From contig NZ_SZZH01000001.1 of assembly GCF_005298075.1 (NCBI RefSeq), positions 744,001 through 808,000 of the forward strand: a stretch of 64,000 bases of DNA, in the 5' to 3' direction. Positions 1 through 64,000 of the stretch are shown piece by piece; position 1 is the stretch's first letter, and every line of letters starts with the position of its first letter. The translations under genes were made by a program, and so were the position numbers. The notes below the pieces were generated by a model that saw only the letters and a list, made by a program, of their open reading frames with translations, was not told where the DNA came from and made no database searches. This DNA is from Nakamurella flava. Its GTDB lineage: Bacteria > Actinomycetota > Actinomycetes > Mycobacteriales > Nakamurellaceae.

Positions 1-896
1 ACCTGGCCATCGTGGTGGTCGGGGCCGGTCCGACCGGGGTCGAGATGGCCGGTGCGCTGGCCGAGTTGCGCAACGACGCGATGGCCGCCATCTACCCCGA
101 GCTCGACCCGCGTCGCACGCACATCGTGCTGGTCGAGATGACCGACAAGGTGCTGGGCCCGTTCGCGCCGTCGCTGCAGCAGTTCGCCGCGCGGGCGCTG
201 CGGGAACGCGGCGTGGAGCTGCGGCTGAACACGTCGGTGGCCGAGGTCCGGGAGGACGGCGTGCTGCTCGGGTCGAAGGACTCCGAGGAGCAGGAGTTCC
301 TCAAGGCCGGCATCACCATCTGGGCGACCGGCATCACTGTGCCCAAGGCGGTCGCCGACTGGGGCGTTCCCCAGGGGCGTGGCGGCCGGATCGTCGTGGG
401 CGAGGACCTGCGGGTGCAGGGTCTGCCGAATGTCTTCGCCGTCGGCGACGTCGCGTTGCTGCCGGAGCCCCTCCCGCAGTTGGCGCAGCCGGCGCTGCAG
501 GGCGGCAAGCATGCCGGTCGGCAGATCGCAGCCCTGATGGCCGGCCGGCCGACCACGGCGTTCCACTACCACGACAAGGGCACCATGGCCACGGTCGGAC
601 GCCGGGCTGCGGTCGCCGACATCCAGCTGATGAAGGGCCGGACCCTCAAGCTCACGGGCACTCCGGCCTGGATCGCCTGGATGTTCATCCACATCGTCAT
701 GCTGCTCGGCAACCGGAACCGGCTGGCCACCCTGGTCAACCTCGCGACCAAGTACTTCGCTCCCTCCCGTCGCACCAACCCGATCGTCGGGGACGTCCCG
801 GTGTTCGAGCCGCAGTTGCGGTTGGACGAGCAGCACCGCGCGGTCTACGAGGCGGCGGAGAAGGCGCAGACCGATCCGCAGTCGGTCGCCCGCTGA
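1..896 (+). CDS. ndh: Type II NADH dehydrogenase (NDH-2), 3' part
   Basis: The reading frame is open at the window edge, so the N-terminal FAD-binding part is missing. What remains starts at the second Rossmann motif (VVGAGPTGVEMAG), which in NDH-2 enzymes binds NADH. It continues through the ATG motif (TIWATGITVP) and the second FAD contact (NVFAVGDVALLPE, followed by QPALQGGKHAG). A hydrophobic stretch near the end (TPAWIAWMFIHIVMLLGN) matches the membrane-anchoring C-terminus of NDH-2. The enzyme would pass electrons from NADH to menaquinone at the inner face of the membrane without pumping protons. The stop lies 5 bp before the next start, so the two genes are probably co-transcribed. Confidence 0.9.
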   Translation, partial: LAIVVVGAGPTGVEMAGALAELRNDAMAAIYPELDPRRTHIVLVEMTDKVLGPFAPSLQQFAARALRERGVELRLNTSVAEVREDGVLLGSKDSEEQEFLKAGITIWATGITVPKAVADWGVPQGRGGRIVVGEDLRVQGLPNVFAVGDVALLPEPLPQLAQPALQGGKHAGRQIAALMAGRPTTAFHYHDKGTMATVGRRAAVADIQLMKGRTLKLTGTPAWIAWMFIHIVMLLGNRNRLATLVNLATKYFAPSRRTNPIVGDVPVFEPQLRLDEQHRAVYEAAEKAQTDPQSVAR

Positions 897-901
897 CGCC
901 G

Positions 902-1690
902 ATGGCGGCGTCCCCCGACGAGCCGTCCGCCGACGCGGCCCCTGGCCGGTCGGCGGATGCCGCCGGTGAGGCGCCACCGGTGACGCCGGGCGGGACCTCG
1001 GGAGCAGCCGAGATCGCGGTCCCCCCGTCCGCTCCACCGGAGAAGGTGGCCGATCCACCGGCCGGTCGCGTCGCCCGTACCGGACGTCGGGTCGCCCACG
1101 CCGCCGTGGTGGCCCGGGACGCGTCGGTGGCCGGGGTGGTCACCGCGGTCACGCCGATCGTCCGCGCGGTCGGGGTGCTGCTGACCCTCGTCCTGGTGGC
1201 GCTGGCCGCGCCCGCGGTGCTGCTCCTCGTGGTGGCCTGGTGGCGACCGGGTCCGGCCGACTGGTTCTGGACGGTGCTGGCCGCAGTCGGTCTGGGGATC
1301 GGCGCCTGGCTCCGACGGCGTCAGCGCCAGTTGCTGGCCACGGTGGCCGACCGGGAGCGGCTGATCGCCGCGCTGACCCGGGTGCTGCAGGGCCGGGACA
1401 TCGCCGATCGGGTGACCGCCAACCTCGCCGGCAGCGGTGCGCGGGTGGCCGGCCGAGCCGCCGGTCGGGCTGTGCGGGGGTCGCGCGGCCTGCGCCTGCT
1501 GCGCGGGATGTGGCGTGGCGTCCAGCTGACCGGGGTGGTCGACGAACTGCTCGGGGCGGACGAGATCGCCCCGCTGACGCCGGGACGGATCCGGGGGATC
1601 GCGGTCCTCACGGTCGTCTGCGCAGTGGCGGCCGGTGTGCTGTGGGTCTGCCTGGCGGTGGCCACCCTGGCCTTCCTGGTGGGCGCGTAG
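902..1690 (+). CDS. Hypothetical membrane protein, Pro/Ala-rich N-terminus
   Basis: No family is recognised. The ATG lies 5 bp after the NDH-2 stop, so it is probably translated from the same mRNA. Residues 1-60 are rich in Pro, Ala and Gly and look disordered and cytoplasmic. Two adjacent membrane helices follow at about residues 85-110 and 118-135. A basic Arg-rich stretch comes next, then an amphipathic middle region, and a final pair of hydrophobic segments closes the protein (about 230-262). Its position next to NDH-2 suggests a membrane role but does not define one. Confidence 0.7.
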   Translation: MAASPDEPSADAAPGRSADAAGEAPPVTPGGTSGAAEIAVPPSAPPEKVADPPAGRVARTGRRVAHAAVVARDASVAGVVTAVTPIVRAVGVLLTLVLVALAAPAVLLLVVAWWRPGPADWFWTVLAAVGLGIGAWLRRRQRQLLATVADRERLIAALTRVLQGRDIADRVTANLAGSGARVAGRAAGRAVRGSRGLRLLRGMWRGVQLTGVVDELLGADEIAPLTPGRIRGIAVLTVVCAVAAGVLWVCLAVATLAFLVGA

Positions 1691-1834
1691 CTCCACGTCG
1701 GCCCGGCCCGGCCCTGGTCAGGTCGGCGCGTAGACCGGCCGGTCGTGGGGCACACGTCTACGGTGGGGACGATTCGTGGGCCCCACGGACGACGCGCGAC
1801 GTGACAGGGGCCGGACCGGCCGGGAAGGACCGCA

Positions 1835-2287
1835 GTGACCAGAGAGTTCGACGGTGAGATCGACGAGACCATGCCGGGGTCGGACACCGACGGCCATGAC
1901 GGCGTCGCCTCACAGCTGACCGAGGGCGACACCCTGAACCGCACCGGGTTGGCCGACCAGCTGGACGAGGGCTACGACCCGCCGGACCGCGACCCCAAGA
2001 TCGACGTGCCGACTCCGGCCGAGGAGGAGGCTGGCGCCAGTCTCGACGAGTTGCTGTCCGCCGAGACCCCCGAGGTGTGGGACCGCGAAGAGCCGGACAA
2101 CCTGTTCGACGAGAGCGGTGGCCAGGTCGGCGATCGGCGGTCCGGGCGGCTGGTCGACGACGAGAGTGACGGCTGGAATGACGTCGAGAAGGATCTCGTG
2201 GCTGAGGATGTCGGTATCGACGGTGCCGGAGCCAGCGCCGAGGAGGCCGCCGTGCACGTCATCCCGGACGAGCAGTACGAGGACTGA
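1835..2287 (+). CDS. DUF5709 family acidic protein
   Basis: The protein has 150 residues, is very acidic and has no membrane segment or cysteine. The pattern LDEGYDPPDR, then a central acidic linker, RSGRLV and the C-terminal KDLVAEDVGIDGAGASAEEAAVHV is the signature I know from actinobacterial DUF5709 proteins, whose function is unknown. The start is GTG, chosen because GGAAGGAC precedes it at a good distance and the frame has no better alternative. A strong inverted-repeat terminator follows directly, so this is the last gene of the rightward group. Confidence 0.85.
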   Translation: MTREFDGEIDETMPGSDTDGHDGVASQLTEGDTLNRTGLADQLDEGYDPPDRDPKIDVPTPAEEEAGASLDELLSAETPEVWDREEPDNLFDESGGQVGDRRSGRLVDDESDGWNDVEKDLVAEDVGIDGAGASAEEAAVHVIPDEQYED

Positions 2288-2292
2288 CCCGA

Positions 2293-2341
2293 CAGGGGCC
2301 GGGACACCGGGTGCCACTCGCACCCGGTGTCCCGGCCCCTG
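2293..2341. terminator. Perfect 22-bp inverted repeat between convergent genes
   Basis: The two arms (2293-2314 and 2320-2341) are fully complementary and separated by the 5-nt loop CACTC. The hairpin sits between the DUF5709 stop and the stop of the leftward channel gene. It probably ends transcription from both sides. There is no U-tract, as is usual in high-GC actinobacteria. Confidence 0.85.
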
Positions 2342-2361
2342 TTCGTCCTGCGTCGCCCCGT

Positions 2362-3819
2362 TCACCGGGCGAGCGGCGCACCCACCCGGGGTGACGATCC
2401 GGGGTCCATGGCTCCCGGGCCGGATGGCTTCTGGGCGTCGGCCAGGGCTGCGCGGACCCGTTGCCGCCGGATCTCGATGGCCTCTCCCAGTTCGCGAGCC
2501 AACGCCGGATGGTGCTCGAGATAGTCGCCCAGCTCGGCGGTGGGCAGGCGTAGGACGGTCAACTCCTCGGTGACGGTGGCCGCGGCGGTGACGGGCTCCC
2601 GGGTCAGGGCGGTCTGGCCGAGGTACTCACCAGACCCGAGCAGGGCGATCGGTATGACGCCCCCCGCTGATCGCACCCACAGCTGGCAGCTCCCGCCGAC
2701 GATGAACCGGAGTGCGTCGGGCACGCTGCCTTCCGCCTGCACCGTCTCGCCGACGCCGTAACGCTCCATGCGGGCCTGTCCCGACAGCTGCTCCTGGTCG
2801 TCGGAGGTCAGGCGGAACTGACGGGCGGCCTGGGCCATCGCCGCGCTGACCGCCGGCGGGCCCAGCTCGTCGTCGGCGCCGTCGAGGTGCAGCCCGGCCC
2901 GCCGGGCGGCGTACCAGAGCCACCGCCGGAACGTCGCCTCGGTCGCCCCGGCGTCGGCCGGGGACAGGATGGGAATGCGGGTCTGGAAGGTGCGGCTGGC
3001 GGTGTGGGCGGACGTCGGACGGGCCTCGGGGTGCAGGGTGGGCACGCCCCCGGCGACCTCGTTGAGCAGCCGCACCACCTGGTCGGGCGGGTCCTGGATC
3101 GGGAACGACGTCTCGATCAGCGCGGCCGGCGGGCCGACCGGTCGGCTGAGGTTGACGAAGGAGGCGCCGGCCAGCGAGGCGTTCGGAGTGACCTCGATGC
3201 CGTGACCGGTGTCGATGTGCACGGCCCGCCAGTTCACCTCGACCACCCGGCCGCGGCTGCCGCCCGCCTCCAACCAGTCGCCCAGCTTGAACGGCTGTTC
3301 GAACAACAGCAGCAGCCCGGAGATGATGGAGCCGACGGCCCCCTGGAGTGCGAAACCCAGGACCACCGAGCTGACACCGAGGAAGGTGAAGAGGCCGGCG
3401 ACGTCGGCGTCCCAGACGTACGAGAAGATCAGCCCGAGTCCGGTGATGACCAGGACGAGACGGACGATGTCGACGAAGATCGACGGCATCCGGTCCCGCC
3501 AGGTGCCCTGGCCGGCGTTGGTGAACAGGGCGACGTTCAGCGCGGCCAGGATGGCCAGCAGCAGCATGAACCCGAAGATCGTCGCGACGATGCGGACCCA
3601 GGTGACCTCGACGGACACGTCGGCCGCCCGGGTCAGCAGCAGGAAGAGGGCCGCCGCGGGGACCACCCAGTTGCGGACCAGCGCCACCGGTTTGGCCAGC
3701 GGGCTGCCCGTCCGCTGCAGGGCGGTCAGCAGCTCGCTGAGCACGAACAGGGCGATGGGCAGTCCGACGACGATGCCGACCGTCCACCAGAACCACGGCT
3801 GATCGGTCAGCCCGGTCAT
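2362..3819 (-). CDS. MscS-type channel with C-terminal cyclic-nucleotide-binding-like domain
   Basis: The protein has 485 residues. Membrane helices lie at about 10-33, 49-67, 75-98 and 115-135. The MscS pore helix and beta domain follow (about 140-250: GVSSVVLGFALQGAVGSIISGLLLLFEQPFKLGDWLE). After a linker, about residues 360-470 fold like a CNB domain (YGVGETVQAEGSVPDALRFIVGG ... LLGSGEYLGQTALTREPVTAAATV). This order matches the bacterial cyclic-nucleotide-gated branch of the MscS superfamily. The phosphate-binding cassette is unusual: the expected Gly-Glu is Gly-Gln and the expected Arg before ATV is absent, so cAMP binding is not assured. The ATG at 3819 shares ATGA with the stop of the upstream cyclase gene, so the two are translationally coupled. 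A longer frame upstream exists but has no support. Confidence 0.85.
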   Translation of the reverse strand: MTGLTDQPWFWWTVGIVVGLPIALFVLSELLTALQRTGSPLAKPVALVRNWVVPAAALFLLLTRAADVSVEVTWVRIVATIFGFMLLLAILAALNVALFTNAGQGTWRDRMPSIFVDIVRLVLVITGLGLIFSYVWDADVAGLFTFLGVSSVVLGFALQGAVGSIISGLLLLFEQPFKLGDWLEAGGSRGRVVEVNWRAVHIDTGHGIEVTPNASLAGASFVNLSRPVGPPAALIETSFPIQDPPDQVVRLLNEVAGGVPTLHPEARPTSAHTASRTFQTRIPILSPADAGATEATFRRWLWYAARRAGLHLDGADDELGPPAVSAAMAQAARQFRLTSDDQEQLSGQARMERYGVGETVQAEGSVPDALRFIVGGSCQLWVRSAGGVIPIALLGSGEYLGQTALTREPVTAAATVTEELTVLRLPTAELGDYLEHHPALARELGEAIEIRRQRVRAALADAQKPSGPGAMDPGSSPRVGAPLAR

Positions 3820-6044
3820 GAGGTGGACACCTGCAGCTTCCAGACCGACTGCGTGCCGTCCTGGGTCTCGACGGTGCCGGCGGGCGCGAAGTCCTGCATG
3901 CCGACGAGCCGTTCCCGCACCCGTTCGGTGACGAAGATGCCCGACTCGCCGTGCCGGTCCTGCAGCCGGAACGCGAGACTGACGGCGTCGCCCCACATGT
4001 CGTACATGACACTGGTGCGGCCGATGAGACCGCTGGTGACCGGCCCGGTGTCGATGCCGGCGCGGAGGTTGAGCGAGGCGCCGTGCTGCAGGTTGAAGCG
4101 CCGCACCACAGCGGCCATCTCGAGGGCGAACTCGACGGTGCGTCGTTCGTTGTCGACCCGCGGCACCTGGAGGCCGCAGCTGGCCAGGTAACCGTCGCGC
4201 AGGGTCCGTACCCGTTCGATCCCCAGCCGCTGCGCGGCCTCGTCGAACCCGCGGACTAGCGAGTTGAGCAGTTCCAGCGACCGTTCCGACGGCATGCCGG
4301 AGGTGAACGCCTCGTAGCCCAGGACGTCGGCGTAGATGACGGAGACCCCGGTGTGGTCCTCGGCGATGGTCTGCTCGCCGTCCCGGTAGCGCCGGGCGAC
4401 CTGCTCGGGCATCAGGGTGTGCAGCAGCCGGTCGTTCTCGGCCATCTGCTCGTCGAGCAGCTGTTGCTTGGTGCGCAGGCTACGGCCCATGTCGTTGAAA
4501 GCGGTGGCCAGGTCACCGAACTCGTCGCGGGTGTTGACGTCCACCCGGGCGTCGAGATCGCCGGTGGCGACCCGGTTCACGCCGGTGACGAGTCGCCGGA
4601 CCGGCCGGGAGAAGATCTGCGCGAGCAGCAGGGAGGCCAGACAGACCACGAAGATGATCGCAGCCGTGGACAGCGCCAGGTTGCGGGTGAAGTCGTCGAC
4701 CGGGGCGAACGCCTCGGAGGTGTCGAGTTTGGCGACGATGACCCACTGCAGGTCGCCGATGGTGATCGGCGCATAGGCGACCAGGGCCTCGTCGCCGAGA
4801 TATTCGGTGTCGACGATGGTTCCGGTGCGTCCGGTCAACCCCTGACGGACGGCCTCGGTACGGGTGGGTTGCAGCAGGATCGTGTCGTTGATCCGGACGG
4901 CGTGTTCGGCGACCGCGCGGGGGGTGGCCGCGTCGACCGCCCGCGTGACGTACTCGGACGGGTTCTCGACGAGCATGCGCGAGATCGACCGCATCGTGAG
5001 ATCCGGCCCGGCCAAATACGTCTCGCCGGTGGAGCCGAGTCCGTCCTGCGTCCACCGGTCCTGGTTGGTCATCACCTTGTTGATGAGCTGTTTCGGCAAC
5101 TGCAGGGCCAGGACCCCGATGGTGACCCCGTCGCGGGCGACCGGGGAGACCGCCCAGGCGACCGGCTGACCGTAGTAGGGCGCGTAAAACTCGAAGTCGG
5201 TGATGTCGACGAAGTCCGGTGAGGTGGCCCGCATCGCCGCCCGGTAGGCGGTCGACAGGTTGGACTCGTTGAGCGGTCCGGTCAGGACGTTGGTGCCGAG
5301 GTCGGCGGACTTGTAGGCGGAGTAGACGACGTCGCCGTCGGTGTTCAGCAGCAGGGCGTCGTCGTATCCGAGACGGTTGATCGACTGCCGGAAGTAGTCC
5401 TGGAAGGTCGCGTTGGCCGCCGACCACGAGCTGCCGTCGCCGGCGTCGTCGACGGCCAGGGAGGCGTCGTAGTCGTCGCCGGCCGGGACGGTGTATCGGG
5501 CCTGCAGGTAGGTCTGGGCGGCGCTGGTCGGCTGGAAGGTCTGCGGGTCCGAGGCCTCACCGGTCTCCTCGGCGAGCTTGGGCGCGAAGGCGTTCGCATA
5601 CCAGGAGTCGACGGTCTGGGTGTCGGCCGGGTCGGCCGGGCGGGCGTTGAGCTCGGCGAAGCCATTGTTGAACGAGGTCACCGCCTCGACCGCGGTCGTG
5701 CCCCGCGTCAGCACGACCGCTTCGCCCTGAATCCGGTCGAACAGGTCGGTGATGGCGGCGGTGCGGGACTGCCGGACCTCGGTCAACCGGTCGAACGCCG
5801 CCTGGCGGATCGACTCGCTGCCGGAGCGGTACCCGATCAGGCCGACGACCGCGGCGGACAGCACGCTCACGGCCAGCAGCATCAGCAGCAGTTTGGACTG
5901 GATGCCCAGGCCGAAACGTCGGCGCGGCCGGAGGGCGGGTGGCGGCGGTCCCGCCGCCGCGGCCTCCTTCGCCGGCGGTGGCCCGATCGTCGGTGGAACG
6001 CTGGTCTGCGTCGCCGCCGGGTTTCCGACGTCGGTCACCGCCAT
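3816..6044 (-). CDS. Membrane class III adenylate/guanylate cyclase with HAMP and extracytoplasmic sensor
   Basis: The protein has 742 residues. A Pro-rich tail comes first, then TM1 (about 50-72), a large extracytoplasmic Cache-like sensor (about 75-450), TM2 (about 455-478), HAMP (about 479-530), a signalling helix (LLHTLMPEQVARRY) and the cyclase domain (about 566-735). The metal Asp residues are present (D573 in IYADVLGY, D665 in AGIDTGPV), as are the adenine-contacting Asp D682 (MYDMWGD) and the Arg R693. Two usual catalytic positions differ: the substrate Lys is Arg613 (RVRTLRDGY) and the transition-state Asn is Ser689 (AVSLAFR). The protein may therefore be slow, heterodimer-dependent or non-catalytic. 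GAGGGGG precedes the ATG. The stop overlaps the channel gene by 4 bp, which suggests that the cyclase product gates that channel. Confidence 0.88.
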   Translation of the reverse strand: MAVTDVGNPAATQTSVPPTIGPPPAKEAAAAGPPPPALRPRRRFGLGIQSKLLLMLLAVSVLSAAVVGLIGYRSGSESIRQAAFDRLTEVRQSRTAAITDLFDRIQGEAVVLTRGTTAVEAVTSFNNGFAELNARPADPADTQTVDSWYANAFAPKLAEETGEASDPQTFQPTSAAQTYLQARYTVPAGDDYDASLAVDDAGDGSSWSAANATFQDYFRQSINRLGYDDALLLNTDGDVVYSAYKSADLGTNVLTGPLNESNLSTAYRAAMRATSPDFVDITDFEFYAPYYGQPVAWAVSPVARDGVTIGVLALQLPKQLINKVMTNQDRWTQDGLGSTGETYLAGPDLTMRSISRMLVENPSEYVTRAVDAATPRAVAEHAVRINDTILLQPTRTEAVRQGLTGRTGTIVDTEYLGDEALVAYAPITIGDLQWVIVAKLDTSEAFAPVDDFTRNLALSTAAIIFVVCLASLLLAQIFSRPVRRLVTGVNRVATGDLDARVDVNTRDEFGDLATAFNDMGRSLRTKQQLLDEQMAENDRLLHTLMPEQVARRYRDGEQTIAEDHTGVSVIYADVLGYEAFTSGMPSERSLELLNSLVRGFDEAAQRLGIERVRTLRDGYLASCGLQVPRVDNERRTVEFALEMAAVVRRFNLQHGASLNLRAGIDTGPVTSGLIGRTSVMYDMWGDAVSLAFRLQDRHGESGIFVTERVRERLVGMQDFAPAGTVETQDGTQSVWKLQVSTS

Positions 6045-6147
6045 GGGTACCCCCTCGCACTGTCCCGACCCCCCGGGACTCGATACTCAATGTCACACAT
6101 TAACTACTGACAGCTACTGAACACGAGGTCACCGTCGGCGGACGCGA

Positions 6148-6179
6148 CGGCGCCCCGGGATCGGGATCCCGGGGCGCCG
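6148..6179 (-). terminator. Hairpin terminator after the small Ala-rich gene
   Basis: A perfect 15-bp stem (6148-6162 with 6165-6179) with a 2-nt loop lies just downstream of the leftward gene ending at 6198. It also separates that gene from the promoter region of the cyclase operon. Confidence 0.8.
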
Positions 6180-6197
6180 CGGTGCGAGGTGAGGTCG

Positions 6198-6512
6198 TCA
6201 GTCGTTGAGCGTCTTGGCCCGCCCGGCGACCGCGTCGACGATGGAGTCGATCTGGTCCGGGGTCTTGTCCTTGATCGCGTTGGCGATGCTGTCGATCTTG
6301 TCGTCGCTCAGGATCTCCTTGGCCTTGTCGATGAGGCCCTTGGACTCCTCGGCGGCGGCTTCCGCCTTCTCCGACGCGGCCGCGGCCACGTCCGTCGCGC
6401 CGTCCTTGGCGGCGGCCACCGCGTCACCGGCCGCGCCGGCGGCCTCGTCGGCCTTGTTCTCGGCGCCCCCGAGCAGATCCTTGGCCTTGTCGAGCAGATC
6501 GTCGAACCCCAT
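6198..6512 (-). CDS. Small Ala/Lys/Asp-rich helical protein (hypothetical)
   Basis: The protein has 104 residues and starts MGFDDLLDKAKDLLGG. Nearly the whole chain is predicted helix with repeated Ala-Glu-Lys and Ala-Ala-Asp segments and no Cys or membrane segment. It ends in a short conserved-looking tail (DQIDSIVDAVAGRAKTLND). The composition resembles actinobacterial CsbD- or antitoxin-like stress proteins, but I cannot assign a family. The ATG is preceded by the strong site GGGGAGGAAAC. A long frame continues upstream but lacks any start signal. Confidence 0.75.
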   Translation of the reverse strand: MGFDDLLDKAKDLLGGAENKADEAAGAAGDAVAAAKDGATDVAAAASEKAEAAAEESKGLIDKAKEILSDDKIDSIANAIKDKTPDQIDSIVDAVAGRAKTLND

Positions 6513-6859
6513 GGTGTTTCCTCCCCTGGTGCGCCGGTGGGGCGCTCCTATTGTGGTTCCGCCACGGTACGACCGGATGTCGCTGGCGAGAATTGCCCGA
6601 AAGGGCCGGGCGCTAGCCACTTTCGGGCTCGCGGATGGTGACTGCCGCCGCCCGCCACGAGAGCGATATACCGTCCGACAGAACAGCTCTCGGATCGGGT
6701 CGGGGCCGGTACCGCGACGGGTGCCCCAGGCGGGGGATGGCGGGGACCCGCCCGGGCGGGCGACGATGACGCGCGGCGACCGAAAAGGCCTCTCCGACCC
6801 GGTCATCCGCTGCGGCGAATGCGGTGGCGGACCGCCCGAAAGAGGGAACGAAAATGTGG

Positions 6860-6888
6860 TTGCCGCCTCCCGGGGTCGTGCGTAGCGT
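6860..6888 (+). promoter_or_regulatory. Sigma-70-type promoter for the 12-codon ORF
   Basis: TTGCCG at 6860-6865 and TAGCGT at 6883-6888 are separated by exactly 17 bp. The predicted start of transcription, near 6895, gives a leader of about 25 nt that is mostly ribosome-binding site. Confidence 0.55.
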
Positions 6889-6920
6889 TGTCGGTACACG
6901 GGAGAGGAGGTGGTCCAACG

Positions 6921-6959
6921 TTGAAGACGTCATGGACTCGTGAGGTGGCTGGCCGCTAG
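6921..6959 (+). CDS. Candidate 12-codon peptide with very strong Shine-Dalgarno
   Basis: TTG starts a frame encoding MKTSWTREVAGR and ends with TAG. AGGAGGTGGTCC lies 5' of it with about 10 nt spacing and matches the complement of the 16S 3' end at 11 of 12 positions, one of the best ribosome-binding sites in the window. A well-spaced promoter lies just upstream. The ORF is not followed by another rightward gene, so it is not an obvious leader peptide. I do not recognise the peptide. It may be a secreted-signal or regulatory peptide, or the start of a translated regulatory RNA. Confidence 0.5.
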   Translation: MKTSWTREVAGR

Positions 6960-7162
6960 GCCGTCGACCCGCGTCAGGTCAGAACTGCTCCGGCACACCG
7001 GCGGAGATCACGGTCTGGCCATCACCGGACAGTCAGCCGACCCCCGAGCCGCCGACCGTGTCCAGTCGGCCCGGACCTCCACTCACCGGAGTGCGGAACG
7101 GACAAGGCTCGGGGGTTGTCCACGTTCTGGGCCGGTTGCACCGGTCCGTCGCCGGACGCGGC

Positions 7163-8665
7163 TCAGAGCCCGCGTTCCACCGGCATCTCGCCGCGCATGA
7201 CCGCCTTCACCAGCGCGGCGTGGTCGGCCTCGGTCTGATCGGCGTAGAGCCGCGCGAACGTCACGAGGGCGTCGTCCAACCGCTGGGACTGCCCGACGTA
7301 GCCGGCGATCATCGACGCCCCACTGGTCCGCGCGTGGCCCTTGGCGAGCAGGTGTCCGACGATGCCGGCGTAGTCGGCCAGCGCGGATCCGTCGATGGAA
7401 TCGAGCGCGACGGTGCCCTTCATGTTGCGGAACTGCCGCACGTAGTACTGCAGACCGTCGGCCGTCGACGCCCATCCCAACAGGGGGTCGCTGACCGTCT
7501 GCAGGGCCTGCTGGTACTCGACGACCCGCTGCCCCTGGTGGTCGTGCCAGGCCGATTCCCCGTGCACGTACTGGGCCAGCACGGACCGTCGGGCCTGCTT
7601 GAGCTGGAGGAACACGACGTCGTCCGGGTTGGATCCCTCCAGCAGGGCGACATAGGCGCGCAGGCCCACACTGCCCACGCCGACGACCTTGTGGGCGATG
7701 TCGACGAGCGTGTAGCCCCCGAGGGCGCGTCGCCAGTGCGGCGCGAGGGTGTCGAGGTACCCGTCGAGGGCATCGGCCAGCATCTCCCGCTCGGCGTCCC
7801 GCACCCGGGTGATGAGCGGCGGCTCCTCGACGATCCGCCGTCGACCCTCGTGCTCGCGGGTGAACCGGGGCAGCGCCCGGTCGCTCGTGCGGGTGCGGGC
7901 CTGCCGGACCGCCCGCCGGATCTCGGCCCGCAGCTGGGCGTGGGAGGTCGACTCGGACAGATGGTCGACGTCCAGGCGCTGGTAGGAGCGCATGAGCAAC
8001 GGCATCTCGGCCAGTTCGCGCACCTCCTGCCGGTAGGCGGCGACACAGGCCCGGACACCCGCCTCGCACTGCCCCTCCGAGGCGCCGTTGTGGCGCCCGG
8101 CGACCCAGATGCTGGCCACCAGACGCCGCAGGTCCCATTCCCAGCCACCCGGGTGGGCCTCGTCGAAGTCGTTGAGGTCGATGACCAGATCCCGTTCGGG
8201 CGAGGCGTAGAAGCCGAAGTTGCCCAGGTGCGAGTCGCCGCAGATTACCGGGGTGATACCGGTGGCCGGTAGGCCGGCGACGTCGCGGGCCATGACCACG
8301 GCGGTCCCCCGAAGGAAGCCGTAGGGCGAGGCGGTCATCCGCCCGACCCGGATGGGGATCAGCCAGTCGAGCCGACCCTGGTGCGACTCCCGGATCTGCT
8401 CGACCGGATCCGGGCGGCCGTCCGGCGGCGTCCAGTCGGCCAACGAGGACCGCGGGACCCGGTGCCGCAGCTCCTTCCCCATCCGATAGCGGTCCTGCCG
8501 CGAGGTGGGCCGTCGCCGCAGGCTGCCGAACGCCTCGCTGTCGGCGGTGGCGAGGACGACGTGGCCGGTTCGTCCGTTCGTCGTCCCGGCCGTCGCCGTC
8601 GGAACGGGTCCGGACGGTTCCGTGGCCGGCTCGGTATCGGGCGCGAAGGGCGGCAGGTCGTTCAC
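7163..8665 (-). CDS. DUF2252 family protein (kinase-like fold)
   Basis: The protein has 500 residues. The family signature is clear: VICGDSHLGNFGFY and then VIDLNDFDEAHPGGWEWDLRRLVAS. These resemble the catalytic HxDxxxxN and Asp-containing metal loop of aminoglycoside-phosphotransferase-like kinases. The substrate is unknown. The C-terminal part (YAGIVGHLLAKGHARTSGASMIAGYVGQS) is also typical of the family. The GTG start at 8665 overlaps the stop of the upstream GlgC-like gene (GTGA), so both enzymes are probably made together. That suggests a link to sugar-phosphate or storage metabolism, but it is an inference only. Confidence 0.88.
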   Translation of the reverse strand: MNDLPPFAPDTEPATEPSGPVPTATAGTTNGRTGHVVLATADSEAFGSLRRRPTSRQDRYRMGKELRHRVPRSSLADWTPPDGRPDPVEQIRESHQGRLDWLIPIRVGRMTASPYGFLRGTAVVMARDVAGLPATGITPVICGDSHLGNFGFYASPERDLVIDLNDFDEAHPGGWEWDLRRLVASIWVAGRHNGASEGQCEAGVRACVAAYRQEVRELAEMPLLMRSYQRLDVDHLSESTSHAQLRAEIRRAVRQARTRTSDRALPRFTREHEGRRRIVEEPPLITRVRDAEREMLADALDGYLDTLAPHWRRALGGYTLVDIAHKVVGVGSVGLRAYVALLEGSNPDDVVFLQLKQARRSVLAQYVHGESAWHDHQGQRVVEYQQALQTVSDPLLGWASTADGLQYYVRQFRNMKGTVALDSIDGSALADYAGIVGHLLAKGHARTSGASMIAGYVGQSQRLDDALVTFARLYADQTEADHAALVKAVMRGEMPVERGL

Positions 8666-9873
8666 CGGACGGAACTCCAGAGGTCGCGGGGACTGTTCGG
8701 TTCGAGCTGTTCACCGGCGGTCAGGGATCGTCCGGCGGCGACGCGGCGACGGGCACCGACGAGCACCGGTCGCCGCGCCTGGGGGGCGCCGATCGTCGCG
8801 CGCGACCCGATGATCGCCTGTTCAGCGACGACGGCGCGCGCCACGGTGGCGTCCCGGCGGATGACGGCGTCGGCCATGACGACACTGTGCCGTACGGTCG
8901 CTCCGCGTTCGACAGTGACCCCCGGGCCGATGATGGAGTGGACCACGGTGCCGGCGACATGGGCTCCGGGGGAGATCCACGCCTGGTCCAGATCGGCCGA
9001 CCGGTCGATGCGGGCCGGTCCGCGGACCGGCATCGAGGTCAGCATCGGCCAGTCCGGGTCGTCCAGGCGCAGCGGGGGACGCGGACGCAACAGTTCCAGC
9101 TGACCGTCCAGGTACGCCTCCGGGGTGCCGAGATCGCGCCAGTGACCTTCGTGCCGGTGTTCGGTCACGGTGCTGGTCTCCAGCATCCGGGGGATGAGGC
9201 GGTCGCCGTAGTCCCCGAGGTCACCGCCTTCTTCTCTCAGGTCGCGCAGGGTCTCGGCCAGGCGGTGCGGTCGGTACAGGAATACCTCGGTGCCGATCAG
9301 ACGGCCGCGCGGGCGTTCCGGCTTGTAGTCGACCTCCCGCACCCGGTGACCGTCGCCCTGGACGACGAGGTACCGCGAGCAGTCGGTGCCGCGGGGGAGT
9401 TCGGTGGTGATGACGGTGACGTCCGCGTCGGAGTCCTGGTGGGCGGCGATGGCGTTGCGGAAATCGTGCCGCTCCAGATGGTCGGCACTGCACACCAGCA
9501 GGATGTCCGGATCGAAGGCGTCGATGAGCGGCCAGTTCCGGGCGAGCGCGTCGGCATTGCCGCTGGCGAAACCGTCGCGGTCGTGCCCCTCGAACGGCGG
9601 CAGGGTGCGGAACCCGCCGCGCGTCCGGTCCAGATCCCATGGACGACCGCCGGCAAGGTGCTCGTTGAGCAGATGCGGTTCGTACTGCTGCAGGACCCAG
9701 ACGTCGGACAGGCCACTGTGGGCGGCGTTCGACAGAGAGATGTCGATCAGCCGGTAGTGCCCGCCGACCGGCAGGGACGGTTTGGCCCGACCGGTGGTCA
9801 GGGCCCCCAGGCGGGACCCCCGTCCACCAGCGAGGACGAGACACAGGACGCGGGAGCGGGGGGTGACGGCCAT
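8662..9873 (-). CDS. ADP-glucose pyrophosphorylase-like sugar nucleotidyltransferase
   Basis: The nucleotide-binding signature LVLAGGRGSRLGALTTGRAKPSLPVGG is followed by YRLIDISLSNAAHSG and GNADALARN. These correspond to GlgC motifs (GTADA is here GNADA). A left-handed beta-helix makes up the C-terminus (IIGPGVTVERGATVRHSVVMADAVI). About 403 residues is the usual GlgC length. It would make ADP-glucose or a related sugar nucleotide in the cytoplasm. Two in-frame ATGs, 9873 and 9885, are possible. 9873 is preferred because GGCAGGATGG lies upstream at a good spacing, while the same motif sits too close to 9885. The divergence in motifs suggests a paralogue rather than the housekeeping glgC. Confidence 0.85.
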   Translation of the reverse strand: MAVTPRSRVLCLVLAGGRGSRLGALTTGRAKPSLPVGGHYRLIDISLSNAAHSGLSDVWVLQQYEPHLLNEHLAGGRPWDLDRTRGGFRTLPPFEGHDRDGFASGNADALARNWPLIDAFDPDILLVCSADHLERHDFRNAIAAHQDSDADVTVITTELPRGTDCSRYLVVQGDGHRVREVDYKPERPRGRLIGTEVFLYRPHRLAETLRDLREEGGDLGDYGDRLIPRMLETSTVTEHRHEGHWRDLGTPEAYLDGQLELLRPRPPLRLDDPDWPMLTSMPVRGPARIDRSADLDQAWISPGAHVAGTVVHSIIGPGVTVERGATVRHSVVMADAVIRRDATVARAVVAEQAIIGSRATIGAPQARRPVLVGARRRVAAGRSLTAGEQLEPNSPRDLWSSVR

Positions 9874-11398
<1,525 letters not shown>

Positions 11399-11467
11399 GT
11401 CGGACGTCCCGGGTAGCCCGGGGCAGCGACACGTTCGCACGGCCGAGCTCGTGAGCCAGTGACATCC

Positions 11468-11513
11468 CGAACGGGGGTGTCGGACACCGCAGGGTGTCCG
11501 ACACCCCCGTTCG
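11468..11513 (+). terminator. Perfect 21-bp stem terminator after rpf
   Basis: Arms 11468-11488 and 11493-11513 are fully complementary with the tetraloop GCAG. The hairpin separates rpf from the lipoprotein operon. Confidence 0.85.
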
Positions 11514-11585
11514 GCGTTTCCGGGTCCCCCGAGAGACCGGGCAATTCGACCGATCCCGTACCCCGCCGCCGGTTACGATCCCCGC

Positions 11586-12347
11586 ATGATCACCGCGGAG
11601 GCCGCCACTGTCCGCGTCGGGGGAGACCACATCCAGCGCTCGTCCGGTGCGCTCTCCCGGGCGCGTCGTTCGGTCGTCGCCCTGACCCTGGCGCTCGGAC
11701 TGGCGCTGTCCGCCTGCTCCGGGTCGAACAGCAGCCCACCGCCGGACCGGCCCACCGACCCCGCGGCCATCCTGGCCGCGTCGTCCACCGCGATGGCCGG
11801 TGTCGACACCGCCCACTTCACCCTCGCCGTCGACGGGACGATTCAGGGCGTCACCATCAGCAAGGCCGACGGTGACCTGACCCGGGGCGGGGACGCCAAG
11901 GGCACGGCCACCATCTCCCAGTTCGGCCAGCTCATCGAGGCGCAGTTCGTCCTCAAGGAGAAGCGCCTGTTCATCAAGGGCCCGACCGGCGGGTTCGTCG
12001 AGGTGCCGGCCTCGGCCACCGGGTCGCTGTACGATCCGTCGGCCATCCTGGACCCCGCCCGCGGGGTCGCGAATGTCCTGGCCAAGGCCTCCGCGCCGAC
12101 CCTGGCCTCCTCGGACGGCTCCGCCAGCGTCGTCACCGCGACCGTTCCGCAGGCCGTGGCCGCCGCGCTGGTCCCGGGTCTGCAGTCCGACGTCAACGGC
12201 ACCTTCACGGTCGCCGCGTCCGGGAACACCTTGACCTCGGCCCGCTTCGACGTCACCGACCAGTCGCTCACCGGGGGGCAGCCGGCGTCGGTGACCGTCG
12301 ACCTGACCGACCTGAACGCGCCCGTCGACGTCACCGTCCCGTCTTGA
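11586..12347 (+). CDS. lprG: LppX/LprAFG-family lipoprotein (LprG-like)
   Basis: A long basic N-terminus leads to a hydrophobic segment and the lipobox LSAC (Cys44), so the mature protein is lipid-anchored outside the membrane. The body matches the LppX/LprG fold: [56 protein letters not shown]. In mycobacteria LprG carries triacylated lipids and is encoded together with the P55 exporter. The same pairing occurs here, with the P55-like start codon overlapping this stop. That context is what makes the LprG name preferable to LppX or LprA. Confidence 0.85.
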
Positions 12348-14020
12348 GCCACCCGGGTCCGGCAAGTCCGTCCGGCCCGGATCGCGCATCGGCCCCGCCG
12401 TCGCGGGCGCGGTCCCGGTGGGCCATCGGCGCCGCCGGTGCGGCGGTCCTGCTCGGCGCGCTCGACGCCTATGTCGTGGTCGGTCTGCTCGTCGAGATGA
12501 TCGGTGATCTCGGAATCCCGGTGAACCGACTGGAGCGGGCCACGCCCATCGTCTCCGGATACCTGCTCGGCTACGTCGCGGCCATGCCCCTGCTGGGCGC
12601 GCTGTCGGACCGCTGGGGGCGACGGACCGTCCTGCAGGCCGCACTGCTGGCCTTCGCCGTGGGATCGACCGTCACCGCGCTGGCCGACTCGGTGGGCCTG
12701 GTGGTGACCGGTCGACTGGTCCAGGGCATCGCCGGGGGAGCGCTCCTTCCCGTGACGATGGCCCTGGTCGCCGATCTCCGTACCGGTCGCCGAAGGACGG
12801 TGGGCCTCGGGCTCGTCGGTGCCCTGCAGGAGCTGGGCAGCGTGCTCGGCACGCTCTACGGCATCGGGGTGGCCGCGCTGCTCGCGGCCTGGCCGGTGAC
12901 GGCCGCGATCGAACCGTCCGGCTGGCGCTGGGTGTTCTGGATCAATCTGCCGTTGACCGCGGTGGCCATGGTGCTGATCGCGCTGGCCGTGCCCGGCCGA
13001 CGGCCGGCCGGGGCAGGGAGTCAGGGTCGACGTGTCGACGGAAGGGTCGTCGGAAGGGTCGACGTCGTCGGGGCCGCCCTGCTGGCCATCGGTCTGGCTC
13101 TGCTGGTGGTGGGCCTGCAGAACCCCGATCCGTCGGTGGCCGCCCTGCCGCCCTGGGGGCTCCCGATGCTGGGTGCGGCGGTGGTCGTGCTGGCCGGTTT
13201 CGCCGTGTGGGAGCGCCGGGCCAGCGTCCGGCTGTTGACCATCCCGCGGGGCGGCGGCCGGCCGGTGGCCGGGGCGCTGCTGGTGTCGTTCGCCACGGGC
13301 GCGGCCCTGCTGACCACCCTGGTCCAGGTCGAGTTGTACGGCCAGACGCTGCTGGGGTTGGACACCGCGGGATCGGCGGGCCTACTGGCCCGGTTCCTGG
13401 TGGCCCTGCCGATCGGTGCGGTCGTCGGTGGCGCTGTGGCCGGCCCCTGGGGGGACCGCATCGTCGCCACCCTCGGGCTCGTCGTGGCCGCACTCGGCTT
13501 CTGGGCGATGACGGCGTGGCCGGCGAGTACCGACGACCCGGCGGCCGCCGGACCCTGGATGCTCGGCCAGCTCGGGGTGACGGTTTTCGACATCTGGCTG
13601 GTGGTGGTCGGTCTCGGGCTGGGGTTCGTCCTGGCACCGGTCTCGGCGGTCGTCCTGCGGTCGGTCGGCGACGACCAGTTGGGGGCCGGCGCGGCGGCGG
13701 TGGTGGTCGCGCGGATGGTCGGCATGCTCATCGGGGTGGCCGCCCTCACCGCCTGGGGACTGCATCGGTTCGCGACGATGACCGCGGGTCTGGACACCCC
13801 GCTGCCGATCGGGGTCACCGAGCAGGAGTACGCGGTGCAGCTCGCCGACTACCAGGCGCAGGTGCGCGGGGCCCTGACGGTCGAGTACCACGAGATCTTC
13901 GGCATCACGTCGGTCGTCTGCGCCGTCGGAGCGCTGCTCGCCGCCGCTCTGCTCGGCCGCCGGGGCGGACCCGCTCGGTCGACAACGGAAACTGTCTCAG
14001 ACAAGCAAGATTGTCGTTGA
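12344..14020 (+). CDS. MFS exporter, P55-like (DHA2, 14 TM)
   Basis: The protein has 558 residues and about 14 membrane helices. The MFS motif A ([12 protein letters not shown]) lies after TM2, and motif C-like residues follow ([17 protein letters not shown]). The start is TTG, sharing TTGA with the LprG stop. This rare start makes sense as a translationally coupled one. In mycobacteria the P55 transporter works with LprG to move lipids such as triacylglycerides across the membrane and confers low-level drug resistance. The gene pair here probably has the same job. Confidence 0.85.
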
Positions 14021-14045
14021 CAACCATGATTGTCGTTGGCATGCT
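13993..14045 (+). promoter_or_regulatory. Promoter with three overlapping repeat motifs, probably leaderless
   Basis: TTGACA (14017-14022) and the weak -10 CATGCT (14040-14045) are 17 bp apart and place +1 near the ATG at 14052. The region holds palindromes TGTCT-C-AGACA (13993-14003) and TTGTC-GTT-GACAA (14011-14023) plus the direct repeat GATTGTCGTTG at 14009 and 14028. These look like operator sites, perhaps for the HTH protein encoded directly downstream. Confidence 0.55.
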
Positions 14046-14051
14046 GTCGGC

Positions 14052-14438
14052 ATGGACCTGCAGGAGATGTACGACTACATCGCCACCCTGCTGAGTGACG
14101 CCGCCGTACCACCGGCGGCCGAGCCAACCGAGACCGAGTTCGAGCTCACCCGCATCGCGCTCATCTCGCAGGCCAGGCTCATCCTCGACATCCTCGAGGC
14201 GCAGTCGGTGCACGAGCTGCGCAGCTCCCTCCCGCAGACCAGTTACGGCGAGATAGGTGCCGCGCAGGGCATCAGCAAGCAGGCCAGCCGAATCCGGCAC
14301 ACCAAGCTCGAGCAGGTGCTCAAGGTGCACCAGCTCGACGGTCGGCGCCATTCGCTGGCCAAGGCCGTGGTCAGCAGCAAACACCGTCGCGCTGCCCGTC
14401 CCGCCCGTCGGGCGAACCGGGAATCCGGCACGGTGTAG
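14052..14438 (+). CDS. Small putative HTH DNA-binding regulator
   Basis: The protein has 128 residues. The N-terminal half is helical (residues 20-55: EFELTRIALISQARLILDILEAQ). A segment like a helix-turn-helix follows (TSYGEIGAAQGISKQASRIRH, about 64-84), then a basic C-terminal tail rich in Arg and Lys. No standard family name fits. The palindromes and repeats in its promoter suggest autoregulation. The transcript is probably leaderless because a TTGACA -35 box lies only 30 bp before the ATG. Confidence 0.65.
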   Translation: MDLQEMYDYIATLLSDAAVPPAAEPTETEFELTRIALISQARLILDILEAQSVHELRSSLPQTSYGEIGAAQGISKQASRIRHTKLEQVLKVHQLDGRRHSLAKAVVSSKHRRAARPARRANRESGTV

Positions 14439-14596
14439 GGCCTTCGCGGTGTGCACCGCGTCAGGCGCATGTGGGGCGGCCCCGTCGGCCGTGCCCGTCT
14501 CCGTCGTCCTCGTTCGGCGACCGCCGCACGGCGTTCGCTGTCTTTCCCCACCCCAGATGCCGGACACCGGCATCCGATCGAAAGGACCCATCCGTC

Positions 14597-14890
14597 ATGG
14601 CCAAGCCCGAGGTCGTGTCCGACCACACCGGAGCCTTCTACGGTGCCGCAGTCGCATTCCTGCTGGTCACCGGGATCTGGAACGCCGCCAACATCCTGCT
14701 GTCCGGGATGGCCGTCCAGCAGCAGTGGAATGTCGCGATGGGCATCGTGAGCGCGATGTTCGCGGTGGTCGTGGTCAGCAAGGTGATCCGCGACCGGCAG
14801 GAGTCGCAGAAGCTGGTCAACGGCATCCGGCAGGCCCGCTACGAGGAGATGCTGGCCAACGCCCCGGCTCCCGGGCTGGGCCACCTCTGA
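14597..14890 (+). CDS. YiaA/YiaB-type small membrane protein
   Basis: The protein has 97 residues with two hydrophobic helices (about 12-36: FYGAAVAFLLVTGIWNAAN; about 46-66: VAMGIVSAMFAVVVVSKVI), followed by RDRQESQKL. This two-helix layout with a charged RD(R/A)QE exit matches the YiaAB domain. The function is unknown. The ATG is preceded by GAAAGGA. Longer in-frame upstream starts lack a ribosome-binding site. Confidence 0.7.
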   Translation: MAKPEVVSDHTGAFYGAAVAFLLVTGIWNAANILLSGMAVQQQWNVAMGIVSAMFAVVVVSKVIRDRQESQKLVNGIRQARYEEMLANAPAPGLGHL

Positions 14891-14907
14891 TCATCCAGTG
14901 CGGCTCT

Positions 14908-14950
14908 CGCCCCCGGTTCGCCCGCCCGGTCGCGGGACGAACCGGGGGCG
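14908..14950 (+). terminator. Hairpin terminator with nested inner stem
   Basis: A 13-bp outer stem (14908-14920 with 14938-14950) encloses a smaller CCCG/CGGG stem. It directly follows the YiaAB-type gene. Confidence 0.75.
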
Positions 14951-14993
14951 GGTGCGTCTGCGCCTTCGGGTGCACTCGCCCTAGCATCGGGCC

Positions 14994-15494
14994 ATGGAGT
15001 TCTGGTGGTGGATCCTGCTGGGCGCGGTCGTCGTCATCAGCGGAACGGTCATCCTGTCGCGGCGGGCAGTGCGTTCCGGTCCCGACCCGACCCAGCTGAC
15101 GTTCGAGCCGGCGCTGATCGCCGAGATCGAGCAGCTGTGCGCCCAGGGCCGTCAGGTGGAGGCCATCGCGGTGCTCCGTCGGGCCACCGGACTGAACCTG
15201 TTGAACGCCAAGGTGATCGTCGATCGCGTGGACCGTCGACGTCGGGAACGCGCCGCGGGCGGCGCCGCATCGACCGGGCGATCCCCGGCGCGAGGGCCGG
15301 AACCGGTCGCCCGGGTCGATCCGGCCCCGCCGCCGGTCAGCGAGGGTCCGTCGGTCAGCGAGATCGATCTGGACACCGAGTTGCACGCGCGCGGTCTCGT
15401 CGCCGATGGCCGGCGGACGGACGCGGTCAACCTGGTCCGCGCCCGCACCGACTGGGACACCGAACAAGCCGCCCGCTTCGTCGACTCGCTGTAG
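14994..15494 (+). CDS. Membrane-anchored protein with two L7/L12-CTD-like segments
   Basis: One N-terminal membrane helix (WWWILLGAVVVISGTVIL) is followed by a short basic stretch. Residues 40-80 (LIAEIEQLCAQGRQVEAIAVLRRATGLNLLNAKVIVDRV) resemble the C-terminal domain of ribosomal protein L7/L12 (KIEAIKxLRExTGLGLxEAKxxVD). A second, weaker copy ends the protein (ELHARGLVADGRRTDAVNLVRARTDWDTEQAARFVDSL). A Pro-rich linker joins them. This duplicated ribosomal-type module on a membrane anchor is seen in small actinobacterial proteins of unknown function. Confidence 0.65.
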   Translation: MEFWWWILLGAVVVISGTVILSRRAVRSGPDPTQLTFEPALIAEIEQLCAQGRQVEAIAVLRRATGLNLLNAKVIVDRVDRRRRERAAGGAASTGRSPARGPEPVARVDPAPPPVSEGPSVSEIDLDTELHARGLVADGRRTDAVNLVRARTDWDTEQAARFVDSL

Positions 15495-15710
15495 GGCGGG
15501 TCCGGCACCTCGGTCGGGACCGGCCTTCCCGTGCCTGGGGTGCCTCCGCAACCTCGGGCGGCCAGGCGTTCACCCACCTTCGGTACCGGTGATCACGGAA
15601 ATGATCCATTTGCACCATGTCGTCGCCCGGTCGGGTTTCCTAGGATGATCACGAGCGGGCACTGTGTCCGTTTCGCGATTCGCCCAGGCTTCATCGACGA
15701 CAAGGCGTGC

Positions 15711-16160
15711 ATGGTGACTGCCGAGCCCGGTGCGGGTGTGTCCGGGGTGATCGTGTGCGGTGGTCACCCCGAGGTCAGGGACGCCATGGTCGCCGCTCTC
15801 CTGGCGCGCGGACAGCACGCCGCCGCATTCGAGACCGCAGACGTCAGAAGCGGGGTCGGGCCGCGGACCTCGGCCCTGGTGGTCATCCTGACCCGCTCGG
15901 CCGACGAGCTGGACCTGATCGCCTGGGCCGCCGGTTCCCCGGTCCGCGTCGTCGCCGTGCACGGTCCCGCGGACGTCCGCGGACGGGAGGCGGCCCGGCA
16001 AGCAGGCGCCGACGTCCTGCTGCCCCGCAGCGGACGGACATCGCCCCTGACGGACGCCCTGCTGGCCCCGATCTCCCGGTCGATCGGTGGGTCGGACCCG
16101 GCCGGGCTGCCGGATCAACCGCACGCGGAGGACACACGCTCCGCCCGGCCGACCCGCTGA
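15711..16160 (+). CDS. Receiver-like hypothetical protein
   Basis: The protein has about 149 residues. It has alternating strands and helices (VSGVIVCGGHPEVRDAMVAALLARG ... ALVVILTRSADELDLIAWAAGSPVRVVAVHG ... AARQAGADVLLPRSG) like the CheY receiver fold. Where the phosphorylated Asp would be expected there is none, so it is at most a pseudo-receiver. The GADVLLPRS end resembles the GADDYLxKP end of receivers. Upstream in-frame ATGs at 15531 and 15645 exist, but their codons do not look coding. The ATG at 15711 has a modest CAAGG upstream. No DNA-binding domain is present. Confidence 0.5.
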   Translation: MVTAEPGAGVSGVIVCGGHPEVRDAMVAALLARGQHAAAFETADVRSGVGPRTSALVVILTRSADELDLIAWAAGSPVRVVAVHGPADVRGREAARQAGADVLLPRSGRTSPLTDALLAPISRSIGGSDPAGLPDQPHAEDTRSARPTR

Positions 16161-16193
16161 GCAGCGGCCGGCCGGGCGGAGTAAGGATCGGCG

Positions 16194-17195
16194 TCAGCGT
16201 CCCCAACGCAAGGCCGGAGTGTGGACGGGGGCGTCCCACAGCTCGGTCAGCTCGTCGTCCAGTTTCAGCAGGGTGATCGACATGCCCTGCATCTCCAGGG
16301 ACGTGAAGTAATTGCCCACCAGCGACCGGGCGACCTCGATGCCCCGCTCGGCCAGGTACGTCCGCGCCGAGTGGTAGGCCAGATACAGCTCCACCGACGG
16401 GGTCCCGCCCATGCCGTTGACGAAGAGCAGGGTCTTGTCGCCGCGCTCGAACGGAAGATCCTCGACGACGGAACCCAGCAGCGTGGCCACGATCTCGTCG
16501 GCCGAGGTGAGCTTGACCCGCTCGCGACCGGGCTCACCGTGGACGCCGATGCCGATCTCCATCTCGTCGTCCTCCAGGACGAACGACGGCTCGCCTGAGT
16601 GCGGCACCGTGCACGCGGTCAGGGCCATGCCCATGGTGCGGACGTTGGCCACCACCCGGCGGGAGATCTCCACGACGGTGTCCAGGTCGTCGCCGCGGGC
16701 GGCCGAGGCGCCGGTGATCTTGTACCAGGGGATTGCTCCGGCGACGCCGCGCCGACCGGCCGTGTAGGTGGAGTCCTTGACGGCGACGTCGTCGTCGAGG
16801 ATGACCGGGACGACCTTGATGTCCTCGGCCTCGGCCAGCTCGGCGGCGGTCTCGAAGTTCAGGATGTCGCCGGTGTAGTTCAGCACCAGGTGGACGACCC
16901 CGGCGCCGGCATCCGCGGCCTTGGTGGCGTCGAGGATCTGGTCGGGCGTGGGCGAGGTGAAGACCGCGCCCGGCACGGCGGCGTGCAGGATGCCTTCGCC
17001 GACGTAACCGCCGGCCAGTGGCTCGTGCCCGCTGCCGCCGCCGGAGACGACGGCCACCTTGCCGGTGTCCGGGCCGCCGGCGCGGGTCACGAAGTTCGGG
17101 TCGAAGTGCACGGTGAGCAGGTCGGCGTGCGCCTCGCCCAGACCCTGCAGCGCTTCCCGCGCCACGTTGGCGGGGTCGTTGATGATCTTCTTCAC
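16194..17195 (-). CDS. dhaK: Dihydroxyacetone kinase, DhaK subunit
   Basis: The protein has 333 residues, the full family length. The dihydroxyacetone-binding [15 protein letters not shown] and the covalent substrate His (H219 in [10 protein letters not shown]) are present. DhaK binds dihydroxyacetone as a hemiaminal on that His. Phosphoryl transfer needs the ADP-bearing DhaL, charged by DhaM/PTS or by ATP. Neither dhaL nor dhaM lies next to it: the neighbours converge or diverge. Either partners are elsewhere or this is a lone DhaK-type binding protein. The start is GTG with CCGGAGGAA upstream. Confidence 0.9.
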
Positions 17196-17373
17196 GGGGT
17201 GGTTCCTCCGGTGTCGGTCCTCGTTGACGATCAGATCGTGCGGGTTGGCGGCCGCTCTGTCGACCCCAGAATCACGTGGCGGGAAACCCTCGGTCCGGAA
17301 TCACCCGGGACGGGGCATTGTTGGACGGTGTGTGGGTCCGGGAACCACCCGGAACGCGAAGGGAGTCCCACCG

Positions 17374-17895
17374 ATGAGTGCTGTCGATACTCAGCGAGCC
17401 GTGCTGGCCGGAGGCTGCTTCTGGGGCATGCAGGATCTGATCCGCAAGCAGCCCGGAGTGGTGTCGACCCGGGTCGGCTACACCGGCGGCGACGTGCCGA
17501 ACGCGACCTACCGCAACCATGGCACCCACGCCGAGGCGATCGAGATCGTCTTCGATCCGGCGGCGACCTCGTACCGCGCGCTGCTGGAGTTCTTCTTCCA
17601 GATCCATGACCCGAGCACCCGCAACCGGCAGGGAAACGACGTCGGCATGAGCTACCGGTCGGCCATCTACTACGTCGACGAGGAGCAGAAGACCGTCGCG
17701 CTGGACACCATCGCCGACGTCGACGCCTCCGGTCTGTGGCCGGGCAAGGTCGTCACCGAGGTCCGGCCGGTCGGCGACTTCTGGGAGGCCGAGCCGGAGC
17801 ACCAGGACTACCTGGAGCGCATCCCGTGGGGCTACACCTGCCACTTCCCGCGGCCCAACTGGGTGCTGCCGCGTCGGACCGAGTCGGTCGGCTGA
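17374..17895 (+). CDS. msrA: Peptide-methionine (S)-S-oxide reductase
   Basis: The protein has 173 residues. The catalytic GGCFWG (Cys15) lies near the N-terminus, followed by [58 protein letters not shown] and [10 protein letters not shown], all typical of MsrA. It repairs oxidised methionine in the cytoplasm with thioredoxin as reductant. No resolving Cys is obvious near the C-terminus apart from the one in GYTCHFPRP. The ATG follows AAGGGAG. It diverges from dhaK. Confidence 0.95.
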
Positions 17896-17901
17896 CGCGG
17901 G

Positions 17902-19131
17902 TCAGACGGCGAGGGGCGCGGCTGCGGCCTTGGTATCGACCACCTCGGTCCGCAGCCCGCGGCGCACCCGGGGGTGGTCGGTCAGGCTCACCGCCAGGGC
18001 GGTCAGCAGTGCCCACAGGACGAAGGCGCTGAACACCAGACCCAGCACCGGAACCCATGCCCCGCCGAGTTCCTCGGCCATCGAGCGCTTCGCCCAGACC
18101 TTCCAGGTGAGCACCCCGTTGACACCCAGTCCGATGGCGTACGAGCTGGCGAACGACAGCAGGAACGGCTTCCAGGTGCCGTCGGCGAACCGCGCCCTGA
18201 GCGGCTCGACCCGCAGGGGGCTGACCACCGACAGCACGTTTCCTACCCCGAGCCAGACCAGCATCATCGTGACGAGTTCGCCCAGAGCACTGATCAGGGT
18301 GTCCGTCGAACCGGACACCCAGGCCAGCAGTGCGGCCAGGACGACCCCGAGCGTCCCGACGATGAGGAACAGGGCGAGGTTCTTGCTGATCAACAGTCGG
18401 CCGAGCCGGCGCCCCCTGGACATCGCGTCCCGGACCCGACGGGCGTCCCACGCCAGCGAGTTGGTGCAGACGACCCCGCCGATCACCCCGGACAACGCCA
18501 GCAGGGCGAGGTAGGGGGCCTGCTCGACGTTGTCGTCCCAGCTGCTGGCGACGACGAAGGCCAGTGTGGCCAGTCCGATGGCGAAGCTGATGACAAGTTT
18601 CATCAGGATCTTGCGGTCGCCGAGGATGGTGGCCATCTCGCGGCGGGTCGAAGCGAAAGCGCCGCGCCCGGTGCTGGCGACGCGTCTGGGCAGTTCACGG
18701 GTCGAGCTCCTGGCCCGCTGCACGACCGGAGCGGGTGCATGTGCCGGGGGATTGGCGAGATCGGCCGACCATCCCCGGAGGACCTCGACGCTGGCCTGCA
18801 GGACGGCCAGTCGGGCGAGGGCGATGGCGGTGTCCGCGTCGGCCTGCCGCCGCCGGTCCTCGGGACCATCCGCTGCGTTCCCGTCGTCGTGCGGCGGGAG
18901 CTGGTCGATCTGCGCCGTCGCGTCGTCCAGGCGTCGTTGCCACACCGGGGACGGTGCCGGCGACAGCGGGTCGGGGTGCCGAAGGGCGGCGCGGGTTCTG
19001 CCCAGCTCCCGTTCGGCGCGGTGCAACGCGGCCCGGGTGGCGGCGGCGTCCTGGAACACCAGTGCCCGGGCGGCCTGCTCGGCGCGCTGCCCGGCGAGCA
19101 CGATCTCCCGCAGACCGTCCGGTGTCGCCAC
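17902..19131 (-). CDS. Membrane protein, ABC-2-permease-like, unknown function
   Basis: The first ~170 residues are soluble and helical, with Arg/Ala-rich heptads. About six hydrophobic segments follow (LVISFAIGLATLAFVVASSW, LALLALSGVIGGVVC, LALFLIVGTLGVVLAALLAW, LGELVTMMLVWLGVGNVLS, a weaker one near FLLSFASSYAIGLGVNG, and VLGLVFSAFVLWALLTALAVSL). The membrane half resembles ABC-2-type permeases. No ATPase gene is adjacent. The GTG at 19131 is preferred over the GTG at 19155 because GGGAGGAGG lies only about 6 nt before it. Confidence 0.7.
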   Translation of the reverse strand: MATPDGLREIVLAGQRAEQAARALVFQDAAATRAALHRAERELGRTRAALRHPDPLSPAPSPVWQRRLDDATAQIDQLPPHDDGNAADGPEDRRRQADADTAIALARLAVLQASVEVLRGWSADLANPPAHAPAPVVQRARSSTRELPRRVASTGRGAFASTRREMATILGDRKILMKLVISFAIGLATLAFVVASSWDDNVEQAPYLALLALSGVIGGVVCTNSLAWDARRVRDAMSRGRRLGRLLISKNLALFLIVGTLGVVLAALLAWVSGSTDTLISALGELVTMMLVWLGVGNVLSVVSPLRVEPLRARFADGTWKPFLLSFASSYAIGLGVNGVLTWKVWAKRSMAEELGGAWVPVLGLVFSAFVLWALLTALAVSLTDHPRVRRGLRTEVVDTKAAAAPLAV

Positions 19132-19219
19132 GAGCGCCTCCTCCCGCTGGCCCACCCCCTGGTCGACCCCTCGTATCGTCCCCGGGTCGGCCGGCTGAGC
19201 GGTTGATCGACAGGCGCCT

Positions 19220-19882
19220 TCACTCCATTAGGCCGGCCGCCTGTCGCAGGTCCGCCACGAGGCCGTCGCGCGCGGCCTCGCGTTCGTGGGCGTCCCGCGC
19301 CCGCAGGACGGCCGAGGGGTGGATGGTGGCGAGGGCGCGACGGGGTGCGAGGTCCGCGGCGAACGGTCCACTCTCCGGCGGCCAGGTGAGCGGGGAGCCG
19401 CGGTGCGCGGAGATGGTGAAGGATGCGCCGAACAACGCCTTGCCCGCCGACGCGCCGAGTGCGACGACGACCCGGGGATCGACGGCGGCGAGTTCGGCGA
19501 CCAGCCAGGGGGAGCAGGCCGTGATCTGCCCGCGGGTGGGGCTCTGGTGGATGCGGCGTCGCCCGGTGTCGGTGCTCTTCCACCGGAAATGCTTGACCGC
19601 ATTGGTCACGTAGGCGGTGGACCGGTCGATCCCCGCCTCGGTGAGCACCTCGTCGAGCAGTCGACCGGCCGGCCCGATGAACGGTTCCCCGGCACGGTCC
19701 TCGGCGTCGCCCGGTTGCTCGCCGATGAGCATCATGCGGGCGCCGGCTCCACCCGCACCGAACACCGTCTGCGTCGCGTCGCGGAAGAGCTCGCATCCCT
19801 GGCAGCCACGCGCCGCCTCGGCCAGCTGGGTCAGATCGGTGGTGTCGGGAACGAACGGTCGCGCCGACGCGGGGGTGGTCAT
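19220..19882 (-). CDS. udgX: UdgX-type uracil-DNA glycosylase (covalent uracil-DNA binder)
   Basis: The protein has 220 residues. Motif 1 is IGEQPGDAEDRAGEPFIGPAG, with the Gln-Pro-Gly-Asp of UdgX rather than the EAPG of family 4. The signature loop is GRRRIHQSP (residues 108-115); His112 corresponds to the nucleophilic His of the KRRIH loop that traps the abasic site covalently. The leading Lys is Arg here. Cys27, Cys30 and Cys123 together with VKHF supply the expected Fe-S ligands. The HPSAVLRA motif closes the active site. The ATG lies 1 bp after the CBS-protein stop, so they form an operon. Confidence 0.88.
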   Translation of the reverse strand: MTTPASARPFVPDTTDLTQLAEAARGCQGCELFRDATQTVFGAGGAGARMMLIGEQPGDAEDRAGEPFIGPAGRLLDEVLTEAGIDRSTAYVTNAVKHFRWKSTDTGRRRIHQSPTRGQITACSPWLVAELAAVDPRVVVALGASAGKALFGASFTISAHRGSPLTWPPESGPFAADLAPRRALATIHPSAVLRARDAHEREAARDGLVADLRQAAGLME

Positions 19883-19883
19883 C

Positions 19884-20303
19884 TCAGTCGTTGGTGACGG
19901 CCTCGACCGTTTCGCCGACCTCGGAACCCGCGGTGTGGCGGGCGATGTCGGCCTCGGAGATGATGCCGACGAGTCGACCGTCGTCCATCACCGGCAGGCG
20001 CCGGACCTGGTACTCACCCATGGTGGCCAGGACGTCCTCGACCGGGTCGTCGGCACCGATGGTCACGGGTCCGCCTTCGGCGAGTTCCCCGGCCGTCGTG
20101 ACAGTCGGATCGCCACCGTCGGCGACACACCGCACGACGATGTCCCGATCGGTCACCAGACCGACGAGCGCCCCGTCGGCACCGCAGATCGGCAGTACTC
20201 CGACGTCCAGGTCCCGCATCCGCCGGGCCGCCTCGGCCAGGGTCTGCGCTTGCCCGATGCACTCGGGGCCGCTGGTCATGATGTCGCGGGCGGTCTGGAC
20301 CAC
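19884..20303 (-). CDS. Two-CBS-domain protein
   Basis: The protein has 139 residues that are almost wholly two CBS motifs: ARDIMTSGPECIGQAQTLAEAARRMRDLDVGVLPIC...VGLVTDRDIVVR and TIGADDPVEDVLATMGEYQVRRLPVMDDGRLVGIISEADIAR. Such proteins bind adenine nucleotides and sense energy state or stress. The start is GTG because GGAGGAG lies 6 nt upstream. The apparent longer frame runs back through non-coding sequence. It is the first gene of the CBS-udgX operon and diverges from the sigma-factor gene. Confidence 0.85.
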   Translation of the reverse strand: MVQTARDIMTSGPECIGQAQTLAEAARRMRDLDVGVLPICGADGALVGLVTDRDIVVRCVADGGDPTVTTAGELAEGGPVTIGADDPVEDVLATMGEYQVRRLPVMDDGRLVGIISEADIARHTAGSEVGETVEAVTND

Positions 20304-20522
20304 GGCGTGCTCCTCCGTCGAAAGGGCTTTGCCGAAGCCCGGTTTCCGGTGGGGAGGGGCCTCAATCATCGGCGCGCGGAGCGTTCGCGGGACGTCCGCA
20401 GTGCTGGGCTCATCGGAGTACCGGCGTTGCGCCGAGGCGCGGCGGTGTGCAAGATGGAGTGACATCACCACTGGCTCAACCAGTCGCCAGCAGAATCCTC
20501 TCTTGTCTGAACGAGGATCGCC

Positions 20523-21338
20523 ATGGCTCCCTTGATCGATTCCTTGGCCGGTGGGGCAGTTTCGTCCCCTGCGGTCACCACCACGCTGTCCCGCGATGGC
20601 GAGGTTCACCAGACGCCCGAATGTCTGGTCGATCTGGCGGCCGCGCAGAACGCCGGTAACGAGGCGGCGCTGCGACGGTGCGAACGGATCACCGTCGAGC
20701 GCTACCGGCCGTTGGCCGACCGTATCGCCGGCCGTTACCGCGGACGCGGGGTCGATGACGACGACCTGCGGCAACTCGCCCGCCTGGGCCTGTGCAAGGC
20801 CATTCGGCGGTGGCGACCCGACCTGGATCCCACCCTGGTCCAGTTCGCGACGCCGACCATCGAGGGCGAGATCAAGCGGTACTTCCGGGACCACTGTCGG
20901 CCGATCCGGATGCCGCGGTCCCTGCAGGAGGACACCGCGATGCACCAGTCGGTGCAGAACGATCTGACGCAGAAGTTGGGCCGGACCCCGCACGACGACG
21001 AGATCGCGGTGGCGGCCGGCACCAGTCTGCCCCGGGTCCGCCGGCAGCGGCTCGCCGCTCGGCTGTGTCAGCCGGTGTCGGCGGATTCGCTGACCGGGTC
21101 CCGGGTCAGCCGGGTGCCCTGCGAGGCCGCTGATCGTGAGATGAGCCTGCTGGTCGATAATCTCGCGCTCACCGATGTCGTGCAGCAACTGCCCGAGCGG
21201 GACCGGCGGGTGCTGGGACTGCGCTTCGTCGACGAGCTCAGTCAGCGCGAGATCGGCGAATGCCTCGGCGTCAGTCAGATGCAGGTGTCCCGCATCCTGC
21301 GCTCGATCCTGGATCGGTTGCGCGCCCAGCTCGTTTGA
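20523..21338 (+). CDS. RNA polymerase sigma factor, SigB/SigF/SigG type
   Basis: The protein has 271 residues. It lacks region 1.1. Region 2 is present (RYRPLADRIAGRYRGRGVDDDDLRQLARLGLCKAIRRWRPDLDPTLVQFATPTIEGEIKRYFRD), then region 3 (GRTPHDDEIAVAAG) and region 4 (VVQQLPERDRRVLGLRFVDELSQREIGECLGVSQMQVSRILRSILDRLR). This is the group 3 general-stress/sporulation sigma of actinobacteria. No anti-sigma or anti-anti-sigma gene is adjacent. The ATG follows ACGAGGATCGCC. Confidence 0.92.
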   Translation: MAPLIDSLAGGAVSSPAVTTTLSRDGEVHQTPECLVDLAAAQNAGNEAALRRCERITVERYRPLADRIAGRYRGRGVDDDDLRQLARLGLCKAIRRWRPDLDPTLVQFATPTIEGEIKRYFRDHCRPIRMPRSLQEDTAMHQSVQNDLTQKLGRTPHDDEIAVAAGTSLPRVRRQRLAARLCQPVSADSLTGSRVSRVPCEAADREMSLLVDNLALTDVVQQLPERDRRVLGLRFVDELSQREIGECLGVSQMQVSRILRSILDRLRAQLV

Positions 21339-21390
21339 CCCGTCGGTACCCGTCGGTACCGGTCGCTCAGGTCGGTACCGACTGCGAGAT

Positions 21391-21423
21391 GCCCGGAGAG
21401 CTGGTTCGGCCGGCTCTCCGGGC
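21391..21423 (+). terminator. Hairpin terminator after the sigma-factor gene
   Basis: An 11-bp perfect stem (21391-21401 with 21413-21423) lies between the convergent sigma and DUF1707 genes. Confidence 0.75.
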
Positions 21424-21445
21424 GTTCGCCGCATCGGTCGGCGAA

Positions 21446-22069
21446 CTAGTTGCGGCGTAGCACGATGGTCGTCCAGCTCGTCCGGCCGCGAATGTCGAGC
21501 GTGCCGCCGCCCGGTGCCGTCGGCGGCCCGGCCTTGTCCTTCAGGGTGGACATCGATCCGCCCTGCCAGTCGGTGGTCCGGATGACGGTCGCGCCGTCGA
21601 CCGTCACCTTCACGGTGCTCCAGGAGGCCGACACGTCGACGACGCAGCCTCCGGTCGGGAAGGGCGAGTGGCTGAAGTCGAGGTCGGCGGACCCCATCGA
21701 GCCGACGACGGCCAGCACGGCCGGGATGGACCAGACCCCCCGCCGGCGGACGTTGGTCCAGTCGATGTCGATGGTTTCCGACGGCGTGGTCACCAGGGCG
21801 CCTCCGGCAGCGGCCGGCGGTCCGCCGGGGTGCGCGGTGACCGGGAAGAGTCGGTCGGCGGTGGGTAGGTCGTCCAGGACGGGGCGCAGCTCGCCCCGGG
21901 TCCGGGCCGCGTAGGCGCGGGTAGACCGTTCCTCGAATTCCTGCAGATCGAGGTAGCCGGCGCCGACCGCGTCGTGGAGCAGGGCGACCGCCCGTTCGCG
22001 GTCGGCGGTCCCGACGCGGATGGCAGCGGCAGGGTCGAGGGGGTCGGGGTTTCTCTCCGATCCGGTCAT
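21446..22069 (-). CDS. DUF1707 domain protein
   Basis: The N-terminal 55 residues carry the DUF1707 signature (IRVGTADRERAVALLHDAVGAGYLDLQEFEERSTRAYAARTRGELRPVLDDLP). No clear membrane helix follows, only a weak hydrophobic stretch. The C-terminal half is a beta-rich repeat domain (SADLDFSHSPFPTGGCVVDVSASWSTVKVTVDGATVI ... GTLDIRGRTSWTTIVLRR) like the cell-wall-active-antibiotic-response domain. The function is unknown. It starts 10 bp after the selB stop on the same strand and may be read from the sel operon. Confidence 0.85.
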   Translation of the reverse strand: MTGSERNPDPLDPAAAIRVGTADRERAVALLHDAVGAGYLDLQEFEERSTRAYAARTRGELRPVLDDLPTADRLFPVTAHPGGPPAAAGGALVTTPSETIDIDWTNVRRRGVWSIPAVLAVVGSMGSADLDFSHSPFPTGGCVVDVSASWSTVKVTVDGATVIRTTDWQGGSMSTLKDKAGPPTAPGGGTLDIRGRTSWTTIVLRRN

Positions 22070-22079
22070 CGGTCCGATG

Positions 22080-23918
22080 CTACCGAGCGTCCCCCGATCT
22101 CGGCGGGGATCCCCGTCCGGCCCCCACCACCATGCGGTGGCCGGTATCGACCCGTCGGGTCCAGCCCCGGGTGTCGAGATGCTCCAAGAGTGGGATCACC
22201 ACCCGCCGGGTGGTGTCCAGGGCGGTCCGTGCGGCGCTCGTCGTGAAGGGCTGGGGGAGTGCGGCCAGCAGCCGCATGGCCCGCGCCGGCGCGTTGGGCA
22301 GCAGAACGACCCCGTCGGGCAGGCGCAGCAGCCGTCCGATGCGTTCGGCCGCGGCCAGTTCGCGGACGCCCAGGCCGAGCGCCGCCAGGTCATCGGCCTC
22401 CGGCGCGGCGAAAGGGCTGATCCCGAGCCGGGTCTCGAGCGCGGCGATCGCCTGTTCCGTCGGGCCCAGGCCGACGGGTTCGCGGGTCCGCAGCTGGCCG
22501 CCCGACCGCTGCAATCCGCTGGCCACGACCAGTCCAGGCAGCAGCGCTGGATTGGGCAGACCGAGCAGGTCGACGGCCGCGCCCTCGGGGAGCCCGGCCG
22601 ACAGCGGGTCGGCGGCGAGCACGGTGGTCACGCGGTCGATGAGTCGCCGGGACCAGGTCGCGTGGGTGGCCGCGTCGACCCACCAGCCGGCGCTCGCGAC
22701 GACACCGTCGGGCGGCTCGGCGGTCTCGGCGTCGAGTATGCCGAGTCGGAGCAGCTCTGCCGGTCGGACGGCCCCCCGACGGCGTACCTCGAACGCCGGG
22801 TCGCCGGCGACGGGAAGGGTGCGCAGCGCCGCCGCTCGTCGGGTCCCGTCACCCCGGCGTCGCAGGGCCGGCGGGTCGGCGTCGAGAATCCGCACCCCGC
22901 CGACGATGCCGCGGGACGGCTCCCGCAGGACCATCCGGTCACCGAGGGTCAGGGGTAGCGGCCGGTCCAGTACCAGCCGGCCGTGGTCGTCGTCGAACGG
23001 TCGCAGTCGGGCCGGCCGGGCGGCCGTGCCGACGTGCACGGTCAGGGTGGCCGGAACGTCGGTCAGGGCCGGTCCGGTGACCCGGCGGACGTCGACCGTG
23101 GTGGTGATCGGCCAGGCCTCCGGGGTGAGGAGCGTGTCGCCCCGGCCCACCTGGTTCGCGGCGGCGCCCCGGACGTTGACCCCGACACGGTTGACCGGGG
23201 CGATCTCCGGTTGCGGACCGCCGCGGGTTTGCAGGCCGCGCACGGTGACGTCCCGGGCGCCGTCGGCCGTCCAGAGTTCCATCCGGTCGCCGCGCCGCAG
23301 GGTGCCGGCCGCGAGGGTGCCGGTCACCACGGTGCCCGCCCCGGTGACGGGGAAGGACCGGTCGATCCACAGGCGGACCCGCCCGCCCGCCGGTGGCTCG
23401 GGAACCCCGTCGAGGACGTCGTCCAGCGCCTGTCGCACGAGGTCGAGCCCGCGGGCGGAGTCCGGTGGTCCCGGCAGCGCCAGGTGCACCGCCGGGGCGC
23501 CGGCCAACCCGGTGGTGGCGAGGGCCTCCCTGGCCTGGGCGAGGGCCCGGGCGCCACCGTCGGCCGCGCGGTCGGCGCGGGTGATCGCGATCAGGCCGTG
23601 CCCGATGCCGAGCGCGGCGACGGCGTCCCGGTGGTCGTCCGACTGCGCCCGCCAGCCCTCGTCGGCGGCGACCACGAAACACACCACCGGTGTGGGCCCG
23701 AGGCCGGCCAGCATGTTGCCGAGAAACCTCTCGTGGCCGGGGACGTCGACGAAGGCCACCGGCCGCCCGGACGGCAGGGTCGTCCAGGCAAAGCCGAGGT
23801 CGATGGTCAGCCCGCGGCGGCGTTCCTCGGCCCAGCGGTCGGGTTCCATCCCGGTCAGGGCCCGGACCAGTGTGCTCTTGCCGTGGTCGACGTGACCGGC
23901 GGTGGCGACGACGAACAC
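22080..23918 (-). CDS. selB: Selenocysteine-specific elongation factor SelB
   Basis: The protein has 612 residues. The GTPase motifs are AGHVDHGKST, the switch region ERRRGLTIDLGF, DVPGHERF and TRADR. Elongation-factor beta-barrels follow and the C-terminal ~250 residues form winged-helix repeats that read the SECIS hairpin. SelB delivers Sec-tRNA to a UGA codon followed by that hairpin. The target is in the same window: the formate dehydrogenase alpha gene at 35-38.5 kb. The start lies 7 bp after the selA stop. Confidence 0.95.
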   Translation of the reverse strand: MFVVATAGHVDHGKSTLVRALTGMEPDRWAEERRRGLTIDLGFAWTTLPSGRPVAFVDVPGHERFLGNMLAGLGPTPVVCFVVAADEGWRAQSDDHRDAVAALGIGHGLIAITRADRAADGGARALAQAREALATTGLAGAPAVHLALPGPPDSARGLDLVRQALDDVLDGVPEPPAGGRVRLWIDRSFPVTGAGTVVTGTLAAGTLRRGDRMELWTADGARDVTVRGLQTRGGPQPEIAPVNRVGVNVRGAAANQVGRGDTLLTPEAWPITTTVDVRRVTGPALTDVPATLTVHVGTAARPARLRPFDDDHGRLVLDRPLPLTLGDRMVLREPSRGIVGGVRILDADPPALRRRGDGTRRAAALRTLPVAGDPAFEVRRRGAVRPAELLRLGILDAETAEPPDGVVASAGWWVDAATHATWSRRLIDRVTTVLAADPLSAGLPEGAAVDLLGLPNPALLPGLVVASGLQRSGGQLRTREPVGLGPTEQAIAALETRLGISPFAAPEADDLAALGLGVRELAAAERIGRLLRLPDGVVLLPNAPARAMRLLAALPQPFTTSAARTALDTTRRVVIPLLEHLDTRGWTRRVDTGHRMVVGAGRGSPPRSGDAR

Positions 23919-23925
23919 CCGGTCC

Positions 23926-25257
23926 TCAGTCCTGGCCCGGGCGCAGCGCCCGGCGGACGGCCGTCGTCAACCGTCCGTCGTCCGCTTCCGGGACGCAGCG
24001 CAGATCGAGCAGGCAGGCTCCGTCGTGGACGCGGGGCAGGACGGCGGGCGTCCCGGTCCGCAGCCGGGCGGCGACGTCTTCGGGCAGGCGCACCGCCCAG
24101 CCCGGGAGAGGGACGCCGGGCGCGCCGCCCCCGCCGACCCGGCCGTCGTGGGGCACGACCGTCCCGCCCACGGCCCGGGCCATCCGCTCGGTCCGCTCGC
24201 GCAGGGCATCGGGGTCGGCGTGCAGCGCCTGGGTGACCGGCGGTGGTGTTCCGTCCAGGGTGGCCGCCAACGCGGCGAGCGCCAGCTTGTCGGCGCGGAC
24301 GGCTCGGGCCAGCGGGTGGCGGGCCAGGCGGTCCACCAGGTCCCTCCGGCCGAGCACGATCCCGGCCTGCGGTCCGCCCAGCAGCTTGTCCCCGCTGGCG
24401 GTGACCAGATCGGCCCCGTCCAGGAGTGCCCGTGTGGCGTCCGGCTCGTCGGGCAGCAGCGGATCGGCCCGCAGTTGGCCACTGCCGATGTCGACGACGA
24501 GGGGCACATCGTGTTCGCGGGCGAGGGCGGCCAGATCGGGAACGTCGACGGCTGCGGTGAACCCGGCAATCCGGAAGTTGCTCGGATGCACCTTGAGCAG
24601 GCATCCGGTGTCCGGGCCGATGGCGTCGGCGTAGTCCCGCAGGTGGGTGCGGTTGGTGCTGCCGACTTCGCGCAACCGCGCACCGGCACTGGCGATGAGG
24701 TCGAAAAGCCGGAACCCGGCGCCGATCTCGACGAGCTCACCGCGGCTGACGACCACGTCGCGGCCAGCGGCCAGGGCGGTGGTGGCCAGCACCAGGGCCG
24801 CCGCGCCGTTGTTGACGACCAGCGCGTCCGCCGCCGCGGGGCAGGCGGCCAGCAGCGCCGAACGGGTGCCCGCGCCACGCCGGGAGCGGGTGCCGGACGT
24901 CAGGTCGAGCTCGACATCGGTGTAGCCGGCGGCGTCGACCACGGCCTGCACCGCGGCCGCGGACAAGGGAGCGCGACCGAGGTTGGTGTGCACGATCACC
25001 CCGGTGGCGTTCAGGACCGCGGTCGGACCGGTCGGTCTCGCGGCGGCGGCTGCGTCGAGGTCTGCGGCCACCTGTGTCGTGACGTCCTCCGGGGCCAGTT
25101 CGCCGCGCCGGGCCCGGTCCTGGACGTTCCGCACGACGGAGCGGACGACGACGTCGCCGAGCCGTTCGCGCTGAGCGATCACCTCGGGCCGGGCGAGCAG
25201 TCCGTCGGTCCGCGGGATGCGCCGGCGCGGGTCGGGGTCGGCGGGCTGCTCGGTCAC
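23926..25257 (-). CDS. selA: L-seryl-tRNA(Sec) selenium transferase
   Basis: The protein has 443 residues, the usual SelA length. It is PLP-dependent: NATGVIVHTNLGRAPLS near the N-terminus, VNNGAAALVLATTALAAGRDVVVSRGELVEIGAGFR, and the Schiff-base Lys in SGDKLLGGPQAG. It turns Ser-tRNA(Sec) into Sec-tRNA(Sec) with selenophosphate. The start is GTG at 25257. The longer frame to 25398 is rejected because it would translate the tRNA-Sec gene directly upstream. Confidence 0.95.
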   Translation of the reverse strand: MTEQPADPDPRRRIPRTDGLLARPEVIAQRERLGDVVVRSVVRNVQDRARRGELAPEDVTTQVAADLDAAAAARPTGPTAVLNATGVIVHTNLGRAPLSAAAVQAVVDAAGYTDVELDLTSGTRSRRGAGTRSALLAACPAAADALVVNNGAAALVLATTALAAGRDVVVSRGELVEIGAGFRLFDLIASAGARLREVGSTNRTHLRDYADAIGPDTGCLLKVHPSNFRIAGFTAAVDVPDLAALAREHDVPLVVDIGSGQLRADPLLPDEPDATRALLDGADLVTASGDKLLGGPQAGIVLGRRDLVDRLARHPLARAVRADKLALAALAATLDGTPPPVTQALHADPDALRERTERMARAVGGTVVPHDGRVGGGGAPGVPLPGWAVRLPEDVAARLRTGTPAVLPRVHDGACLLDLRCVPEADDGRLTTAVRRALRPGQD

Positions 25258-25289
25258 CCGGTCATTCTGCGACGTCCGGGGCCCGGAAG

Positions 25290-25385
25290 TGGCGGAGGCG
25301 GACGGGAATCGAACCCGCCAGGCCGAGATACTCGACCTCATCGGTGTTGAAGACCGTGGGGACCACCAGGAACCCGGACGCCTCC
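25290..25385 (-). tRNA. selC: tRNA-Sec (anticodon UCA)
   Basis: The 96-nt gene reads leftward and encodes its 3' CCA (25290-25292). The acceptor begins GGAGGCG and pairs with CGCCTCC. The anticodon loop is CTTCAAC, giving UCA, which reads UGA. The variable arm is long, as in class II tRNAs, and the T arm is CGGGTTCGATTCCCG. It lies 32 bp upstream of selA on the same strand and 61 bp from the divergent selD. Confidence 0.95.
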
Positions 25386-25446
25386 GCGCCCCGGCCACGG
25401 TAGCCGACCCGCCGCGCCCGCGGGTCCGCAGTCATAGCCTGGGCCC

Positions 25447-26451
25447 ATGGACACCACGACGGGACCGGACGGCCGGCGACTGACCGGGTACGCGCACGGT
25501 GGGGGGTGCGCCTGCAAGATCCCGGCCGGCGAACTGGAGGACGCGGTCCGCGATCTGATCGGCCCCACGTCGGACGAGGTGCTGGTCGGCCTGGACACCG
25601 GGGACGACGCGGCGGTCGTGCGCCTGGGCCCGGATGCGGGCGCCGCGGTGGTGTCGACCGCCGACTTCTTCACCCCGGTGGTCGACGACGCCTACGACTG
25701 GGGCCGCATCGCCGCGGCCAACGCGCTGTCCGACGTCTACGCGATGGGGGGTCGGCCCATCGTCGCGATCAACCTGGTCGGCTGGCCGCGGGGCGTGCTG
25801 CCGATGGAACTGCTCACCGAGGTGCTGCGCGGCGGACAGGCCGTGGCCGGTGTCGCCGGGTGCCCGCTCATCGGTGGCCACACCATCGACACCCCCGAGC
25901 CCGTCTACGGTCTCGCCGTCACGGGGATCGCCGATCCGCACCGTCTGCTGCGCAACGACGCCGCCACGGCGGGTCTGCCCCTCACGCTGACCAAGCCGCT
26001 GGGCGTCGGCATCCTGAACAACCGGCACAAGCAGACGGGGGAGACCTTCCCCGAGGCCGTCGATCTCATGACGACGCTGAACCGGGAGGCCTCGCAGGCG
26101 GCCCTGGCCGCCGGCGTCACGGCGGCGACGGACGTCACCGGGTTCGGGCTCCTGGGTCACCTGTACAAGATGGTGCGGGCGTCCGGCGTCGGCGCGGTCG
26201 TGGAGCGGTCGGCGGTCCCGGTGCTCGAGGCGGCCCGGGCTTCGCTGCGACAGGGCTTCGTACCCGGGGGATCTCGGCGCAACCTCGACTGGGTGCGACC
26301 GCAGCTGACCAGTGGCGCCGACGTCAGCGAGGACGACCTGATCTTGCTGGCCGACGCGCAGACCTCCGGGGGACTGCTGGTCGTCGGTGAACTGCCCGGC
26401 CATCCGGTGATCGGGCATACCGTCGCCGGGTCGGGTGTCCGGGTGGTCTGA
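25447..26451 (+). CDS. selD: Selenide, water dikinase (selenophosphate synthetase)
   Basis: The protein has 334 residues. The N-terminal catalytic loop GGGCACKIP carries Cys21/Cys23 and Lys24, matching the Cys/Lys pair of SelD (here Cys, not Sec). The AIR-synthase-like folds follow (DDAAVVRLGPDAGAAVVSTADFFTPVVDD, NALSDVYAMGGRPI, IGGHTIDTPEPVYGLAVTG, TDVTGFGLLGHLYKM). It makes selenophosphate from selenide and ATP. It diverges from selC-selA-selB and completes the locus. Confidence 0.95.
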   Translation: MDTTTGPDGRRLTGYAHGGGCACKIPAGELEDAVRDLIGPTSDEVLVGLDTGDDAAVVRLGPDAGAAVVSTADFFTPVVDDAYDWGRIAAANALSDVYAMGGRPIVAINLVGWPRGVLPMELLTEVLRGGQAVAGVAGCPLIGGHTIDTPEPVYGLAVTGIADPHRLLRNDAATAGLPLTLTKPLGVGILNNRHKQTGETFPEAVDLMTTLNREASQAALAAGVTAATDVTGFGLLGHLYKMVRASGVGAVVERSAVPVLEAARASLRQGFVPGGSRRNLDWVRPQLTSGADVSEDDLILLADAQTSGGLLVVGELPGHPVIGHTVAGSGVRVV

Positions 26452-26455
26452 CCGA

Positions 26456-28306
26456 TCAGGCGGCGACGCCGGCCGGTTCGGAGACCGAATCGGCGCCGAC
26501 CAGATCACGGTGGACCAGGGCGGCGTAGCGCCCATGACGAGCCATCAGCTCGTCGTGCGTGCCGGTCTCGACGATCCGCCCACAATCCAGCACGACGATG
26601 ACGTCAGCCTCGCGGACCGTGGAAAGACGGTGGGCGATGGTCAGTGTGGTGCGTCCCTGGGTGAGACCGTCGAGCGCGGCCGTCACCGCGGCCTCGGTCC
26701 GCGTGTCCAGGGCGCTGGTCGCCTCGTCGAGGACGAGGATCGGCGGGTTGCGCAGGATCATCCGGGCGATGGCCAGCCGCTGCTTCTCGCCACCGGAGAA
26801 CCGGTAGCCCCGTTCGCCGACCACGGTCTGATAGCCCTGCGGCAGCGCGACGATGAGATCGTGGATCTGCGCAGCCCTTGCGGCCGCGACGAGATTGGCG
26901 TCGCTGGCGTCCGGCCGCGCGAATCGCAGGTTGTCGGCAATGGACGCGTGCAGCAGATAAGCCTCCTGCGAGACGACGCCCACCACCGAGGCCAGGTCGG
27001 CCAACCGCAGCTCGCGCAGGTCGATGCCGTCCAGGGTCACCGTCCCGCCGGTCGGGTCGTAAAGGCGGGCGGCCAGGTAGCCCAGCGTCGTCTTGCCCGA
27101 GCCGGTTGAACCGACCACGGCGACATGCTGTCCGGCCGGGACGGTCAGGTCGATGTCGGCAAGGGTCGTCGCGTCGGTGCCGGGATAGGAGAAGGTGACA
27201 CCGTCGAAGCGGAGTTGTCCGGGGCCGTGCGGCAGGGGGGACGGCGAGGTGGGTTCGTCGATCTCGACGGGGAGGTCGAGATAGTCGAAGACCCGCCGGA
27301 ACATCGCCATCGACGTCTGCAGGTCCACCCCGGCGCGCAACAGCGAGATCATCGGGCGGAAGAGCTGGGCCTGCAGGGTGGTGAAGGCGACGAGGGTGCC
27401 GATGGACACCGGTCCGGTGCTGCCGGCGACGGTGAACGCGGCCGCCAGGTAGATGACGGCCGGCAGCACGGCGACGATCATGCTGATGCTGGACTGCCGC
27501 CAGCGTCCCGTGGTCGCCGCTCGCACCTCGAGATCGGCCAGCTCGCCGGACGTCTCGGTGAACCGGTCGCGCAGGGTCGCACCGCGTCCCATGGTCTTGG
27601 TGAGCAGGATGCCGGACACCGACAGCGATTCCGAGACCTGGCTGGACAGGTCGGCCATTCGTTCCTGTCGGACGGTCGCGATCTGCCGGCGCATCCCGCC
27701 GACACGGCGGGAGATGAGCACGAAGACGGGCACCAGGACCAGCGAGACGAGGGTCAGTTTCCAGTCCAGGGCGAGCATGGCGACCAGGGTGGCGATGACG
27801 GTGGTGCCGGAGGAGACGACCGTGGTCACCGTGCTGGTCACCGTCGCCTGCATCGCCACGATGTCACCGGCGATGCGCGACTGGATCTCGCCGGTGCGCG
27901 TGCGCGTGTAGAAGCCGAGCGAGAGTCGTTGCAGGTGGCCGTACACCGCGGTGCGCAGGCGATGCATGACGGACTGACCGACCAGGGTGGACTGGCGGGA
28001 CTGGATGACGTCGAGCACGGTGGTGCCGATCGCGATGGCGATCAGGCCGGCGGTCAGCAGCGCGGTGAGGGCGGTGTCGCGGCTCGGCAGCGAGACGTCG
28101 AGGATCTCGCGGAGCAGGAACGGGGAGGCCACCGAGATCAGCGCAGAGGCGACGATGAGGGCGGCCACCACCATCAGTCGCCCCCGGTGCTCGGAGAACA
28201 GGGCCAGGATGCGGCTGATGTCGCCGGGTCGCCGGGACCGGCCGATGGGAGCGGCGAGGCGGGGGGACCGGGGTGATCGGGGGGAATGGCGCACTGGGGT
28301 CGTCAC
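26456..28306 (-). CDS. ABC exporter, fused permease and ATPase
   Basis: The protein has 616 residues. Six membrane helices lie in about 45-320. The ATPase domain has Walker A GSTGSGKTT, Q-loop VSQEAYL, signature FSGGEKQRLAIAR (first residues FSGGE rather than LSGGQ), Walker B ILVLDEATSALD and H-loop IAHRLS. This half-transporter type works as a dimer and exports drugs, lipids or peptides. It diverges from a MarR gene and a 29-bp dyad lies between them, so MarR probably represses it. The stop is 5 bp from the selD stop (convergent). Confidence 0.9.
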   Translation of the reverse strand: MTTPVRHSPRSPRSPRLAAPIGRSRRPGDISRILALFSEHRGRLMVVAALIVASALISVASPFLLREILDVSLPSRDTALTALLTAGLIAIAIGTTVLDVIQSRQSTLVGQSVMHRLRTAVYGHLQRLSLGFYTRTRTGEIQSRIAGDIVAMQATVTSTVTTVVSSGTTVIATLVAMLALDWKLTLVSLVLVPVFVLISRRVGGMRRQIATVRQERMADLSSQVSESLSVSGILLTKTMGRGATLRDRFTETSGELADLEVRAATTGRWRQSSISMIVAVLPAVIYLAAAFTVAGSTGPVSIGTLVAFTTLQAQLFRPMISLLRAGVDLQTSMAMFRRVFDYLDLPVEIDEPTSPSPLPHGPGQLRFDGVTFSYPGTDATTLADIDLTVPAGQHVAVVGSTGSGKTTLGYLAARLYDPTGGTVTLDGIDLRELRLADLASVVGVVSQEAYLLHASIADNLRFARPDASDANLVAAARAAQIHDLIVALPQGYQTVVGERGYRFSGGEKQRLAIARMILRNPPILVLDEATSALDTRTEAAVTAALDGLTQGRTTLTIAHRLSTVREADVIVVLDCGRIVETGTHDELMARHGRYAALVHRDLVGADSVSEPAGVAA

Positions 28307-28348
28307 AGGCGCTCCTTTCGTCTAGGGTTTTCGCATGTCCTGAGTATG

Positions 28349-28377
28349 CCTCATAGTGAGGTGAGCTCACAATGAGG
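28349..28377. promoter_or_regulatory. MarR-type operator between exporter and regulator
   Basis: The dyad consists of CCTCAT-a-GTGAG and CTCAC-a-ATGAGG arms around a short centre; 24 of 29 positions fit a perfect palindrome. A further CCTCAT half site follows at about 28381. Its place between divergent genes fits autoregulation plus control of the exporter. Confidence 0.75.
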
Positions 28378-28418
28378 AACCCTCATGATATGGATTACCT
28401 GGTCCGAAGGAGGATGGC

Positions 28419-28883
28419 GTGGTCGACGGGCCGACGGAGGTCAGTGCGGCAGAGCTGGCGGAACGGGTCATGCAGATCGCCCATCGGATCCGTCGGTCGG
28501 CCTCGGCCGGGTTGGCGCCGCTGCAGATGACGCCGGCCCAGAGTCGGGCGCTCCGGGTTGTCGCCCGGGCCGAGGCTCCGATTCGGATGGGGGAGATTGC
28601 CGCCCGTCTCGACGTGGTCCCACGGTCCGCGACCGGGCTCGTCGAAGCGTTGGAATCCGCCGGACTGGTCGAGCGGACGGTCGACCCGGCCAACCGGCGT
28701 TCGGTGCTGGTCAGTCTCAGCGAGCAGGGGACGAGCATCCTGCGGGAGATGACCCAGGCGCGGGCGGCCACCGCCGAGGTCGTCTTCGGCGTCCTCGACC
28801 CGGGCGAACGGACGCAGCTGGCGGCCCTGCTGCATCGTGTGGTGGCGGTGTCCGACGAGGAGCCGGCGGGGTCGGAGCGCTGA
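28419..28883 (+). CDS. MarR family transcriptional regulator
   Basis: The protein has 154 residues. The winged helix is clear: MTPAQSRALRVVARAEAPIRMGEIAARLDVVPRSATGLVEALESAGLVERTVDPANRRSVLVSLSEQG, with the DPANRRSV wing typical of MarR. The start is GTG at 28419, preceded by GAAGGAGG. It is divergent from the ABC exporter across a palindromic operator and probably represses it until a ligand binds. Confidence 0.9.
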   Translation: MVDGPTEVSAAELAERVMQIAHRIRRSASAGLAPLQMTPAQSRALRVVARAEAPIRMGEIAARLDVVPRSATGLVEALESAGLVERTVDPANRRSVLVSLSEQGTSILREMTQARAATAEVVFGVLDPGERTQLAALLHRVVAVSDEEPAGSER

Positions 28884-28895
28884 ACGGGTCTGTCG

Positions 28896-29177
28896 TCAGG
28901 ACGGTGAACGGCCCCAGTGCTCCAGCGCCTGGATGGCTGCACGCAGGGCCAGTCCGCGATCAGTGAGGGCGTAGGCGCGCGTGTTGTGCTTCAGCGGCAG
29001 GCGGGTCAGCACGCCGGCCGCCTCCAGTTCCCGCAGCCGCGTGGCCAGGATGTTGGTCGGCACCCCGAGGTCGCGGTGCAGATCGCCGTACCGCTGGGGG
29101 CCGTCGAGCAACCGGCCCACGATGAGCAGCGCCCACCGCGCTCCGACGACTTCCAGTGCCGCGGCCAGGTCGTTCAT
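28896..29177 (-). CDS. HxlR-type winged-helix regulator
   Basis: The protein has 93 residues: ALEVVGARWALLIVGRLLDGPQRYGDLHRDLGVPTNILATRLRELEAAGVLTRLPL ... YALTDRGLAL is the HxlR signature. The redox-active N-terminal Cys seen in some members is absent, so sensing of electrophiles by that route is unlikely. The ATG shares ATGA with the stop of the VOC gene upstream. It probably binds the palindrome at 29586-29604 in front of the two-gene operon. Confidence 0.88.
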   Translation of the reverse strand: MNDLAAALEVVGARWALLIVGRLLDGPQRYGDLHRDLGVPTNILATRLRELEAAGVLTRLPLKHNTRAYALTDRGLALRAAIQALEHWGRSPS

Positions 29178-29578
29178 GCGGTCGGCGCGGTGTCCGCCTT
29201 CATCCAGAACGGCGAGTAGTGGTAGCCGTCCGGGTCGTCGAACTGGCGCTGATACATGAAGGGGTAGTCGTCGGTGTCTCCGATCCGTCCGCCGGCCGCC
29301 CCGGCCCGCTCCACGATGGCGTCGACCGCCTCGGGGCTGTCCAGGTCGAAGGAGACGGTGACCTTCGACGGCGTGTCGGGGCCGCCCACCAGGTCCTCCG
29401 ATCCGCCGACGCTGGCGTACATCTGGTGACTCCCGAGCATCACGTACTGGTCGGGAGCGATGGCGAAGCAGGACACGTTGTGATCGGACATCTCCGTGTT
29501 GAGGGTCCACCCGAGGGCCGTGTAGAACGCGGTCGCACGCTCGACATCGGCGACGGGGCAGGTGATGAAGAGGCTCAT
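29174..29578 (-). CDS. VOC (glyoxalase/bleomycin-resistance) superfamily protein
   Basis: The protein has 134 residues. The VOC fold is visible in MSLFITCPVADVERATAFYTALGWTLN, the middle strand YVMLGSHQMY, VSFDLDSPEAVDAIVERAGAAGG and the end FDDPDGYHYSPFWM. These proteins bind metal or small aromatic ligands, and many give resistance by sequestration. The substrate here is unknown. It forms an operon with its HxlR regulator. Confidence 0.88.
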   Translation of the reverse strand: MSLFITCPVADVERATAFYTALGWTLNTEMSDHNVSCFAIAPDQYVMLGSHQMYASVGGSEDLVGGPDTPSKVTVSFDLDSPEAVDAIVERAGAAGGRIGDTDDYPFMYQRQFDDPDGYHYSPFWMKADTAPTA

Positions 29579-29585
29579 GACATGA

Positions 29586-29604
29586 CACTTGCAAAAAGCA
29601 AGTG
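29586..29604 (-). promoter_or_regulatory. Perfect dyad, likely HxlR operator
   Basis: CACTTGC-AAAAA-GCAAGTG lies 8 bp upstream of the VOC start codon, where a repressor would block transcription initiation. Confidence 0.7.
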
Positions 29605-29635
29605 ACGCGTCAAGACCGCTACGGGTTTTCGTCGG

Positions 29636-31174
29636 TCATCCGGACCCGGTCATCAGCGCGGCGATCCGCTCTCCGATCATCACCGCGGTCGCCGCCGGAC
29701 CGCGGGAGGGCGTGAACGGCAGGATCGAGGTATCGGCCACCCGCAGGCCCGTGACCCCGTGCACCCGCCCGTTCTGGTCGACGACGGCGCCGTCCGCCGG
29801 GTCCGGCCCCATCCGGCAGGTGCCGCCGCCGTGGATGGCGGTGGCCAGGTGGGCGGCGATCCAGTCGTCGAGACACCCACGGTGGTGCAGGATCTCGTCG
29901 TCGATCCCGATGCCTTGGACGAGTGGCCGCATGGCCTCGGTGCGCAGCAACCGCACGGCAGTCCGCACCGCATCGCGCAGCCTCCGGCGATCCGACGCAT
30001 GCTCCAGGTAGTGGTAGTCGATCCGCGGCGCAGCGGTGGGATCCGGGGAGACGGTGGTGACCGCGCCTCGGGAGTGCGGCCGTTGCAGGGCCAGGAACAG
30101 CGTCAGATCGGCGGTGGTGCCCTCCCTCGGCACGCCCATGATGTCGGGCAGGGGCCGGAGGAACGGCAGGATCTCCAGATCGGCCTCGTCGGCCCCCGCC
30201 TCACCGCAGTGCAGGACGCACTGCAGGAAGTCGCGTCCCGCCGCGGGTGCCGTCGGCCGGAGCGAGACGTCCAGGCGGATTTGCGGGTGATCGGTGAGGT
30301 TTCGTCCTACGCCTGGGAGGTCCACCATCGGCGGGATGCCGACCCGCTCCAGATCGGCCCGGGGGCCGATGCCGGACAGCATGAGCAGGTGCGGGGACAT
30401 GAACGCCCCGGCGGCGAGCACGACCTCCGGGGCTTCGATCATCCGGACCGCGCCGGCGTGCTGCACCTCGACGCCGGTCACGGCCGCGCCGGTCAGTGCG
30501 AGCCGCCTGACCACGACGTCTCCGCGGACGGTGAGGTTGGGTCGACCCAGTGCCGGTATGACGTAGGTCAGACCGGTGTTCATCCGGATGCCGTCGACGG
30601 CGTTCATCGGGAGCGGCCCGACTCCGGGGGACTGCTCGCCGTTCTTGTCGGGCTCCCAGGGGTGGCCCAGTTCCCGACAGGCCGCGACGAACGCCGCCGT
30701 CACCGCCGTATGGTCCCGATCGGGCACCCGTCCGACGGGCACCGGACCGGTGCCGCCGTGCAGGGGCGTCTCGCCGAGGTCGAGGTCGGTCTCCAGGCGC
30801 CGGAAAAACGGCAGCACCGCCTCGTACGACCACGCGGGATTGCCGGCGGCGGCGTAGGCGTCGAAGTCCCGGCGCCGACCGCGGATGAAGTAGGTCCCGT
30901 TGAGCGTCGTCGAGCCGCCGAGGATGCGGCCCCGGGCCACCGTGGTGGAGACGGTGGGAGTGAGGTGACCGGCGAACGCCCAGTTATGGGTGTGGTCCGG
31001 GATCGCGCCGGTCAGTCGGGAGGCATCGAGCAGGTCGGCGGGGAAACCCGCCGTCGTGGTGGGGGTCGGCCCGGCCTCGAGCAGCAGCACGGTTCGCCGG
31101 GAGTCCTCGGACAGCCGGACCGCCAACGGAGCGCCTGACGCGCCGGCTCCGACGACGATGACGTCGTACCTCAT
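29636..31174 (-). CDS. GMC family FAD oxidoreductase
   Basis: The protein has 512 residues. The FAD-binding N-terminus is VIVVGAGASGAPLAVRLSED. The GMC signature 1 region is GRILGGSTTLNGTYFIRGRRRDFDAYAAAGNPAWSYE and the signature 2-like region is EVVLAAGAFMSPHLLMLSGIGPRADLERVGI. The active-site His is in TAIHGGGTCRMGPD. Such enzymes oxidise alcohols (choline dehydrogenase, MftG and relatives). No mycofactocin gene is visible nearby, so the substrate is open. Confidence 0.9.
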   Translation of the reverse strand: MRYDVIVVGAGASGAPLAVRLSEDSRRTVLLLEAGPTPTTTAGFPADLLDASRLTGAIPDHTHNWAFAGHLTPTVSTTVARGRILGGSTTLNGTYFIRGRRRDFDAYAAAGNPAWSYEAVLPFFRRLETDLDLGETPLHGGTGPVPVGRVPDRDHTAVTAAFVAACRELGHPWEPDKNGEQSPGVGPLPMNAVDGIRMNTGLTYVIPALGRPNLTVRGDVVVRRLALTGAAVTGVEVQHAGAVRMIEAPEVVLAAGAFMSPHLLMLSGIGPRADLERVGIPPMVDLPGVGRNLTDHPQIRLDVSLRPTAPAAGRDFLQCVLHCGEAGADEADLEILPFLRPLPDIMGVPREGTTADLTLFLALQRPHSRGAVTTVSPDPTAAPRIDYHYLEHASDRRRLRDAVRTAVRLLRTEAMRPLVQGIGIDDEILHHRGCLDDWIAAHLATAIHGGGTCRMGPDPADGAVVDQNGRVHGVTGLRVADTSILPFTPSRGPAATAVMIGERIAALMTGSG

Positions 31175-31212
31175 GCCGCGCAGTCTGCCCCGTCCGGTGG
31201 TGACGAGCAGGC

Positions 31213-31241
31213 CTACCGCACCGTGATGATCGAGTCGTCGG
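31213..31241 (-). repeat. 29-bp direct repeat, copy 1 (end of tetR-like gene)
   Basis: This copy is identical to 33145-33173 at 28 of 29 positions. It includes the TAG stop codon and the last eight codons or so of the TetR gene. Confidence 0.85.
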
Positions 31242-31860
31242 CGGCGCCGGTGCCGCTTCGCCCGTCCGGCAGCCCGGATTGCAGTGTGCGGAAGAGGATG
31301 TCCAGCATCCGGTGCGGTTGTTCCTGCTCGGCGGCGAGGAGGTAGCCCTCGATGACGAGAGTGGCGACCAGATTTGCGGTCTCGACGTTCAGTGGCGACG
31401 ACCGGCTGATCGACCCCGCCAGTCGACCCCGGTGTCCCCGCCAGGTCCGCTGCCAGACCGCGTAAAGGGCCGGGGTCTGCTCGACCAGGTTGCGGAAGCG
31501 GGTGAATTCCACGTCGTCGTCCCGTCGGGTCGTGGCTGCGCGTGAGGTCAGGAACCAGTCCCGCAGGGCTTCCAGAACGTCGACCCCCTCCGGCCGCCCC
31601 TCGACAGCGCGGGTCAGCGAAAGGATGACGGTCTCGTCCTCGTCGAAGACCAACGACTCCTTGCCGGGGAAGTGGGCGAACAGGGTGGCCACGGCGACGT
31701 CGGCCCGCTCGGCGACGTCCCGGACGCTCACCGCGTCGTAACCGCGTTCGGTGAACAGCTGTACCGCGGCGTCGGCGATCGCGGCCTTGGTGACTGCCTT
31801 CTTTCGCTCGCGCCGCCCGATCGGGCGGTCGGCTCGATCGGCGCTCGACGGATCTGACAT
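31213..31860 (-). CDS. TetR family repressor of the adjacent monooxygenase
   Basis: The protein has 215 residues. The N-terminal HTH reads TKAAIADAAVQLFTERGYDAVSVRDVAERADVAVATLFAHFPGKESLVF. It is divergent from the TetX-like gene, with a 27-bp palindrome in between that is probably its operator. The last nine residues (ADDSIITVR) are nearly identical to the end of the NrfD protein encoded 1.9 kb away, because a 29-bp direct repeat covers both gene ends. Confidence 0.9.
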   Translation of the reverse strand: MSDPSSADRADRPIGRRERKKAVTKAAIADAAVQLFTERGYDAVSVRDVAERADVAVATLFAHFPGKESLVFDEDETVILSLTRAVEGRPEGVDVLEALRDWFLTSRAATTRRDDDVEFTRFRNLVEQTPALYAVWQRTWRGHRGRLAGSISRSSPLNVETANLVATLVIEGYLLAAEQEQPHRMLDILFRTLQSGLPDGRSGTGAADDSIITVR

Positions 31861-31901
31861 GCCTCGACCCTAGGGCACCGGCACTCCTTCTTGTACTCTC
31901 T

Positions 31902-31928
31902 CTAAAATCAGAACCATTCTGACTTTAG
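31902..31928. promoter_or_regulatory. 27-bp TetR operator
   Basis: The arms CTAAAATCAGAA and TTCTGACTTTAG differ from perfect symmetry at only one pair and flank CCA. The site is in the 94-bp gap between the divergent TetR and monooxygenase starts, overlapping a candidate rightward promoter (TTGTAC at 31891 with CATTCT at 31915). Confidence 0.8.
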
Positions 31929-31954
31929 CGGCCATCAACCTGGAGGTCCCCCGC

Positions 31955-33133
31955 ATGAGCCCCACCACTGTCGGCAGCAACCCGGCCCGCATCGTGATCG
32001 TCGGCGCCGGCCCGGGAGGTCTGGTCTGCGCACGCATCCTGCAGCGGCACGGCATTACGGTGACCGTCCTCGAGCGTGACCGCGACGAGTCCGCACGCAA
32101 CCAGGGCGGAACGCTGGACCTGCATCCGGACGACGGTCAGCTGGCATTGCGCGAGGCCGGCCTGCTCGACGACTTCTTCGCCCTCGCCCGTCTCGAGGGG
32201 CAGGAGATGCGACAACTCGCCCCCGACGGTGAACTGCTCGTGCGGCGGCTGCCCGAGCCGGGTGAGACCTCCGCGCCGGAGATCGACCGGGGGCAGTTGC
32301 GGGGGCTGCTGCTGCACTCCCTGGAACCCGGGACCGTCCAGTGGGGTCGTGCCGTCCAGACCGTGGTCGACCACCAGAACGGCTCCGCGACCGTCCTTCT
32401 CGACGATGAAACCGCCATCGAGGCCGATCTTGTCGTCGGAGCCGACGGCGGCAATTCCCGTGTTCGCCCGGCCGTGTCCGACGCCGTCCCGGTCTATTCG
32501 GGGGTCGACTTCCTGGAGGCCTGGTACGACGACGTCGATCGCCGGCACCCCGAGATCGCGGACCTGGTCGGCCAGGGGAGCGCGATGGTCGGTGACGCCG
32601 ACGGGGCGTTGTTCGCGCAACGCAACAGCGGGGGTCACCTCCGGGTCTACATCATCCGCCGCCGACCACTCGACTGGATGGCGCGCCACGGTCTGCGCCC
32701 CGGGGACACCGACGGCATCCGCGCCCAGCTGCTCCGCGACTTCGACGGTTGGTCGCCCGAGGTGCTGCGGTTCATCACTGCCAACGACGGCGCGTACGTC
32801 GATCGGCCGCTGTTCGTCCTGCCGGCTCCACACAGCTGGCCGCGGTCGACGTCGGTCACGCTGGTCGGCGACGCCGCCCACCTGATGCCGCCGGCCGGGG
32901 TGGGGGTCAATCTCGCCCTGCTGGACGGGTGCGATCTCGCGCTGGCCCTGGTCCGGACGGCCACCGTTGCCGAGGCCATCGCCGCCTACGAGGCCACGAT
33001 GCTGCCCCGGTCCGCCGCAATGGCCACAGCCCTGGACGGGCACGCCGATTTCCTCCTCGATGACGGCCGGCAGCCCGGCGGACGGGAGCCGGGCGACGTC
33101 AGTCCGCAGGCGGTGTCGGCGGGAAGACGGTAG
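31955..33133 (+). CDS. TetX-like FAD-dependent monooxygenase
   Basis: The protein has 392 residues. FAD-binding motif IVIVGAGPGGLVCARILQRHGITVTVLERD, then GGTLDLHPDDGQ, EIDRGQLRGLLLHSLEPGTVQWGR, ADLVVGADGGNSRVR and VGDAAHLMPPAGVGVNLALLDG. The GGTLDLH, E-I-x-R-x-x-L-R and GDAAHLMPP blocks follow the order in tetracycline-inactivating TetX enzymes. It could hydroxylate a tetracycline or another aromatic polyketide in the cytoplasm. It is controlled by the divergent TetR. The catalytic substrate cannot be told from sequence. Confidence 0.88.
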   Translation: MSPTTVGSNPARIVIVGAGPGGLVCARILQRHGITVTVLERDRDESARNQGGTLDLHPDDGQLALREAGLLDDFFALARLEGQEMRQLAPDGELLVRRLPEPGETSAPEIDRGQLRGLLLHSLEPGTVQWGRAVQTVVDHQNGSATVLLDDETAIEADLVVGADGGNSRVRPAVSDAVPVYSGVDFLEAWYDDVDRRHPEIADLVGQGSAMVGDADGALFAQRNSGGHLRVYIIRRRPLDWMARHGLRPGDTDGIRAQLLRDFDGWSPEVLRFITANDGAYVDRPLFVLPAPHSWPRSTSVTLVGDAAHLMPPAGVGVNLALLDGCDLALALVRTATVAEAIAAYEATMLPRSAAMATALDGHADFLLDDGRQPGGREPGDVSPQAVSAGRR

Positions 33134-33144
33134 GACTGACCGCG

Positions 33145-33173
33145 CTACCGCACCGTGGTGATCGAGTCGTCGG
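33145..33173 (-). repeat. 29-bp direct repeat, copy 2 (end of nrfD-like gene)
   Basis: This copy matches 31213-31241 at 28 of 29 positions. It includes the TAG stop and last codons of the formate dehydrogenase membrane-subunit gene. The two copies bracket the TetR/TetX-like pair. Confidence 0.85.
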
Positions 33174-34242
33174 TGATGCCGGCGGCCCGACGGGCGGCCA
33201 ACCGGCGCTTCTGCGGCTCGATGGTGTAACGGGGGTCCTTGGCCGACTCGATACCGGCCTCGAAGATCCCGAACCGGGTCAGCGCGGACGAACCCAGCAG
33301 GCACAACCCGGACACGGCTGCCACCCCACGATGCCGTCCGCCCATCACCGCGCCGAGACCGCCCACGACGGCGAGGATCTCGCTGGCTCGCAGCATCTTT
33401 CCGACCTTGCCGTGGTGCAGCGTCTCGGCCACCACCGGGTCCATGTTGCGGTGCATCACCTTCGACGCGGCCACGTCACCCGCGGCGCCGAGCACGGCGA
33501 GAACCCGGGCGGGGGCAGTCTCGTCGGTGGGTGTGGTCAGCAAGGCCAACCCGCCCGAGGCCATCGCGGCCGAGCTGACGAAGACGAACGGCAGCTCGTT
33601 GTGGGCCGCGTTCCAGGTCGGGGTGGCGGTATCGCCCAGCAGCACCGCGGTGTAGGCGGCCAACGGGGCGCCGAGCACGGCGGCCCAGATCCCGCCGCCG
33701 ACGTCGACGGTGGGGAGCAGCGAGCGAAGCGGTCCCAGCGGCAGCCGGCTACCGGTCATCCGGTCCACCTCGACCGCGGCGGCGGCCCCGGCGCCAACGC
33801 TGAACGTGGCCAGGATCCAGGATCCCACGCTCATCGGAGAGGTCACCTTGAAGGTGCGCAGCATGTTGAGGAACCGCTCCGGGCGGCCGAGATCGGCGAC
33901 CAGGGCCAGGCTGCCGACGCCGATCGCGCCGAGGGCCGACAGCCGGGAGTTGCGGCGCAGCCGCGGACGGCGGGTGAACTGGGCGCCCGCGGCCAGCAAC
34001 GCCGAGCCTCCGGCCACGCCGCCGAGGAACAGGTACGCCGGGATCTCCTCGCCCCACGGCGGCGCCTTGACCACCGGTCGACCGTAGTAGGACTCGAACT
34101 CGACCTCCGGGACCATCGGCATCTCGCGCCCACCGTCGCCGCCGCTCGTCCGACGTCGCTGACCCGTACCCCGTGCACCCCCTCGGCGTCGGCGGCCCTC
34201 GGGTTCCGGTGGACGGAACGCGTCGAAATCCGACGTGGTCAT
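33145..34242 (-). CDS. nrfD: NrfD-type membrane subunit of formate dehydrogenase
   Basis: The protein has 365 residues. After a disordered Arg/Gly-rich N-terminus come VVKAPPWGEEIPAYLFLGGVAGGSALLAAGAQ and about eight hydrophobic segments (ALGAIGVGSLALVADLGRPERFLNMLRTFK is typical of NrfD/PsrC). NrfD proteins bind quinone and take the place of the cytochrome b subunit FdnI. Electrons from formate would thus enter the menaquinone pool without heme. The ATG overlaps the Fe-S subunit stop (ATGA). It is the last gene of the operon. Confidence 0.9.
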   Translation of the reverse strand: MTTSDFDAFRPPEPEGRRRRGGARGTGQRRRTSGGDGGREMPMVPEVEFESYYGRPVVKAPPWGEEIPAYLFLGGVAGGSALLAAGAQFTRRPRLRRNSRLSALGAIGVGSLALVADLGRPERFLNMLRTFKVTSPMSVGSWILATFSVGAGAAAAVEVDRMTGSRLPLGPLRSLLPTVDVGGGIWAAVLGAPLAAYTAVLLGDTATPTWNAAHNELPFVFVSSAAMASGGLALLTTPTDETAPARVLAVLGAAGDVAASKVMHRNMDPVVAETLHHGKVGKMLRASEILAVVGGLGAVMGGRHRGVAAVSGLCLLGSSALTRFGIFEAGIESAKDPRYTIEPQKRRLAARRAAGITDDSITTVR

Positions 34243-35225
34243 CGACGGCCGCCGCTCAGGAACGAAATCGCCGCCGCGGCCAGCATTCCCGCGGCCGCGG
34301 CACCGGCCCGCCGCCACATCCGGGGCAGGTCGGCGGTGGGGACCCGCGGGTCCGGTGGCAGACCGTAGACCTCGGGTTCGTCGAGCAGCAGAAAGACCGA
34401 GCCGGTCCCGCCCACGCCGTCGTTCTCGTTGGCCCCGTACAGCCGGGCCTCGGTCTGGCCCTGCTCGTGGAGTTGGGCGACCCGCTCCCTGGCCGCCACC
34501 ACCAGATCGTCGTGGTCGCCGTACTTGATCGACGTGGTCGGGCAGGTCTGCGCGCAGGCCGGGGTCTGACCCTCGACGATGCGGTCGTAGCAGAGGGTGC
34601 ACTTCTGGGCCACGTGGTTCGGGGCGACCTCGGGGTGCTCGGGCCGGTCGGCCTGGGTGCCGTACGTCCCGTCGTCCCTGCGCTCGACCACGCCGAACGG
34701 GCAGCCCGCCACACAGGTGCCGCAGCCGTTGCAGACGTCGGCCTGCACGACCACGGTGCCGAACTCGGTGCGGAACAGTGCACCGGTCGGGCAGACGTCC
34801 AGGCATCCGGCGTGCGTGCAGTGCTTGCACACGTCCGAGGACATCAACCAGCGGAACTCCGGGGTGTCCGGTGGGCTCAGGTCAGGCTCGGGAAGTGTTG
34901 TCGCGGAACCGTTCCGGATGGTCGGCATGCCCAGGCCGACCAGCGCGCGACCGGACGCCCGGGCTTGTTCGATCCGGTCCTGCCCCTGCTCGACGAAGGC
35001 CACGTGCCGCCAGGTGCTGGCGCCCAGGGCCCCCGTGTTGTCGTACGACGAGCCGAGCAGCTGCAGGTCACCGTCGCGGGGGTTGCGGTTCCATTCCTTG
35101 CAGGCCACCTCGCAGGCCTTGCAGCCGATGCAGATCGACGTGTCGGTGAAAAACCCCTTACGGGGGTGCGTGTGCTCCCATCCCGCGTCGGCGGTCGGAT
35201 CGGTGGGTCCGCTGAGCTGGCCCAT
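34239..35225 (-). CDS. fdhB: Formate dehydrogenase iron-sulfur subunit
   Basis: The protein has 328 residues. Four ferredoxin-type cysteine clusters are visible: CIGCKACEVACKEWN, CKHCTHAGCLDVCPTG, CNGCGTCVAGCPFG and CTLCYDRI...CAQTCPTT. They carry four [4Fe-4S] clusters that pass electrons from the alpha subunit to the membrane subunit. A C-terminal hydrophobic stretch (AGAAAAGMLAAAAISFL) is the membrane anchor found in FdnH-type proteins. The start overlaps the alpha stop by one base (TGATG). Confidence 0.93.
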   Translation of the reverse strand: MGQLSGPTDPTADAGWEHTHPRKGFFTDTSICIGCKACEVACKEWNRNPRDGDLQLLGSSYDNTGALGASTWRHVAFVEQGQDRIEQARASGRALVGLGMPTIRNGSATTLPEPDLSPPDTPEFRWLMSSDVCKHCTHAGCLDVCPTGALFRTEFGTVVVQADVCNGCGTCVAGCPFGVVERRDDGTYGTQADRPEHPEVAPNHVAQKCTLCYDRIVEGQTPACAQTCPTTSIKYGDHDDLVVAARERVAQLHEQGQTEARLYGANENDGVGGTGSVFLLLDEPEVYGLPPDPRVPTADLPRMWRRAGAAAAGMLAAAAISFLSGGRR

Positions 35226-38200
35226 CAGCCGCGCACTCCTTCGTGGGCCGGGTCGGTGACCGGCTGGTTGTCGGTCTGCACGGTCGTGCCCGACCGCGAC
35301 TGGTACTCGTTGACCAGGCGCTGCAGGTCCTCGCCCTGGGGCCGCCGGCCGGGACGGATGTCGCAGGACCCGGCCTTGGACTCCTGGATCTGGACGTTCG
35401 GATCCAGGGTGATGCCCAGCAGGTCGTTGGCCGCGTCACCGCTGACCACCGCGTCACCACCGACGCCCCAGTGGTATGGCAGGCCGATCTGGTGCACCGT
35501 GCGCCCGCCCACGGTCAATGGCCGCACCCGGTCCGTGACCAGGACCTTGGCCTCGATGGCCGCCCGCGGCGAGACGATGGTCGCCCACCCGAAATTCTCC
35601 AGACCGCGTTCGGCGGCCAGTTCCGGCGAGACCTCACAGAACATCTCGGGCTGCAGCTCCGCGAGATACGGCAGCCACCGGCTCATCCCGCCCGCGGTGT
35701 GGTGCTCGGTCAGCCGATAGGTGGTGAAGATGAACGGGTACACATCGGCCCCCGGCGCGTCGGCACTGGGCGCCCACAGGTTGTCCTTGCGCGGGAACGT
35801 GACCCGCGACGGGTTCTGCTGCTGCGGGTAGAGCGCGTTGCCGACGGGGGATTCCTGCGGCTCGTAATGGGTGGGCAGCGGGCCGTCGAGCATCCCCTTG
35901 GGCGCGAACAGCCACCCCTTGCCATCGGACTGCATGATGAACGGATCGTCGCCGGCCAACGCCGCCGCTCCACCCTGGTCGGGGTCCGGCCGGGAATGCG
36001 GAGCCCGGTCGGCCACGAAATCCGGGATGTCGTCCCCGGTCCACCGGCCCTGCTCGGCGTCCCACCAGACCAGCTTCTTGCGCTCGCTCCACGGCTTGCC
36101 GTCCGGATCGGCCGAGGCCCGGTTGTACAGGATCCGGCGGTTGGCCGGCCACGCCCAGCCCCACTCGTTCTGACTGGGCCCGTCGCCACCCTGCGGCACC
36201 CGGTTGGCGGCCTGGTTCACGCCGCCCGCATAGACGCCGGTGTAGATCCAGCAACCACCGGCGGTCGAGCCGTCCGCCCGCATCTGGGTGTAGGAGGACA
36301 GCGGCTCGCGGTCGTCGGGGCCGCCGACGCGGTAACCGTTGATCTCGGCCAGCACCGCCTCCGAGATCACCTCGCCGTGCTCGTCGACCGGGTAGTCCCA
36401 GGTCAGGTCGAGCAGCGGCCGATCCCGCGGATCGGTGGACCCGGCCAGCCGCTGGCGGATCCGCACCCCCAGCTCGTGGAAGAAGTCGAGTTCGCTCTGC
36501 GCCTGCCCGGGCGGGTCGACCGCCTTCTCACGCCACTGCACCAGCCGTTGGGTCTGGGTGAAGGAGCCGGCCTTCTCCACGTGGCTGGCCGCGGGCATGA
36601 AGAACACCTCGGTGGCGATGTCCTGCGTGGTCAACTCGCCGGAGGCAATCTCCGGGCCGTCCTTCCACCAGGTGGCCGATTCGATGAGGTTGAGATCGCG
36701 GACGACCAGCCATTTCAGGTGCGACATGGCCATTCGCTGGAGCCGGCCGTTCGCCGATCCGACCGCCGGGTTCTGGCCCAGGATGAAGTAGCCGTCGACC
36801 TCGTCGTCCATCATCGCCATCAAGGTCTGATAGGTGCCGTGCGGGCCGGTCAGTTTGGGCAGATAGTCGTAGGCCCAGTCGTTCTCGGCCGTCGCCGCGT
36901 CTCCCCACCAGGCCTTGAGCAGGCTGATGGTGTAGGCGTCGGCGTCGGTCCAGAAGCCCTTCTGCTGCTTGCCGGCGATCGTGTCCAGGTAATTGCGGAA
37001 GGTGTCGTGACGGCCGGCCATCGGCATCGGAAGGTAGCCGGGCAGCAGGTTGAACAGGGTGGGGATGTCGGTCGAACCCTGGATGCTGGCGTGTCCGCGC
37101 AGCGCCATGATCCCGCCGCCCGGCCGCCCCATGTTGCCCAGCAGCAGCTGCAGGATCGCGGCCGTGCGGATGAACTGGGCGCCCAGGGTGTGCTGGGTCC
37201 AGCCGACGGCGTACGCGAAACAGGTGGTGCGGTCGCGCCCGGAGTTCTCGGTGACCGCCTTGGCCAGGTACGCGAAGTCAGCGGCATTGATGCCGCAGAC
37301 CTCCTGCACCATCTCCGGGGTGTACCGGGCGTAGTGCCGACGCAGGATCTGGAACACCGTCCGGGGGTGCTGCAGGGTCTCGTCCCGCTGCACCCGGGCG
37401 TGCGGCAGGGGCGGACCGCCGCTGCCGTGTTCGTGACCGCCGGCCCGGGTCGAGGCGTCGGCCCCGTGCTCGTTGACCGCCTCGCCCTCGAGCTGGCTGT
37501 CGCCGTCCTCCTCGGCGTAGCCCCAGCTGGTCAGGTCGTACTTTCCGGTCTGGGGATCGAACCCGGAGAACAGCCCGCCGAGATCCTCGGTGTCGCGGTA
37601 GTCCTCGGTGATGATCGTGGCCGCGTTGGTGTACGGGATCACGTAGTCACGGAACCACAGGTCGTTGTCCAACACGTACCTGATCAGCGCCCCGAGCAGC
37701 ACCACGTCCGATCCGGCGCGGATCGGCATGTACTTGTGCGCGATCGCCGACGTGCGGGTGTACCGCGGATCGATGTGGATGATCCGCGCCCCGCGGGCCT
37801 TGGCCTCGGACACCCACTGGAAGCCCACCGGGTGGCACTCGGCCATGTTGGAACCCTGGATCACGATGCAGTCGGCGTTCGCCATGTCCTGCAGGGATTG
37901 CGTCGCGCCGCCGCGTCCGAACGAGGCCCCCAGACTGGGAACCGTGGCGGAGTGTCAAATACGGGCCTGGTTCTCGACCTGGACAGCGCCGGCCGCCGTG
38001 AACAGCTTCTTGATGAGGTAGTTCTCCTCGTTGTCGAGGGTCGCGCCGCCCAGCGCCGCGATCCCCATGGTCCGGCGGACGTGACGGCCCTGCGGGTCCG
38101 TGTCCTGCCAGTGAGCCTGGCGGGCGGCCAGGAACCGATCGGCGATCATGTCGATCGCGGTGTCCCGGTCCAACGGCTGCCATTCGGTGGCATGCGGTGC

Positions 38201-38521
38201 GCGATAGAGGATCTCGGTCTGCCGGCCGGGCGAGTTGACCAGCTGCTCACTGGCCGAACCCTTGGGACACAGCCGTCCGCGGGAGATCGGCGAGTCAGGG
38301 TCGCCCTCGATCTGCACGACCCGCTCATCCTTGACGAAAACCTTTTGGCCGCAACCCACCGCGCAGTACGGGCAGACGCTGCGGGCGACCCGGTCGGCGG
38401 TCACGGTCCGTGGGGTCACGGCACGGGTCTGCGGCGACGTCACCGCGGGCCCCCGGCCCAGCACGTCGCCGGAGCGCAGCTGCCGGACCACCGGCCACTG
38501 CAGAGGACTCCATCGCGCCAC
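35225..38521 (-). CDS. fdhA: Selenocysteine-containing formate dehydrogenase alpha subunit
   Basis: The two frames 38521-37958 and 37954-35225 are one gene: the in-frame TGA at 37957-37955 encodes Sec189 (QARI-Sec-HSATVPSLGASFGRGG), in the place of the molybdenum-ligand Sec of FDH-N/FDH-H. About 1098 residues. The [4Fe-4S] motif is C50-x2-C53-x3-C57-x27-C85. The opening WPVVRQLRSGDVLGRG is typical of actinobacterial FDH. The GTG at 38521 is the best start in that frame, though its ribosome-binding site is weak. The bis-MGD enzyme oxidises formate to CO2. No TAT motif is visible, so a cytoplasmic-side location is possible. A SECIS-like hairpin follows the TGA, and the window carries all sel genes. 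Confidence 0.93.
37925..37957 (-). promoter_or_regulatory. UGA selenocysteine codon with SECIS-like hairpin
   Basis: The UGA is at 37957-37955. Eleven nt later, 37943-37925 folds into a 7-bp stem GGTTCCC/GGGGGCC (two G-U pairs) with the 5-nt loop AGTCT. Bacterial SECIS elements have a short stem with a small G/U-containing loop at this distance, which SelB reads. Confidence 0.8.
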
Positions 38522-38662
38522 GACGACACCGTAACCCCGGAGCCCGACTGTCGGGTGATCGGTACCGGTATTTCGTGCTGAGCCCGCCGCGAAGGGGTAA
38601 TAGTTTGCCGCGCAAATGTTCCGGACCCAGGAATGGGGGCCGGCGTCCGGAGGAGGCAGCCA

Positions 38663-40129
38663 ATGTCGGCGGAAGCCATCGGGAAGACCGTCACCAGCAC
38701 CATCCCGGCCCGTCTGGACCGATTGCCCTGGTCCCCGTTCCACACCAGACTCGTCCTGGCCCTCGGCGTGGCCTGGGTGCTGGACGGGTTGGAGATCACC
38801 GTGGCCAGCGCCATCGGGGCGACGCTCACCGAGCCGAGCACCCTGGGGTTGTCGTCGGCCGAGGTCGGCCTGATCGCGACCGTCTACCTGGCCGGCGAGG
38901 TGGTCGGTGCCCTGTGGTTCGGCCGGCTGTCGGACAAACTGGGACGGCGCAAGCTGTTCATGATCACCCTCGGCGTCTACCTGCTCGGTTCCGGGCTCAC
39001 CGCCCTGACGCTCGGCTCGGGCACCGGCTGGGTGCTCTTCCTGTACGCCACCCGGTTCATCGCCGGCATGGGCATCGGCGGTGAGTACGCGGCGATCAAC
39101 TCGGCGATCGACGAGCTCATTCCGGCCAAGTATCGCGGGCGCATCGACATCGCCGTCAACGGGACCTACTGGTTCGGCGCGGTTCTCGGCACCCTGGGCA
39201 CGCTGTTCCTGCTCAACGTGCTGGACCCGTCGATCGGCTGGCGGCTCGGTTTCCTCATCGGTCCGGTGCTCGGCCTGGTCATTCTGGTCGTCCGCCGGCA
39301 CCTGCCGGAGAGTCCTCGGTGGCAGATCATGCACGGCCAGGCCGAGGCGGCCGAGGAGTCGATCACCGACATCGAGCACCGGGTGCGGGCCACCGGCCAT
39401 GATCTGCCACCCGTCGACCCGGACAAGTCGATCGAGCTGCGGCCCGAGCGCAGCCACGGGTACCTCGCGCTGCTGAAGGTGCTGTTCAAGACCTACCCGC
39501 AGCGGTCCATCCTGGGTGCGACGTTGATGATCACGCAGTCGTTCCTGTACAACTCGATCTTCTTCACCTACACCCTGGTGCTCGGCAAGTTCTACGGCGT
39601 GCCGGCCAGTGCCACCCCCTGGTATCTCATCGCGTTCGCGGTCGGCAACTTCATCGGACCGCTGGTGCTGGGGCACCTGTTCGACACCCTGGGCCGGAAG
39701 AAGATGATCGCCGGGACGTACATCCTGTCCGGCGCGCTGTTGGCGGTCAGCGCGTTCCTGTTCGAGGCCGGCCTGCTCAACGCGGTCACCCAGACCATCG
39801 CCTGGTGCGCCATCTTCTTCTTCGCCTCCGCCGGCGCTTCTTCGGCCTACCTGACGGTCAGCGAGATCTTCCCGCTCGAGGTCCGGGCCATGGCCATCGC
39901 CGTGTTCTTCGCCATCGCCCAGGGCTTCGGTGCGCTCGGCCCGGTGATCTACGGCTTCCTCATCGGCGACGGCTCCAACCCCACCGCGCTGATGTGGGGC
40001 TACCTGATGGCCGCCGCGATCATGATCGTCGGCGGGCTGGTCGAGGTGTTCCTCGGCATCGATGCCGAGGGCAAGTCGCTCGAGGACATCGCCCTGCCGT
40101 TGTCGGCGCTGGAGAACGCCGACCGCTGA
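38663..40129 (+). CDS. MFS transporter, sugar/metabolite-porter type
   Basis: The protein has 488 residues and 12 membrane helices with a large central loop. The MFS motif is GRLSDKLGRRKL after TM2 and GHLFDTLGRKKM after TM8. RFIAGMGIGGEYAAINSAIDELIPAKYRGR is the sugar-porter-type motif. The ATG at 38663 is preceded by GGAGGAGGCAGCC; the ORF's first Met at 38633 has no such site. It diverges from the FDH operon, and transporters of this type are often next to it in actinobacteria, so formate or a related acid could be the cargo, but this is inference. Confidence 0.88.
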   Translation: MSAEAIGKTVTSTIPARLDRLPWSPFHTRLVLALGVAWVLDGLEITVASAIGATLTEPSTLGLSSAEVGLIATVYLAGEVVGALWFGRLSDKLGRRKLFMITLGVYLLGSGLTALTLGSGTGWVLFLYATRFIAGMGIGGEYAAINSAIDELIPAKYRGRIDIAVNGTYWFGAVLGTLGTLFLLNVLDPSIGWRLGFLIGPVLGLVILVVRRHLPESPRWQIMHGQAEAAEESITDIEHRVRATGHDLPPVDPDKSIELRPERSHGYLALLKVLFKTYPQRSILGATLMITQSFLYNSIFFTYTLVLGKFYGVPASATPWYLIAFAVGNFIGPLVLGHLFDTLGRKKMIAGTYILSGALLAVSAFLFEAGLLNAVTQTIAWCAIFFFASAGASSAYLTVSEIFPLEVRAMAIAVFFAIAQGFGALGPVIYGFLIGDGSNPTALMWGYLMAAAIMIVGGLVEVFLGIDAEGKSLEDIALPLSALENADR

Positions 40130-40191
40130 GTCGACATGTCAGATATGACGGGTCCGAGGTCGGGAGACCGGTCGGTGGTGGCATGTCGATC
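40130..40191 (+). repeat. 62-bp palindromic repeat, copy 1
   Basis: The ends TCGACATGTCA and TGGCATGTCGAT can pair to form a 12-bp stem with two wobble pairs. The copy begins right at the MFS stop codon. It is about 70% identical by eye to 40422-40483, with equal length. Confidence 0.65.
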
Positions 40192-40403
40192 AGGGGCCCA
40201 CCCGCCTCGGCGGAGCGCGCGCTGCACCCGGTCGACCACGTCCTGCGGGCGGCAGAACAGCTCGTCGGCCAAGGCAACGGCAGTGGCCACAGGATTGCCG
40301 CGGTGAGGTGGCTGAGGAAAGCGTCGGCCGGCGCGGCGACCATCAGGGCCCGGCAGCGGGCAACCAGGTCGTTCGCCTCCCACGGGGCCTGAGCTGTCCG
40401 CAC
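40192..40403 (-). pseudogene. Remnant of an AbiEi/DUF559-like gene
   Basis: Reading leftward, one frame gives LVARCRALMVAAPADAFLSHLTAAILWPLPLP, which matches the core of abortive-infection AbiEi antitoxin-like proteins in actinobacteria (DRCRALL...AVFSHLTAARLWGLPLP). The continuation (DVVDRVQRALRRGGW, like HVxVP...RAPRRRGV) is in a different frame, so the gene has a frameshift near 40290. Neither end is present. The fragment is flanked by the two 62-bp repeats and is probably dead. Confidence 0.55.
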
Positions 40404-40421
40404 TCACCGCCCACGCCACCC

Positions 40422-40483
40422 GATCGACGTGCCACCAACGACAGGTTCGGGTCAGCAGACCCGTCGGGACTGGCATGTCGATC
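40422..40483 (+). repeat. 62-bp palindromic repeat, copy 2
   Basis: GATCGACGTGCCA and TGGCATGTCGATC form a 13-bp outer stem. An inner hairpin CGGGTC-AGCA-GACCCG (40448-40463) is nested inside. It has the same length and orientation as copy 1. The rest of the 40.1-40.5 kb gap holds only the gene remnant. Confidence 0.65.
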
Positions 40484-40541
40484 TGCGGAAGCGACTCGAA
40501 GGGGTCGCGCACGCCCGAGAACCCTTGCCATGCTGTGGGCC

Positions 40542-41444
40542 ATGGAGCTGCGCAGCCTGGAGTACTTCGTCGCGGTGGCCGACGAGCGGTCGTTCACCCG
40601 CGCCGCGCAGCTGTGCCACGTCACCCAGTCGACGATCAGCGCGCAGATCTCCGGTCTGGAGAAGCAACTGGGGGAGCCGCTGTTCGACCGCTCTGGTCGG
40701 GAAGTCGGGCTGACCGAGGGCGGGCAGGTGCTGCTGCCGTACGCCCGTCGCTGTCTGGCCGCGGCGGCCGACGCGCGGGCCGAGTTCTCCGCCCGGGCCG
40801 GGTTGGAACGGGGCGAACTGCGGATCGGCACCGGCGGCGGGGTGGAACACACCGCCATCCCCGAGTTGCTCGGACGGTTGCACCGCGAGCGCCCCGGCAT
40901 CGACATCCATCTCGTCGAGGCGACGAGTGGACCGCTGCTGGATCTGCTGTTGCAGGGCCGGCTGCACGCCGCCGTCATCGCCCGCCCGGTCGAGGCGCTG
41001 CCGCCGACCGTCACCGCCGCTCCGCTCTTCACCGGCCGGCTGGTGGCCGCATTCGACCCCGCGGTCTATCGGCTGGACGAGCCGGTGTCCCTGGCCGAGC
41101 TGGCCGGCCATCCGGTGATCAGCTACCCGACCACCAGCGCACTGCGGACCCGACTGGACGCCGCGGCCCGCGACCAGGGGGTCACGCTGGCGGTCAACTA
41201 CGTCGCCAACGACGTCCGCCTGCAGACGGCGTTCGCCCGCGAGGGCGTCGGTGTGGCCGTCTCGCTCGGCGCGGACCCCGCGCTGGGCGACCTGCGCGGG
41301 TTGGCCGTGCGCTCGATCTCACCGGCGGTACCGATCGAGAAGATCCTGGTCTGGCGGACCGACATCGTCGCCTGCGCGCCGCTCCGGGCTTTCCTGGCCC
41401 TGTGGAACGAGTGGTCCACCGACGATGAGCGACGGTCGGCCTGA
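40542..41444 (+). CDS. LysR family transcriptional regulator
   Basis: The protein has 300 residues. The HTH is ELRSLEYFVAVADERSFTRAAQLCHVTQSTISAQISGLEKQLGEPLFDRSGREVGLTEGGQVLLPYAR. A periplasmic-binding-protein-like effector domain follows. The ATG at 40542 fits the usual start of the family and TTGCCATGC lies before it. The target is probably nearby; the neighbouring hydrolase converges, so no divergent target is obvious. Confidence 0.9.
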   Translation: MELRSLEYFVAVADERSFTRAAQLCHVTQSTISAQISGLEKQLGEPLFDRSGREVGLTEGGQVLLPYARRCLAAAADARAEFSARAGLERGELRIGTGGGVEHTAIPELLGRLHRERPGIDIHLVEATSGPLLDLLLQGRLHAAVIARPVEALPPTVTAAPLFTGRLVAAFDPAVYRLDEPVSLAELAGHPVISYPTTSALRTRLDAAARDQGVTLAVNYVANDVRLQTAFAREGVGVAVSLGADPALGDLRGLAVRSISPAVPIEKILVWRTDIVACAPLRAFLALWNEWSTDDERRSA

Positions 41445-41478
41445 GCGCCCCGCATCGGGGGACGGAACGCTCAGGCCG
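41437..41478. terminator. Bidirectional hairpin terminator
   Basis: The 11-bp outer stem CGGCCTGAGCG/CGCTCAGGCCG encloses an inner CCCCG-cat-CGGGG stem. It overlaps the LysR stop codon and lies before the stop of the convergent hydrolase gene. Confidence 0.8.
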
Positions 41479-41498
41479 GTCGCCCGGCCATGTGGTGG

Positions 41499-42323
41499 TC
41501 AGGACCGGAAGAATTCCAGGAGATCGGCGTTGATGACGTCGGCGTGCACGGTCGGCATGCCGTGCGGATACCCCGGGTAGGACTTCAACGTGCCCTGCGG
41601 GAGCAGCTTCGCCGACAGCGGTCCCGAGTCGGCGTAGGGCACCACCTGGTCGTCCTCGCCGTGCATCACCAGGACCGGGATGTCGACCGCCTTCAGGTCC
41701 TCGGTGAAATCGGTCTGCGAGAAGGCGACCACCCCGTCGTAGTGCGCCTTGGCGCCACCCGACATGCCCTGCCGCCACCAGTTGGCGATGATGCCCGGGT
41801 CAGGCTCCACCCCGTCGCGGTTGTAGCCGTAGAACGGACCGGACGGGAACGACCAGAACAGCGAGGCCCGGTTCGTCGCCACCTGCTCCTGCAGCCCGTC
41901 GAAGAACGACTTGGGCAGGCCCCCCGGATTGTCCTCGGTCTGCACCATGATGGGCGGGACCGCCGACACCAGCACCGCCTTCGCGGCCCGGTCGACCCCG
42001 TGCCGGGCCAGATAGTGGATGACCTCGCCGCCGCCGGTCGAGTGACCGACGTGCAGCGCGTCGCGCAGATCGAGATGCCGCACGACGGCCGCCAGATCGT
42101 CGGCGTAGTGGTCCATGTCGTGGCCGTCGGCCACCTGCGCCGACCGGCCGTGGCCGCGCCGGTCGTGGGCGACCACCCGGTAGCCGTGGGCCAGGAAGAA
42201 CATCAGCTGGGCGTCCCAGTCGTCGGACGACAGCGGCCAGCCGTGGCTGAAGACCACCGGTTGCCCCGATCCCCAGTCCTTGTAGAAGATCTCCACCCCG
42301 TCGTCCGTGGTCACCGTGGGCAT
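41499..42323 (-). CDS. Alpha/beta hydrolase (non-heme chloroperoxidase/esterase type)
   Basis: The protein has 274 residues. The oxyanion motif SHGWPLSSDDWD, the nucleophile elbow GHSTGGGE (Ser95), the acid in VMHGEDDQVVP and the His in GYPHGMPT form the catalytic triad of cofactor-free haloperoxidases and arylesterases. DRRGHGRSAQ also belongs to this branch. It is cytoplasmic with no signal peptide. The natural substrate is unknown. Confidence 0.9.
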   Translation of the reverse strand: MPTVTTDDGVEIFYKDWGSGQPVVFSHGWPLSSDDWDAQLMFFLAHGYRVVAHDRRGHGRSAQVADGHDMDHYADDLAAVVRHLDLRDALHVGHSTGGGEVIHYLARHGVDRAAKAVLVSAVPPIMVQTEDNPGGLPKSFFDGLQEQVATNRASLFWSFPSGPFYGYNRDGVEPDPGIIANWWRQGMSGGAKAHYDGVVAFSQTDFTEDLKAVDIPVLVMHGEDDQVVPYADSGPLSAKLLPQGTLKSYPGYPHGMPTVHADVINADLLEFFRS

Positions 42324-42493
42324 CCGGCGGTCCGCCTCTCAGCACGGCGGGTCCGGAGATCGTCCGTCCCGCAGTCGATGTCGTCGACCAAGACGCTAGG
42401 ACGCGGCCGCCGTGTCCGATAGGTACCGGATCATGAGGAATTTCGATGGAGCCATCGACGCGACGGATGTCGACGACTCGCTGCTCGGGCGGA

Positions 42494-42508
42494 GGACCCT
42501 GCGGGTCC
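42494..42508 (-). terminator. Short hairpin after the histidine-kinase gene
   Basis: GGACCC-tgc-GGGTCC forms a 6-bp stem, 27 bp past the leftward kinase stop. It is a modest terminator candidate. Confidence 0.4.
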
Positions 42509-42534
42509 GTGGTCCGTCAGGGTGGTGGGACGTC

Positions 42535-44391
42535 CTAGGGGCCTGGGTCGCCGGTCGGGAAGGCCGGGCGGGCACCCGCGGGCAGGTCGAGCGGGAGCAC
42601 GGCAGTCATCAGGGTGCCGGCCCCGGGTGTGCTGACCAGGATCAGACGACCACCGAGGACATCCGCACGATCGACCAACCCCCGGATGCCGGTGCCGTTC
42701 TCGATCGCCGCACCCCCGCACCCGTCGTCCTCGATCTCGACGGTCAACGTCCCGTCGCGGACGGTGAGATCGACCGAGACCCGGCGGGCCCCGGCGTGTT
42801 TGATGACGTTGGCGACCGCCTCGGCGACCACGAAGTAGGCGGTGCTCTGGATCGCCAGGGGGAGGGGACCGATGTCCGCCAGGCGCAGGCTCGATCGGAT
42901 CGGCAGCCGGTCGAGCAGGTCCTCGGTCGCCGCGACCAGGCCCCGTTCGACCAGTGACGAGGGCATGACCGCGTGCACCAGGGCCCGGAGTTCGGCCGCC
43001 GCGGCGTCGATGCGCTGGCGCAGTTCCGTCGCGTGGTCCCGGGGTTCGGAGCCGATGTCGAGGCTGTTGGCCACCTGCTGCGCGTCGAGGGCCAGCAGCA
43101 CCAGCTTGACCTGGAGGCCGTCGTGCAGGTCCTGGGCGATCCGGCGACGTTCCTGGTCGGCGGTCCGCACGATCCGTTCCCGGGAGCGCCGCAGCGACTG
43201 CTCGCTGACCCGCAGCGCGGCGGTCAGCCGCTCCCGGTCGACCCCGAGGGCGACCACCCGGCCGGCCGCCCGGACCAGTTCGGGGTCGTCGATCAGGTCG
43301 GCGTCGTAGACGATCGCCGCGATCGTGCTGCCGGACAGCTCGATCCCGACCCACGCCCGATCGGCCCGTGACTCCGCCGGTAGTTCGACCGTCGTGCCCG
43401 CGGCGTCGACCCAGCGCTGCTGACCGGCGACCCGGAACGCGAGTTCCAGGCTGGGGTCGCCCAGGACGGACGACAACGCCCCACCGAGCTCGGAACGCTG
43501 GTCGTCGCCCGACCCCAGCCAGGTCGACAGTTCCTGCAGCTCGCCGGTGCGGGCGAAGCCGCCGCGAAACACGGCCGCCGCGAAGGCGACAGGGATGCCG
43601 GCGATGACGACCAGCTGCGTCAGGATGACCACGTCGAACGGCATTCCGAAGAAGCGGCCGAGCAGGTTGGCCGACAGCGGGATCCACAGCACCGCCAGCA
43701 GCCCGTAGCCGAACAACGGAATGAGGACCCGCCGCTGGAACGGCTGGGCGCGCCGCAGCCGGACGGCGAGGATCACCGTCGTGGCCACCATGACCGCGGT
43801 CCCGGACAACGCCTGCACCACCGTGCCGATCTCGAGCAGGTCGGGTCGGTCGGCGACGAACCAGGGCAGGCCCGCCGCAGCAGGATCGAAGGCATAGAGC
43901 GGGATCTGCAGAACGAAGCAGACCAGGTACCCGGCGATGACGGTCAACCGGGACGCCCGCCCCCGGACCCTCCCGGAAGGAAAAGCGTGCAGCAGGTGGA
44001 CCATGACCGAGAGGGGAGCGGTCGCGAACACCGCCCCCACGGTGGCGACCGGGATCGCGGCGCTGCTGCTGGCGGCGGCCAGGTTCAAGGTGATCCCGCC
44101 CCACACCATCAGCGCACCCATGCCGTTGCTGGGCCGGCGCCACCAGGCGAAGACACCGGTGACCACCCACAACCAGCACACGGCCGTGTAGAAGACCATG
44201 TACGACGTGGGCTGACCGCTGTCGACCAGGTTCGTGAACAGCAGGCTGCTGACTGAGACCACGGCAAGGGTGAGGAACAGCAGCGCGCGGCGCAGCGACC
44301 GGACCAGGTCGGAGGCGGCTTTGCGGACCCCCGGCACGCTGCTGATGGACGCCGGTCCCACAGTCCCCGGCGTGCTGTCCGGTGGCGTCAC
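42535..44391 (-). CDS. NarL-system sensor histidine kinase
   Basis: The protein has 618 residues. About seven to eight membrane helices fill residues 30-280. A GAF-like linker and then the HisKA_3 dimerisation box (RTADQERRRIAQDLHDGLQVKLVLLALDAQ, with phospho-His in LHDG) come next. The HATPase domain ends the protein (VVAEAVANVIKHAGARRVSVDLTV ... DDGCGGA...GIRGLVDRADVLGGRL). The GTG start overlaps the stop of the response-regulator gene (GTGA), so the pair is coupled. The signal is unknown. Confidence 0.9.
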   Translation of the reverse strand: MTPPDSTPGTVGPASISSVPGVRKAASDLVRSLRRALLFLTLAVVSVSSLLFTNLVDSGQPTSYMVFYTAVCWLWVVTGVFAWWRRPSNGMGALMVWGGITLNLAAASSSAAIPVATVGAVFATAPLSVMVHLLHAFPSGRVRGRASRLTVIAGYLVCFVLQIPLYAFDPAAAGLPWFVADRPDLLEIGTVVQALSGTAVMVATTVILAVRLRRAQPFQRRVLIPLFGYGLLAVLWIPLSANLLGRFFGMPFDVVILTQLVVIAGIPVAFAAAVFRGGFARTGELQELSTWLGSGDDQRSELGGALSSVLGDPSLELAFRVAGQQRWVDAAGTTVELPAESRADRAWVGIELSGSTIAAIVYDADLIDDPELVRAAGRVVALGVDRERLTAALRVSEQSLRRSRERIVRTADQERRRIAQDLHDGLQVKLVLLALDAQQVANSLDIGSEPRDHATELRQRIDAAAAELRALVHAVMPSSLVERGLVAATEDLLDRLPIRSSLRLADIGPLPLAIQSTAYFVVAEAVANVIKHAGARRVSVDLTVRDGTLTVEIEDDGCGGAAIENGTGIRGLVDRADVLGGRLILVSTPGAGTLMTAVLPLDLPAGARPAFPTGDPGP

Positions 44392-45044
44392 GCGGATTCG
44401 CGGGTCAGGTACTTGAGCACGGCCTGCACCCGCCGGTGCCCGTCGTCGTCGGCGGCCAGGCCGAGGGCATCGTAGATCCGGGACGTGTGCTGGACGACGG
44501 CCTTCTCGGTGATGACCAGCTCGGCGGCGATGGCGCCGTTGCTCCGCCCCTGGGCGACCAGGGTCAACACCTCGTGCTGTCGGGGGGTGAGCCTGCTGAT
44601 GGCGGTGTCGTCGTGACTGGCCCGGGCCACCATGATCGCCACGACCTCGGGGTCGATCACCGCGCCGCCGGCCGCTATCCGCCGCAGGTCACCGCAGAAG
44701 GTGTCGACGTCGGCGATCCGCTGCTTGAGCAGATAACCGATGCCCCGGCGCTTCTCGGTCAGCAACTCGATCGCGTACCGCCGCTGCACGTACTGGGAGA
44801 GCACGACGACGGCCATGTCCGGGTAGGTCCGCGCGACGTGCAGCGCAGCCACCATGCCCTCGTCGGTATGGGTCGGCGGCATACGGACGTCGGTGATGAC
44901 CATGTCCGGCCGCACCTCGTCCGTCAGGCGGATCAGGTCGTCGGCGTTCTCCGCGGCGCCCGCCACCTCGATGTCGGCGGACCCCAGCACCAGGCGGAGC
45001 CCATGGCGCAGCAGCGCCTCGTCCTCGCCGATCACCACGCGCAT
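44388..45044 (-). CDS. NarL/LuxR-type response regulator
   Basis: The protein has 218 residues. The receiver has the acidic pair GEDE, the phospho-Asp in MVITDVRMP, and the Lys in GYLLKQRI. The C-terminal LuxR HTH is SRLTPRQHEVLTLVAQGRSNGAIAAELVITEKAVVQHTSRIYDALGL. It is the partner of the kinase gene directly downstream. Promoters it controls cannot be named. Confidence 0.92.
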   Translation of the reverse strand: MRVVIGEDEALLRHGLRLVLGSADIEVAGAAENADDLIRLTDEVRPDMVITDVRMPPTHTDEGMVAALHVARTYPDMAVVVLSQYVQRRYAIELLTEKRRGIGYLLKQRIADVDTFCGDLRRIAAGGAVIDPEVVAIMVARASHDDTAISRLTPRQHEVLTLVAQGRSNGAIAAELVITEKAVVQHTSRIYDALGLAADDDGHRRVQAVLKYLTRESA

Positions 45045-45177
45045 GGCCGACCCCCGGGAAGCACGGCTCGGGCGCGGTGGATCCGCGCCGGCGACCCCAG
45101 TCTCGTGGATCGGCCCGGTCGGCGGAATGGACCCAGGCCCCCTGTCTGCAACCGGCGCCGCCCGGCGAGCCCGGGTG

Positions 45178-46101
45178 TCAGGGTCGCTGGTCGGCGGTGT
45201 CGAACTGACCTCGGAAGTACTCGCGCAGGGCTGTCATCGCCGGTGTGAAGGAGACCGCGCGGTGCCACGCCAAACCGATGCGCATGTCGGGAACGGGATC
45301 CCGCAGCACCACGGTGTCGACCTTCTTGCCCTCCAGGCTCCAGGGCCGGTAGACCATGTCCGAAAGGATGGCCACGCCGTCTCCGTTGGCCACGATGCTG
45401 CGCACGGCCTCGATGGACGACGTCTCGAGCAGCACCCGGGGCGAGAGCCCTCCCCAGTAGGAGCGGGTGGTGTAGTCAGCCTCGTCGACCGTCAGCTGGA
45501 CGTAGGGGTGTTCGGCGACATCGGTCAGCCGCACCTCCGGCAGGTCCCCGAGGGCATGGCCGGGAGCGTGCCAGAGCCGGCGGCGGGAATGCACCAGGGT
45601 CTCGTGGTCCAGTTCGCGGCGGCGGATGTTGGAGGTCAGCACCAGTCCCAGATCGAGATGCCCGGAGTGCAGCAGGTCTTCGACCTCAGGCCGATCGAGC
45701 TCCAGCCACGAGATCTCCACCTGCGGGAACATGGCCCTCAGCCGCTGCAGGTGGTGCGGGACGAAGTACGCCATGACGGTGTACGTGACCCCGACCTGGA
45801 TGTTGCCGCGCAGATCGGTGTCGCTCGTGGCCACCAGGGTGGCGTCGTCCATCAGTTGCAGGATGCGTCGCGCCTTGGGTAGGAACGCCCTGCCGGCCGG
45901 TGACAGGACGACCCCGCGGGGACCGCGGACGAAGAGTTCGGCCCGCAACTGCCGTTCGACCTCCTGCACGGCCATGGTGACCGCGGACTGCGAGACGTAG
46001 AGCTCGCGGGCGGCCGCGCTGATCTGCCCGGCGTCGGCCACCGCGACGACGTACTGCAGCTGTCGGAAGGACAACGAGGACATCACCGAGCTCGTCGTCA
46101 T
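45178..46101 (-). CDS. LysR family regulator of the pxp/carboxylase operon
   Basis: The protein has 307 residues. The HTH is SFRQLQYVVAVADAGQISAAARELYVSQSAVTMAVQEVERQLRAELFVRGPRGVVLSPAGRAFLPKAR. It is divergent from pxpA with 109 bp between the start codons, the usual LysR arrangement, so it probably activates the pxpA-NCS1-BCCP-BC-pxpB-pxpC operon in response to its substrate. The family site would include the palindrome at 46132-46141. Confidence 0.88.
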   Translation of the reverse strand: MTTSSVMSSLSFRQLQYVVAVADAGQISAAARELYVSQSAVTMAVQEVERQLRAELFVRGPRGVVLSPAGRAFLPKARRILQLMDDATLVATSDTDLRGNIQVGVTYTVMAYFVPHHLQRLRAMFPQVEISWLELDRPEVEDLLHSGHLDLGLVLTSNIRRRELDHETLVHSRRRLWHAPGHALGDLPEVRLTDVAEHPYVQLTVDEADYTTRSYWGGLSPRVLLETSSIEAVRSIVANGDGVAILSDMVYRPWSLEGKKVDTVVLRDPVPDMRIGLAWHRAVSFTPAMTALREYFRGQFDTADQRP

Positions 46102-46131
46102 GGAACCTTCCTTGTCATCAGTTCTACCGAT

Positions 46132-46141
46132 ATGACGTCAT
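46132..46141. promoter_or_regulatory. Candidate LysR-type binding site
   Basis: ATGACGTCAT is a perfect 10-bp palindrome in the gap between lysR and pxpA, next to ATAT-containing flanks. A LysR T-N11-A core could lie in the same stretch. Confidence 0.45.
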
Positions 46142-46210
46142 CAGGATATTGATCTTGTCGATCACAGTCCACCGCCATAGCTTCCATTCCCAACAGAGGA
46201 AGGCGGGCGG

Positions 46211-46999
46211 ATGACACGCACGGCACAGTCGGACCAACGATCGACCATCGACATCAACTGCGACATGGGTGAGGGCTTCGGCACCTGGACCGTCGGAGAC
46301 GGCGTCGATGATCAGATCCTGCCGATGGTCAGCTCCGTCAACGTGGCCGCCGGCTTCCATGCGGGTGATCCGCTGACCATGTCCCGCACGGTCGAGCAGG
46401 CCCATGGCCTGGACATCGGGATCGGGGTGCACCCCGGGTTCCGTGACCTGGTGGGCTTCGGTCGTCGCCACATCGCCGCCGCCCCGGAGGAGCTGGTCGC
46501 CGACGTGCTCTACCAACTGGGCGCGCTGCGCGAATTCCTGCGCTACCACGGTGCACCGTTGCAGCATCTGAAGCTGCACGGCGCCCTGTACATGCACGCG
46601 GCCGCCGACGAGCCGTTTGCCGACGCGCTGACAGCGGCGCTGCAGCGCATCGACCCGGACCTCCCCGTGCTGGTGATGGCCGGCTCCACCGTGGACGTCG
46701 TCGCCTCCGCGGCCGGGCAACCGGTGGTCCGGGAGTTCTACGCCGATCGCCACTACGGCGACGACGGCCGCATCGTCTTCACCCGCGACATCGGCGCGCT
46801 GGACGCCGACGCCGTGGCGGCCAAGGTGTTGCGGGCCTGCCAGGACGGCACCGTCGAGACCGTGACCGGCGGCACCGTGCCCATCGACTTCGACTCCGTC
46901 TGCCTGCACAGCGACACCCCTGGTGCGCTGGAACTCATGACCCGGACGCGCGCCGCGCTCGACACCGCCGGAATTGCGGTGCGCTCGTTCGCGCGTTGA
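46211..46999 (+). CDS. pxpA: LamB/YcsF family protein, 5-oxoprolinase subunit A
   Basis: The protein has 262 residues: TIDINCDMGEGFGTWTVGDGVDDQILPMVSSVNVAAGFHAGDPLTMSRTVEQA, GVHPGFRDLVGFGRRHI, LKLHGALYMHAAADEPFADAL and SVCLHSDTPGALEL are all PxpA signatures. In Bacillus PxpA with PxpB and PxpC hydrolyses 5-oxoproline using ATP. GAGGAAGGCGGGCGG precedes the ATG. It is the first gene of a six-gene operon that also contains biotin-carboxylase parts, so the substrate may be carboxylated on the way. Confidence 0.92.
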   Translation: MTRTAQSDQRSTIDINCDMGEGFGTWTVGDGVDDQILPMVSSVNVAAGFHAGDPLTMSRTVEQAHGLDIGIGVHPGFRDLVGFGRRHIAAAPEELVADVLYQLGALREFLRYHGAPLQHLKLHGALYMHAAADEPFADALTAALQRIDPDLPVLVMAGSTVDVVASAAGQPVVREFYADRHYGDDGRIVFTRDIGALDADAVAAKVLRACQDGTVETVTGGTVPIDFDSVCLHSDTPGALELMTRTRAALDTAGIAVRSFAR

Positions 47000-47119
47000 C
47001 CGACCCGCGGGGTGCCGCCACCGACCGGCCCCGCCCGATGCCGTCATAGGCGGCCGGCATCGGACCTCTCACATCCCGTCACACGCTCGCCACGAGCGTG
47101 CCCCCCGACAAGGAGCCTC

Positions 47120-48505
47120 ATGTCCGAGACCACGACGCCGCCGGAGACACGGTCGTCCGACGGCAGCGACACCGCCACCCACGCCATCGCCGACGCCGAT
47201 CGGGCCGGTCGTGGATCGTTGACCATGGCCTGGTGGGGGGTCTGCAGTGCGCTGTTCTACATCTTCCTGGCGGCGACCCTGGCGATCGCCTACGGCACCG
47301 TCAACACCATCATCGCCATCGTGCTCACGATCGTCAGCTACGGCGTCGTCAACGGCGTGCTCGCCCGTTCGGCCATCAAGACCGGTCTGAGCGTCTCACT
47401 GTTCTCGCGGGTCCTCTTCGGGCGGGTGGGCGCCCTGGTGGCCACCGCGATCTTCTTCCTGACCGCCATCTACTACGCGGTGTTCGAGGGATCGGTCATC
47501 GCCGTCGCCGCCAGCCAGGTGGTCGGCGGACTGAGCTACGGCTGGGCCTGCGTGCTGGTCGTCGTCCTCGCCGTTCCGATGGTCTTCGGCAGCGTGCAGA
47601 AGTTCCTGGACAAGCTCAACGGTGTCCTGTTGCCGTTCTACGTCCTCGGCCTCATCGCCGCGGTGGTCGCCACCGTCGCGACCTACGGCTACAGCAACGC
47701 GTGGCTCACGTATCAGCCGGCCGGGGGAGCGCCGGGGACGGGCTGGTTCAGCGCCTACGTCGCCTACATGGGTGTGTGGGTCCTGATGATGTTCACCATG
47801 GACTTCGCGCGCTTCGGGAAGCGCTCCGATGTCGACTACCACGCCCGCTTCAACTTCGGTATCCCCTTCTACGTCATGACTTTCGGGGTGAACGGGCTTG
47901 TCGGCATCTTCCTGGTCACCTCCGGCGCGGTCGCTTCGGTCTCCGAGACCGCGGTCGTCGACCAGCTCATCACCGTCCTGGGCGGGGTGTGGGCACTGCT
48001 CTTCGTCTGGGTCACCCAGACCCGGATCAACACGGCCAACTTCTACCTGGCCACCGTCAACATGCAAGCGTTCTTCGACAAGCTCGGCATCCGGTTGACC
48101 AAAGCGGTCTGGGCCGTCGTGGTCGGGGTCGTCGCGCTCGTCATGATGCGCGCGACCGACGTGTTCAGTTACATCCTCACCGCTCTGAACTACCAGGGCA
48201 TCTTCGTCACCGCCTGGGTCGGTATCGCGGTCGTGCACATCCTGAGCCCCGTCTACCGGCGGATGTTCGGTGACCAGGTGCGCTACCACTTCGATCAGGT
48301 ACCGGCGTTCAACCCCGCTGGACTCATCGCCTGGTTCGGTGCGGCGATCACCGGTCTGGCCATGACCATCTCCGGGGTCGGCGCCGCCTGGGCGCCGGTC
48401 GCCACTGTCCTGATCTCCGCCGGCCTGTATGCCGCTTTGCAGCGGGTCGCCCGCCCGAGCTGGTACGCCACCGGTGTGCCGTCGGCGCCTGCCGTCACCC
48501 GTTGA
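47120..48505 (+). CDS. NCS1-type nucleobase/hydantoin-family permease
   Basis: The protein has 461 residues and 12 membrane helices. The opening RAGRGSLTMAWWGVCSALFYIFLAATLAIAYGTVNTIIAIVLTIVSYGVVNGVLA and MMFTMDFARFGKRSDVDYHARFNFG match cytosine-permease (CodB/NCS1) proteins, with the usual proline- and Gly-rich helices. It would import the compound used by the PxpABC/carboxylase enzymes. The ATG follows AAGGAG. Confidence 0.87.
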   Translation: MSETTTPPETRSSDGSDTATHAIADADRAGRGSLTMAWWGVCSALFYIFLAATLAIAYGTVNTIIAIVLTIVSYGVVNGVLARSAIKTGLSVSLFSRVLFGRVGALVATAIFFLTAIYYAVFEGSVIAVAASQVVGGLSYGWACVLVVVLAVPMVFGSVQKFLDKLNGVLLPFYVLGLIAAVVATVATYGYSNAWLTYQPAGGAPGTGWFSAYVAYMGVWVLMMFTMDFARFGKRSDVDYHARFNFGIPFYVMTFGVNGLVGIFLVTSGAVASVSETAVVDQLITVLGGVWALLFVWVTQTRINTANFYLATVNMQAFFDKLGIRLTKAVWAVVVGVVALVMMRATDVFSYILTALNYQGIFVTAWVGIAVVHILSPVYRRMFGDQVRYHFDQVPAFNPAGLIAWFGAAITGLAMTISGVGAAWAPVATVLISAGLYAALQRVARPSWYATGVPSAPAVTR

Positions 48506-48566
48506 CGGGTCGCACGACCCGACCTCTCCCACCGCTGATCGACCGTCCGACGATTTGGAGAACCCC

Positions 48567-48815
48567 GTGAGCACCGTCCACGACGTCACCTCGCCCCTGC
48601 CCGGCACCTTCTACCACCGTGAGAGCCCTGCCAGCCCGCCGTTCGTCACGGTGGGCGCCACCGTCGCCGCAGGCGACACCGTCGGCCTCATCGAGGTCAT
48701 GAAGATGTTCACCCCGGTCACCGCCGAGGTCGCCGGTGTGGTCACCGAGATCGTCGTGGAGGACGAGGACGCCGTGGATGCCGGTGACGTCCTGGTGCGG
48801 ATCGAGGAACTGTGA
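48567..48815 (+). CDS. Biotin carboxyl carrier protein-like (BCCP)
   Basis: The protein has 82 residues. It is a bare biotinyl domain: PLPGTFYHRESPASPPFVTVGATVAAGDTVGLIEVMKMFTPVTAEVAGVVTEIVVEDEDAVDAGDVLVRIEE. The biotinylated Lys is in EVMKMF. The N-terminal linker of AccB is missing. GTG start with TTTGGAG upstream. It overlaps the biotin carboxylase by 4 bp. The host biotin ligase must attach biotin. Confidence 0.92.
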   Translation: MSTVHDVTSPLPGTFYHRESPASPPFVTVGATVAAGDTVGLIEVMKMFTPVTAEVAGVVTEIVVEDEDAVDAGDVLVRIEEL

Positions 48816-50194
48816 GCGGAGCTCCCGCCGGGGTCGCCCGCCCCATCCGCCGGCTCCTCATCGCCAACCGCGGCGAGATCGCCGTCCGTCTCGTGCGTGC
48901 GGCCCAGGAGATGGGCATCACCGCGATCGTCGCGCACAGCGATCCGGACCTGGATTCGCTCGCCGTGCGGCTGGCCGACGAGGCCATCCGTATCGGTCCC
49001 GCCCACGCTCGCAAGAGTTATCTCGCGGTCGGGGCAGTGGTCGGCGCCGCTCTGGAGGTGAACGCCGACGCCGTCCACCCCGGATACGGCTTCCTCGCCG
49101 AGAACGCCGACTTCGCCCGCGCTGTCGTCGACGCCGGACTGATCTGGGTCGGACCCGACGCCGACACCATCTCGCGGATGGGTCACAAGGCGGAGGCGAT
49201 CGCGACCGCCCGGAGTGCGGGTGTGCCGGTGGTCCCCGGCAGCGACGGCCTGGTCGAGTCCGACGACGCCGCCCACGAGATCGCCGCGAGCATCGGGTTT
49301 CCGTTGCTGATCAAGGCCGCCGCCGGGGGTGGGGGGCGCGGGATCCGTATCGCCTCCGACCCCGGGGAACTGACCGCAGCCATCGCCGCCGCCCGCCAGG
49401 AGGCGTCCGCGGCCTTCGGCGACCCCGGTGTGTACCTCGAGCGATTCGTCCCACGAGCCCGGCACATCGAGGTGCAGATCCTCGGGGACGGCGTGGATGC
49501 CGTGCACTTCTTCGAGCGCGACTGCTCGCTCCAGCGGCGCCGCCAGAAGATCTGGGAGGAAGCCCCCGCCGCCGCCCTCGACGACGCGACCCGCGAGCGG
49601 CTCTGCCGGTCGGCGGTCGACCTCGCCCGTTCCGTGGGGTACCGGGGGGCGGGAACGGTCGAGTATCTCTACGACCCCGACCGCGGGGAGTTCTACTTCA
49701 TCGAGATGAACACGCGCATCCAGGTCGAGCACCCCATCACCGAGGAGATCTGCGGAGTCGACCTCATCCAGGCCATGCTGCTGGTCGCCGGGGGAGAGTC
49801 GCTGCCCGTGCGGCAGGACCAGGTGCACCGTCGCGGCCACGCGATCGAGGTGCGACTGAACGCCGAGGATCCCGACGCGGACTTCCGTCCCCAACCGGGC
49901 ACGATCGCGGACGTGCGCTGGCCGGCCGGGCCCGGGGTACGGGTGGACGCCGCCGCCTTCCCGGGGTGGACCATCCCGCCGTTCTACGACTCGCTCATCG
50001 GCAAGCTCATCGTCTGGGCACCGGACCGGCCGTCCGCCCTCGCCCGGCTCCGTCGGGCGCTCGGCGAACTGCACATCGACGGTCCGGCCACCACCGCTCC
50101 GCTGTTCTCGCGGCTGGCCGACGATCCCGCGGTCGTCGACAACGACATCCACACCACCTGGATCGAGCAGTGGCTCAAGGGAGGGCAGGCATGA
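48812..50194 (+). CDS. Biotin carboxylase subunit (AccC-like)
   Basis: The protein has 460 residues. The BC domain reads LLIANRGEIAVRLVRAAQEMG, HPGYGFLAENADFARAV, the Gly-rich ATP loop LIKAAAGGGGRGIRI, DCSLQRRRQKIWEEAPA and the catalytic EMNTRIQVEHPITE. It carboxylates the biotin on BCCP with ATP and bicarbonate. The GTG start overlaps the BCCP stop (GTGA). In the operon it lies between pxpA and pxpBC, not next to acetyl-CoA carboxyltransferase genes, so its partner is probably PxpB/PxpC. Confidence 0.93.
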   Translation: MSGAPAGVARPIRRLLIANRGEIAVRLVRAAQEMGITAIVAHSDPDLDSLAVRLADEAIRIGPAHARKSYLAVGAVVGAALEVNADAVHPGYGFLAENADFARAVVDAGLIWVGPDADTISRMGHKAEAIATARSAGVPVVPGSDGLVESDDAAHEIAASIGFPLLIKAAAGGGGRGIRIASDPGELTAAIAAARQEASAAFGDPGVYLERFVPRARHIEVQILGDGVDAVHFFERDCSLQRRRQKIWEEAPAAALDDATRERLCRSAVDLARSVGYRGAGTVEYLYDPDRGEFYFIEMNTRIQVEHPITEEICGVDLIQAMLLVAGGESLPVRQDQVHRRGHAIEVRLNAEDPDADFRPQPGTIADVRWPAGPGVRVDAAAFPGWTIPPFYDSLIGKLIVWAPDRPSALARLRRALGELHIDGPATTAPLFSRLADDPAVVDNDIHTTWIEQWLKGGQA

Positions 50195-51063
50195 CCCGCT
50201 ACACACTCGGTGGCGACGAGCATCTGTTCGTCGAACTGTCGGAGAGCATGTCGCTGTCGGCGTTCTTCACCGGCAGCCTGATCACCCGGGAACTGGCGGC
50301 CCGCGGACTGTCCGGCATCCTCGACATCTGCCCGGCGAACGCCTCGTTCCAGGTGCGCTTCGATCCGGACGTCCTGCCGGTCGCCCGGCTGCGGGCTGAG
50401 CTGGAGGACATCGAGGCCGGTCTGGCTGCCGCATCCGGGATCCTCCAGACGCGGGTCATCGAGATACCCGTCCTGTACGACGATCCCTGGACCAACGAGA
50501 CACAACTTCGTTTCCGCGATCGTCACCAGGACCCACAGTCGACGGACCTGCAGTACGCCGCCCGGATCAACGGCTACGACGACGTGCCGTCCTTCATCGA
50601 GGCGCACTCGGCGAAGCCGTGGTTCGTCTCGATGGTCGGCTTCGTCGCCGGGCTGCCGTTCATGTATCAGATGGTCGAGCGGGACAAGCAGATCCAGGTG
50701 CCCAAGTACCTGCGTCCGCGGACTGACACCCCGAAACTGACCGTGGGCTACGGAGGCTGCTTCAGCTGCATCTACTCGGTCCGCGGCGCCGGTGGGTACC
50801 AGATGTTCGGGGTGACCCCGGTCCCGATCTACGACCCCGAGCAGCGGATCGCGCACCTGTCGGACTTCCTGGTGCTGTTCCGACCCGGCGACATCGTGAA
50901 GTTCCGCCCGGTGGACCGGGCCGAGTACGACCGGATCGTGGCAGCGGTGGATAGCAACGAGTATCGCCTGCGCATCGCCCCCGTCGAGTTCTCCCTGCCG
51001 GACTTCGAGAGCGACCCGGCCGGTTACCCCGCTCGTCTCCTGGAGGTTCTCGATGCGCGTTGA
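50191..51063 (+). CDS. pxpB: 5-oxoprolinase subunit B / AHS1 (KipI) domain protein
   Basis: The protein has 290 residues. The KipI/AHS1 core is EIPVLYDDPWT near residue 90, followed by a long middle segment. The C-terminal FVAGLPFMYQM and VGYGGCFSCIYSVRGAGGYQMFGVTPVPIYDP is the AHS1 signature (G-x-GYQ-x-GxTP). In urea carboxylase this fold is half of the carboxyltransferase domain. The ATG overlaps the biotin-carboxylase stop (ATGA), and the end overlaps pxpC by 11 bp. Confidence 0.9.
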   Translation: MTRYTLGGDEHLFVELSESMSLSAFFTGSLITRELAARGLSGILDICPANASFQVRFDPDVLPVARLRAELEDIEAGLAAASGILQTRVIEIPVLYDDPWTNETQLRFRDRHQDPQSTDLQYAARINGYDDVPSFIEAHSAKPWFVSMVGFVAGLPFMYQMVERDKQIQVPKYLRPRTDTPKLTVGYGGCFSCIYSVRGAGGYQMFGVTPVPIYDPEQRIAHLSDFLVLFRPGDIVKFRPVDRAEYDRIVAAVDSNEYRLRIAPVEFSLPDFESDPAGYPARLLEVLDAR

Positions 51064-52030
51064 GGTCGTCACACCCGGACTGGCCACGTCCGTGCAGGAC
51101 GCCGGCCGAAGCGGCTACTACCACCTGGGCATCCCGCCGTCGGGTGCGATGGATCAGCTCTCCTACCGGGCCGGCAACCTGCTGGTCGGCAACCCGGAGA
51201 CCGCTGCGTCGCTCGAATGCGCGCTGCTGGGGCCGGATCTGCGCTTCGAGCGGGACACTCGCCTGTCTCTGACCGGTGCGCGGACGCGGTTCACCGTCGA
51301 CGGCGAGCCCCAACCCGCCGACACCGTCGTCGACGTCGCTGCCGGGCAGAAGGTCTCGGTCGGGTTCGCCACCGCGGGTGCGCGCGCCTACCTGGCGGTC
51401 GCCGGCGGGTTCGAGGTACCCGAACAGTTGGGAAGCCGCTCCACCTACGCACTCGGCGGTCTGGGCGGGCACCGCGGCCGTACCCTGCAGGCCGGTGACG
51501 AGCTGACCGTCGCGGGTCCGACCTCCCCGCCGCCGCCGGGCCGGGAGATCCCCGACGAGCTGCGGGTGCCGCTGCGCAAGGAATACGAGCTGCGGATGAT
51601 CCGCGGTCTCTACGACCACCGGGTGCAACCGGACTCGATGGACACGTTCCTGGCCGAGACCTGGTCCGTCGCCTCGGAGGCCGACCGCATCGGGTACCGG
51701 TTGAAGGGGGGCACGCCACTGGACTTCGTCCCCCGGGAGGCCCCGTTCGGCGCCGGCGAGGACCCGTCGAACATCGTCGACGCCTGCTATCCGATCGGCT
51801 CCATCCAGGTCCCGTCGGGTCAGCAGCCGATCGTCCTGCATCGGGATGCCGTGTCCGGTGGCGGCTACATGATGGTCGGTACGGTCATCAGTGCCGATCT
51901 GGACCTCATCGGCCAGATGCCACCGAACACCCGGGTCCGCTTCACCTCCGTCTCCCTCGACGAGGCGCTGGCGGCGCGGGCCGACCGAGCCCGGTGGCTG
52001 GACAAGTTGCGTGCGGCGTTGGTCGGCTGA
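51053..52030 (+). CDS. pxpC: 5-oxoprolinase subunit C / AHS2 (KipA) domain protein
   Basis: The protein has 325 residues. The AHS2 opening VEVVTPGLATSVQDAGRSGYYHLGIPPSGAMDQLSYRAGNLLVGNPETAASLECAL is present, then AYLAVAGGFEVPEQLGSRSTY and, near the end, DAVSGGGYMMVGTVISADLDLIGQMPPNTRVRF. It pairs with PxpB to form the hydrolase or carboxyltransferase core. The start lies inside pxpB, which argues for one-to-one assembly. It is the last gene of the operon. Confidence 0.92.
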   Translation: MRVEVVTPGLATSVQDAGRSGYYHLGIPPSGAMDQLSYRAGNLLVGNPETAASLECALLGPDLRFERDTRLSLTGARTRFTVDGEPQPADTVVDVAAGQKVSVGFATAGARAYLAVAGGFEVPEQLGSRSTYALGGLGGHRGRTLQAGDELTVAGPTSPPPPGREIPDELRVPLRKEYELRMIRGLYDHRVQPDSMDTFLAETWSVASEADRIGYRLKGGTPLDFVPREAPFGAGEDPSNIVDACYPIGSIQVPSGQQPIVLHRDAVSGGGYMMVGTVISADLDLIGQMPPNTRVRFTSVSLDEALAARADRARWLDKLRAALVG

Positions 52031-52113
52031 CCGGTCCGTACTGAGACATCTCTGATCGCGATACGGCAGGGTGACCGGTAGCCGGTCGCCCCGTCCGGCG
52101 ATCGGAGGGCGCG

Positions 52114-52794
52114 ATGTCGACGACCGGGCAGAAGCCCGCACCCGGGCCGCGGCTGCTGCTGGTGGAGGACGACCGACAGCTGGGTCCCCTGCTGGCCGAG
52201 ATCCTCGACGAGGCCTACGAGGTCGATCTGGTCACCGATGGCCAAGCGGGCCTGCACGCCGGTCTGACGGGCGGGTACGCCGCCCTCGTCGTCGACCGCG
52301 GGTTGCCGGTGGTCGAGGGCCTGGACATCGTCCGCGGGCTGCGGCAGAACGGGGTGATCACCCCGGTCCTGGTGCTGACCGCTCGGGGGACGGTCGCGGA
52401 CCGGGTCGAGGGGCTCGACGCCGGCGCCGAGGACTATCTGGTCAAGCCGTTCGAGATCGACGAGTTGCTCGCCCGGTTGCGGGCCCTGCTCCGCCGGTCT
52501 GCCGACGTCGCCCAGACCCTCGCGGTCGGCGTGCTCCGGTTCGACGTCCTCGGTCGCCGGGTGACGGGGCCGGACGGCATCGTCGACCTCTCCGGTCGGG
52601 AGGCCGCTCTGCTGGAGGTGCTGGCCCGTCGCCCCCAGCAGGTGTTCACCCGGCCCCAACTGTTGGCCGCGGTCTTCGACCCCGCCGACGATCCCGGCAG
52701 CGTCGACACCTACGTCTACTACCTGCGCCGCAAACTGGGCCGGGACTGCGTGCAGACGGTGCACGGCATGGGCTACCGGCTGGGGACACCGTGA
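52114..52794 (+). CDS. OmpR/PhoB-type response regulator
   Basis: The protein has 226 residues. The receiver has acidic VEDD, phospho-Asp in ALVVDRGLPVVEG, and the Lys in DYLVKPFEIDEL. The winged helix reads VDLSGREAALLEVLARRPQQVFTRPQLLAAVFDPADDPGSVDTYVYYLRRKLG. The kinase gene follows with a GTGA overlap. The operon converges on the flavin electron-transfer operon, which may be its target. Confidence 0.93.
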   Translation: MSTTGQKPAPGPRLLLVEDDRQLGPLLAEILDEAYEVDLVTDGQAGLHAGLTGGYAALVVDRGLPVVEGLDIVRGLRQNGVITPVLVLTARGTVADRVEGLDAGAEDYLVKPFEIDELLARLRALLRRSADVAQTLAVGVLRFDVLGRRVTGPDGIVDLSGREAALLEVLARRPQQVFTRPQLLAAVFDPADDPGSVDTYVYYLRRKLGRDCVQTVHGMGYRLGTP

Positions 52795-53801
52795 CCGGGT
52801 GGTTGCGGCGCGCCTCGACCGACACGGATCCGGCCTCGGCCCGGACGGATCCGGACCGGGTGCTGCTGCGCCGGGCGACCACCCGGATGGCCTGGCAGCT
52901 GGCCGCGGCCAGCGCCGTCGTCGTGGTGCTGGCCGGGTTGACCGCGCTGCTGATCAGCCCACTTGTGCGCGACCACCATGGTGGACGTCCCGGCGGCCCC
53001 GACCGGGACGACGAGATCCTGCGGGACCTGCTGCTCATCGCCGCGGTCGTCGGCGTGGCGATCGCGGGGGTGGTCGGGTTCCTCATCGCCCGCCGGGCGG
53101 TCGCGCCGCTCGGTGAAGCGCTGGCCCGGCAGCGCCGGTTCGTCGCCGACGCCGGTCACGAGTTACGTACTCCGCTGACGGTGATGCACACCCGGGCGCA
53201 ATTGATCGCTCGGCGGATGCCGCCGGACGACCCGTCCCTCCCGGCGATGCATCAGCTGCTGGACGACAGCCGCGTACTACGGGAGATCGTCGATGAACTG
53301 CTGGCCAGTGCCGCCCTGACGGGCGATCCGTCGGCCGGGGAGCCGGTCCGACTCCGCCCCCTGCTGTCCGACATCGCCGCGTCGATGGGTGATCTCGCCC
53401 GTCAGGGCGGGGTGCGGATCGAGATGCAGGCCCCTGACGACCTGACGGTGGTCGGTGCCCCGATCGCGCTGCGGCGGGCGGTGTCCGCGCTGGTCGACAA
53501 CGCGCTCGGCCACACCCCGGCCGGCGGCACGGTCGAGTTGGCTGCGGTCCGGGACGGCACGGGAGTCGTCGTCGCGGTCACCGACGACGGTGAGGGCTTC
53601 GGTGACCAGGACCCCCAGGAATTGACCCGCCGGTTCGCCCGCGGCTCGCGGTCGGCCGACGGGCCCGGCGGACGCCGCTTCGGGCTCGGGCTGGCCCTGG
53701 TCCGGGAGGTCGCCGTCGCCCACGGGGGTGAGCTGGTGTTGCGGCCGGGTCCGACCGGGGGCGCGCGGGCCGAACTGCATCTGCCCGCTCGCACGGGGTA
53801 G
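52791..53801 (+). CDS. OmpR-system sensor histidine kinase
   Basis: The protein has 336 residues. Two membrane helices (about 37-57 and 75-98) enclose a very short outside loop (RDHHGGRPGGPDRDDE), so it senses something in or at the membrane rather than with a large domain. The HisKA box is RFVADAGHELRTPLTVMHTRAQL, and the HATPase part has LVDNALGHTPAGG, DDGEGFG and GLGLALVREVAVAHGG. The acidic His-rich loop could bind metal. The GTG start overlaps the regulator stop. Confidence 0.92.
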   Translation: MTGWLRRASTDTDPASARTDPDRVLLRRATTRMAWQLAAASAVVVVLAGLTALLISPLVRDHHGGRPGGPDRDDEILRDLLLIAAVVGVAIAGVVGFLIARRAVAPLGEALARQRRFVADAGHELRTPLTVMHTRAQLIARRMPPDDPSLPAMHQLLDDSRVLREIVDELLASAALTGDPSAGEPVRLRPLLSDIAASMGDLARQGGVRIEMQAPDDLTVVGAPIALRRAVSALVDNALGHTPAGGTVELAAVRDGTGVVVAVTDDGEGFGDQDPQELTRRFARGSRSADGPGGRRFGLGLALVREVAVAHGGELVLRPGPTGGARAELHLPARTG

Positions 53802-53820
53802 TCGGCCGGCCGTCCCAGGT

Positions 53821-54630
53821 TCAGTCGGACGACGGACCGAACACCGCGAGACTGCCGTCGCGCCAGACCACCAGGCCGCTGCGGCCGGGTCGACGTCGCA
53901 GCCAGGTGGCCGCGTCCGGTCCGCGGGCGTAGGCGGCGGTCGCGTCGATGTCGGCGTCGGTGACGGTGGCCGCGACGACCGTGACCGACGCGACGGCGTC
54001 CGGGGTCGCACCCGTGCGGGCGTCGACCAGGTGCGCACCGCGGTGGGTGGTGCCCGAGGTGGCCACGCCGCCGTCGAGGACCGGGACGACGGCCAGGACG
54101 CGGGTCGGGTCGGAAGGGTCCTCGATCCCGATCCGCCAGGGTGCGGCTCCGGGACGGACGGTGCGGCAGAGCATGTCGCCGCCGGCGGACAGGCAATAGT
54201 CGGTCGCGGTCAGCTCGTCGAGGTGGCGGGCCGCCCGGTCGACCGCCCAGCCCTTGACCACGCCGCTGGGGTCGAGCCGGGTACGTCCGTCCGGACCGGG
54301 CAGCCGGACGCTGAACGCGCCACCGCTCTCCTGTTCGGCCCGCTCGCCCAGCGCGAGCACCTCCCGGACCTCGGCCGGGCAGTCGTCGAGGGCGATCTGC
54401 CCCCGTCCGAGCCGGCTGATGGTCGAGTCCGGACGGTAGGTGCTGAACGTCAGGTCGATCTCCCGGAGGGTCTGCACAACCCGGATCCACGCCGAGTCGG
54501 CGGCCGCGTCGTCGGTGTGCCGACCGCGTAGCGCCAGGCTGACCGGCATGCCCATCACGTGCACGACCCGTCGGCGGATCGGCGCGGGGTCGGGCGGCGT
54601 CCGGACGTCGTCCGGCGACGCGGTGATCAC
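53821..54630 (-). CDS. apbE: FAD:protein FMN transferase (ApbE)
   Basis: The protein has 269 residues. ApbE motifs are HVMGMPVSLALRG, ADSTISRL-like RPDSTISRLGRG, DPSGVVKGWAVDRAARHL, LSAGGDMLC and VATSGTTHRGAHLVDARTG. ApbE takes FMN from FAD and attaches it to a Thr of a partner protein. No signal peptide or lipobox is visible, so it may act in the cytoplasm or use an unrecognised export signal. The GTG start overlaps the FMN-binding-protein stop (GTGA). The partner is that neighbour. Confidence 0.92.
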   Translation of the reverse strand: MITASPDDVRTPPDPAPIRRRVVHVMGMPVSLALRGRHTDDAAADSAWIRVVQTLREIDLTFSTYRPDSTISRLGRGQIALDDCPAEVREVLALGERAEQESGGAFSVRLPGPDGRTRLDPSGVVKGWAVDRAARHLDELTATDYCLSAGGDMLCRTVRPGAAPWRIGIEDPSDPTRVLAVVPVLDGGVATSGTTHRGAHLVDARTGATPDAVASVTVVAATVTDADIDATAAYARGPDAATWLRRRPGRSGLVVWRDGSLAVFGPSSD

Positions 54631-55196
54631 AGGCCCGCCTGGTCGAGGGCGCTCTGCAGCGATGTCCGGTAGCCCTGGCTGGTGACGGTCGCACCGCTGA
54701 CCATGTCGATGTCGGCACTCTGGGCGCTGACCGTCTCGGAGATCAGGACCGGCAGGGCGCGGGCGTTGATCTGCTGGTCCTTGCCGTTGCCGTCCGGGTA
54801 CTGCAGGACCGAGACCTGGGTGATCCTGCCGCTCTCGACGGTGAGCTGGACCTGGACCGGGCCCCACCGGGTCTGGGCCACCGAGCCGGTGACCGTGGTC
54901 GAGCCGGATGTCGTCGAGGGGTCGGCGGTGGTCGGGGCCGCGGTCGCGGACGTCCCCGAGTTCGACGACGTGCCGGCAGAGGAACCTCCCGACGACGTTG
55001 TCCCGGATGACGTGCTGCCGGACGATCCGGTGGACGGCGCGCCGCCGGTGGTCGGGGCGGTTCCGCCGACGATGGGCGCGACCGCCGACGATTCGGGGAG
55101 GACTGTGGCGGCCGACGAGTTGGTGGAGGTCTTGTAGCTGAACAGCAGAACGACGGCGGACAGCGTGCTCATCGCCCACAGCAGGATGCGTCGCAT
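54627..55196 (-). CDS. Exported FMN-binding domain protein
   Basis: The protein has 189 residues. An N-terminal hydrophobic segment (RRILLWAMSTLSAVVLLFS) anchors or exports it. A long Ser/Thr/Gly/Ala-rich linker follows (about 25-100). The C-terminal FMN_bind domain includes QTRWGPVQVQLTVESGRITQVSVLQYPDGNG and DMVSGATVTSQGYRTSLQSAL, where the SGATVT stretch is the type of site ApbE modifies. The ATG at 55196 lies 6 bp after the reductase stop. It would carry covalent FMN outside the membrane. Confidence 0.9.
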   Translation of the reverse strand: MRRILLWAMSTLSAVVLLFSYKTSTNSSAATVLPESSAVAPIVGGTAPTTGGAPSTGSSGSTSSGTTSSGGSSAGTSSNSGTSATAAPTTADPSTTSGSTTVTGSVAQTRWGPVQVQLTVESGRITQVSVLQYPDGNGKDQQINARALPVLISETVSAQSADIDMVSGATVTSQGYRTSLQSALDQAGL

Positions 55197-55201
55197 GTCC
55201 G

Positions 55202-56695
55202 TCACCACCCGAAGGTCTCGGTGTGGAACCGTCCGGCCGGGAGTCCGGCGGCGACGGCGGAGCGGCGCAGCGAGGTCGCCCACGCATCGGGTCCGCAGGC
55301 GAAGACGTCGCGGTCGGCGATGTCGGGGACCAGGGTGCGCAGGGCGGCGGCGTCGTCGATCGGCGGGACTCCGGCACCGAGCCAGGAGTCGGGGGAACGG
55401 CGGATGCCCGGTAGATAGACGACCTGCAGTCCGCGGTGGTCGGCCAGGGCCCGCAGTTCGCGGGCGAACAGCGGCTGATCGGTGAAGCGGTAGATCAGCA
55501 CGGCGTCTCCCGGTGCGTAGGGCAGGGCCTCGGCCAGTGCGCGCAGCGGGGCGACGCCCACTCCGGCGCCGATGAGGGCGACCCGCGGGCGGGTCCGAGC
55601 CCGGGCGCTGAGCCGCCCGTGCGGGCCCTCGACCAGCACCCGGGTGCCGGGCCGGAGCGCGGCCAGCGCGGCGGTGCCGTCCCCGACGATCCGGGCGGTG
55701 AAGCGCAGCCGGCCGTCGACCGGGGCGGCGGACAGCGAGTACGGGTGGGCCCGCGTCCAACCACGGCCGGACAGGAAGCGGAAGGTGAAGAACTGTCCGG
55801 CTTCCGGGCGCGGACCTTGTTCGCGCCCGGACAGGTGGACCGACACCACGCCCGGTCCCTCGGTGACCACCTCGGTCACGCGGAGCCCGTAGCGGGCGCT
55901 GCGCACCAGGGGCAGCCCCACCCGCCAGACGAGGATCGCCAGAGTGGCGGCGATCCACAGCCCCCACCAGAACACCACGCGGCCGGGGGAGGAGGTGAAC
56001 TCCTGGCCGGTCCACAGCTGGTGGGGCAGGGCCAGACCGACTCCCAGGTAGGCGTACAGGTGCAGCAGGTGCCAGGACTCGTAGCGCAGACGGCGCCGGG
56101 CGGCCTTCACACTGGTGACCACGACCATCACCAGGCACGCCGTTCCGGCGACCGCGATCAGCATCCCGGGGTCGTCGACGGTCAGCTCCCACGCCGTCCC
56201 CGGGGTGGACAGCAGCCGCCCGCCGGCGTAACCCCACGTGATGAGCCCGAGGTGGGCGAACATCAGAGTGAACGAGGTGAACCCGAGGAGCCGGTGGCCG
56301 CGGGCCAGCCGCTCCTGACCGAAAGCCCGCTCCACCAGAGGGATCCGGGCCATGGCCAGCACCTGGAAGAGCAGCAGGACGGCCGAGACCAGGCCGGTCA
56401 GCCGGCCGGCCGAGTCCAGCCCGGACACCCAGCCGTGCAGATCGCGGATTCCGCCGCCGGTCGCCCACCACCAGATGACCAGACCCGTCGCACCGACGAG
56501 TGCGGCGACCACCAGGCGTCGGACCAGAGCGTCGCGCCGGGCCCGGGTCGTGTCGACCGAGGGCCGTAGGGAGCGGCCCTCGCCCCAGACCGTGGGGCTG
56601 CGCACGGTGACGCCGGCCGGGGCCGGCGATGGCGGGAACGTCGCCGTGGACGCTGCTGGGGTGAGCGGAGGAGAAGCGAAAGGCCGTACGGACAT
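55202..56695 (-). CDS. Ferric-reductase-like transmembrane flavoprotein
   Basis: The protein has 497 residues. About six membrane helices fill about residues 60-275 (VAALVGATGLVIWWW, RLTGLVSAVLLLFQVLAMARIPLVERAFGQERLARGHRLLGFTSFTLMFAHLGLITWG, and others), with His pairs that can hold heme. The FAD/NAD part follows: RAHPYSLSAAP, VLVEGPHGRLS, VALIGAGVGVAPLRALAEAL and DVFACGPDAWATSLRRS. It would move electrons from NAD(P)H across the membrane to the FMN-binding protein. The first gene of the reductase-FMN protein-apbE operon. Confidence 0.9.
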   Translation of the reverse strand: MSVRPFASPPLTPAASTATFPPSPAPAGVTVRSPTVWGEGRSLRPSVDTTRARRDALVRRLVVAALVGATGLVIWWWATGGGIRDLHGWVSGLDSAGRLTGLVSAVLLLFQVLAMARIPLVERAFGQERLARGHRLLGFTSFTLMFAHLGLITWGYAGGRLLSTPGTAWELTVDDPGMLIAVAGTACLVMVVVTSVKAARRRLRYESWHLLHLYAYLGVGLALPHQLWTGQEFTSSPGRVVFWWGLWIAATLAILVWRVGLPLVRSARYGLRVTEVVTEGPGVVSVHLSGREQGPRPEAGQFFTFRFLSGRGWTRAHPYSLSAAPVDGRLRFTARIVGDGTAALAALRPGTRVLVEGPHGRLSARARTRPRVALIGAGVGVAPLRALAEALPYAPGDAVLIYRFTDQPLFARELRALADHRGLQVVYLPGIRRSPDSWLGAGVPPIDDAAALRTLVPDIADRDVFACGPDAWATSLRRSAVAAGLPAGRFHTETFGW

Positions 56696-56829
56696 GGACC
56701 ACCTGCAGCGAACGGGTCAGGGTGGGTTCCCCGACCTTTTCGATGGTCCGGTGGGTCGGTCAGAGCTTTCTCACAACGGCCGCTTCCGCGGTGTTCTCAC
56801 AGCAGCTGCTCAGTCGCGTTCACCCGAGG

Positions 56830-57366
56830 TCAGCGGTTGTTCTCGTGCTGGATGGCGTCGATCCCGACGGCGGTGGCGATGGCCAGCACGGGATCGAGTC
56901 CGTCGACCTGGACGGCGAAGGCGTCGGTGATCGAGATCCAGCGCCGGGTGGTCGTCCCGACGGTGGCGCCGGCCCGCTCGAAGCTGAACTCGTGGTTAAG
57001 CATGTCGCCGTGGATCTCGACGTCGTCGCCGCCGTCGCCTTCGATCGCCCAGGTCTCGTGGACCGGGGCGAAGCCGGTCTTACGGATGGTCACGTCGGCC
57101 CGGCCCGGTCGCGACAGGGTGAACGTCGGGTGCACGTGCATCGGCGGGCGGGCGAGGTCGGCGACCTCGGCCCCGTCCGGGGTGAACATGCTCCACTTCT
57201 GGCCGACCAGCGTGAAGTGGCCCTTGAACCGGTAGGCCTCCTGGCCGGCGGCGTCGTCGACCCGGTAGCCCTCGATCGTGCCCAGGCGACGGTGCACGAC
57301 GAAGGTGCCGGGCGGCAGCGCGGTGGGGGTCGACTCGGCCGACGACGAGGAATGCGAGTGGAACAC
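56830..57366 (-). CDS. LURP-one/tubby-like family protein
   Basis: The protein has 178 residues and is mostly beta strands: RRLGTIEGYRVDDAAGQEAYRFKGHFTLVGQKWSMFTPDGAEVADLAR, ADVTIRKTGFAPVHETWAIEG, then EIHGDMLNHEFSFERAGATVGTTTRRWISITDAFAVQVDGLDPVLAIATAVGIDAI. The pattern matches the LURP-one-related (DUF567, tubby/scramblase-like) family. The role in bacteria is unknown. It diverges from the J-domain operon. Confidence 0.82.
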   Translation of the reverse strand: MFHSHSSSSAESTPTALPPGTFVVHRRLGTIEGYRVDDAAGQEAYRFKGHFTLVGQKWSMFTPDGAEVADLARPPMHVHPTFTLSRPGRADVTIRKTGFAPVHETWAIEGDGGDDVEIHGDMLNHEFSFERAGATVGTTTRRWISITDAFAVQVDGLDPVLAIATAVGIDAIQHENNR

Positions 57367-57497
57367 CGAACCTCCAGGTGAGCGTGGGCGGCTCGTGACG
57401 GCGCGAGCGGCCGACGGCAGGACGGATCCAGCAGACCACCCGGCGGTGAGCGGACGGTCGCTGCTGGACCGGGCCCACCCGATCGAGCGCGGGCCCC

Positions 57498-57531
57498 TTG
57501 CGATGCACAGTTTGAGTCACTTAGACTCAAA
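57498..57531 (+). promoter_or_regulatory. Leaderless promoter overlapped by a HAIR-type HspR operator
   Basis: The promoter is TTGCGA (57498-57503), 18 bp, TAGACT (57522-57527); +1 falls at the ATG (57534). TTGAGT-N7-ACTCAA (57512-57530) covers the -10 box. It equals the HspR-associated inverted repeat CTTGAGT-N7-ACTCAAG except for its outermost base pair (T/A instead of C/G). Confidence 0.8.
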
Positions 57532-57533
57532 TC

Positions 57534-58592
57534 ATGCTCACGACGACCGAGGCGATCGACCGGATCACCGAAGCCCGTACCGCGGCCGATCTCTTCGGTG
57601 ACACCGCGACGTCCAACGATCCGGTGCGCGCCGCCCGCCGGCGGTTCCACGGTCTGCTGCAACTGGTCCACCCGGACCGCGCTCCGGGGGATCTCCGGGC
57701 GGCCGACGCGGCCATGCGGCTGACCGCGCTCTACGACGCCTGGACCGCTCCGGCGGCCGGGGCGCCGAGCGGAGTGGTGCTCCAGACCCGTTCGGCCGAC
57801 TACGAACTCGGTGACCTGATCGGGCGAGGGAGCATCGCCAACCTGTACCGGGCCCGCGTCCTGGATGGGACGGTCGGCAGCGGGCGTGCGGTGGTCGTCA
57901 AGCTGCCGCGAGACCCGCGCGCCAACGGGCTCATCGAGGCCGACTTCGAGACCCTGAGCGCCCTCGGGCGTCTGACGTCGGTGGCGGACTCCGCCTGGCT
58001 GGCCGGGTACTACCCGTCCCTGGTCGATCGCGGCGTCCACCTCGGTGCGGACGGCGTAGAGCGCTCGTTCACCGTGCAGGAACCGCTGGGTGGTCCCGGA
58101 TGGGCGACCCTCGCCCAGATCCACGCCGCCCATCCCGACGGCATCGACGGCGACGACTACGCCTGGATGCACCGGCGCCTGCTGTGGGCTCTGGCCGGGC
58201 TGCATCGCACCGGGCGAGTGCACGGCGCCGTCCACCCCGACAACGTGCTGGTCTGCTCCGACCCGCGCACCGTCGTCCTGCTGGGCCACTCGTTCTCGGT
58301 GCGGGCCGGGCAAGTGCTGAACGCCACCGTCGATGGTGCCGCCTACCCGCCGGAGGCGCTGGCCGGGCGTCCGGTCAGCGGCGAGAGCGACGTGTTCCAG
58401 GCCCACCGCCTGATGCTGACGATGCTCGGCGACCGGGCCACCCCGGCCGAGATCTGCTTCGCCCAGGGGTGTCTGCAGGACGCCGCGGCGCTACGCCCGA
58501 CCGCGGCCGACTTGATCACGGAATTTGACGATTTCATCGACCACACCTACGGGCCGCGGCGGTTCCGACCCTTCCCGCTGCCCAATAGCTGA
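57534..58592 (+). CDS. J-domain fused to a protein pseudokinase
   Basis: The protein has 352 residues. Residues 18-70 (ADLFGDTATSNDPVRAARRRFHGLLQLVHPDRAPGDLRAADAAMRLTALYDAW) form a J-domain with the HPD triad H46-P47-D48. Residues 88-340 are kinase-like: glycine loop IGRGSIANLYRA and ATP-site Lys in VVVK (K123). The catalytic HRD is HGA (H230-A232), and the DFG Asp is missing (LLGHSF). N237 remains. It is therefore a pseudokinase, not an active kinase. The HPD J-domain should stimulate DnaK. The transcript is leaderless from the HAIR-controlled promoter. It heads the operon with the vWA and PurA-like genes. Confidence 0.85.
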   Translation: MLTTTEAIDRITEARTAADLFGDTATSNDPVRAARRRFHGLLQLVHPDRAPGDLRAADAAMRLTALYDAWTAPAAGAPSGVVLQTRSADYELGDLIGRGSIANLYRARVLDGTVGSGRAVVVKLPRDPRANGLIEADFETLSALGRLTSVADSAWLAGYYPSLVDRGVHLGADGVERSFTVQEPLGGPGWATLAQIHAAHPDGIDGDDYAWMHRRLLWALAGLHRTGRVHGAVHPDNVLVCSDPRTVVLLGHSFSVRAGQVLNATVDGAAYPPEALAGRPVSGESDVFQAHRLMLTMLGDRATPAEICFAQGCLQDAAALRPTAADLITEFDDFIDHTYGPRRFRPFPLPNS

Positions 58593-58633
58593 CCTCTGTT
58601 CCTCACCCACCACCCTGAAAGGGAGTGCCCGTC

Positions 58634-59707
58634 ATGGGAAACGGCACCTGGTCCGACCACACCTACAACGCCGCCCGCACGTTCCGGGCCGCCACCGGCG
58701 CCGCCGACTTCGGCTACACCGCGGCGACCCGGTCGCAGCACCCGGACACCTGGAAGGCGCACCCCACGCTCGACCCGCTGAACGTGAGTGCCCGCGAAAG
58801 CCGCGACTCCGACGAGCACCCGGACGCGCTGCCGGTCGCCGTGCTGTTCGACGTCACCGGCTCGATGGGGCAGGTGCCGCGCATCCTGCAGACCAAGCTG
58901 GGCAAGCTGCACGGCCTGATCCAGCGCAAGGGCTACGCCCGTGACCCGCAGATCCTGTTCGGCGGGATCGGCGATGCCGACACCGATCGGGTGCCGCTGC
59001 AGGTCGGGCAATTCGAGAGCGACAACCGGATGGACGAGCAGCTCCGCACCATCTTCCTGGAAGGTGGTGGTGGCGGGCAGAAGTCGGAGTCCTACGAGCT
59101 GGCCGCGTACTTCATGGCTCGGCACATCAGGACGGACGCCTGGGAGAAGCGGCAGCGCAAGGGCTACCTGTTCATCATCGGCGACGAGTTCAACAAGCCG
59201 CGGCTGGCCGCCCGACACATCCGCCGGGTTATCGGCGACGACGTCCGCCTGGACGTCTCGGTCGAGTCGGTCTACCGCGAGCTGAGCCGGCAGTGGAACG
59301 TGTTCTTCATCCTGCCCCGGCAGAGTGCCTACTTCGACGACCCGGCAATCATCGATCACTGGCGGAAACTGTTGGGGCAGAACGCGATGAAGCTCGACGA
59401 CCCGGCCGCCGTGTGCGAGTTGATCGCCCTGACCATCGGTCTCGGTGAGGATCGGGTCGACGTCGCCGACGGACTGGCCGATCTCGCCGACGTCGGATCC
59501 GGCGCGGAGGCGCAGTCGGTCCGTCGCGCGCTGGAGGGCGCGGCTGACGGTCGGAACCGGCGGACGTCGGCCGATGACGACGACGCGCTCCGCGCCCGCA
59601 ACGGCGGGTGGGGGCGGCTGCGCCGGCTCGCGCACGGCACGGTCGCCATCCGGGGTGCCGGGACACCGGCCGGGTTGGACGACGCCGGCGGGGTGACGTT
59701 CCGATGA
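58634..59707 (+). CDS. von Willebrand A-like protein, metal-site DxTxS
   Basis: The protein has 357 residues. The MIDAS-type motif is VLFDVTGSMGQ (D73-V-T75-G-S77) and later strands are QILFGGIGDAD and KGYLFIIGDEFNKPR. ESYELAAYFMARH adds a conserved-looking helix. The N-terminal 60 residues (TYNAARTFRAATGAADFGYT) and the C-terminal low-complexity tail are not assigned. vWA proteins usually bring partner proteins together. The ATG at 58634 follows GAAAGGGAG; the earlier GTG at 58625 is less likely. The stop overlaps the PurA-like start (ATGA). Confidence 0.82.
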   Translation: MGNGTWSDHTYNAARTFRAATGAADFGYTAATRSQHPDTWKAHPTLDPLNVSARESRDSDEHPDALPVAVLFDVTGSMGQVPRILQTKLGKLHGLIQRKGYARDPQILFGGIGDADTDRVPLQVGQFESDNRMDEQLRTIFLEGGGGGQKSESYELAAYFMARHIRTDAWEKRQRKGYLFIIGDEFNKPRLAARHIRRVIGDDVRLDVSVESVYRELSRQWNVFFILPRQSAYFDDPAIIDHWRKLLGQNAMKLDDPAAVCELIALTIGLGEDRVDVADGLADLADVGSGAEAQSVRRALEGAADGRNRRTSADDDDALRARNGGWGRLRRLAHGTVAIRGAGTPAGLDDAGGVTFR

Positions 59708-61029
59708 CCGCCGCCCTGCCGTGGGCGGACGGCCGCCATGTCGTGGTGGTGGATCTCGGGTTCGGCGACGCCGGCAAGGGCGCCACCGTCGACTGGCTGT
59801 GCTCGCCGCGGTCGGGGCTCGACGTCAGTGCGGTCGTCCGCTTCAACGGCGGCGCTCAGGCCGCCCACAACGTGGTCGTCGGCGGACGGCACCACACGTT
59901 CCGGCAGTTCGGGTCGGGCACCTTCAGCGGCGTCCGCACCCTGCTCTCCCGGTACGTGCTGGTCGACCCGTACGCGCTGGCCCAGGAATCGGATCAACTC
60001 GCCGCCCTCGGCGTCGACCGTCCGCTCGATTTGATCGAGATCCACCGTGACGCGTTGATCACCACCCCACTGCACCGCCTGGCCAACCGGGCCCGGGAGG
60101 ACGCCCGCGGTACCGCCCGGCATGGGTCCTGCGGGACGGGCGTGGGAGAGACCGTCGCCTACGCGCTCGACCACCCGGACGCGTTGCGGGTGCGGGACTG
60201 CGCGGACGGGGCGCTGGTCAACCGCAAGCTGGTGGCGCTCCTCGAGTACTACCGGCCGTTGCTGGCCGCCGACGGCGCGCTGCCGGCGGGAGCCGGGCCG
60301 GGCGCGATCGCCGACATGGTGGGGACGTACCTGGCCTTCGCGCAGGCGGTGGAGGTCGTGGGTGACGAACGGCTGGCCCAGTTGGCCGCGGCGGGCACTC
60401 TGGTGTTCGAGGGGGCGCAGGGGGTGCTGCTCGACGAGTGGCACGGCTTCCACCCGCACACCACCTGGTCGACCACCACGCCGGACAACGCCCTGACCTT
60501 GCTGGCCGAGATCGACGCGAGGGGTGTCGTTCTCGGGGTGACGCGCACCTACAGCACCCGGCACGGCCATGGCCCGTTCCCGTCGGTGGACGTCGGTCTG
60601 GACGCGCTGCTGCCGGAGCCGCACAACGGCGCCGGCCGCTACCAGGGCGAGTTCCGGGTGGGTCACCTCGATCTCCCGCTGCTGCACTACGCGGTGCAGG
60701 CCAGCCGACGGGTGGATGCGCTGGTGGTGAACCACCTGGACGCGGTCGACACCGCCGCGCTGCGGATGGTCGACGGCCACGTCGACGCGGACGGTCGCGC
60801 GATGACAGCGCCGACCGCCGCGTTCGACCACGACCTCGATCGTCAGCAGGCGCTGACCGACGCGTTCAGCGAGGCCGGTGTCGTGACCCGACCGGTGGCC
60901 GGAGGGGCCGCCGTCCTGGCGGAGATCGAGACCGGACTGGGCCGCCCGGTGGTGCTGACCGCCGACGGCCCGGACCGGAGCGACCGTTCCGTCGTGAACA
61001 CCCACGGGACGGCCCAGCGGGCGGCCTGA
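59704..61029 (+). CDS. Adenylosuccinate synthetase (PurA) paralogue with altered loops
   Basis: The protein has 441 residues. PurA motifs are VVVVDLGFGDAGKGATVDWL (D22, K25 in the base/P-loop), AVVRFNGGAQAAHNVVV (H55), HGSCGTGVGETVAY, VFEGAQGVLLDEWHG and RTYSTRHGHGPFPSVDVG, then NHLDAVDT. The Asp-binding loop of true PurA (TTGRPRR) is missing; RYQGEFRVGHLD stands there. The enzyme is thus expected to join an acceptor to a nucleotide in the PurA manner but with another substrate. It overlaps the vWA gene by 4 bp and converges with an NrtR-like gene 4 bp away. Confidence 0.85.
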   Translation: MTAALPWADGRHVVVVDLGFGDAGKGATVDWLCSPRSGLDVSAVVRFNGGAQAAHNVVVGGRHHTFRQFGSGTFSGVRTLLSRYVLVDPYALAQESDQLAALGVDRPLDLIEIHRDALITTPLHRLANRAREDARGTARHGSCGTGVGETVAYALDHPDALRVRDCADGALVNRKLVALLEYYRPLLAADGALPAGAGPGAIADMVGTYLAFAQAVEVVGDERLAQLAAAGTLVFEGAQGVLLDEWHGFHPHTTWSTTTPDNALTLLAEIDARGVVLGVTRTYSTRHGHGPFPSVDVGLDALLPEPHNGAGRYQGEFRVGHLDLPLLHYAVQASRRVDALVVNHLDAVDTAALRMVDGHVDADGRAMTAPTAAFDHDLDRQQALTDAFSEAGVVTRPVAGGAAVLAEIETGLGRPVVLTADGPDRSDRSVVNTHGTAQRAA

Positions 61030-61033
61030 GGCG

Positions 61034-61666
61034 TCAGGTCCACACCCACGGCTGATACGGCCGTCCAGGCCCACCGGACCGGACGGCCGCCTCGGCCTGC
61101 TGCAGACCGGGCATGCTCCGCAGCATCCGGTTGAGGTTGCCGCGGTCCGGGCGCGAGCCGCTCAACGCTTCGGCCAGCGCCAGCGCCCGGGCGGTACTGA
61201 ACTCCTCGCCCAGGATGGCGCGGGTGAAGGTCCGGTCCCGCCAGAGCAGACCGGCCAGCGCGGCGCGGGCGACCTCGAGGATGGGACCGTGGTCGAAGGC
61301 CAGGTGCGGTACCTGGCCGAACGCGAACCAGGACGCGGTGTCGACCGGCGCGGCCGGGTCGACCACCGCCCACATGGACAGTGAGAGGGTCGGGCCCCGG
61401 GGGTCGCGCAGGGGCTCGTCGAAGGTGGCCAGCTGCCCGACCCCCCGGATGTGCTCGGGCGGCAGGCCGACCTTGCCGGTGATCGCGCGCAGGGCGGCGT
61501 CGTACAGGCGCTCCCCGCGACCGAGGAGCACCCCGGGCAGAGCCAGCTCGCCCGCGAACGGTTCCCGGTCCCGCCGGATGATCGCCACGCTCGGTGTTGC
61601 CTCGGTCACCGCGAACCGTACGGCGACGACGTCGACCGACACCATGGACGCCTCGGGCAGGGACAC
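61034..61666 (-). CDS. NrtR-like Nudix/winged-helix protein with degenerate Nudix box
   Basis: The protein has 210 residues. The Nudix region is VAIIRRDREPFAGELALPGVLLGRGERLYDAALRAITGKVGL. The box REUxEExGU is here RAITGKVGL (60-68), so all three catalytic Glu residues are gone. The C-terminal part (FTRAILGEEFSTARALALAEALSGSRPDRGNLNRMLRSMPGL) looks like the winged helix of NrtR regulators. It should act as a ligand-sensing transcription factor, not as a hydrolase. The GTG start is leaderless, six nt after TAGAAT. An ATG at 61645 is an alternative. Confidence 0.8.
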   Translation of the reverse strand: MSLPEASMVSVDVVAVRFAVTEATPSVAIIRRDREPFAGELALPGVLLGRGERLYDAALRAITGKVGLPPEHIRGVGQLATFDEPLRDPRGPTLSLSMWAVVDPAAPVDTASWFAFGQVPHLAFDHGPILEVARAALAGLLWRDRTFTRAILGEEFSTARALALAEALSGSRPDRGNLNRMLRSMPGLQQAEAAVRSGGPGRPYQPWVWT

Positions 61667-61672
61667 ACCCGG

Positions 61673-61678
61673 ATTCTA
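61673..61678 (-). promoter_or_regulatory. Leaderless -10 box of the NrtR-like gene
   Basis: TAGAAT on the minus strand ends 6 bp before the GTG at 61666. No strong -35 box is seen at 16-18 bp, but the spacing fits leaderless starts known in actinobacteria. Confidence 0.6.
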
Positions 61679-61703
61679 CGAACCGCTCCGCCTCAGGCAC
61701 TCG

Positions 61704-61764
61704 ATCGACTCGTCACGGATGTACACCGCAGGGGCCTGTTTCCGTCCATCTGTGACGAGTCGAT
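61704..61764. repeat. 21-bp inverted repeat upstream of the NrtR-like gene
   Basis: Arms 61704-61724 and 61744-61764 match at 19 of 21 positions, head to head, with 19 bp between them. They lie between the NrtR-like gene and the rightward DUF1304 gene, so they may be its two operator copies. Confidence 0.75.
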
Positions 61765-61813
61765 GCCAAGCTGGTGGCATCGCCGCGTCGGTCGGCGCGG
61801 GGCAGGGGGAGAC

Positions 61814-62203
61814 ATGCTGATCGCCGGGTGCGTGGTCGCGGCTGTCGCGGCGCTGATCCACGCCTACATCTTCGTTCTCGAGTCGGTGCTGTGGCGGACG
61901 CCCCGGGCCAGGAGGGTGTTCGGCAGCACCGAGCAGGCCGCCGCCGCCACGGCGCCGATGGCGTTCAACCAGGGGTTTTACAACCTGTTCCTCACCATCG
62001 AGGTCGTCGTCGGCATCGTGCTGTTGGCTGCCGGGTACACCGCGGCCGGTGCGACCGCCGTCCTCATCGGCACCGGCTCGATGCTCGCTGCCGGCCTGGT
62101 CCTCATCCTGTCCGATCGGTCCAAGGCACGGCCCGCGCTGATCCAGGCGGTGCCGCCGTTGATTGCGATCGTGCTGCTCGTGATCGGCCTGGTCAGCCGC
62201 TGA
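61814..62203 (+). CDS. DUF1304 membrane protein
   Basis: The protein has 129 residues with four hydrophobic helices (IAGCVVAAVAALIHAYIFVLESVLW, YNLFLTIEVVVGIVLLAAGY, AVLIGTGSMLAAGLVLIL, PLIAIVLLVIGLV). HAYIFVLESVLW, then GFYNLFL, is the DUF1304 pattern. The function is unknown. The ATG follows AGGGGGAGAC. The inverted repeat at 61704 may control it. Confidence 0.85.
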   Translation: MLIAGCVVAAVAALIHAYIFVLESVLWRTPRARRVFGSTEQAAAATAPMAFNQGFYNLFLTIEVVVGIVLLAAGYTAAGATAVLIGTGSMLAAGLVLILSDRSKARPALIQAVPPLIAIVLLVIGLVSR

Positions 62204-62209
62204 CCTGCT

Positions 62210-62710
62210 TCACGACTTCTCCGCGGGGGCATCCGGGTTGTCGGCGGTGAACGGCCCCTCGTCGTCACCCTCGCCGGGTTCCCGCTCCTTGCGGCGGAGC
62301 AGCAACGCCGTGCCACCGAGCAACAGGACCAGGACGCCGAGCACGCCGACCTCCCACATCGCGTCGGAGAACGGGGTGCCGGTGCCGATCTCGTCGGCCG
62401 CCTTCACCGACAGCACCACGATTTCCTTGATGGAGGCGATGATGCCGACCAGCAGGAACGGTTCGGCGATCAGCTCCCGGCGGGCGATCGTGATCCGCAC
62501 GGCGTACAGCAACTCGACGACGATGAAGACGAGCAACAGGGTGTCGAGCATCTCCAACGCCGACTGGGCCGCGCTGTCGCCGGAGAACAGCGGCGGGATC
62601 GAACGGGCGGCGATGACGAACGCGCCGATGGCCAGGATCAGCAGGAAGACCGCGACCCCGGCGTAGACGATGCCCTCGGCGATCTCCAGTGCCCGGTTGC
62701 CGGCGCGCAC
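62210..62710 (-). CDS. PsiE-like membrane protein
   Basis: The protein has about 166 residues. Four membrane helices are seen (EGIVYAGVAVFLLILAIGAFVIAA, LLLVFIVVELLYAVRITI, FLLVGIIASIKEIVVL, EVGVLGVLVLLLGGTALLL). The spacing with ELLYAVR...EPFLLVGIIASIKEI matches PsiE phosphate-starvation proteins. The GTG at 62710 is used, but GGAGG stands 5 nt before the in-frame ATC at 62776, so the true N-terminus may be farther upstream. Confidence 0.75.
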   Translation of the reverse strand: MRAGNRALEIAEGIVYAGVAVFLLILAIGAFVIAARSIPPLFSGDSAAQSALEMLDTLLLVFIVVELLYAVRITIARRELIAEPFLLVGIIASIKEIVVLSVKAADEIGTGTPFSDAMWEVGVLGVLVLLLGGTALLLRRKEREPGEGDDEGPFTADNPDAPAEKS

Positions 62711-62961
62711 GAGGGGTGGAACGTCGGCGTCGGTCGTCTCGTCCTGCGGACGGCGGCGGCGCGGTGCGTCCGTGATGACGACCTCCGGTGGTCGGACTCG
62801 AACCGACGGTCGAGTGGTCTGGTGATCATGGTTTCGGGTGGTGGTCCCGTCAAGGCGAGGGTTCGGCGAGCGCCGCTTCCGGCGCGTGAGGTTCTCAGCC
62901 GATGGTGCGGCGGTACCTTCGGCCCTGTTCCGACGGCGCGGTGGAACCCAGACTGCGGTTC

Positions 62962-63258
62962 ATGACGACGAGCACGCGGAAGTGGCAGGACATGTCGCCC
63001 AGCCGACGGGCGGGTCTCGCGGTCGGCACTCTCGGACAACTGGCGTTGCTCGGCGCGGCCCTGCGCAGTCTGAGCAAGCGGTCCGCCGCGGAACTCAATG
63101 GTCCCCGGGCCCTGTGGATCGCCGTCTCGTTCGTGAACTTCGTCGGCCCCATCACCTATTTCGTCCTGGGACGCCGCCGATCTACCGACCGGGGAAGCGA
63201 AGGTGCCGCGCGAGAGCCAACGACAAGAAAGAGAGGATGTGTCCGAGGGGGGACTTGA
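62962..63258 (+). CDS. Small PLDc_N-like membrane protein
   Basis: The protein has about 98 residues. A helix (RAGLAVGTLGQLALLGAALRSL) and the GPRALWIAVSFVNFVGPITYFVLGRRR segment match the two-helix phospholipase-D N-terminal type membrane domain. The ATG at 62962 is chosen from hydropathy and a modest upstream GGAACCC. The stop lies inside the tRNA-Leu gene of the other strand, so the last six codons overlap the tRNA. Confidence 0.55.
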   Translation: MTTSTRKWQDMSPSRRAGLAVGTLGQLALLGAALRSLSKRSAAELNGPRALWIAVSFVNFVGPITYFVLGRRRSTDRGSEGAAREPTTRKRGCVRGGT

Positions 63259-63322
63259 ACCCCCACGCCCTTGCGGGCACTAGCACCTCAAGCTAGCGCG
63301 TCTGCCATTCCGCCACCCGGAC
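63240..63322 (-). tRNA. tRNA-Leu (anticodon GAG)
   Basis: The 83-nt tRNA starts GTCCGGG and ends CTCGGAC-A; the 3' CCA is not encoded. The anticodon loop TTGAGGT gives GAG. The long variable arm (GCCCGCAAGGGC) is typical of class II tRNA-Leu. T arm GGGGGTTCAAGTCCCCC. Confidence 0.95.
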
Positions 63323-63435
63323 CGGTGTGCCGCGCCATCAGCGCTGCGACGTCAAAGACTACTCGATCGCGGGAGCCGGAACCAACTGCGCAGGCCAGGG
63401 ATGGTGCCGGGGCCGTCGGGGTGTAGGAAAGAGGC

Positions 63436-64000
63436 ATGGCGCCTGACACCTCGCTCCCGTCCGATCGCCCCTCGCATGACGGCCCCGACGTGGCCGTGGA
63501 GGAGGTCGTCGGCCTGTGCAGCGAGCTGATCCGCTTCGACTCAGTGAACACCGGTGACCCGGCGACCATCGGGGACGGGGAAGCCCGGGCGGCCCGCTAC
63601 CTCCAGGAGAAGCTGGAGGAGGTCGGGTATGAGACGACCTACGTCGAGGCCACCCCGGGCCGTGGCAACGTCATCTGCCGGCTACCCGGTGCCGACCCGT
63701 CCCGCGGGGCCCTGCTGGTCCACGGACACGTCGACGTCGTCCCGGCCGATGCCTCCGAGTGGACGGTGGACCCGTTCTCCGGTGCCGTGCAGGACGGGTA
63801 CGTCTGGGGTCGGGGCGCGGTCGACATGAAGGACATGGTCGCCATGACGGTCGCGGTGGCCCGCGACTTCAAGCGCCGCGGGGTCGTCCCGCCCCGCGAT
63901 CTGATCTTCGCCTTCATGTCCGACGAGGAGGCCGGCGGCCTGTTCGGTGCGCACTGGCTGGTCGAGCATCACCCCGAGCTCTTCGAGGGGGCCACCGAGG
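63436..64000 (+). CDS. M20 family peptidase/deacylase, 5' part
   Basis: The gene runs off the window. The visible 188 residues show LVHGHVDVVPADASEWTVDPFSG, WGRGAVDMKDMVAM and FMSDEEAGG. These carry the Zn His, the bridging Asp and the Glu-Glu pair of M20 metallopeptidases (DapE/ArgE/dipeptidase branch). The ATG follows AGGAAAGAG. The exact substrate cannot be decided from this part. Confidence 0.9.
   Translation, partial: MAPDTSLPSDRPSHDGPDVAVEEVVGLCSELIRFDSVNTGDPATIGDGEARAARYLQEKLEEVGYETTYVEATPGRGNVICRLPGADPSRGALLVHGHVDVVPADASEWTVDPFSGAVQDGYVWGRGAVDMKDMVAMTVAVARDFKRRGVVPPRDLIFAFMSDEEAGGLFGAHWLVEHHPELFEGATE

Follow-up and report, generated by a model that had tools for sequence, protein, structure and literature searches.

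Introduction

PurZ and PurZ0 of the 2-aminoadenine phages are phage-encoded paralogues of adenylosuccinate synthetase (PurA), and PurZ is defined by a serine replacing the catalytic Asp13 (PMC12884076). Phages also encode J-domain cochaperones, which carry the HPD motif and are proposed to recruit the host Hsp70 (PMC7824862). The Ter/TerY-P and vWA-centred NTP-dependent conflict systems combine vWA and kinase-fold proteins with a predicted nucleotide-type metabolite (PMC7159879, PMC7824862). Among regulators, NrtR and AraR unite a degenerate Nudix domain with a winged helix and are encoded beside the operon that they repress, NrtR acting at a palindromic operator over the promoter of that operon and binding ADP-ribose or a related ligand. 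In the C1 mycobacteriophages, a kinase, a vWA protein (listed as an HNH endonuclease) and a PurA are among the genes conserved in all members (PMC9476963).

Here we describe a locus of Nakamurella flava that brings together a PurA paralogue, a vWA protein, a J-domain pseudokinase and an NrtR-like protein. The first-pass annotation of the locus knew of no described system with this set of genes, and we likewise found no earlier description in the openly accessible literature.

Results

Organization of the locus

The analysed window is a stretch of 64,000 nucleotides (contig NZ_SZZH01000001.1, positions 744,001 to 808,000), and all coordinates refer to it. Three genes lie on the forward strand: a J-domain pseudokinase gene (57534..58592; PHROG phrog_3043), a vWA gene (58634..59707; PHROG phrog_2971, E-value 5.9e-75) and a PurA paralogue (59704..61029; PF00709, E-value 1.1e-56; PHROG phrog_1211). 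The start codon of the PurA paralogue overlaps the stop codon of the vWA gene as ATGA. On the reverse strand, an NrtR-like gene (61034..61666) encoding a dead Nudix domain with a winged helix, probably the repressor of the operon, converges on the PurA paralogue with 4 bp between it and the PurA stop codon. The three forward genes form one transcription unit, and the arrangement of a single operon with a convergent Nudix-like gene agrees with the annotation. The LOR-domain gene at 56830-57366 was considered as a fifth member and rejected, having no counterpart at any other locus compared. No fusions between cassette members were found.

Distribution in bacteria and phages

Among the loci retrieved, the same gene order was found in about 80 from bacteria, namely actinobacteria and alpha- and betaproteobacterial plasmids; the bacterial hosts are scattered soil species. 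The cassette also occurs in order in about 80 viral contigs, and the large phages that have it number in the hundreds, Bixzunavirus (cluster C1) mycobacteriophages with ~190 records included. Chance is ruled out as an explanation, because the set is conserved across unrelated genomes. The search for co-occurrence that the first-pass annotation had suggested found the genes kept together across actinobacteria, proteobacterial plasmids and phages, and a conserved functional set with altered domains is supported.

The obligate core of the cassette is the pair of vWA gene and PurA paralogue: the two lie side by side in 164 of 167 loci, and at least 165 of the 167 records, by one count 166, contain both. 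At locus L119 the vWA gene has no adjoining PurA paralogue, which the phage encodes elsewhere; at locus L079 the vWA gene is present and the paralogue absent; locus L038 is incomplete, being interrupted by the contig end. The J-domain pseudokinase is present in ~75% of the loci and missing from about a quarter, so that not every cassette depends on it. In phages lacking a kinase at the locus, none was found elsewhere in 15 of 16 records, and the remaining record gave one weak match of J-domain size.

The Nudix partner is confined to bacteria, with a gene in 79 of 84 bacterial loci. Occurrence is patchy (4/17 in the genus, about 1% in the phylum sample). A tree of the PurA sequences nests the bacterial copies within the phage diversity with moderate support, on a phage root that is itself moderately supported and among long branches. 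Bacteria have probably domesticated a phage-shared core and added a regulator to it, and we infer a phage origin. The sharing with large phages, the obligate vWA-PurA core and an invariant Met-Gly start of the vWA protein had escaped the first reading.

The PurA paralogue

Residue mapping against the E. coli PurA revealed that Asp22, Lys25, His55 and Gln239 of the window protein correspond to the catalytic Asp13, Lys16, His41 and Gln224, which are kept in 161-163 of 164 paralogues. Thr239 and the guanine-reading Asp333 of PurA are retained in nearly all 164; the fold, the GTP site and the catalytic residues are those of PurA. However, the aspartate loop TTGRRRR is replaced by YQGEF-R in the window protein. 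Thr300/Thr301 and Arg303 in this loop become Tyr313/Gln314 and Glu316, and the equivalent of Arg305 is missing. The annotation had read the protein as keeping Asp22/Lys25/His55 without the aspartate loop, which the mapping confirmed.

The IMP contacts Asn38, Thr129, Arg143 and Val273 likewise correspond to Gln52, Cys143, no residue and His287 in the window protein. Across the 164 paralogues, Asn38 is replaced by glutamine in 160, Val273 by histidine in 160, and Thr129 mostly by cysteine, while the equivalents of Arg143, Arg303 and Arg305 are absent. The position of Thr301 is glutamine in 159/164 (Gln314 in the window) and a new asparagine stands at position 308 in 160/164; Asn308, Gln314 and Arg318 are new invariant residues of the family. 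Since other, equally invariant residues replace the contacts of the aspartate loop, the IMP phosphate and the ribose, the paralogue probably acts as a ligase that depends on GTP but joins another pair of substrates, as its residue pattern suggests; the earlier reading of a likely nucleotide-related ligase is consistent with this pattern. The window protein scores 107.7 bits against the NCBIfam purA equivalog, below the cut-off of 395.55. A separate canonical PurA is encoded elsewhere on contig C4 of the window genome, and the host genomes tested all have a canonical PurA besides the paralogue.

The vWA protein

The vWA protein contains the metal motif DVTGS, nearly invariant among its relatives, together with Asp184, as well as GGGGGQxxESY and GDE motifs. 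The AlphaFold2 model matched integrin-beta I domains by Foldseek with an E-value of 4.5e-6, which confirms the fold; the retention of the metal motif claimed earlier is upheld.

Among vWA proteins whose starts had been fixed, 119 of 120 begin with Met-Gly, against 8 of 115 PurA paralogues taken as the comparison set. Removal of the initiator methionine would expose the glycine at the N-terminus. Because of the near-constant Met-Gly start, the specific loss of the aspartate-binding residues and the obligate gene pairing, one might imagine that the PurA paralogue uses this glycine, rather than aspartate, as the amine, which would link a purine nucleotide to a protein and amount to N-terminal protein purinylation in phages and bacteria. 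We regard this as very unlikely; a structural or metal-binding role of the N-terminus is the plainer reading.

The J-domain pseudokinase

The first gene encodes a J-domain (residues 1-75) followed by a pseudokinase (residues ~82-339). The HPD motif lies at residues 46-48 and is retained in about 120 of 126 homologues. A Pfam search alone gave no match for the J-domain, but hhalign aligned the N-terminus of the family with the two DnaJ proteins of the window genome at 96% probability (E-value 2.5e-9), and the kinase part with the kinases of that genome at 99.4% (E-value 6.6e-22). The AlphaFold2 model (pLDDT 92.7) contains the J-domain helices, and its best Foldseek matches are PknB/FGFR2-type kinases. 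The fusion of a J-domain to a pseudokinase is thus supported by the HPD motif, profile alignment and predicted structure. Similar to the phage cochaperones, the protein brings an HPD J-domain into phages; it differs from them in the fusion to a pseudokinase and in its tie to the vWA and PurA genes.

The annotation had also described a kinase lacking both the HRD and the DFG aspartates. The loss of the HRD aspartate holds for the whole family, the motif reading HGA in the window, with Asp in 1 of 126 homologues and A, G, H or S in the other 125. The loss of the DFG aspartate holds for the window protein but not for the family, in which 60 of 126 homologues retain it.

The Nudix-like regulator and its operator

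The window Nudix protein keeps Arg60, and the glutamate positions 61, 64 and 65 are occupied by Ala, Gly and Lys, as expected for the NrtR-like neighbour without catalytic Glu that had been proposed. Its best matches are AraR and NrtR, the AraR match spanning residues 15-193. The glutamates are replaced in all 33 loci of the dead-Nudix subtype, located downstream or convergent; a second subtype bears the catalytic motif and lies upstream. With two subtypes that differ in catalytic motif and placement, the role of the Nudix protein is not uniform across cassettes. The protein departs from NrtR in its score (26.6 bits against an NtrR cut-off of 400, far below), in an operon devoted to neither NAD nor sugar metabolism, and in an operator of its own, TTT(T/G)AGTC-N5-GACT(A/C)AAA.

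In the window, a palindrome TTTGAGTC-N5-GACTCAAA (57511..57531, forward strand), which has no second exact copy in the genome (4.84 Mb), contains the -10 box TAGACT (57522..57527), with the start codon 6 nt downstream. A -35-like hexamer TTGCGA (57498..57503) stands 18 nt before the -10 box; it was read directly and not called by a generic promoter scan, and most relatives have such a hexamer, often TTGACC or TTGACG, with a spacing of 16-19 nt. Of the 33 dead-Nudix loci, 31 have the aligned palindrome, which precedes the operon's first start codon by 23 nt where the kinase comes first and includes a TANNNT -10 box in 29 of the 31. In kinase-first operons the ATG lies 6-7 nt after the -10 box, and we infer a leaderless transcript. 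Its conservation with the dead-Nudix regulator marks the palindrome as an operator that belongs to the operon itself.

Discussion

We propose that the cassette encodes a dedicated ligase complex, with a PurA-type core, a vWA partner and a J-pseudokinase adaptor, under Nudix repression and with a core shared with phages, a reading that we hold to be somewhat more probable than not. It builds on the gene set, gene order, residue changes, operator and promoter as they stand in the genomes. With GTP as phosphate donor, the PurA-type core would phosphorylate a purine-like substrate at its 6-oxo group before joining it to an amine, the pair being other than IMP and aspartate. The vWA protein may serve as its obligate metal-dependent partner, whether scaffold, carrier or substrate. 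The J-pseudokinase would be an adaptor recruiting DnaK and perhaps holding a nucleotide, and it would not phosphorylate in the way that kinases usually do. Repression in bacteria would come from the NrtR-like dead Nudix protein seated on the 21-bp operator that covers the -10 box; a nucleotide-type ligand binding to this protein may lead to release of the operator. The same core would serve large phages.

The first-pass annotation had instead placed the operon under HspR, with a HAIR palindrome, heat induction and the J-domain feeding DnaK back onto HspR. The window palindrome indeed matches the HAIR consensus CTTGAGT-N7-ACTCAAG (PMC6102357) at 12 of 14 positions. Since the HAIR-like sites before dnaK and clpB in the window genome share much of the same arms, HspR binding is possible in that genome. 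In addition, the winged helix of the window Nudix protein is closer to TTTTAGTC-paired than to TTTGAGTC-paired regulators, leaving room for another binder. However, the element is fixed to the operon in 31 of 33 dead-Nudix loci and overlies the -10 box in all clades, and ~20 of these loci carry TTTTAGTC/GACTAAAA-type sites that are about 4/14 off HAIR. HAIR is not conserved at the orthologous operons: Nocardiaceae and three congeners have a non-HAIR form of the site in the corresponding position, and within the genus the HAIR-like form is limited to the window's copy. On the comparison across loci we reject HspR as the general regulator, and we consider a stress operon of this kind unlikely. 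An equally improbable alternative is that the paralogue supplies phage DNA with a modified (deoxy)nucleotide in the manner of PurZ, the bacterial copies being remnants. Synthesis of 2-aminoadenine precursors is known for PurA paralogues of phages (PMC8342488, PMC12884076), the PHROGs family is named '2-aminooxy adenylosuccinate synthetase', and an R2K ATP-grasp ligase gene lies nearby in 16 viral loci. Membership in PurZ itself is ruled out, as the position of its serine is Asp in 162/164 paralogues here. The cassette partners are a vWA protein and a J-pseudokinase, whereas the PurZ partners DatZ, MazZ, DutZ and DpoZ were not seen among the conserved neighbours, short of a family-level search for these partners, and regulated chromosomal and plasmid copies misfit a purely DNA-modifying role.

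A role in nucleotide-signal conflict, as defence or counter-defence, would draw on analogy with NAD/ADP-ribose and Ter systems: the ligase might make or remove a signal nucleotide sensed by the Nudix protein, with the vWA protein as chaperone. The patchy distribution and the carriage by plasmids and phages fit such a role, and vWA chaperones, like regulators of the Nudix or WYL type, are described in ADP-ribose conflict systems (PMC9503650). Yet no conserved effector such as a nuclease, pore or NADase was seen beside the cassette, and lytic phages themselves carry the core. PADLOC gave weak kinase-fold matches for the J-pseudokinase and none for the vWA, PurA and Nudix proteins, so the locus is not a catalogued anti-phage system. 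Unlike the Ter systems, the window neighbourhood lacks Ter domains, and the Ter texts searched (PMC7159879, PMC7824862) make no mention of a PurA paralogue. We find the conflict role rather doubtful.

The cassette is widespread in phages and bacteria and apparently undescribed, its genes being labelled generically as kinase, hypothetical protein or adenylosuccinate synthetase. As a caution, a 'PurA' match in a phage need not be a host-like PurA or a PurZ. Three questions become directly testable: which molecules are linked by a PurA enzyme that lacks an aspartate site, what makes a vWA protein its unchanging companion, and what use phages have for a J-domain pseudokinase. The Bixzunavirus phages of Mycobacterium smegmatis offer a laboratory model that is already at hand.

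Gene organization and distribution

The cassette comprises three plus-strand genes, encoding a J-domain/kinase-fold protein (57534-58592, 352 residues), a vWA protein (58634-59707, 357 residues) and a PurA paralogue (59704-61029, 441 residues) whose start codon overlaps the vWA stop, followed after a 4-bp gap by a convergent minus-strand gene for a Nudix/winged-helix protein (61034-61666, 210 residues). This is the layout described in the first-pass annotation. All three plus-strand proteins match phage families (phrog_3043, phrog_2971 and phrog_1211). A LURP-one-related (LOR) domain gene (56830-57366, minus strand) diverges from the cassette and shares its intergenic region; no relative of it was found in the other fetched loci.

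By tblastn, kinase, vWA and PurA genes are present together in roughly 190 records of Bixzunavirus (cluster C1) mycobacteriophages; 10 Rhizobium and 6 Vibrio phage records also carry vWA and PurA. A vWA-based scan yielded more than 386 genome matches, a lower bound, and 416 viral matches; the 80 top matches of each kind were retrieved, and the tally, made after scoring with one HMM per family, covers 84 bacterial and 83 viral loci. The proposed co-occurrence of the set is indeed conserved, with all four genes in 62/84 bacterial loci (only the kinase missing in 15, only the Nudix gene in 3) and kinase, vWA and PurA in 59/83 viral loci, one of which also has a Nudix gene. Another 23 viral loci carry vWA and PurA, and in the single one without PurA beside vWA, PurA lies elsewhere on the same contig. 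The vWA-PurA pair was found in 166/167 loci, with L038, a locus cut by a contig end, treated as uninformative rather than as a failure; L079 alone among the loci that can be judged lacks the PurA paralogue. The kinase-vWA-PurA order is kept in nearly all fetched loci, the exception being L103, where the kinase follows PurA. The cassette is a conserved system common to bacteria and phages.

The set, or most of it, occurs on plasmids of Rhodococcus, Tsukamurella, Variovorax, Agrobacterium vitis, Acetobacter and Rhizobium leguminosarum. It is patchy both in the genus (4/17 Nakamurella genomes) and in the phylum (4/391 good genomes of the phylum sample). The Nakamurella leprariae copy is kinase-less, with an ORF resembling a ZapE-type cell-division ATPase directly upstream and the operator before vWA. 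A decaying copy on a Rhodovulum sp. MB263 plasmid (L222:6101-9029) consists of Nudix, a partial kinase and a vWA running into TonB-receptor-like sequence, with no PurA annotated adjoining. No description of the gene set was found in the literature searched, which covered few subscription journals.

The J-domain pseudokinase and the vWA protein

Pfam did not call a J-domain in the single window protein. Against proteins of this genome, the family profile scored 96% (E 2.5e-9) with DnaJ proteins and 99.4% (E 6.6e-22) with protein kinases, and the AlphaFold2 model (pLDDT 92.7) revealed a helical N-terminal domain and a kinase fold, with PknB and other kinases as Foldseek matches, all in agreement with the annotated J-domain-kinase fusion. 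HPD is retained in about 120 of 126 homologues, VAIK Lys in 91 and the F-helix Asp in 125. The reported loss of catalytic Asp residues is shared by nearly all homologues at HRD, whose Asp is present in 1/126, but only by some at the DFG position, where 60/126 have Asp. On a Variovorax plasmid (L006), a zinc-ribbon-like CxxC...CxxC segment replaces the J-domain.

A sequence search of the vWA protein against Pfam and PDB gave no match; integrin beta I domains are the structural match of its AlphaFold2 model (pLDDT 88). Invariant or near-invariant residues include D73, T75, S77, D114, Q123, E128, the GGG at 146-148, E152, D168 and D184. Among proteins whose start is pinned down by a stop upstream in frame, with no alternative start codon, 119/120 begin with Met-Gly, mostly as MGx(G/S)xW, compared with Gly2 in 8/115 PurA paralogues.

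In a published C1 phage genome, genes 240, 241 and 243, a kinase, an 'HNH endonuclease' and a PurA-like gene, are listed among those kept in all C1 members (PMC9476963). Judged by position, this 'HNH endonuclease' is the vWA gene carrying an inserted intein or homing-endonuclease segment; the insertion was read in Mycobacterium phage Alice gp247 (L003:3930-5714) and also occurs in other C1 phages. The point of interruption is precisely the conserved KGY-(L)FIIGDE motif, and some phage records name the entire interrupted protein 'HNH endonuclease'.

Substrate site of the PurA paralogue

This genome also has a canonical PurA gene, on a different contig; therefore, the window paralogue is not the purine-pathway enzyme. 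In E. coli PurA, N38, T129 and R143 contact IMP and D333 reads guanine. Mapping onto that enzyme bears out the retention of D22, K25 and H55 (D13, K16 and H41 in E. coli), together with Q239 (Q224), T254 (T239), D346 (D333) and the C-terminal G-P. However, N38, T129 and V273 are replaced by Q52, C143 and H287, R143 has no equivalent, and the aspartate loop TTGRRRR, already noted as missing, reads YQGEF-R. Q52, H287, N308 and Q314 are each found in 159-160 of 164 paralogues. In PurA, R303 and the loop bind aspartate, and Val and R303 lie at the ribose (PMC8342488). With catalytic residues kept and substrate residues replaced, the paralogue is predicted to retain GTP-dependent activation of a 6-oxo purine, yet to take other substrates.

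The Nudix protein and its predicted operator

Two Nudix subtypes were distinguished among the bacterial loci L009-L088. As annotated for the window, the catalytic Glu residues are lost in 33 loci (A61, no Glu at 64, K65), which have a conserved operator. In 48 others the Nudix gene lies upstream of the kinase, the catalytic Glu is nearly always kept, and the upstream repeats are different, of GAG/CTC type. The palindrome TTT(T/G)AGTC-N5-GACT(A/C)AAA or a close form precedes the first gene in 31/33 loci of the former subtype, 23-24 nt from the start in kinase-first and 38-68 nt in vWA-first operons; in L013 a related palindrome occurs at -195. In 29/31 loci the operator palindrome contains a TANNNT -10 box, and in kinase-first operons the start codon is only 6-7 nt past it, so the transcript is probably leaderless.

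The palindrome had been assigned to HspR. In the window (57511-57531) it agrees with the HspR motif HAIR at 12/14 positions, and HAIR-like sites also precede dnaK and clpB in this genome, making additional HspR control in this strain possible. However, the likeness does not extend to most relatives, where the operator has the TTTTAGTC form, nor to three congeners, whose versions at the equivalent position are ATTTAGTC, TTCTAGTC and TTATGGTC/TTCTGGTC. The simplest reading is that the palindrome is the predicted operator of the co-encoded Nudix protein. In one congener, a tandem pair of operator-like palindromes (TTCTGGTC..., TTATGGTC...), rather than a single one, precedes vWA (L203:6410-6464).

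Origin and proposed function

In a PurA tree of 116 sequences, with moderate supports and some long branches, all bacterial copies and five phage sequences nest within wider phage diversity, and the bacterial cassette is likely of phage origin. Neighbouring genes in viral loci (e.g. L122:7412-8185, L125:3861-4487) include an R2K-clade ATP-grasp gene near PurA in 16 and, upstream in 12, a phosphatase gene of the HAD 'Swiss army knife RNA repair' family, which fits small-molecule or nucleotide chemistry. In our best reading, the PurA paralogue and the vWA protein would form a ligase complex, assembled with DnaK by way of the J-pseudokinase and making a purine-type conjugate, and the bacterial version would be switched by a nucleotide-sensing Nudix repressor. 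The system may have a role in defence, counter-defence or nucleotide modification.

Follow-up and report, generated by a model that had tools for sequence, protein, structure and literature searches.

A phage-shared four-gene module with a private candidate operator contains a PurA-derived enzyme with replaced substrate-pocket residues

The purA-like gene at positions 59704-61029 of the window (the whole 64,000-nucleotide stretch of Nakamurella flava DNA that was analysed) encodes a member of a second divergent PurA-like clade. The gene belongs to a larger entity, a four-gene module that is shared with phages, has a private candidate operator and contains the PurA-derived enzyme. As judged by aligned residues, two of the three substrate pockets of the enzyme are changed in concert. 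We moderately favour the explanation that the module is a regulated accessory system making a modified purine, in which the enzyme would use GTP to phosphorylate the O6 of a 6-oxopurine and would then ligate the base to an amine other than aspartate. The product of the enzyme is probably a purine compound not yet described.

PurA is known from textbooks as a housekeeping enzyme; PurZ shows that new chemistry can reside in a divergent phage homologue. Members of the present clade are named adenylosuccinate synthetase in the records. No description of the module was found in the literature searched, a search that most subscription papers and preprints lay beyond.

Results

Organization of the module

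The features of the module in the window are as follows.

57511-57531, no strand: candidate operator, a perfect 8-bp inverted repeat, TTTGAGTC-ACTTA-GACTCAAA, 2 bp before the ATG of the kinase-like gene
57534-58592, + strand: protein with a J-domain (HPD) and a protein-kinase fold, pseudokinase-like (phrog_3043, 1.9e-17; weak kinase matches)
58634-59707, + strand: vWA-fold protein with an intact MIDAS (DxTxS ... D) (phrog_2971, 1.3e-75; model; alignment)
59704-61029, + strand: PurA-fold ligase of a separate paralogue clade (profile, tree, fold and alignment evidence)
60637-60672, + strand: codons of RYQGEFRVGHLD, residues 312-323, which replace the aspartate loop TTGRPRRxGWFD
61034-61666, - strand: NrtR-like regulator, a NUDIX domain with a degenerate box followed by a C-terminal stretch (aligned with winged-helix relatives)

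The purA-like gene is a paralogue

The purA-like ORF encodes 441 amino acids, and its ATG overlaps the stop codon of the upstream gene (ATGA). Pfam profile PF00709 matches the protein with an E-value of 1.1e-56, covering profile positions 1-333 of 416 only. The NCBIfam PurA equivalogs score 62-153 bits on the protein, under their cut-offs of 368-700 bits (153 bits versus 402 and 107.7 bits versus 395.55, for example). The first-pass annotation had read the gene as a PurA paralogue and had proposed a search for a standard purA elsewhere in the genome. A whole-genome search finds such a gene on another contig (C4:227786-229039), with 594.5 bits compared with 192.5 bits for the window copy, so the genome holds a second, canonical purA, and the window gene is rejected as the housekeeping PurA. 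In accordance, among the window's own genome and 40 relatives, the eight that carry a high-scoring PurA-like gene all have a canonical purA-level match as well. The operon context, which had been taken to count against a housekeeping role, supports the same view.

The clade was sampled with 57 sequences, the window protein and 56 others thinned at 72% identity from 132 extracted loci; outside the sample stand L114 (odd start), L148 (canonical loop, own group) and any sequence with internal stops. In a quick maximum-likelihood tree built without the loop columns and returned with long-branch warnings, the 57 members are one side of a branch with SH-aLRT 100, and the PurA and PurZ branches have values of 96 and 98, respectively. 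Chance divergence of a single gene is rejected by this 57-row clade.

The AlphaFold2 model of the PurA-like protein (pLDDT 93.6, from a 41-row alignment) presents a complete PurA fold. It superimposes on E. coli PurA (1cg3) with Z 43.5 over 397 residues and on the PurZ0 and PurZ entries with Z 26 to 33; Foldseek agrees.

Replaced residues in the amino-acid and phosphate pockets

The residue alignment contains the 57 clade members, 16 canonical PurA and 5 PurZ sequences. Residues are given in E. coli numbering, which, like the assignment to the aspartate site, is our own mapping from the contacts of H. pylori PurA.

The earlier claim that the TTGRPRR loop is replaced is confirmed: RYQGEFRVGHLD stands at the place of TTGRxRRxGWFD of canonical PurA and is shorter by one residue in the alignment. 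The motif TGRxR[RK] is found in none of the 57 clade members and in all 17 of a set made up of the 16 canonical PurA rows and the PurA-like phage row L148. The loop signature Q-x-x-x-R is found in 56 of the 57 sampled members. In particular, R303 is deleted and R305 is replaced (by Phe, Leu, Trp, Val, Met or Ile) throughout the 57, T301 is Gln in 56, and T300 is mostly aromatic. V273 is His in every member; at K331, 37 members have His and 17 have Cys. A single arginine of the loop, R318, is invariant across the 57.

In the crystal structure of PurA with IMP (8QWA; PMC11571797), residues equivalent to N38, T129, T239 and, from the other subunit, R143 hold the 5'-phosphate; the equivalent of R303 holds the 2'-OH, and those of R303 and R305 hold a sulphate (Asn37, Thr121, Thr230, Arg135*, Arg294 and Arg296 in H. 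pylori numbering). In the clade, N38 is Gln (56/57) and T129 is Cys (53/57), and an arginine occupies the R143 column in two members only (L127 and L129), at a place where the alignment is gapped. Of the contacts N38, T129, R143* and T239, the window protein keeps T239 only. Compared by alignment, which has gaps around R143 and within the loop, both the pocket for the amino acid and the larger part of the pocket for the IMP 5'-phosphate thus appear to differ from those of PurA.

The equivalents of D13, K16, H41, Q224 and T239 are invariant in the clade (57/57). The P-loop lysine, D13 and H41 correspond to K25, D22 and H55 of the window protein, in line with the first-pass statement that the P-loop and the catalytic residues are kept. 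By this alignment, the residues that would serve O6 phosphorylation of a 6-oxopurine are retained. Overall, the clade shares with PurA (PF00709; E. coli 1cg3 and 1ade) the whole-length fold, the P-loop, D13, H41, Q224 and T239; it differs in the aspartate loop, in most of the 5'-phosphate contacts and at V273 and K331, and in that its gene shares a module with the genes of the vWA, pseudokinase and NrtR-like proteins.

In the PurA mechanism, the N1 proton goes to Asp13, O6 receives a phosphate from GTP, and the amine of aspartate displaces this phosphate. Since the residues of the first step are kept and the aspartate site is missing, another amine would be ligated to a 6-oxopurine whose 5' end is not the plain IMP phosphate. 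In the proposed reaction, GTP would phosphorylate O6 via the equivalents of D13, K16, H41 and Q224, and the phosphorylated intermediate would be ligated to an amine donor other than aspartate. The 5' end of the purine substrate would be unlike that of IMP, for example that of a deoxy-, di- or triphosphate or a dinucleotide form. Against this proposal, the invariant R318 could still bind the carboxylate of aspartate, and, since T239 is kept, a phosphate may still sit there.

R318, the PurA fold and the catalytic core would also suit a second adenylosuccinate synthetase, which joins aspartate to IMP (or dIMP) by means of a rebuilt loop and provides extra or regulated AMP under stress or phage growth. 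Lytic phages can gain from purine supply, which favours such a role. However, T301, R303, R305, N38, T129, R143 and V273 are changed together across the clade, no purB is annotated in the module in the gene tables of the loci read, and each of the eight paralogue carriers among the 41 genomes already contains a canonical purA match. We therefore consider a second adenylosuccinate synthetase unlikely. The two pockets unlike PurA, together with a pseudokinase as a partner, could instead indicate a non-catalytic GTP-binding switch or scaffold of a vWA-pseudokinase complex that is merely built on the PurA fold. This role is rather improbable, because all 57 sampled members keep D13, H41 and Q224, residues whose task is catalysis rather than GTP binding alone.

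A protein outside the 57, that of Vibrio phage VB_VaC_SRILMA (L170, 7971-9083), was read by eye. It has Asn at the place of N38 and Thr at the place of T129, and its loop, FQGTMKFG, has Lys for the otherwise invariant R318.

Comparison with PurZ

According to PMC12884076, PurZ joins aspartate to dGMP (aspartate use is also given in PMC8342488), and Ser replaces Asp13 in 147 of 147 phage PurZ sequences, a fixed marker of PurZ. In S-2L PurZ, the loop that touches aspartate is kept and R303 differs (PMC8342488). In our alignment, all five PurZ rows have Ser at D13 and keep V273, N38, T129, R143 and R305. At the positions compared, the clade shares with PurZ only the loss of R303 and a Ser at position 128.

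The clade and the phage PurZ/PurZ0 enzymes (7odx, 6fm1, 7vf6) are alike in being derived from PurA, borne by phages and deprived of R303 in a shortened loop. A PurZ-type enzyme, which would convert dGMP towards a 2-aminoadenine precursor for Z-DNA, would account for the absence of R303 and for the database names that read '2-aminooxy adenylosuccinate synthetase'. In contrast to PurZ, with its Ser at D13, its VT...RR loop and its use of aspartate, the clade keeps D13 in 57 of 57 members. In addition, PurZ is a separate branch of the tree, and neither datZ nor mazZ is annotated beside the PurA-like gene in the loci read; the neighbours in the window are the kinase-like, vWA and NrtR-like genes. 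PurZ identity is therefore rejected, and we give a PurZ-type reaction very little chance.

The first-pass annotation had also traced the new chemistry of PurZ to loop changes of this type. This part does not stand, as PurZ still condenses aspartate and is marked by the change of D13 to Ser; the paralogue, loop and operon parts do. The altered 5'-phosphate pocket, the large phage-shared clade and the NrtR-type regulator with its operator were absent from that annotation.

Under phrog_1211 and in many phage records, the label '2-aminooxy adenylosuccinate synthetase' is given to canonical PurA as well as to the paralogue clade, and is thus uninformative on function. One viral contig (L148) encodes a PurA with the canonical loop TTGRARK, yet has His for both Gln224 and Lys331; in the quick tree its position is close to PurZ (SH-aLRT 90).

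Probable upstream partners

The pseudokinase-like protein lacks the HRD aspartate, which is Ala in the window protein and in 69 of 75 family rows; the VAIK lysine is present in 67 of the 75. An active Ser/Thr kinase is rejected for 57534-58592 on the loss of the HRD aspartate. Its match, phrog_3043, is annotated as kinase, and PADLOC finds kinase-type matches only.

The match of the vWA gene, phrog_2971, is a phage family annotated as unknown, and a Pfam search of the gene gives no match. The AlphaFold2 model of the vWA protein (pLDDT 86.9) matches integrin beta-I domains in the PDB with Z 16.1 over 187 residues. The MIDAS residues are conserved: Asp73 is present in 128 of 129 rows (the other has a gap) and Asp184 in all 129.

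A vWA gene is found with the PurA-like gene in 129 of 134 loci and, in 121 of the 127 loci measured, lies on the same strand at most 400 bases upstream. This adjacency is counted in loci obtained with the PurA-like query, and stand-alone vWA genes fall outside the count. The loci with no vWA match are L092, L111, L117, L144 and L148, the first three of which start less than 1 kb from a contig end. The window's own copy (L003) is counted among the 134 loci, as are near-duplicates (L010 and L102, for instance, apparently come from a single genome). Nocardia, Rhodococcus and Actinomadura supply most of the loci, since the best 80 of at least 484 relatives were retained.

The vWA protein and the pseudokinase probably act as partners of the PurA-like enzyme, and from gene order and coupling we infer a complex of the three proteins. 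The partners may contribute MIDAS-dependent binding, recruitment of Hsp70 or a scaffold. The jumbo-phage MoxR-vWA chaperone pairs (PMC7824862) likewise involve a phage-borne vWA protein; there it goes with a MoxR AAA+ ATPase, whereas in the present module a PurA-like enzyme, along with a J-domain pseudokinase, would take the place of the ATPase.

On a Rhodovulum plasmid (L169, 5101-8029), a vWA gene annotated as a TonB-dependent receptor adjoins an NrtR-like gene. It has no annotated PurA-like neighbour, and the locus is perhaps decayed or a different module.

The NrtR-like regulator and the candidate operator

The NrtR-like gene is convergent with the module, and its protein aligns along the whole length with NrtR-like relatives. 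The top PDB match by sequence is the NUDIX-type regulator AraR. The winged-helix profile PF21906 (NrtR_WHD) scores over its cut-off in module relatives of Actinomadura (L084), a jumbo phage (L122), Agrobacterium (L167) and Rhodovulum (L169), is sub-threshold in L028 (E 0.064), and gives no match for L030 or the window protein. The NUDIX box is degenerate in the window protein, as in 68 of 84 family rows. A catalytic NUDIX hydrolase is rejected for 61034-61666 on this ground.

The candidate operator, TTTGAGTC-N5-GACTCAAA, is the sole site within two mismatches in the 4.84-Mb genome. The sequence upstream of each module was scanned with GTTTTAGTC-N5-GACTAAAAC, ahead of the first gene and with up to 4 of the 18 positions free to mismatch. 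Of the 68 bacterial loci whose NrtR-like gene is degenerate, 64 contain the site, compared with 0/15 loci with an intact NUDIX box, 2/7 without a NUDIX gene and 0/39 viral loci. The background is three matches elsewhere in 1.96 Mb. Two congeners (G002 and G010) carry the site with four and three mismatches, respectively. Three of the four misses of the degenerate type (L004, L009 and L010) are loci cut close to the match; in fuller loci of these genomes, the site appears with four and two mismatches in two and with five in the third.

On the Agrobacterium plasmid, the NrtR-like gene is divergent from the kinase, vWA and PurA-like genes, indicating that the pairing recurs in another phylum. The intergenic repeats of Agrobacterium and Acetobacter are not clearly the same operator. 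In Actinomadura and Embleya (L084-L106), the NrtR-like gene lies upstream in the operon and retains an intact NUDIX box, and no GTTTTAGTC palindrome is present, which is apparently a second regulatory form.

The M. smegmatis NrtR has a degenerate box; hydrolase activity was not detected, and ADP-ribose releases the protein from DNA (PMC6800001). Like this protein and AraR (5bs6), the regulator of the module has a NUDIX domain with a degenerate box, and its C-terminal stretch is a putative counterpart of their DNA-binding region. From the same source, the mycobacterial NrtR palindrome is 23 bp, with the same length and the same GTTTT...AAAAC ends as the module palindrome GTTTTAGTC-N5-GACTAAAAC; its box, GTTTTCGA-N7-TCGAAAAC, differs from the module palindrome in the inner arms. 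The known NrtR and AraR regulators go with nad or ara genes, whereas the present one goes with the PurA-like module. By analogy with NrtR, the ligand may plausibly be related to NAD or ADP-ribose; ligands vary across the NUDIX regulator family, as AraR shows.

Distribution of the module

The PurA-like gene and the vWA gene occur in the same 8 genomes of the 41. The module is found in 4 of 17 genomes of the genus, in 2 of 396 genomes of a wider phylum sample (one being the window's own) and in none of 14 controls. Dozens of actinobacterial species carry the clade, as counted among the best 80 of at least 484 relatives. Plasmid copies occur in Rhodococcus, Tsukamurella, Variovorax, Agrobacterium vitis and Acetobacter, in two phyla.

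Among 50,697 phage records, 208 contain the vWA gene, including those of 189 Mycobacterium, 1 Mycolicibacterium, 10 Rhizobium and 6 Vibrio phages, and a search with the PurA-like protein gives the same counts for these hosts. C1 mycobacteriophages carry the PurA-like clade. In large phages, the module is mostly without the regulator. Further recurrent neighbours in phages are mostly shadow frames; the single clear extra is a 275-residue family in seven viral loci.

A recent insertion at a fixed site is rejected: the two flanking genes lie elsewhere or are absent in congeners, and no empty site is demonstrable. A gene for a LURP-one-related (PF04525) protein adjoins the module in the window (56830-57366, - strand). 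Of 17 genomes of the genus, only 2 have this gene, and in the other one it lies away from the module.

Discussion

The reading of the module as a regulated source of a modified purine brings the enzyme, its partners and its regulator together. In bacteria, the NrtR-type repressor would sense a nucleotide or sugar-nucleotide ligand and bind the palindrome at the start of the operon. The phage copies would have constitutive or timed expression, which fits the lack of the regulator in most of them. Besides R318 and T239, two further observations weigh against this reading: the Vibrio phage protein L170 departs from the rules of the clade at three places, and a vWA-bearing plasmid, L169, has no annotated PurA-like neighbour.

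More tentatively, the module may represent a new enzyme class, an NrtR-controlled, phage-shared nucleotide-ligating complex of the PurA-derived enzyme, the vWA protein and the J-domain pseudokinase that would place a new amine on the 6-position of a 6-oxopurine other than IMP (dIMP, IDP/ITP, IDP-ribose or deaminated NAD). We hold this specific form to be possible but doubtful. If it is true, the N6-modified purine could be a signal, a product of cofactor repair or a nucleic-acid precursor. Some phage-defence systems deaminate ATP to ITP, and the enzyme might, for example, reverse this deamination.

If the product of the module is a new purine compound, it would add to the chemistry based on NAD, ADP-ribose and inosine where phage and host meet. 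With a candidate operator, a regulator and two partner genes at hand, the question of the product is directly testable in laboratory strains.

In one genome (G030:C1:4223103-4234822), the PurA-like gene and the canonical purA are about 10 kb apart. In Rhizobium phage RHph_TM21B (L027, 564-7236), the PurA-like and vWA-like genes lie within a few kb of genes annotated as HAD hydrolase, phosphoribosyltransferase and NMN adenylyltransferase/NUDIX, neighbours that fit an NAD-linked setting.
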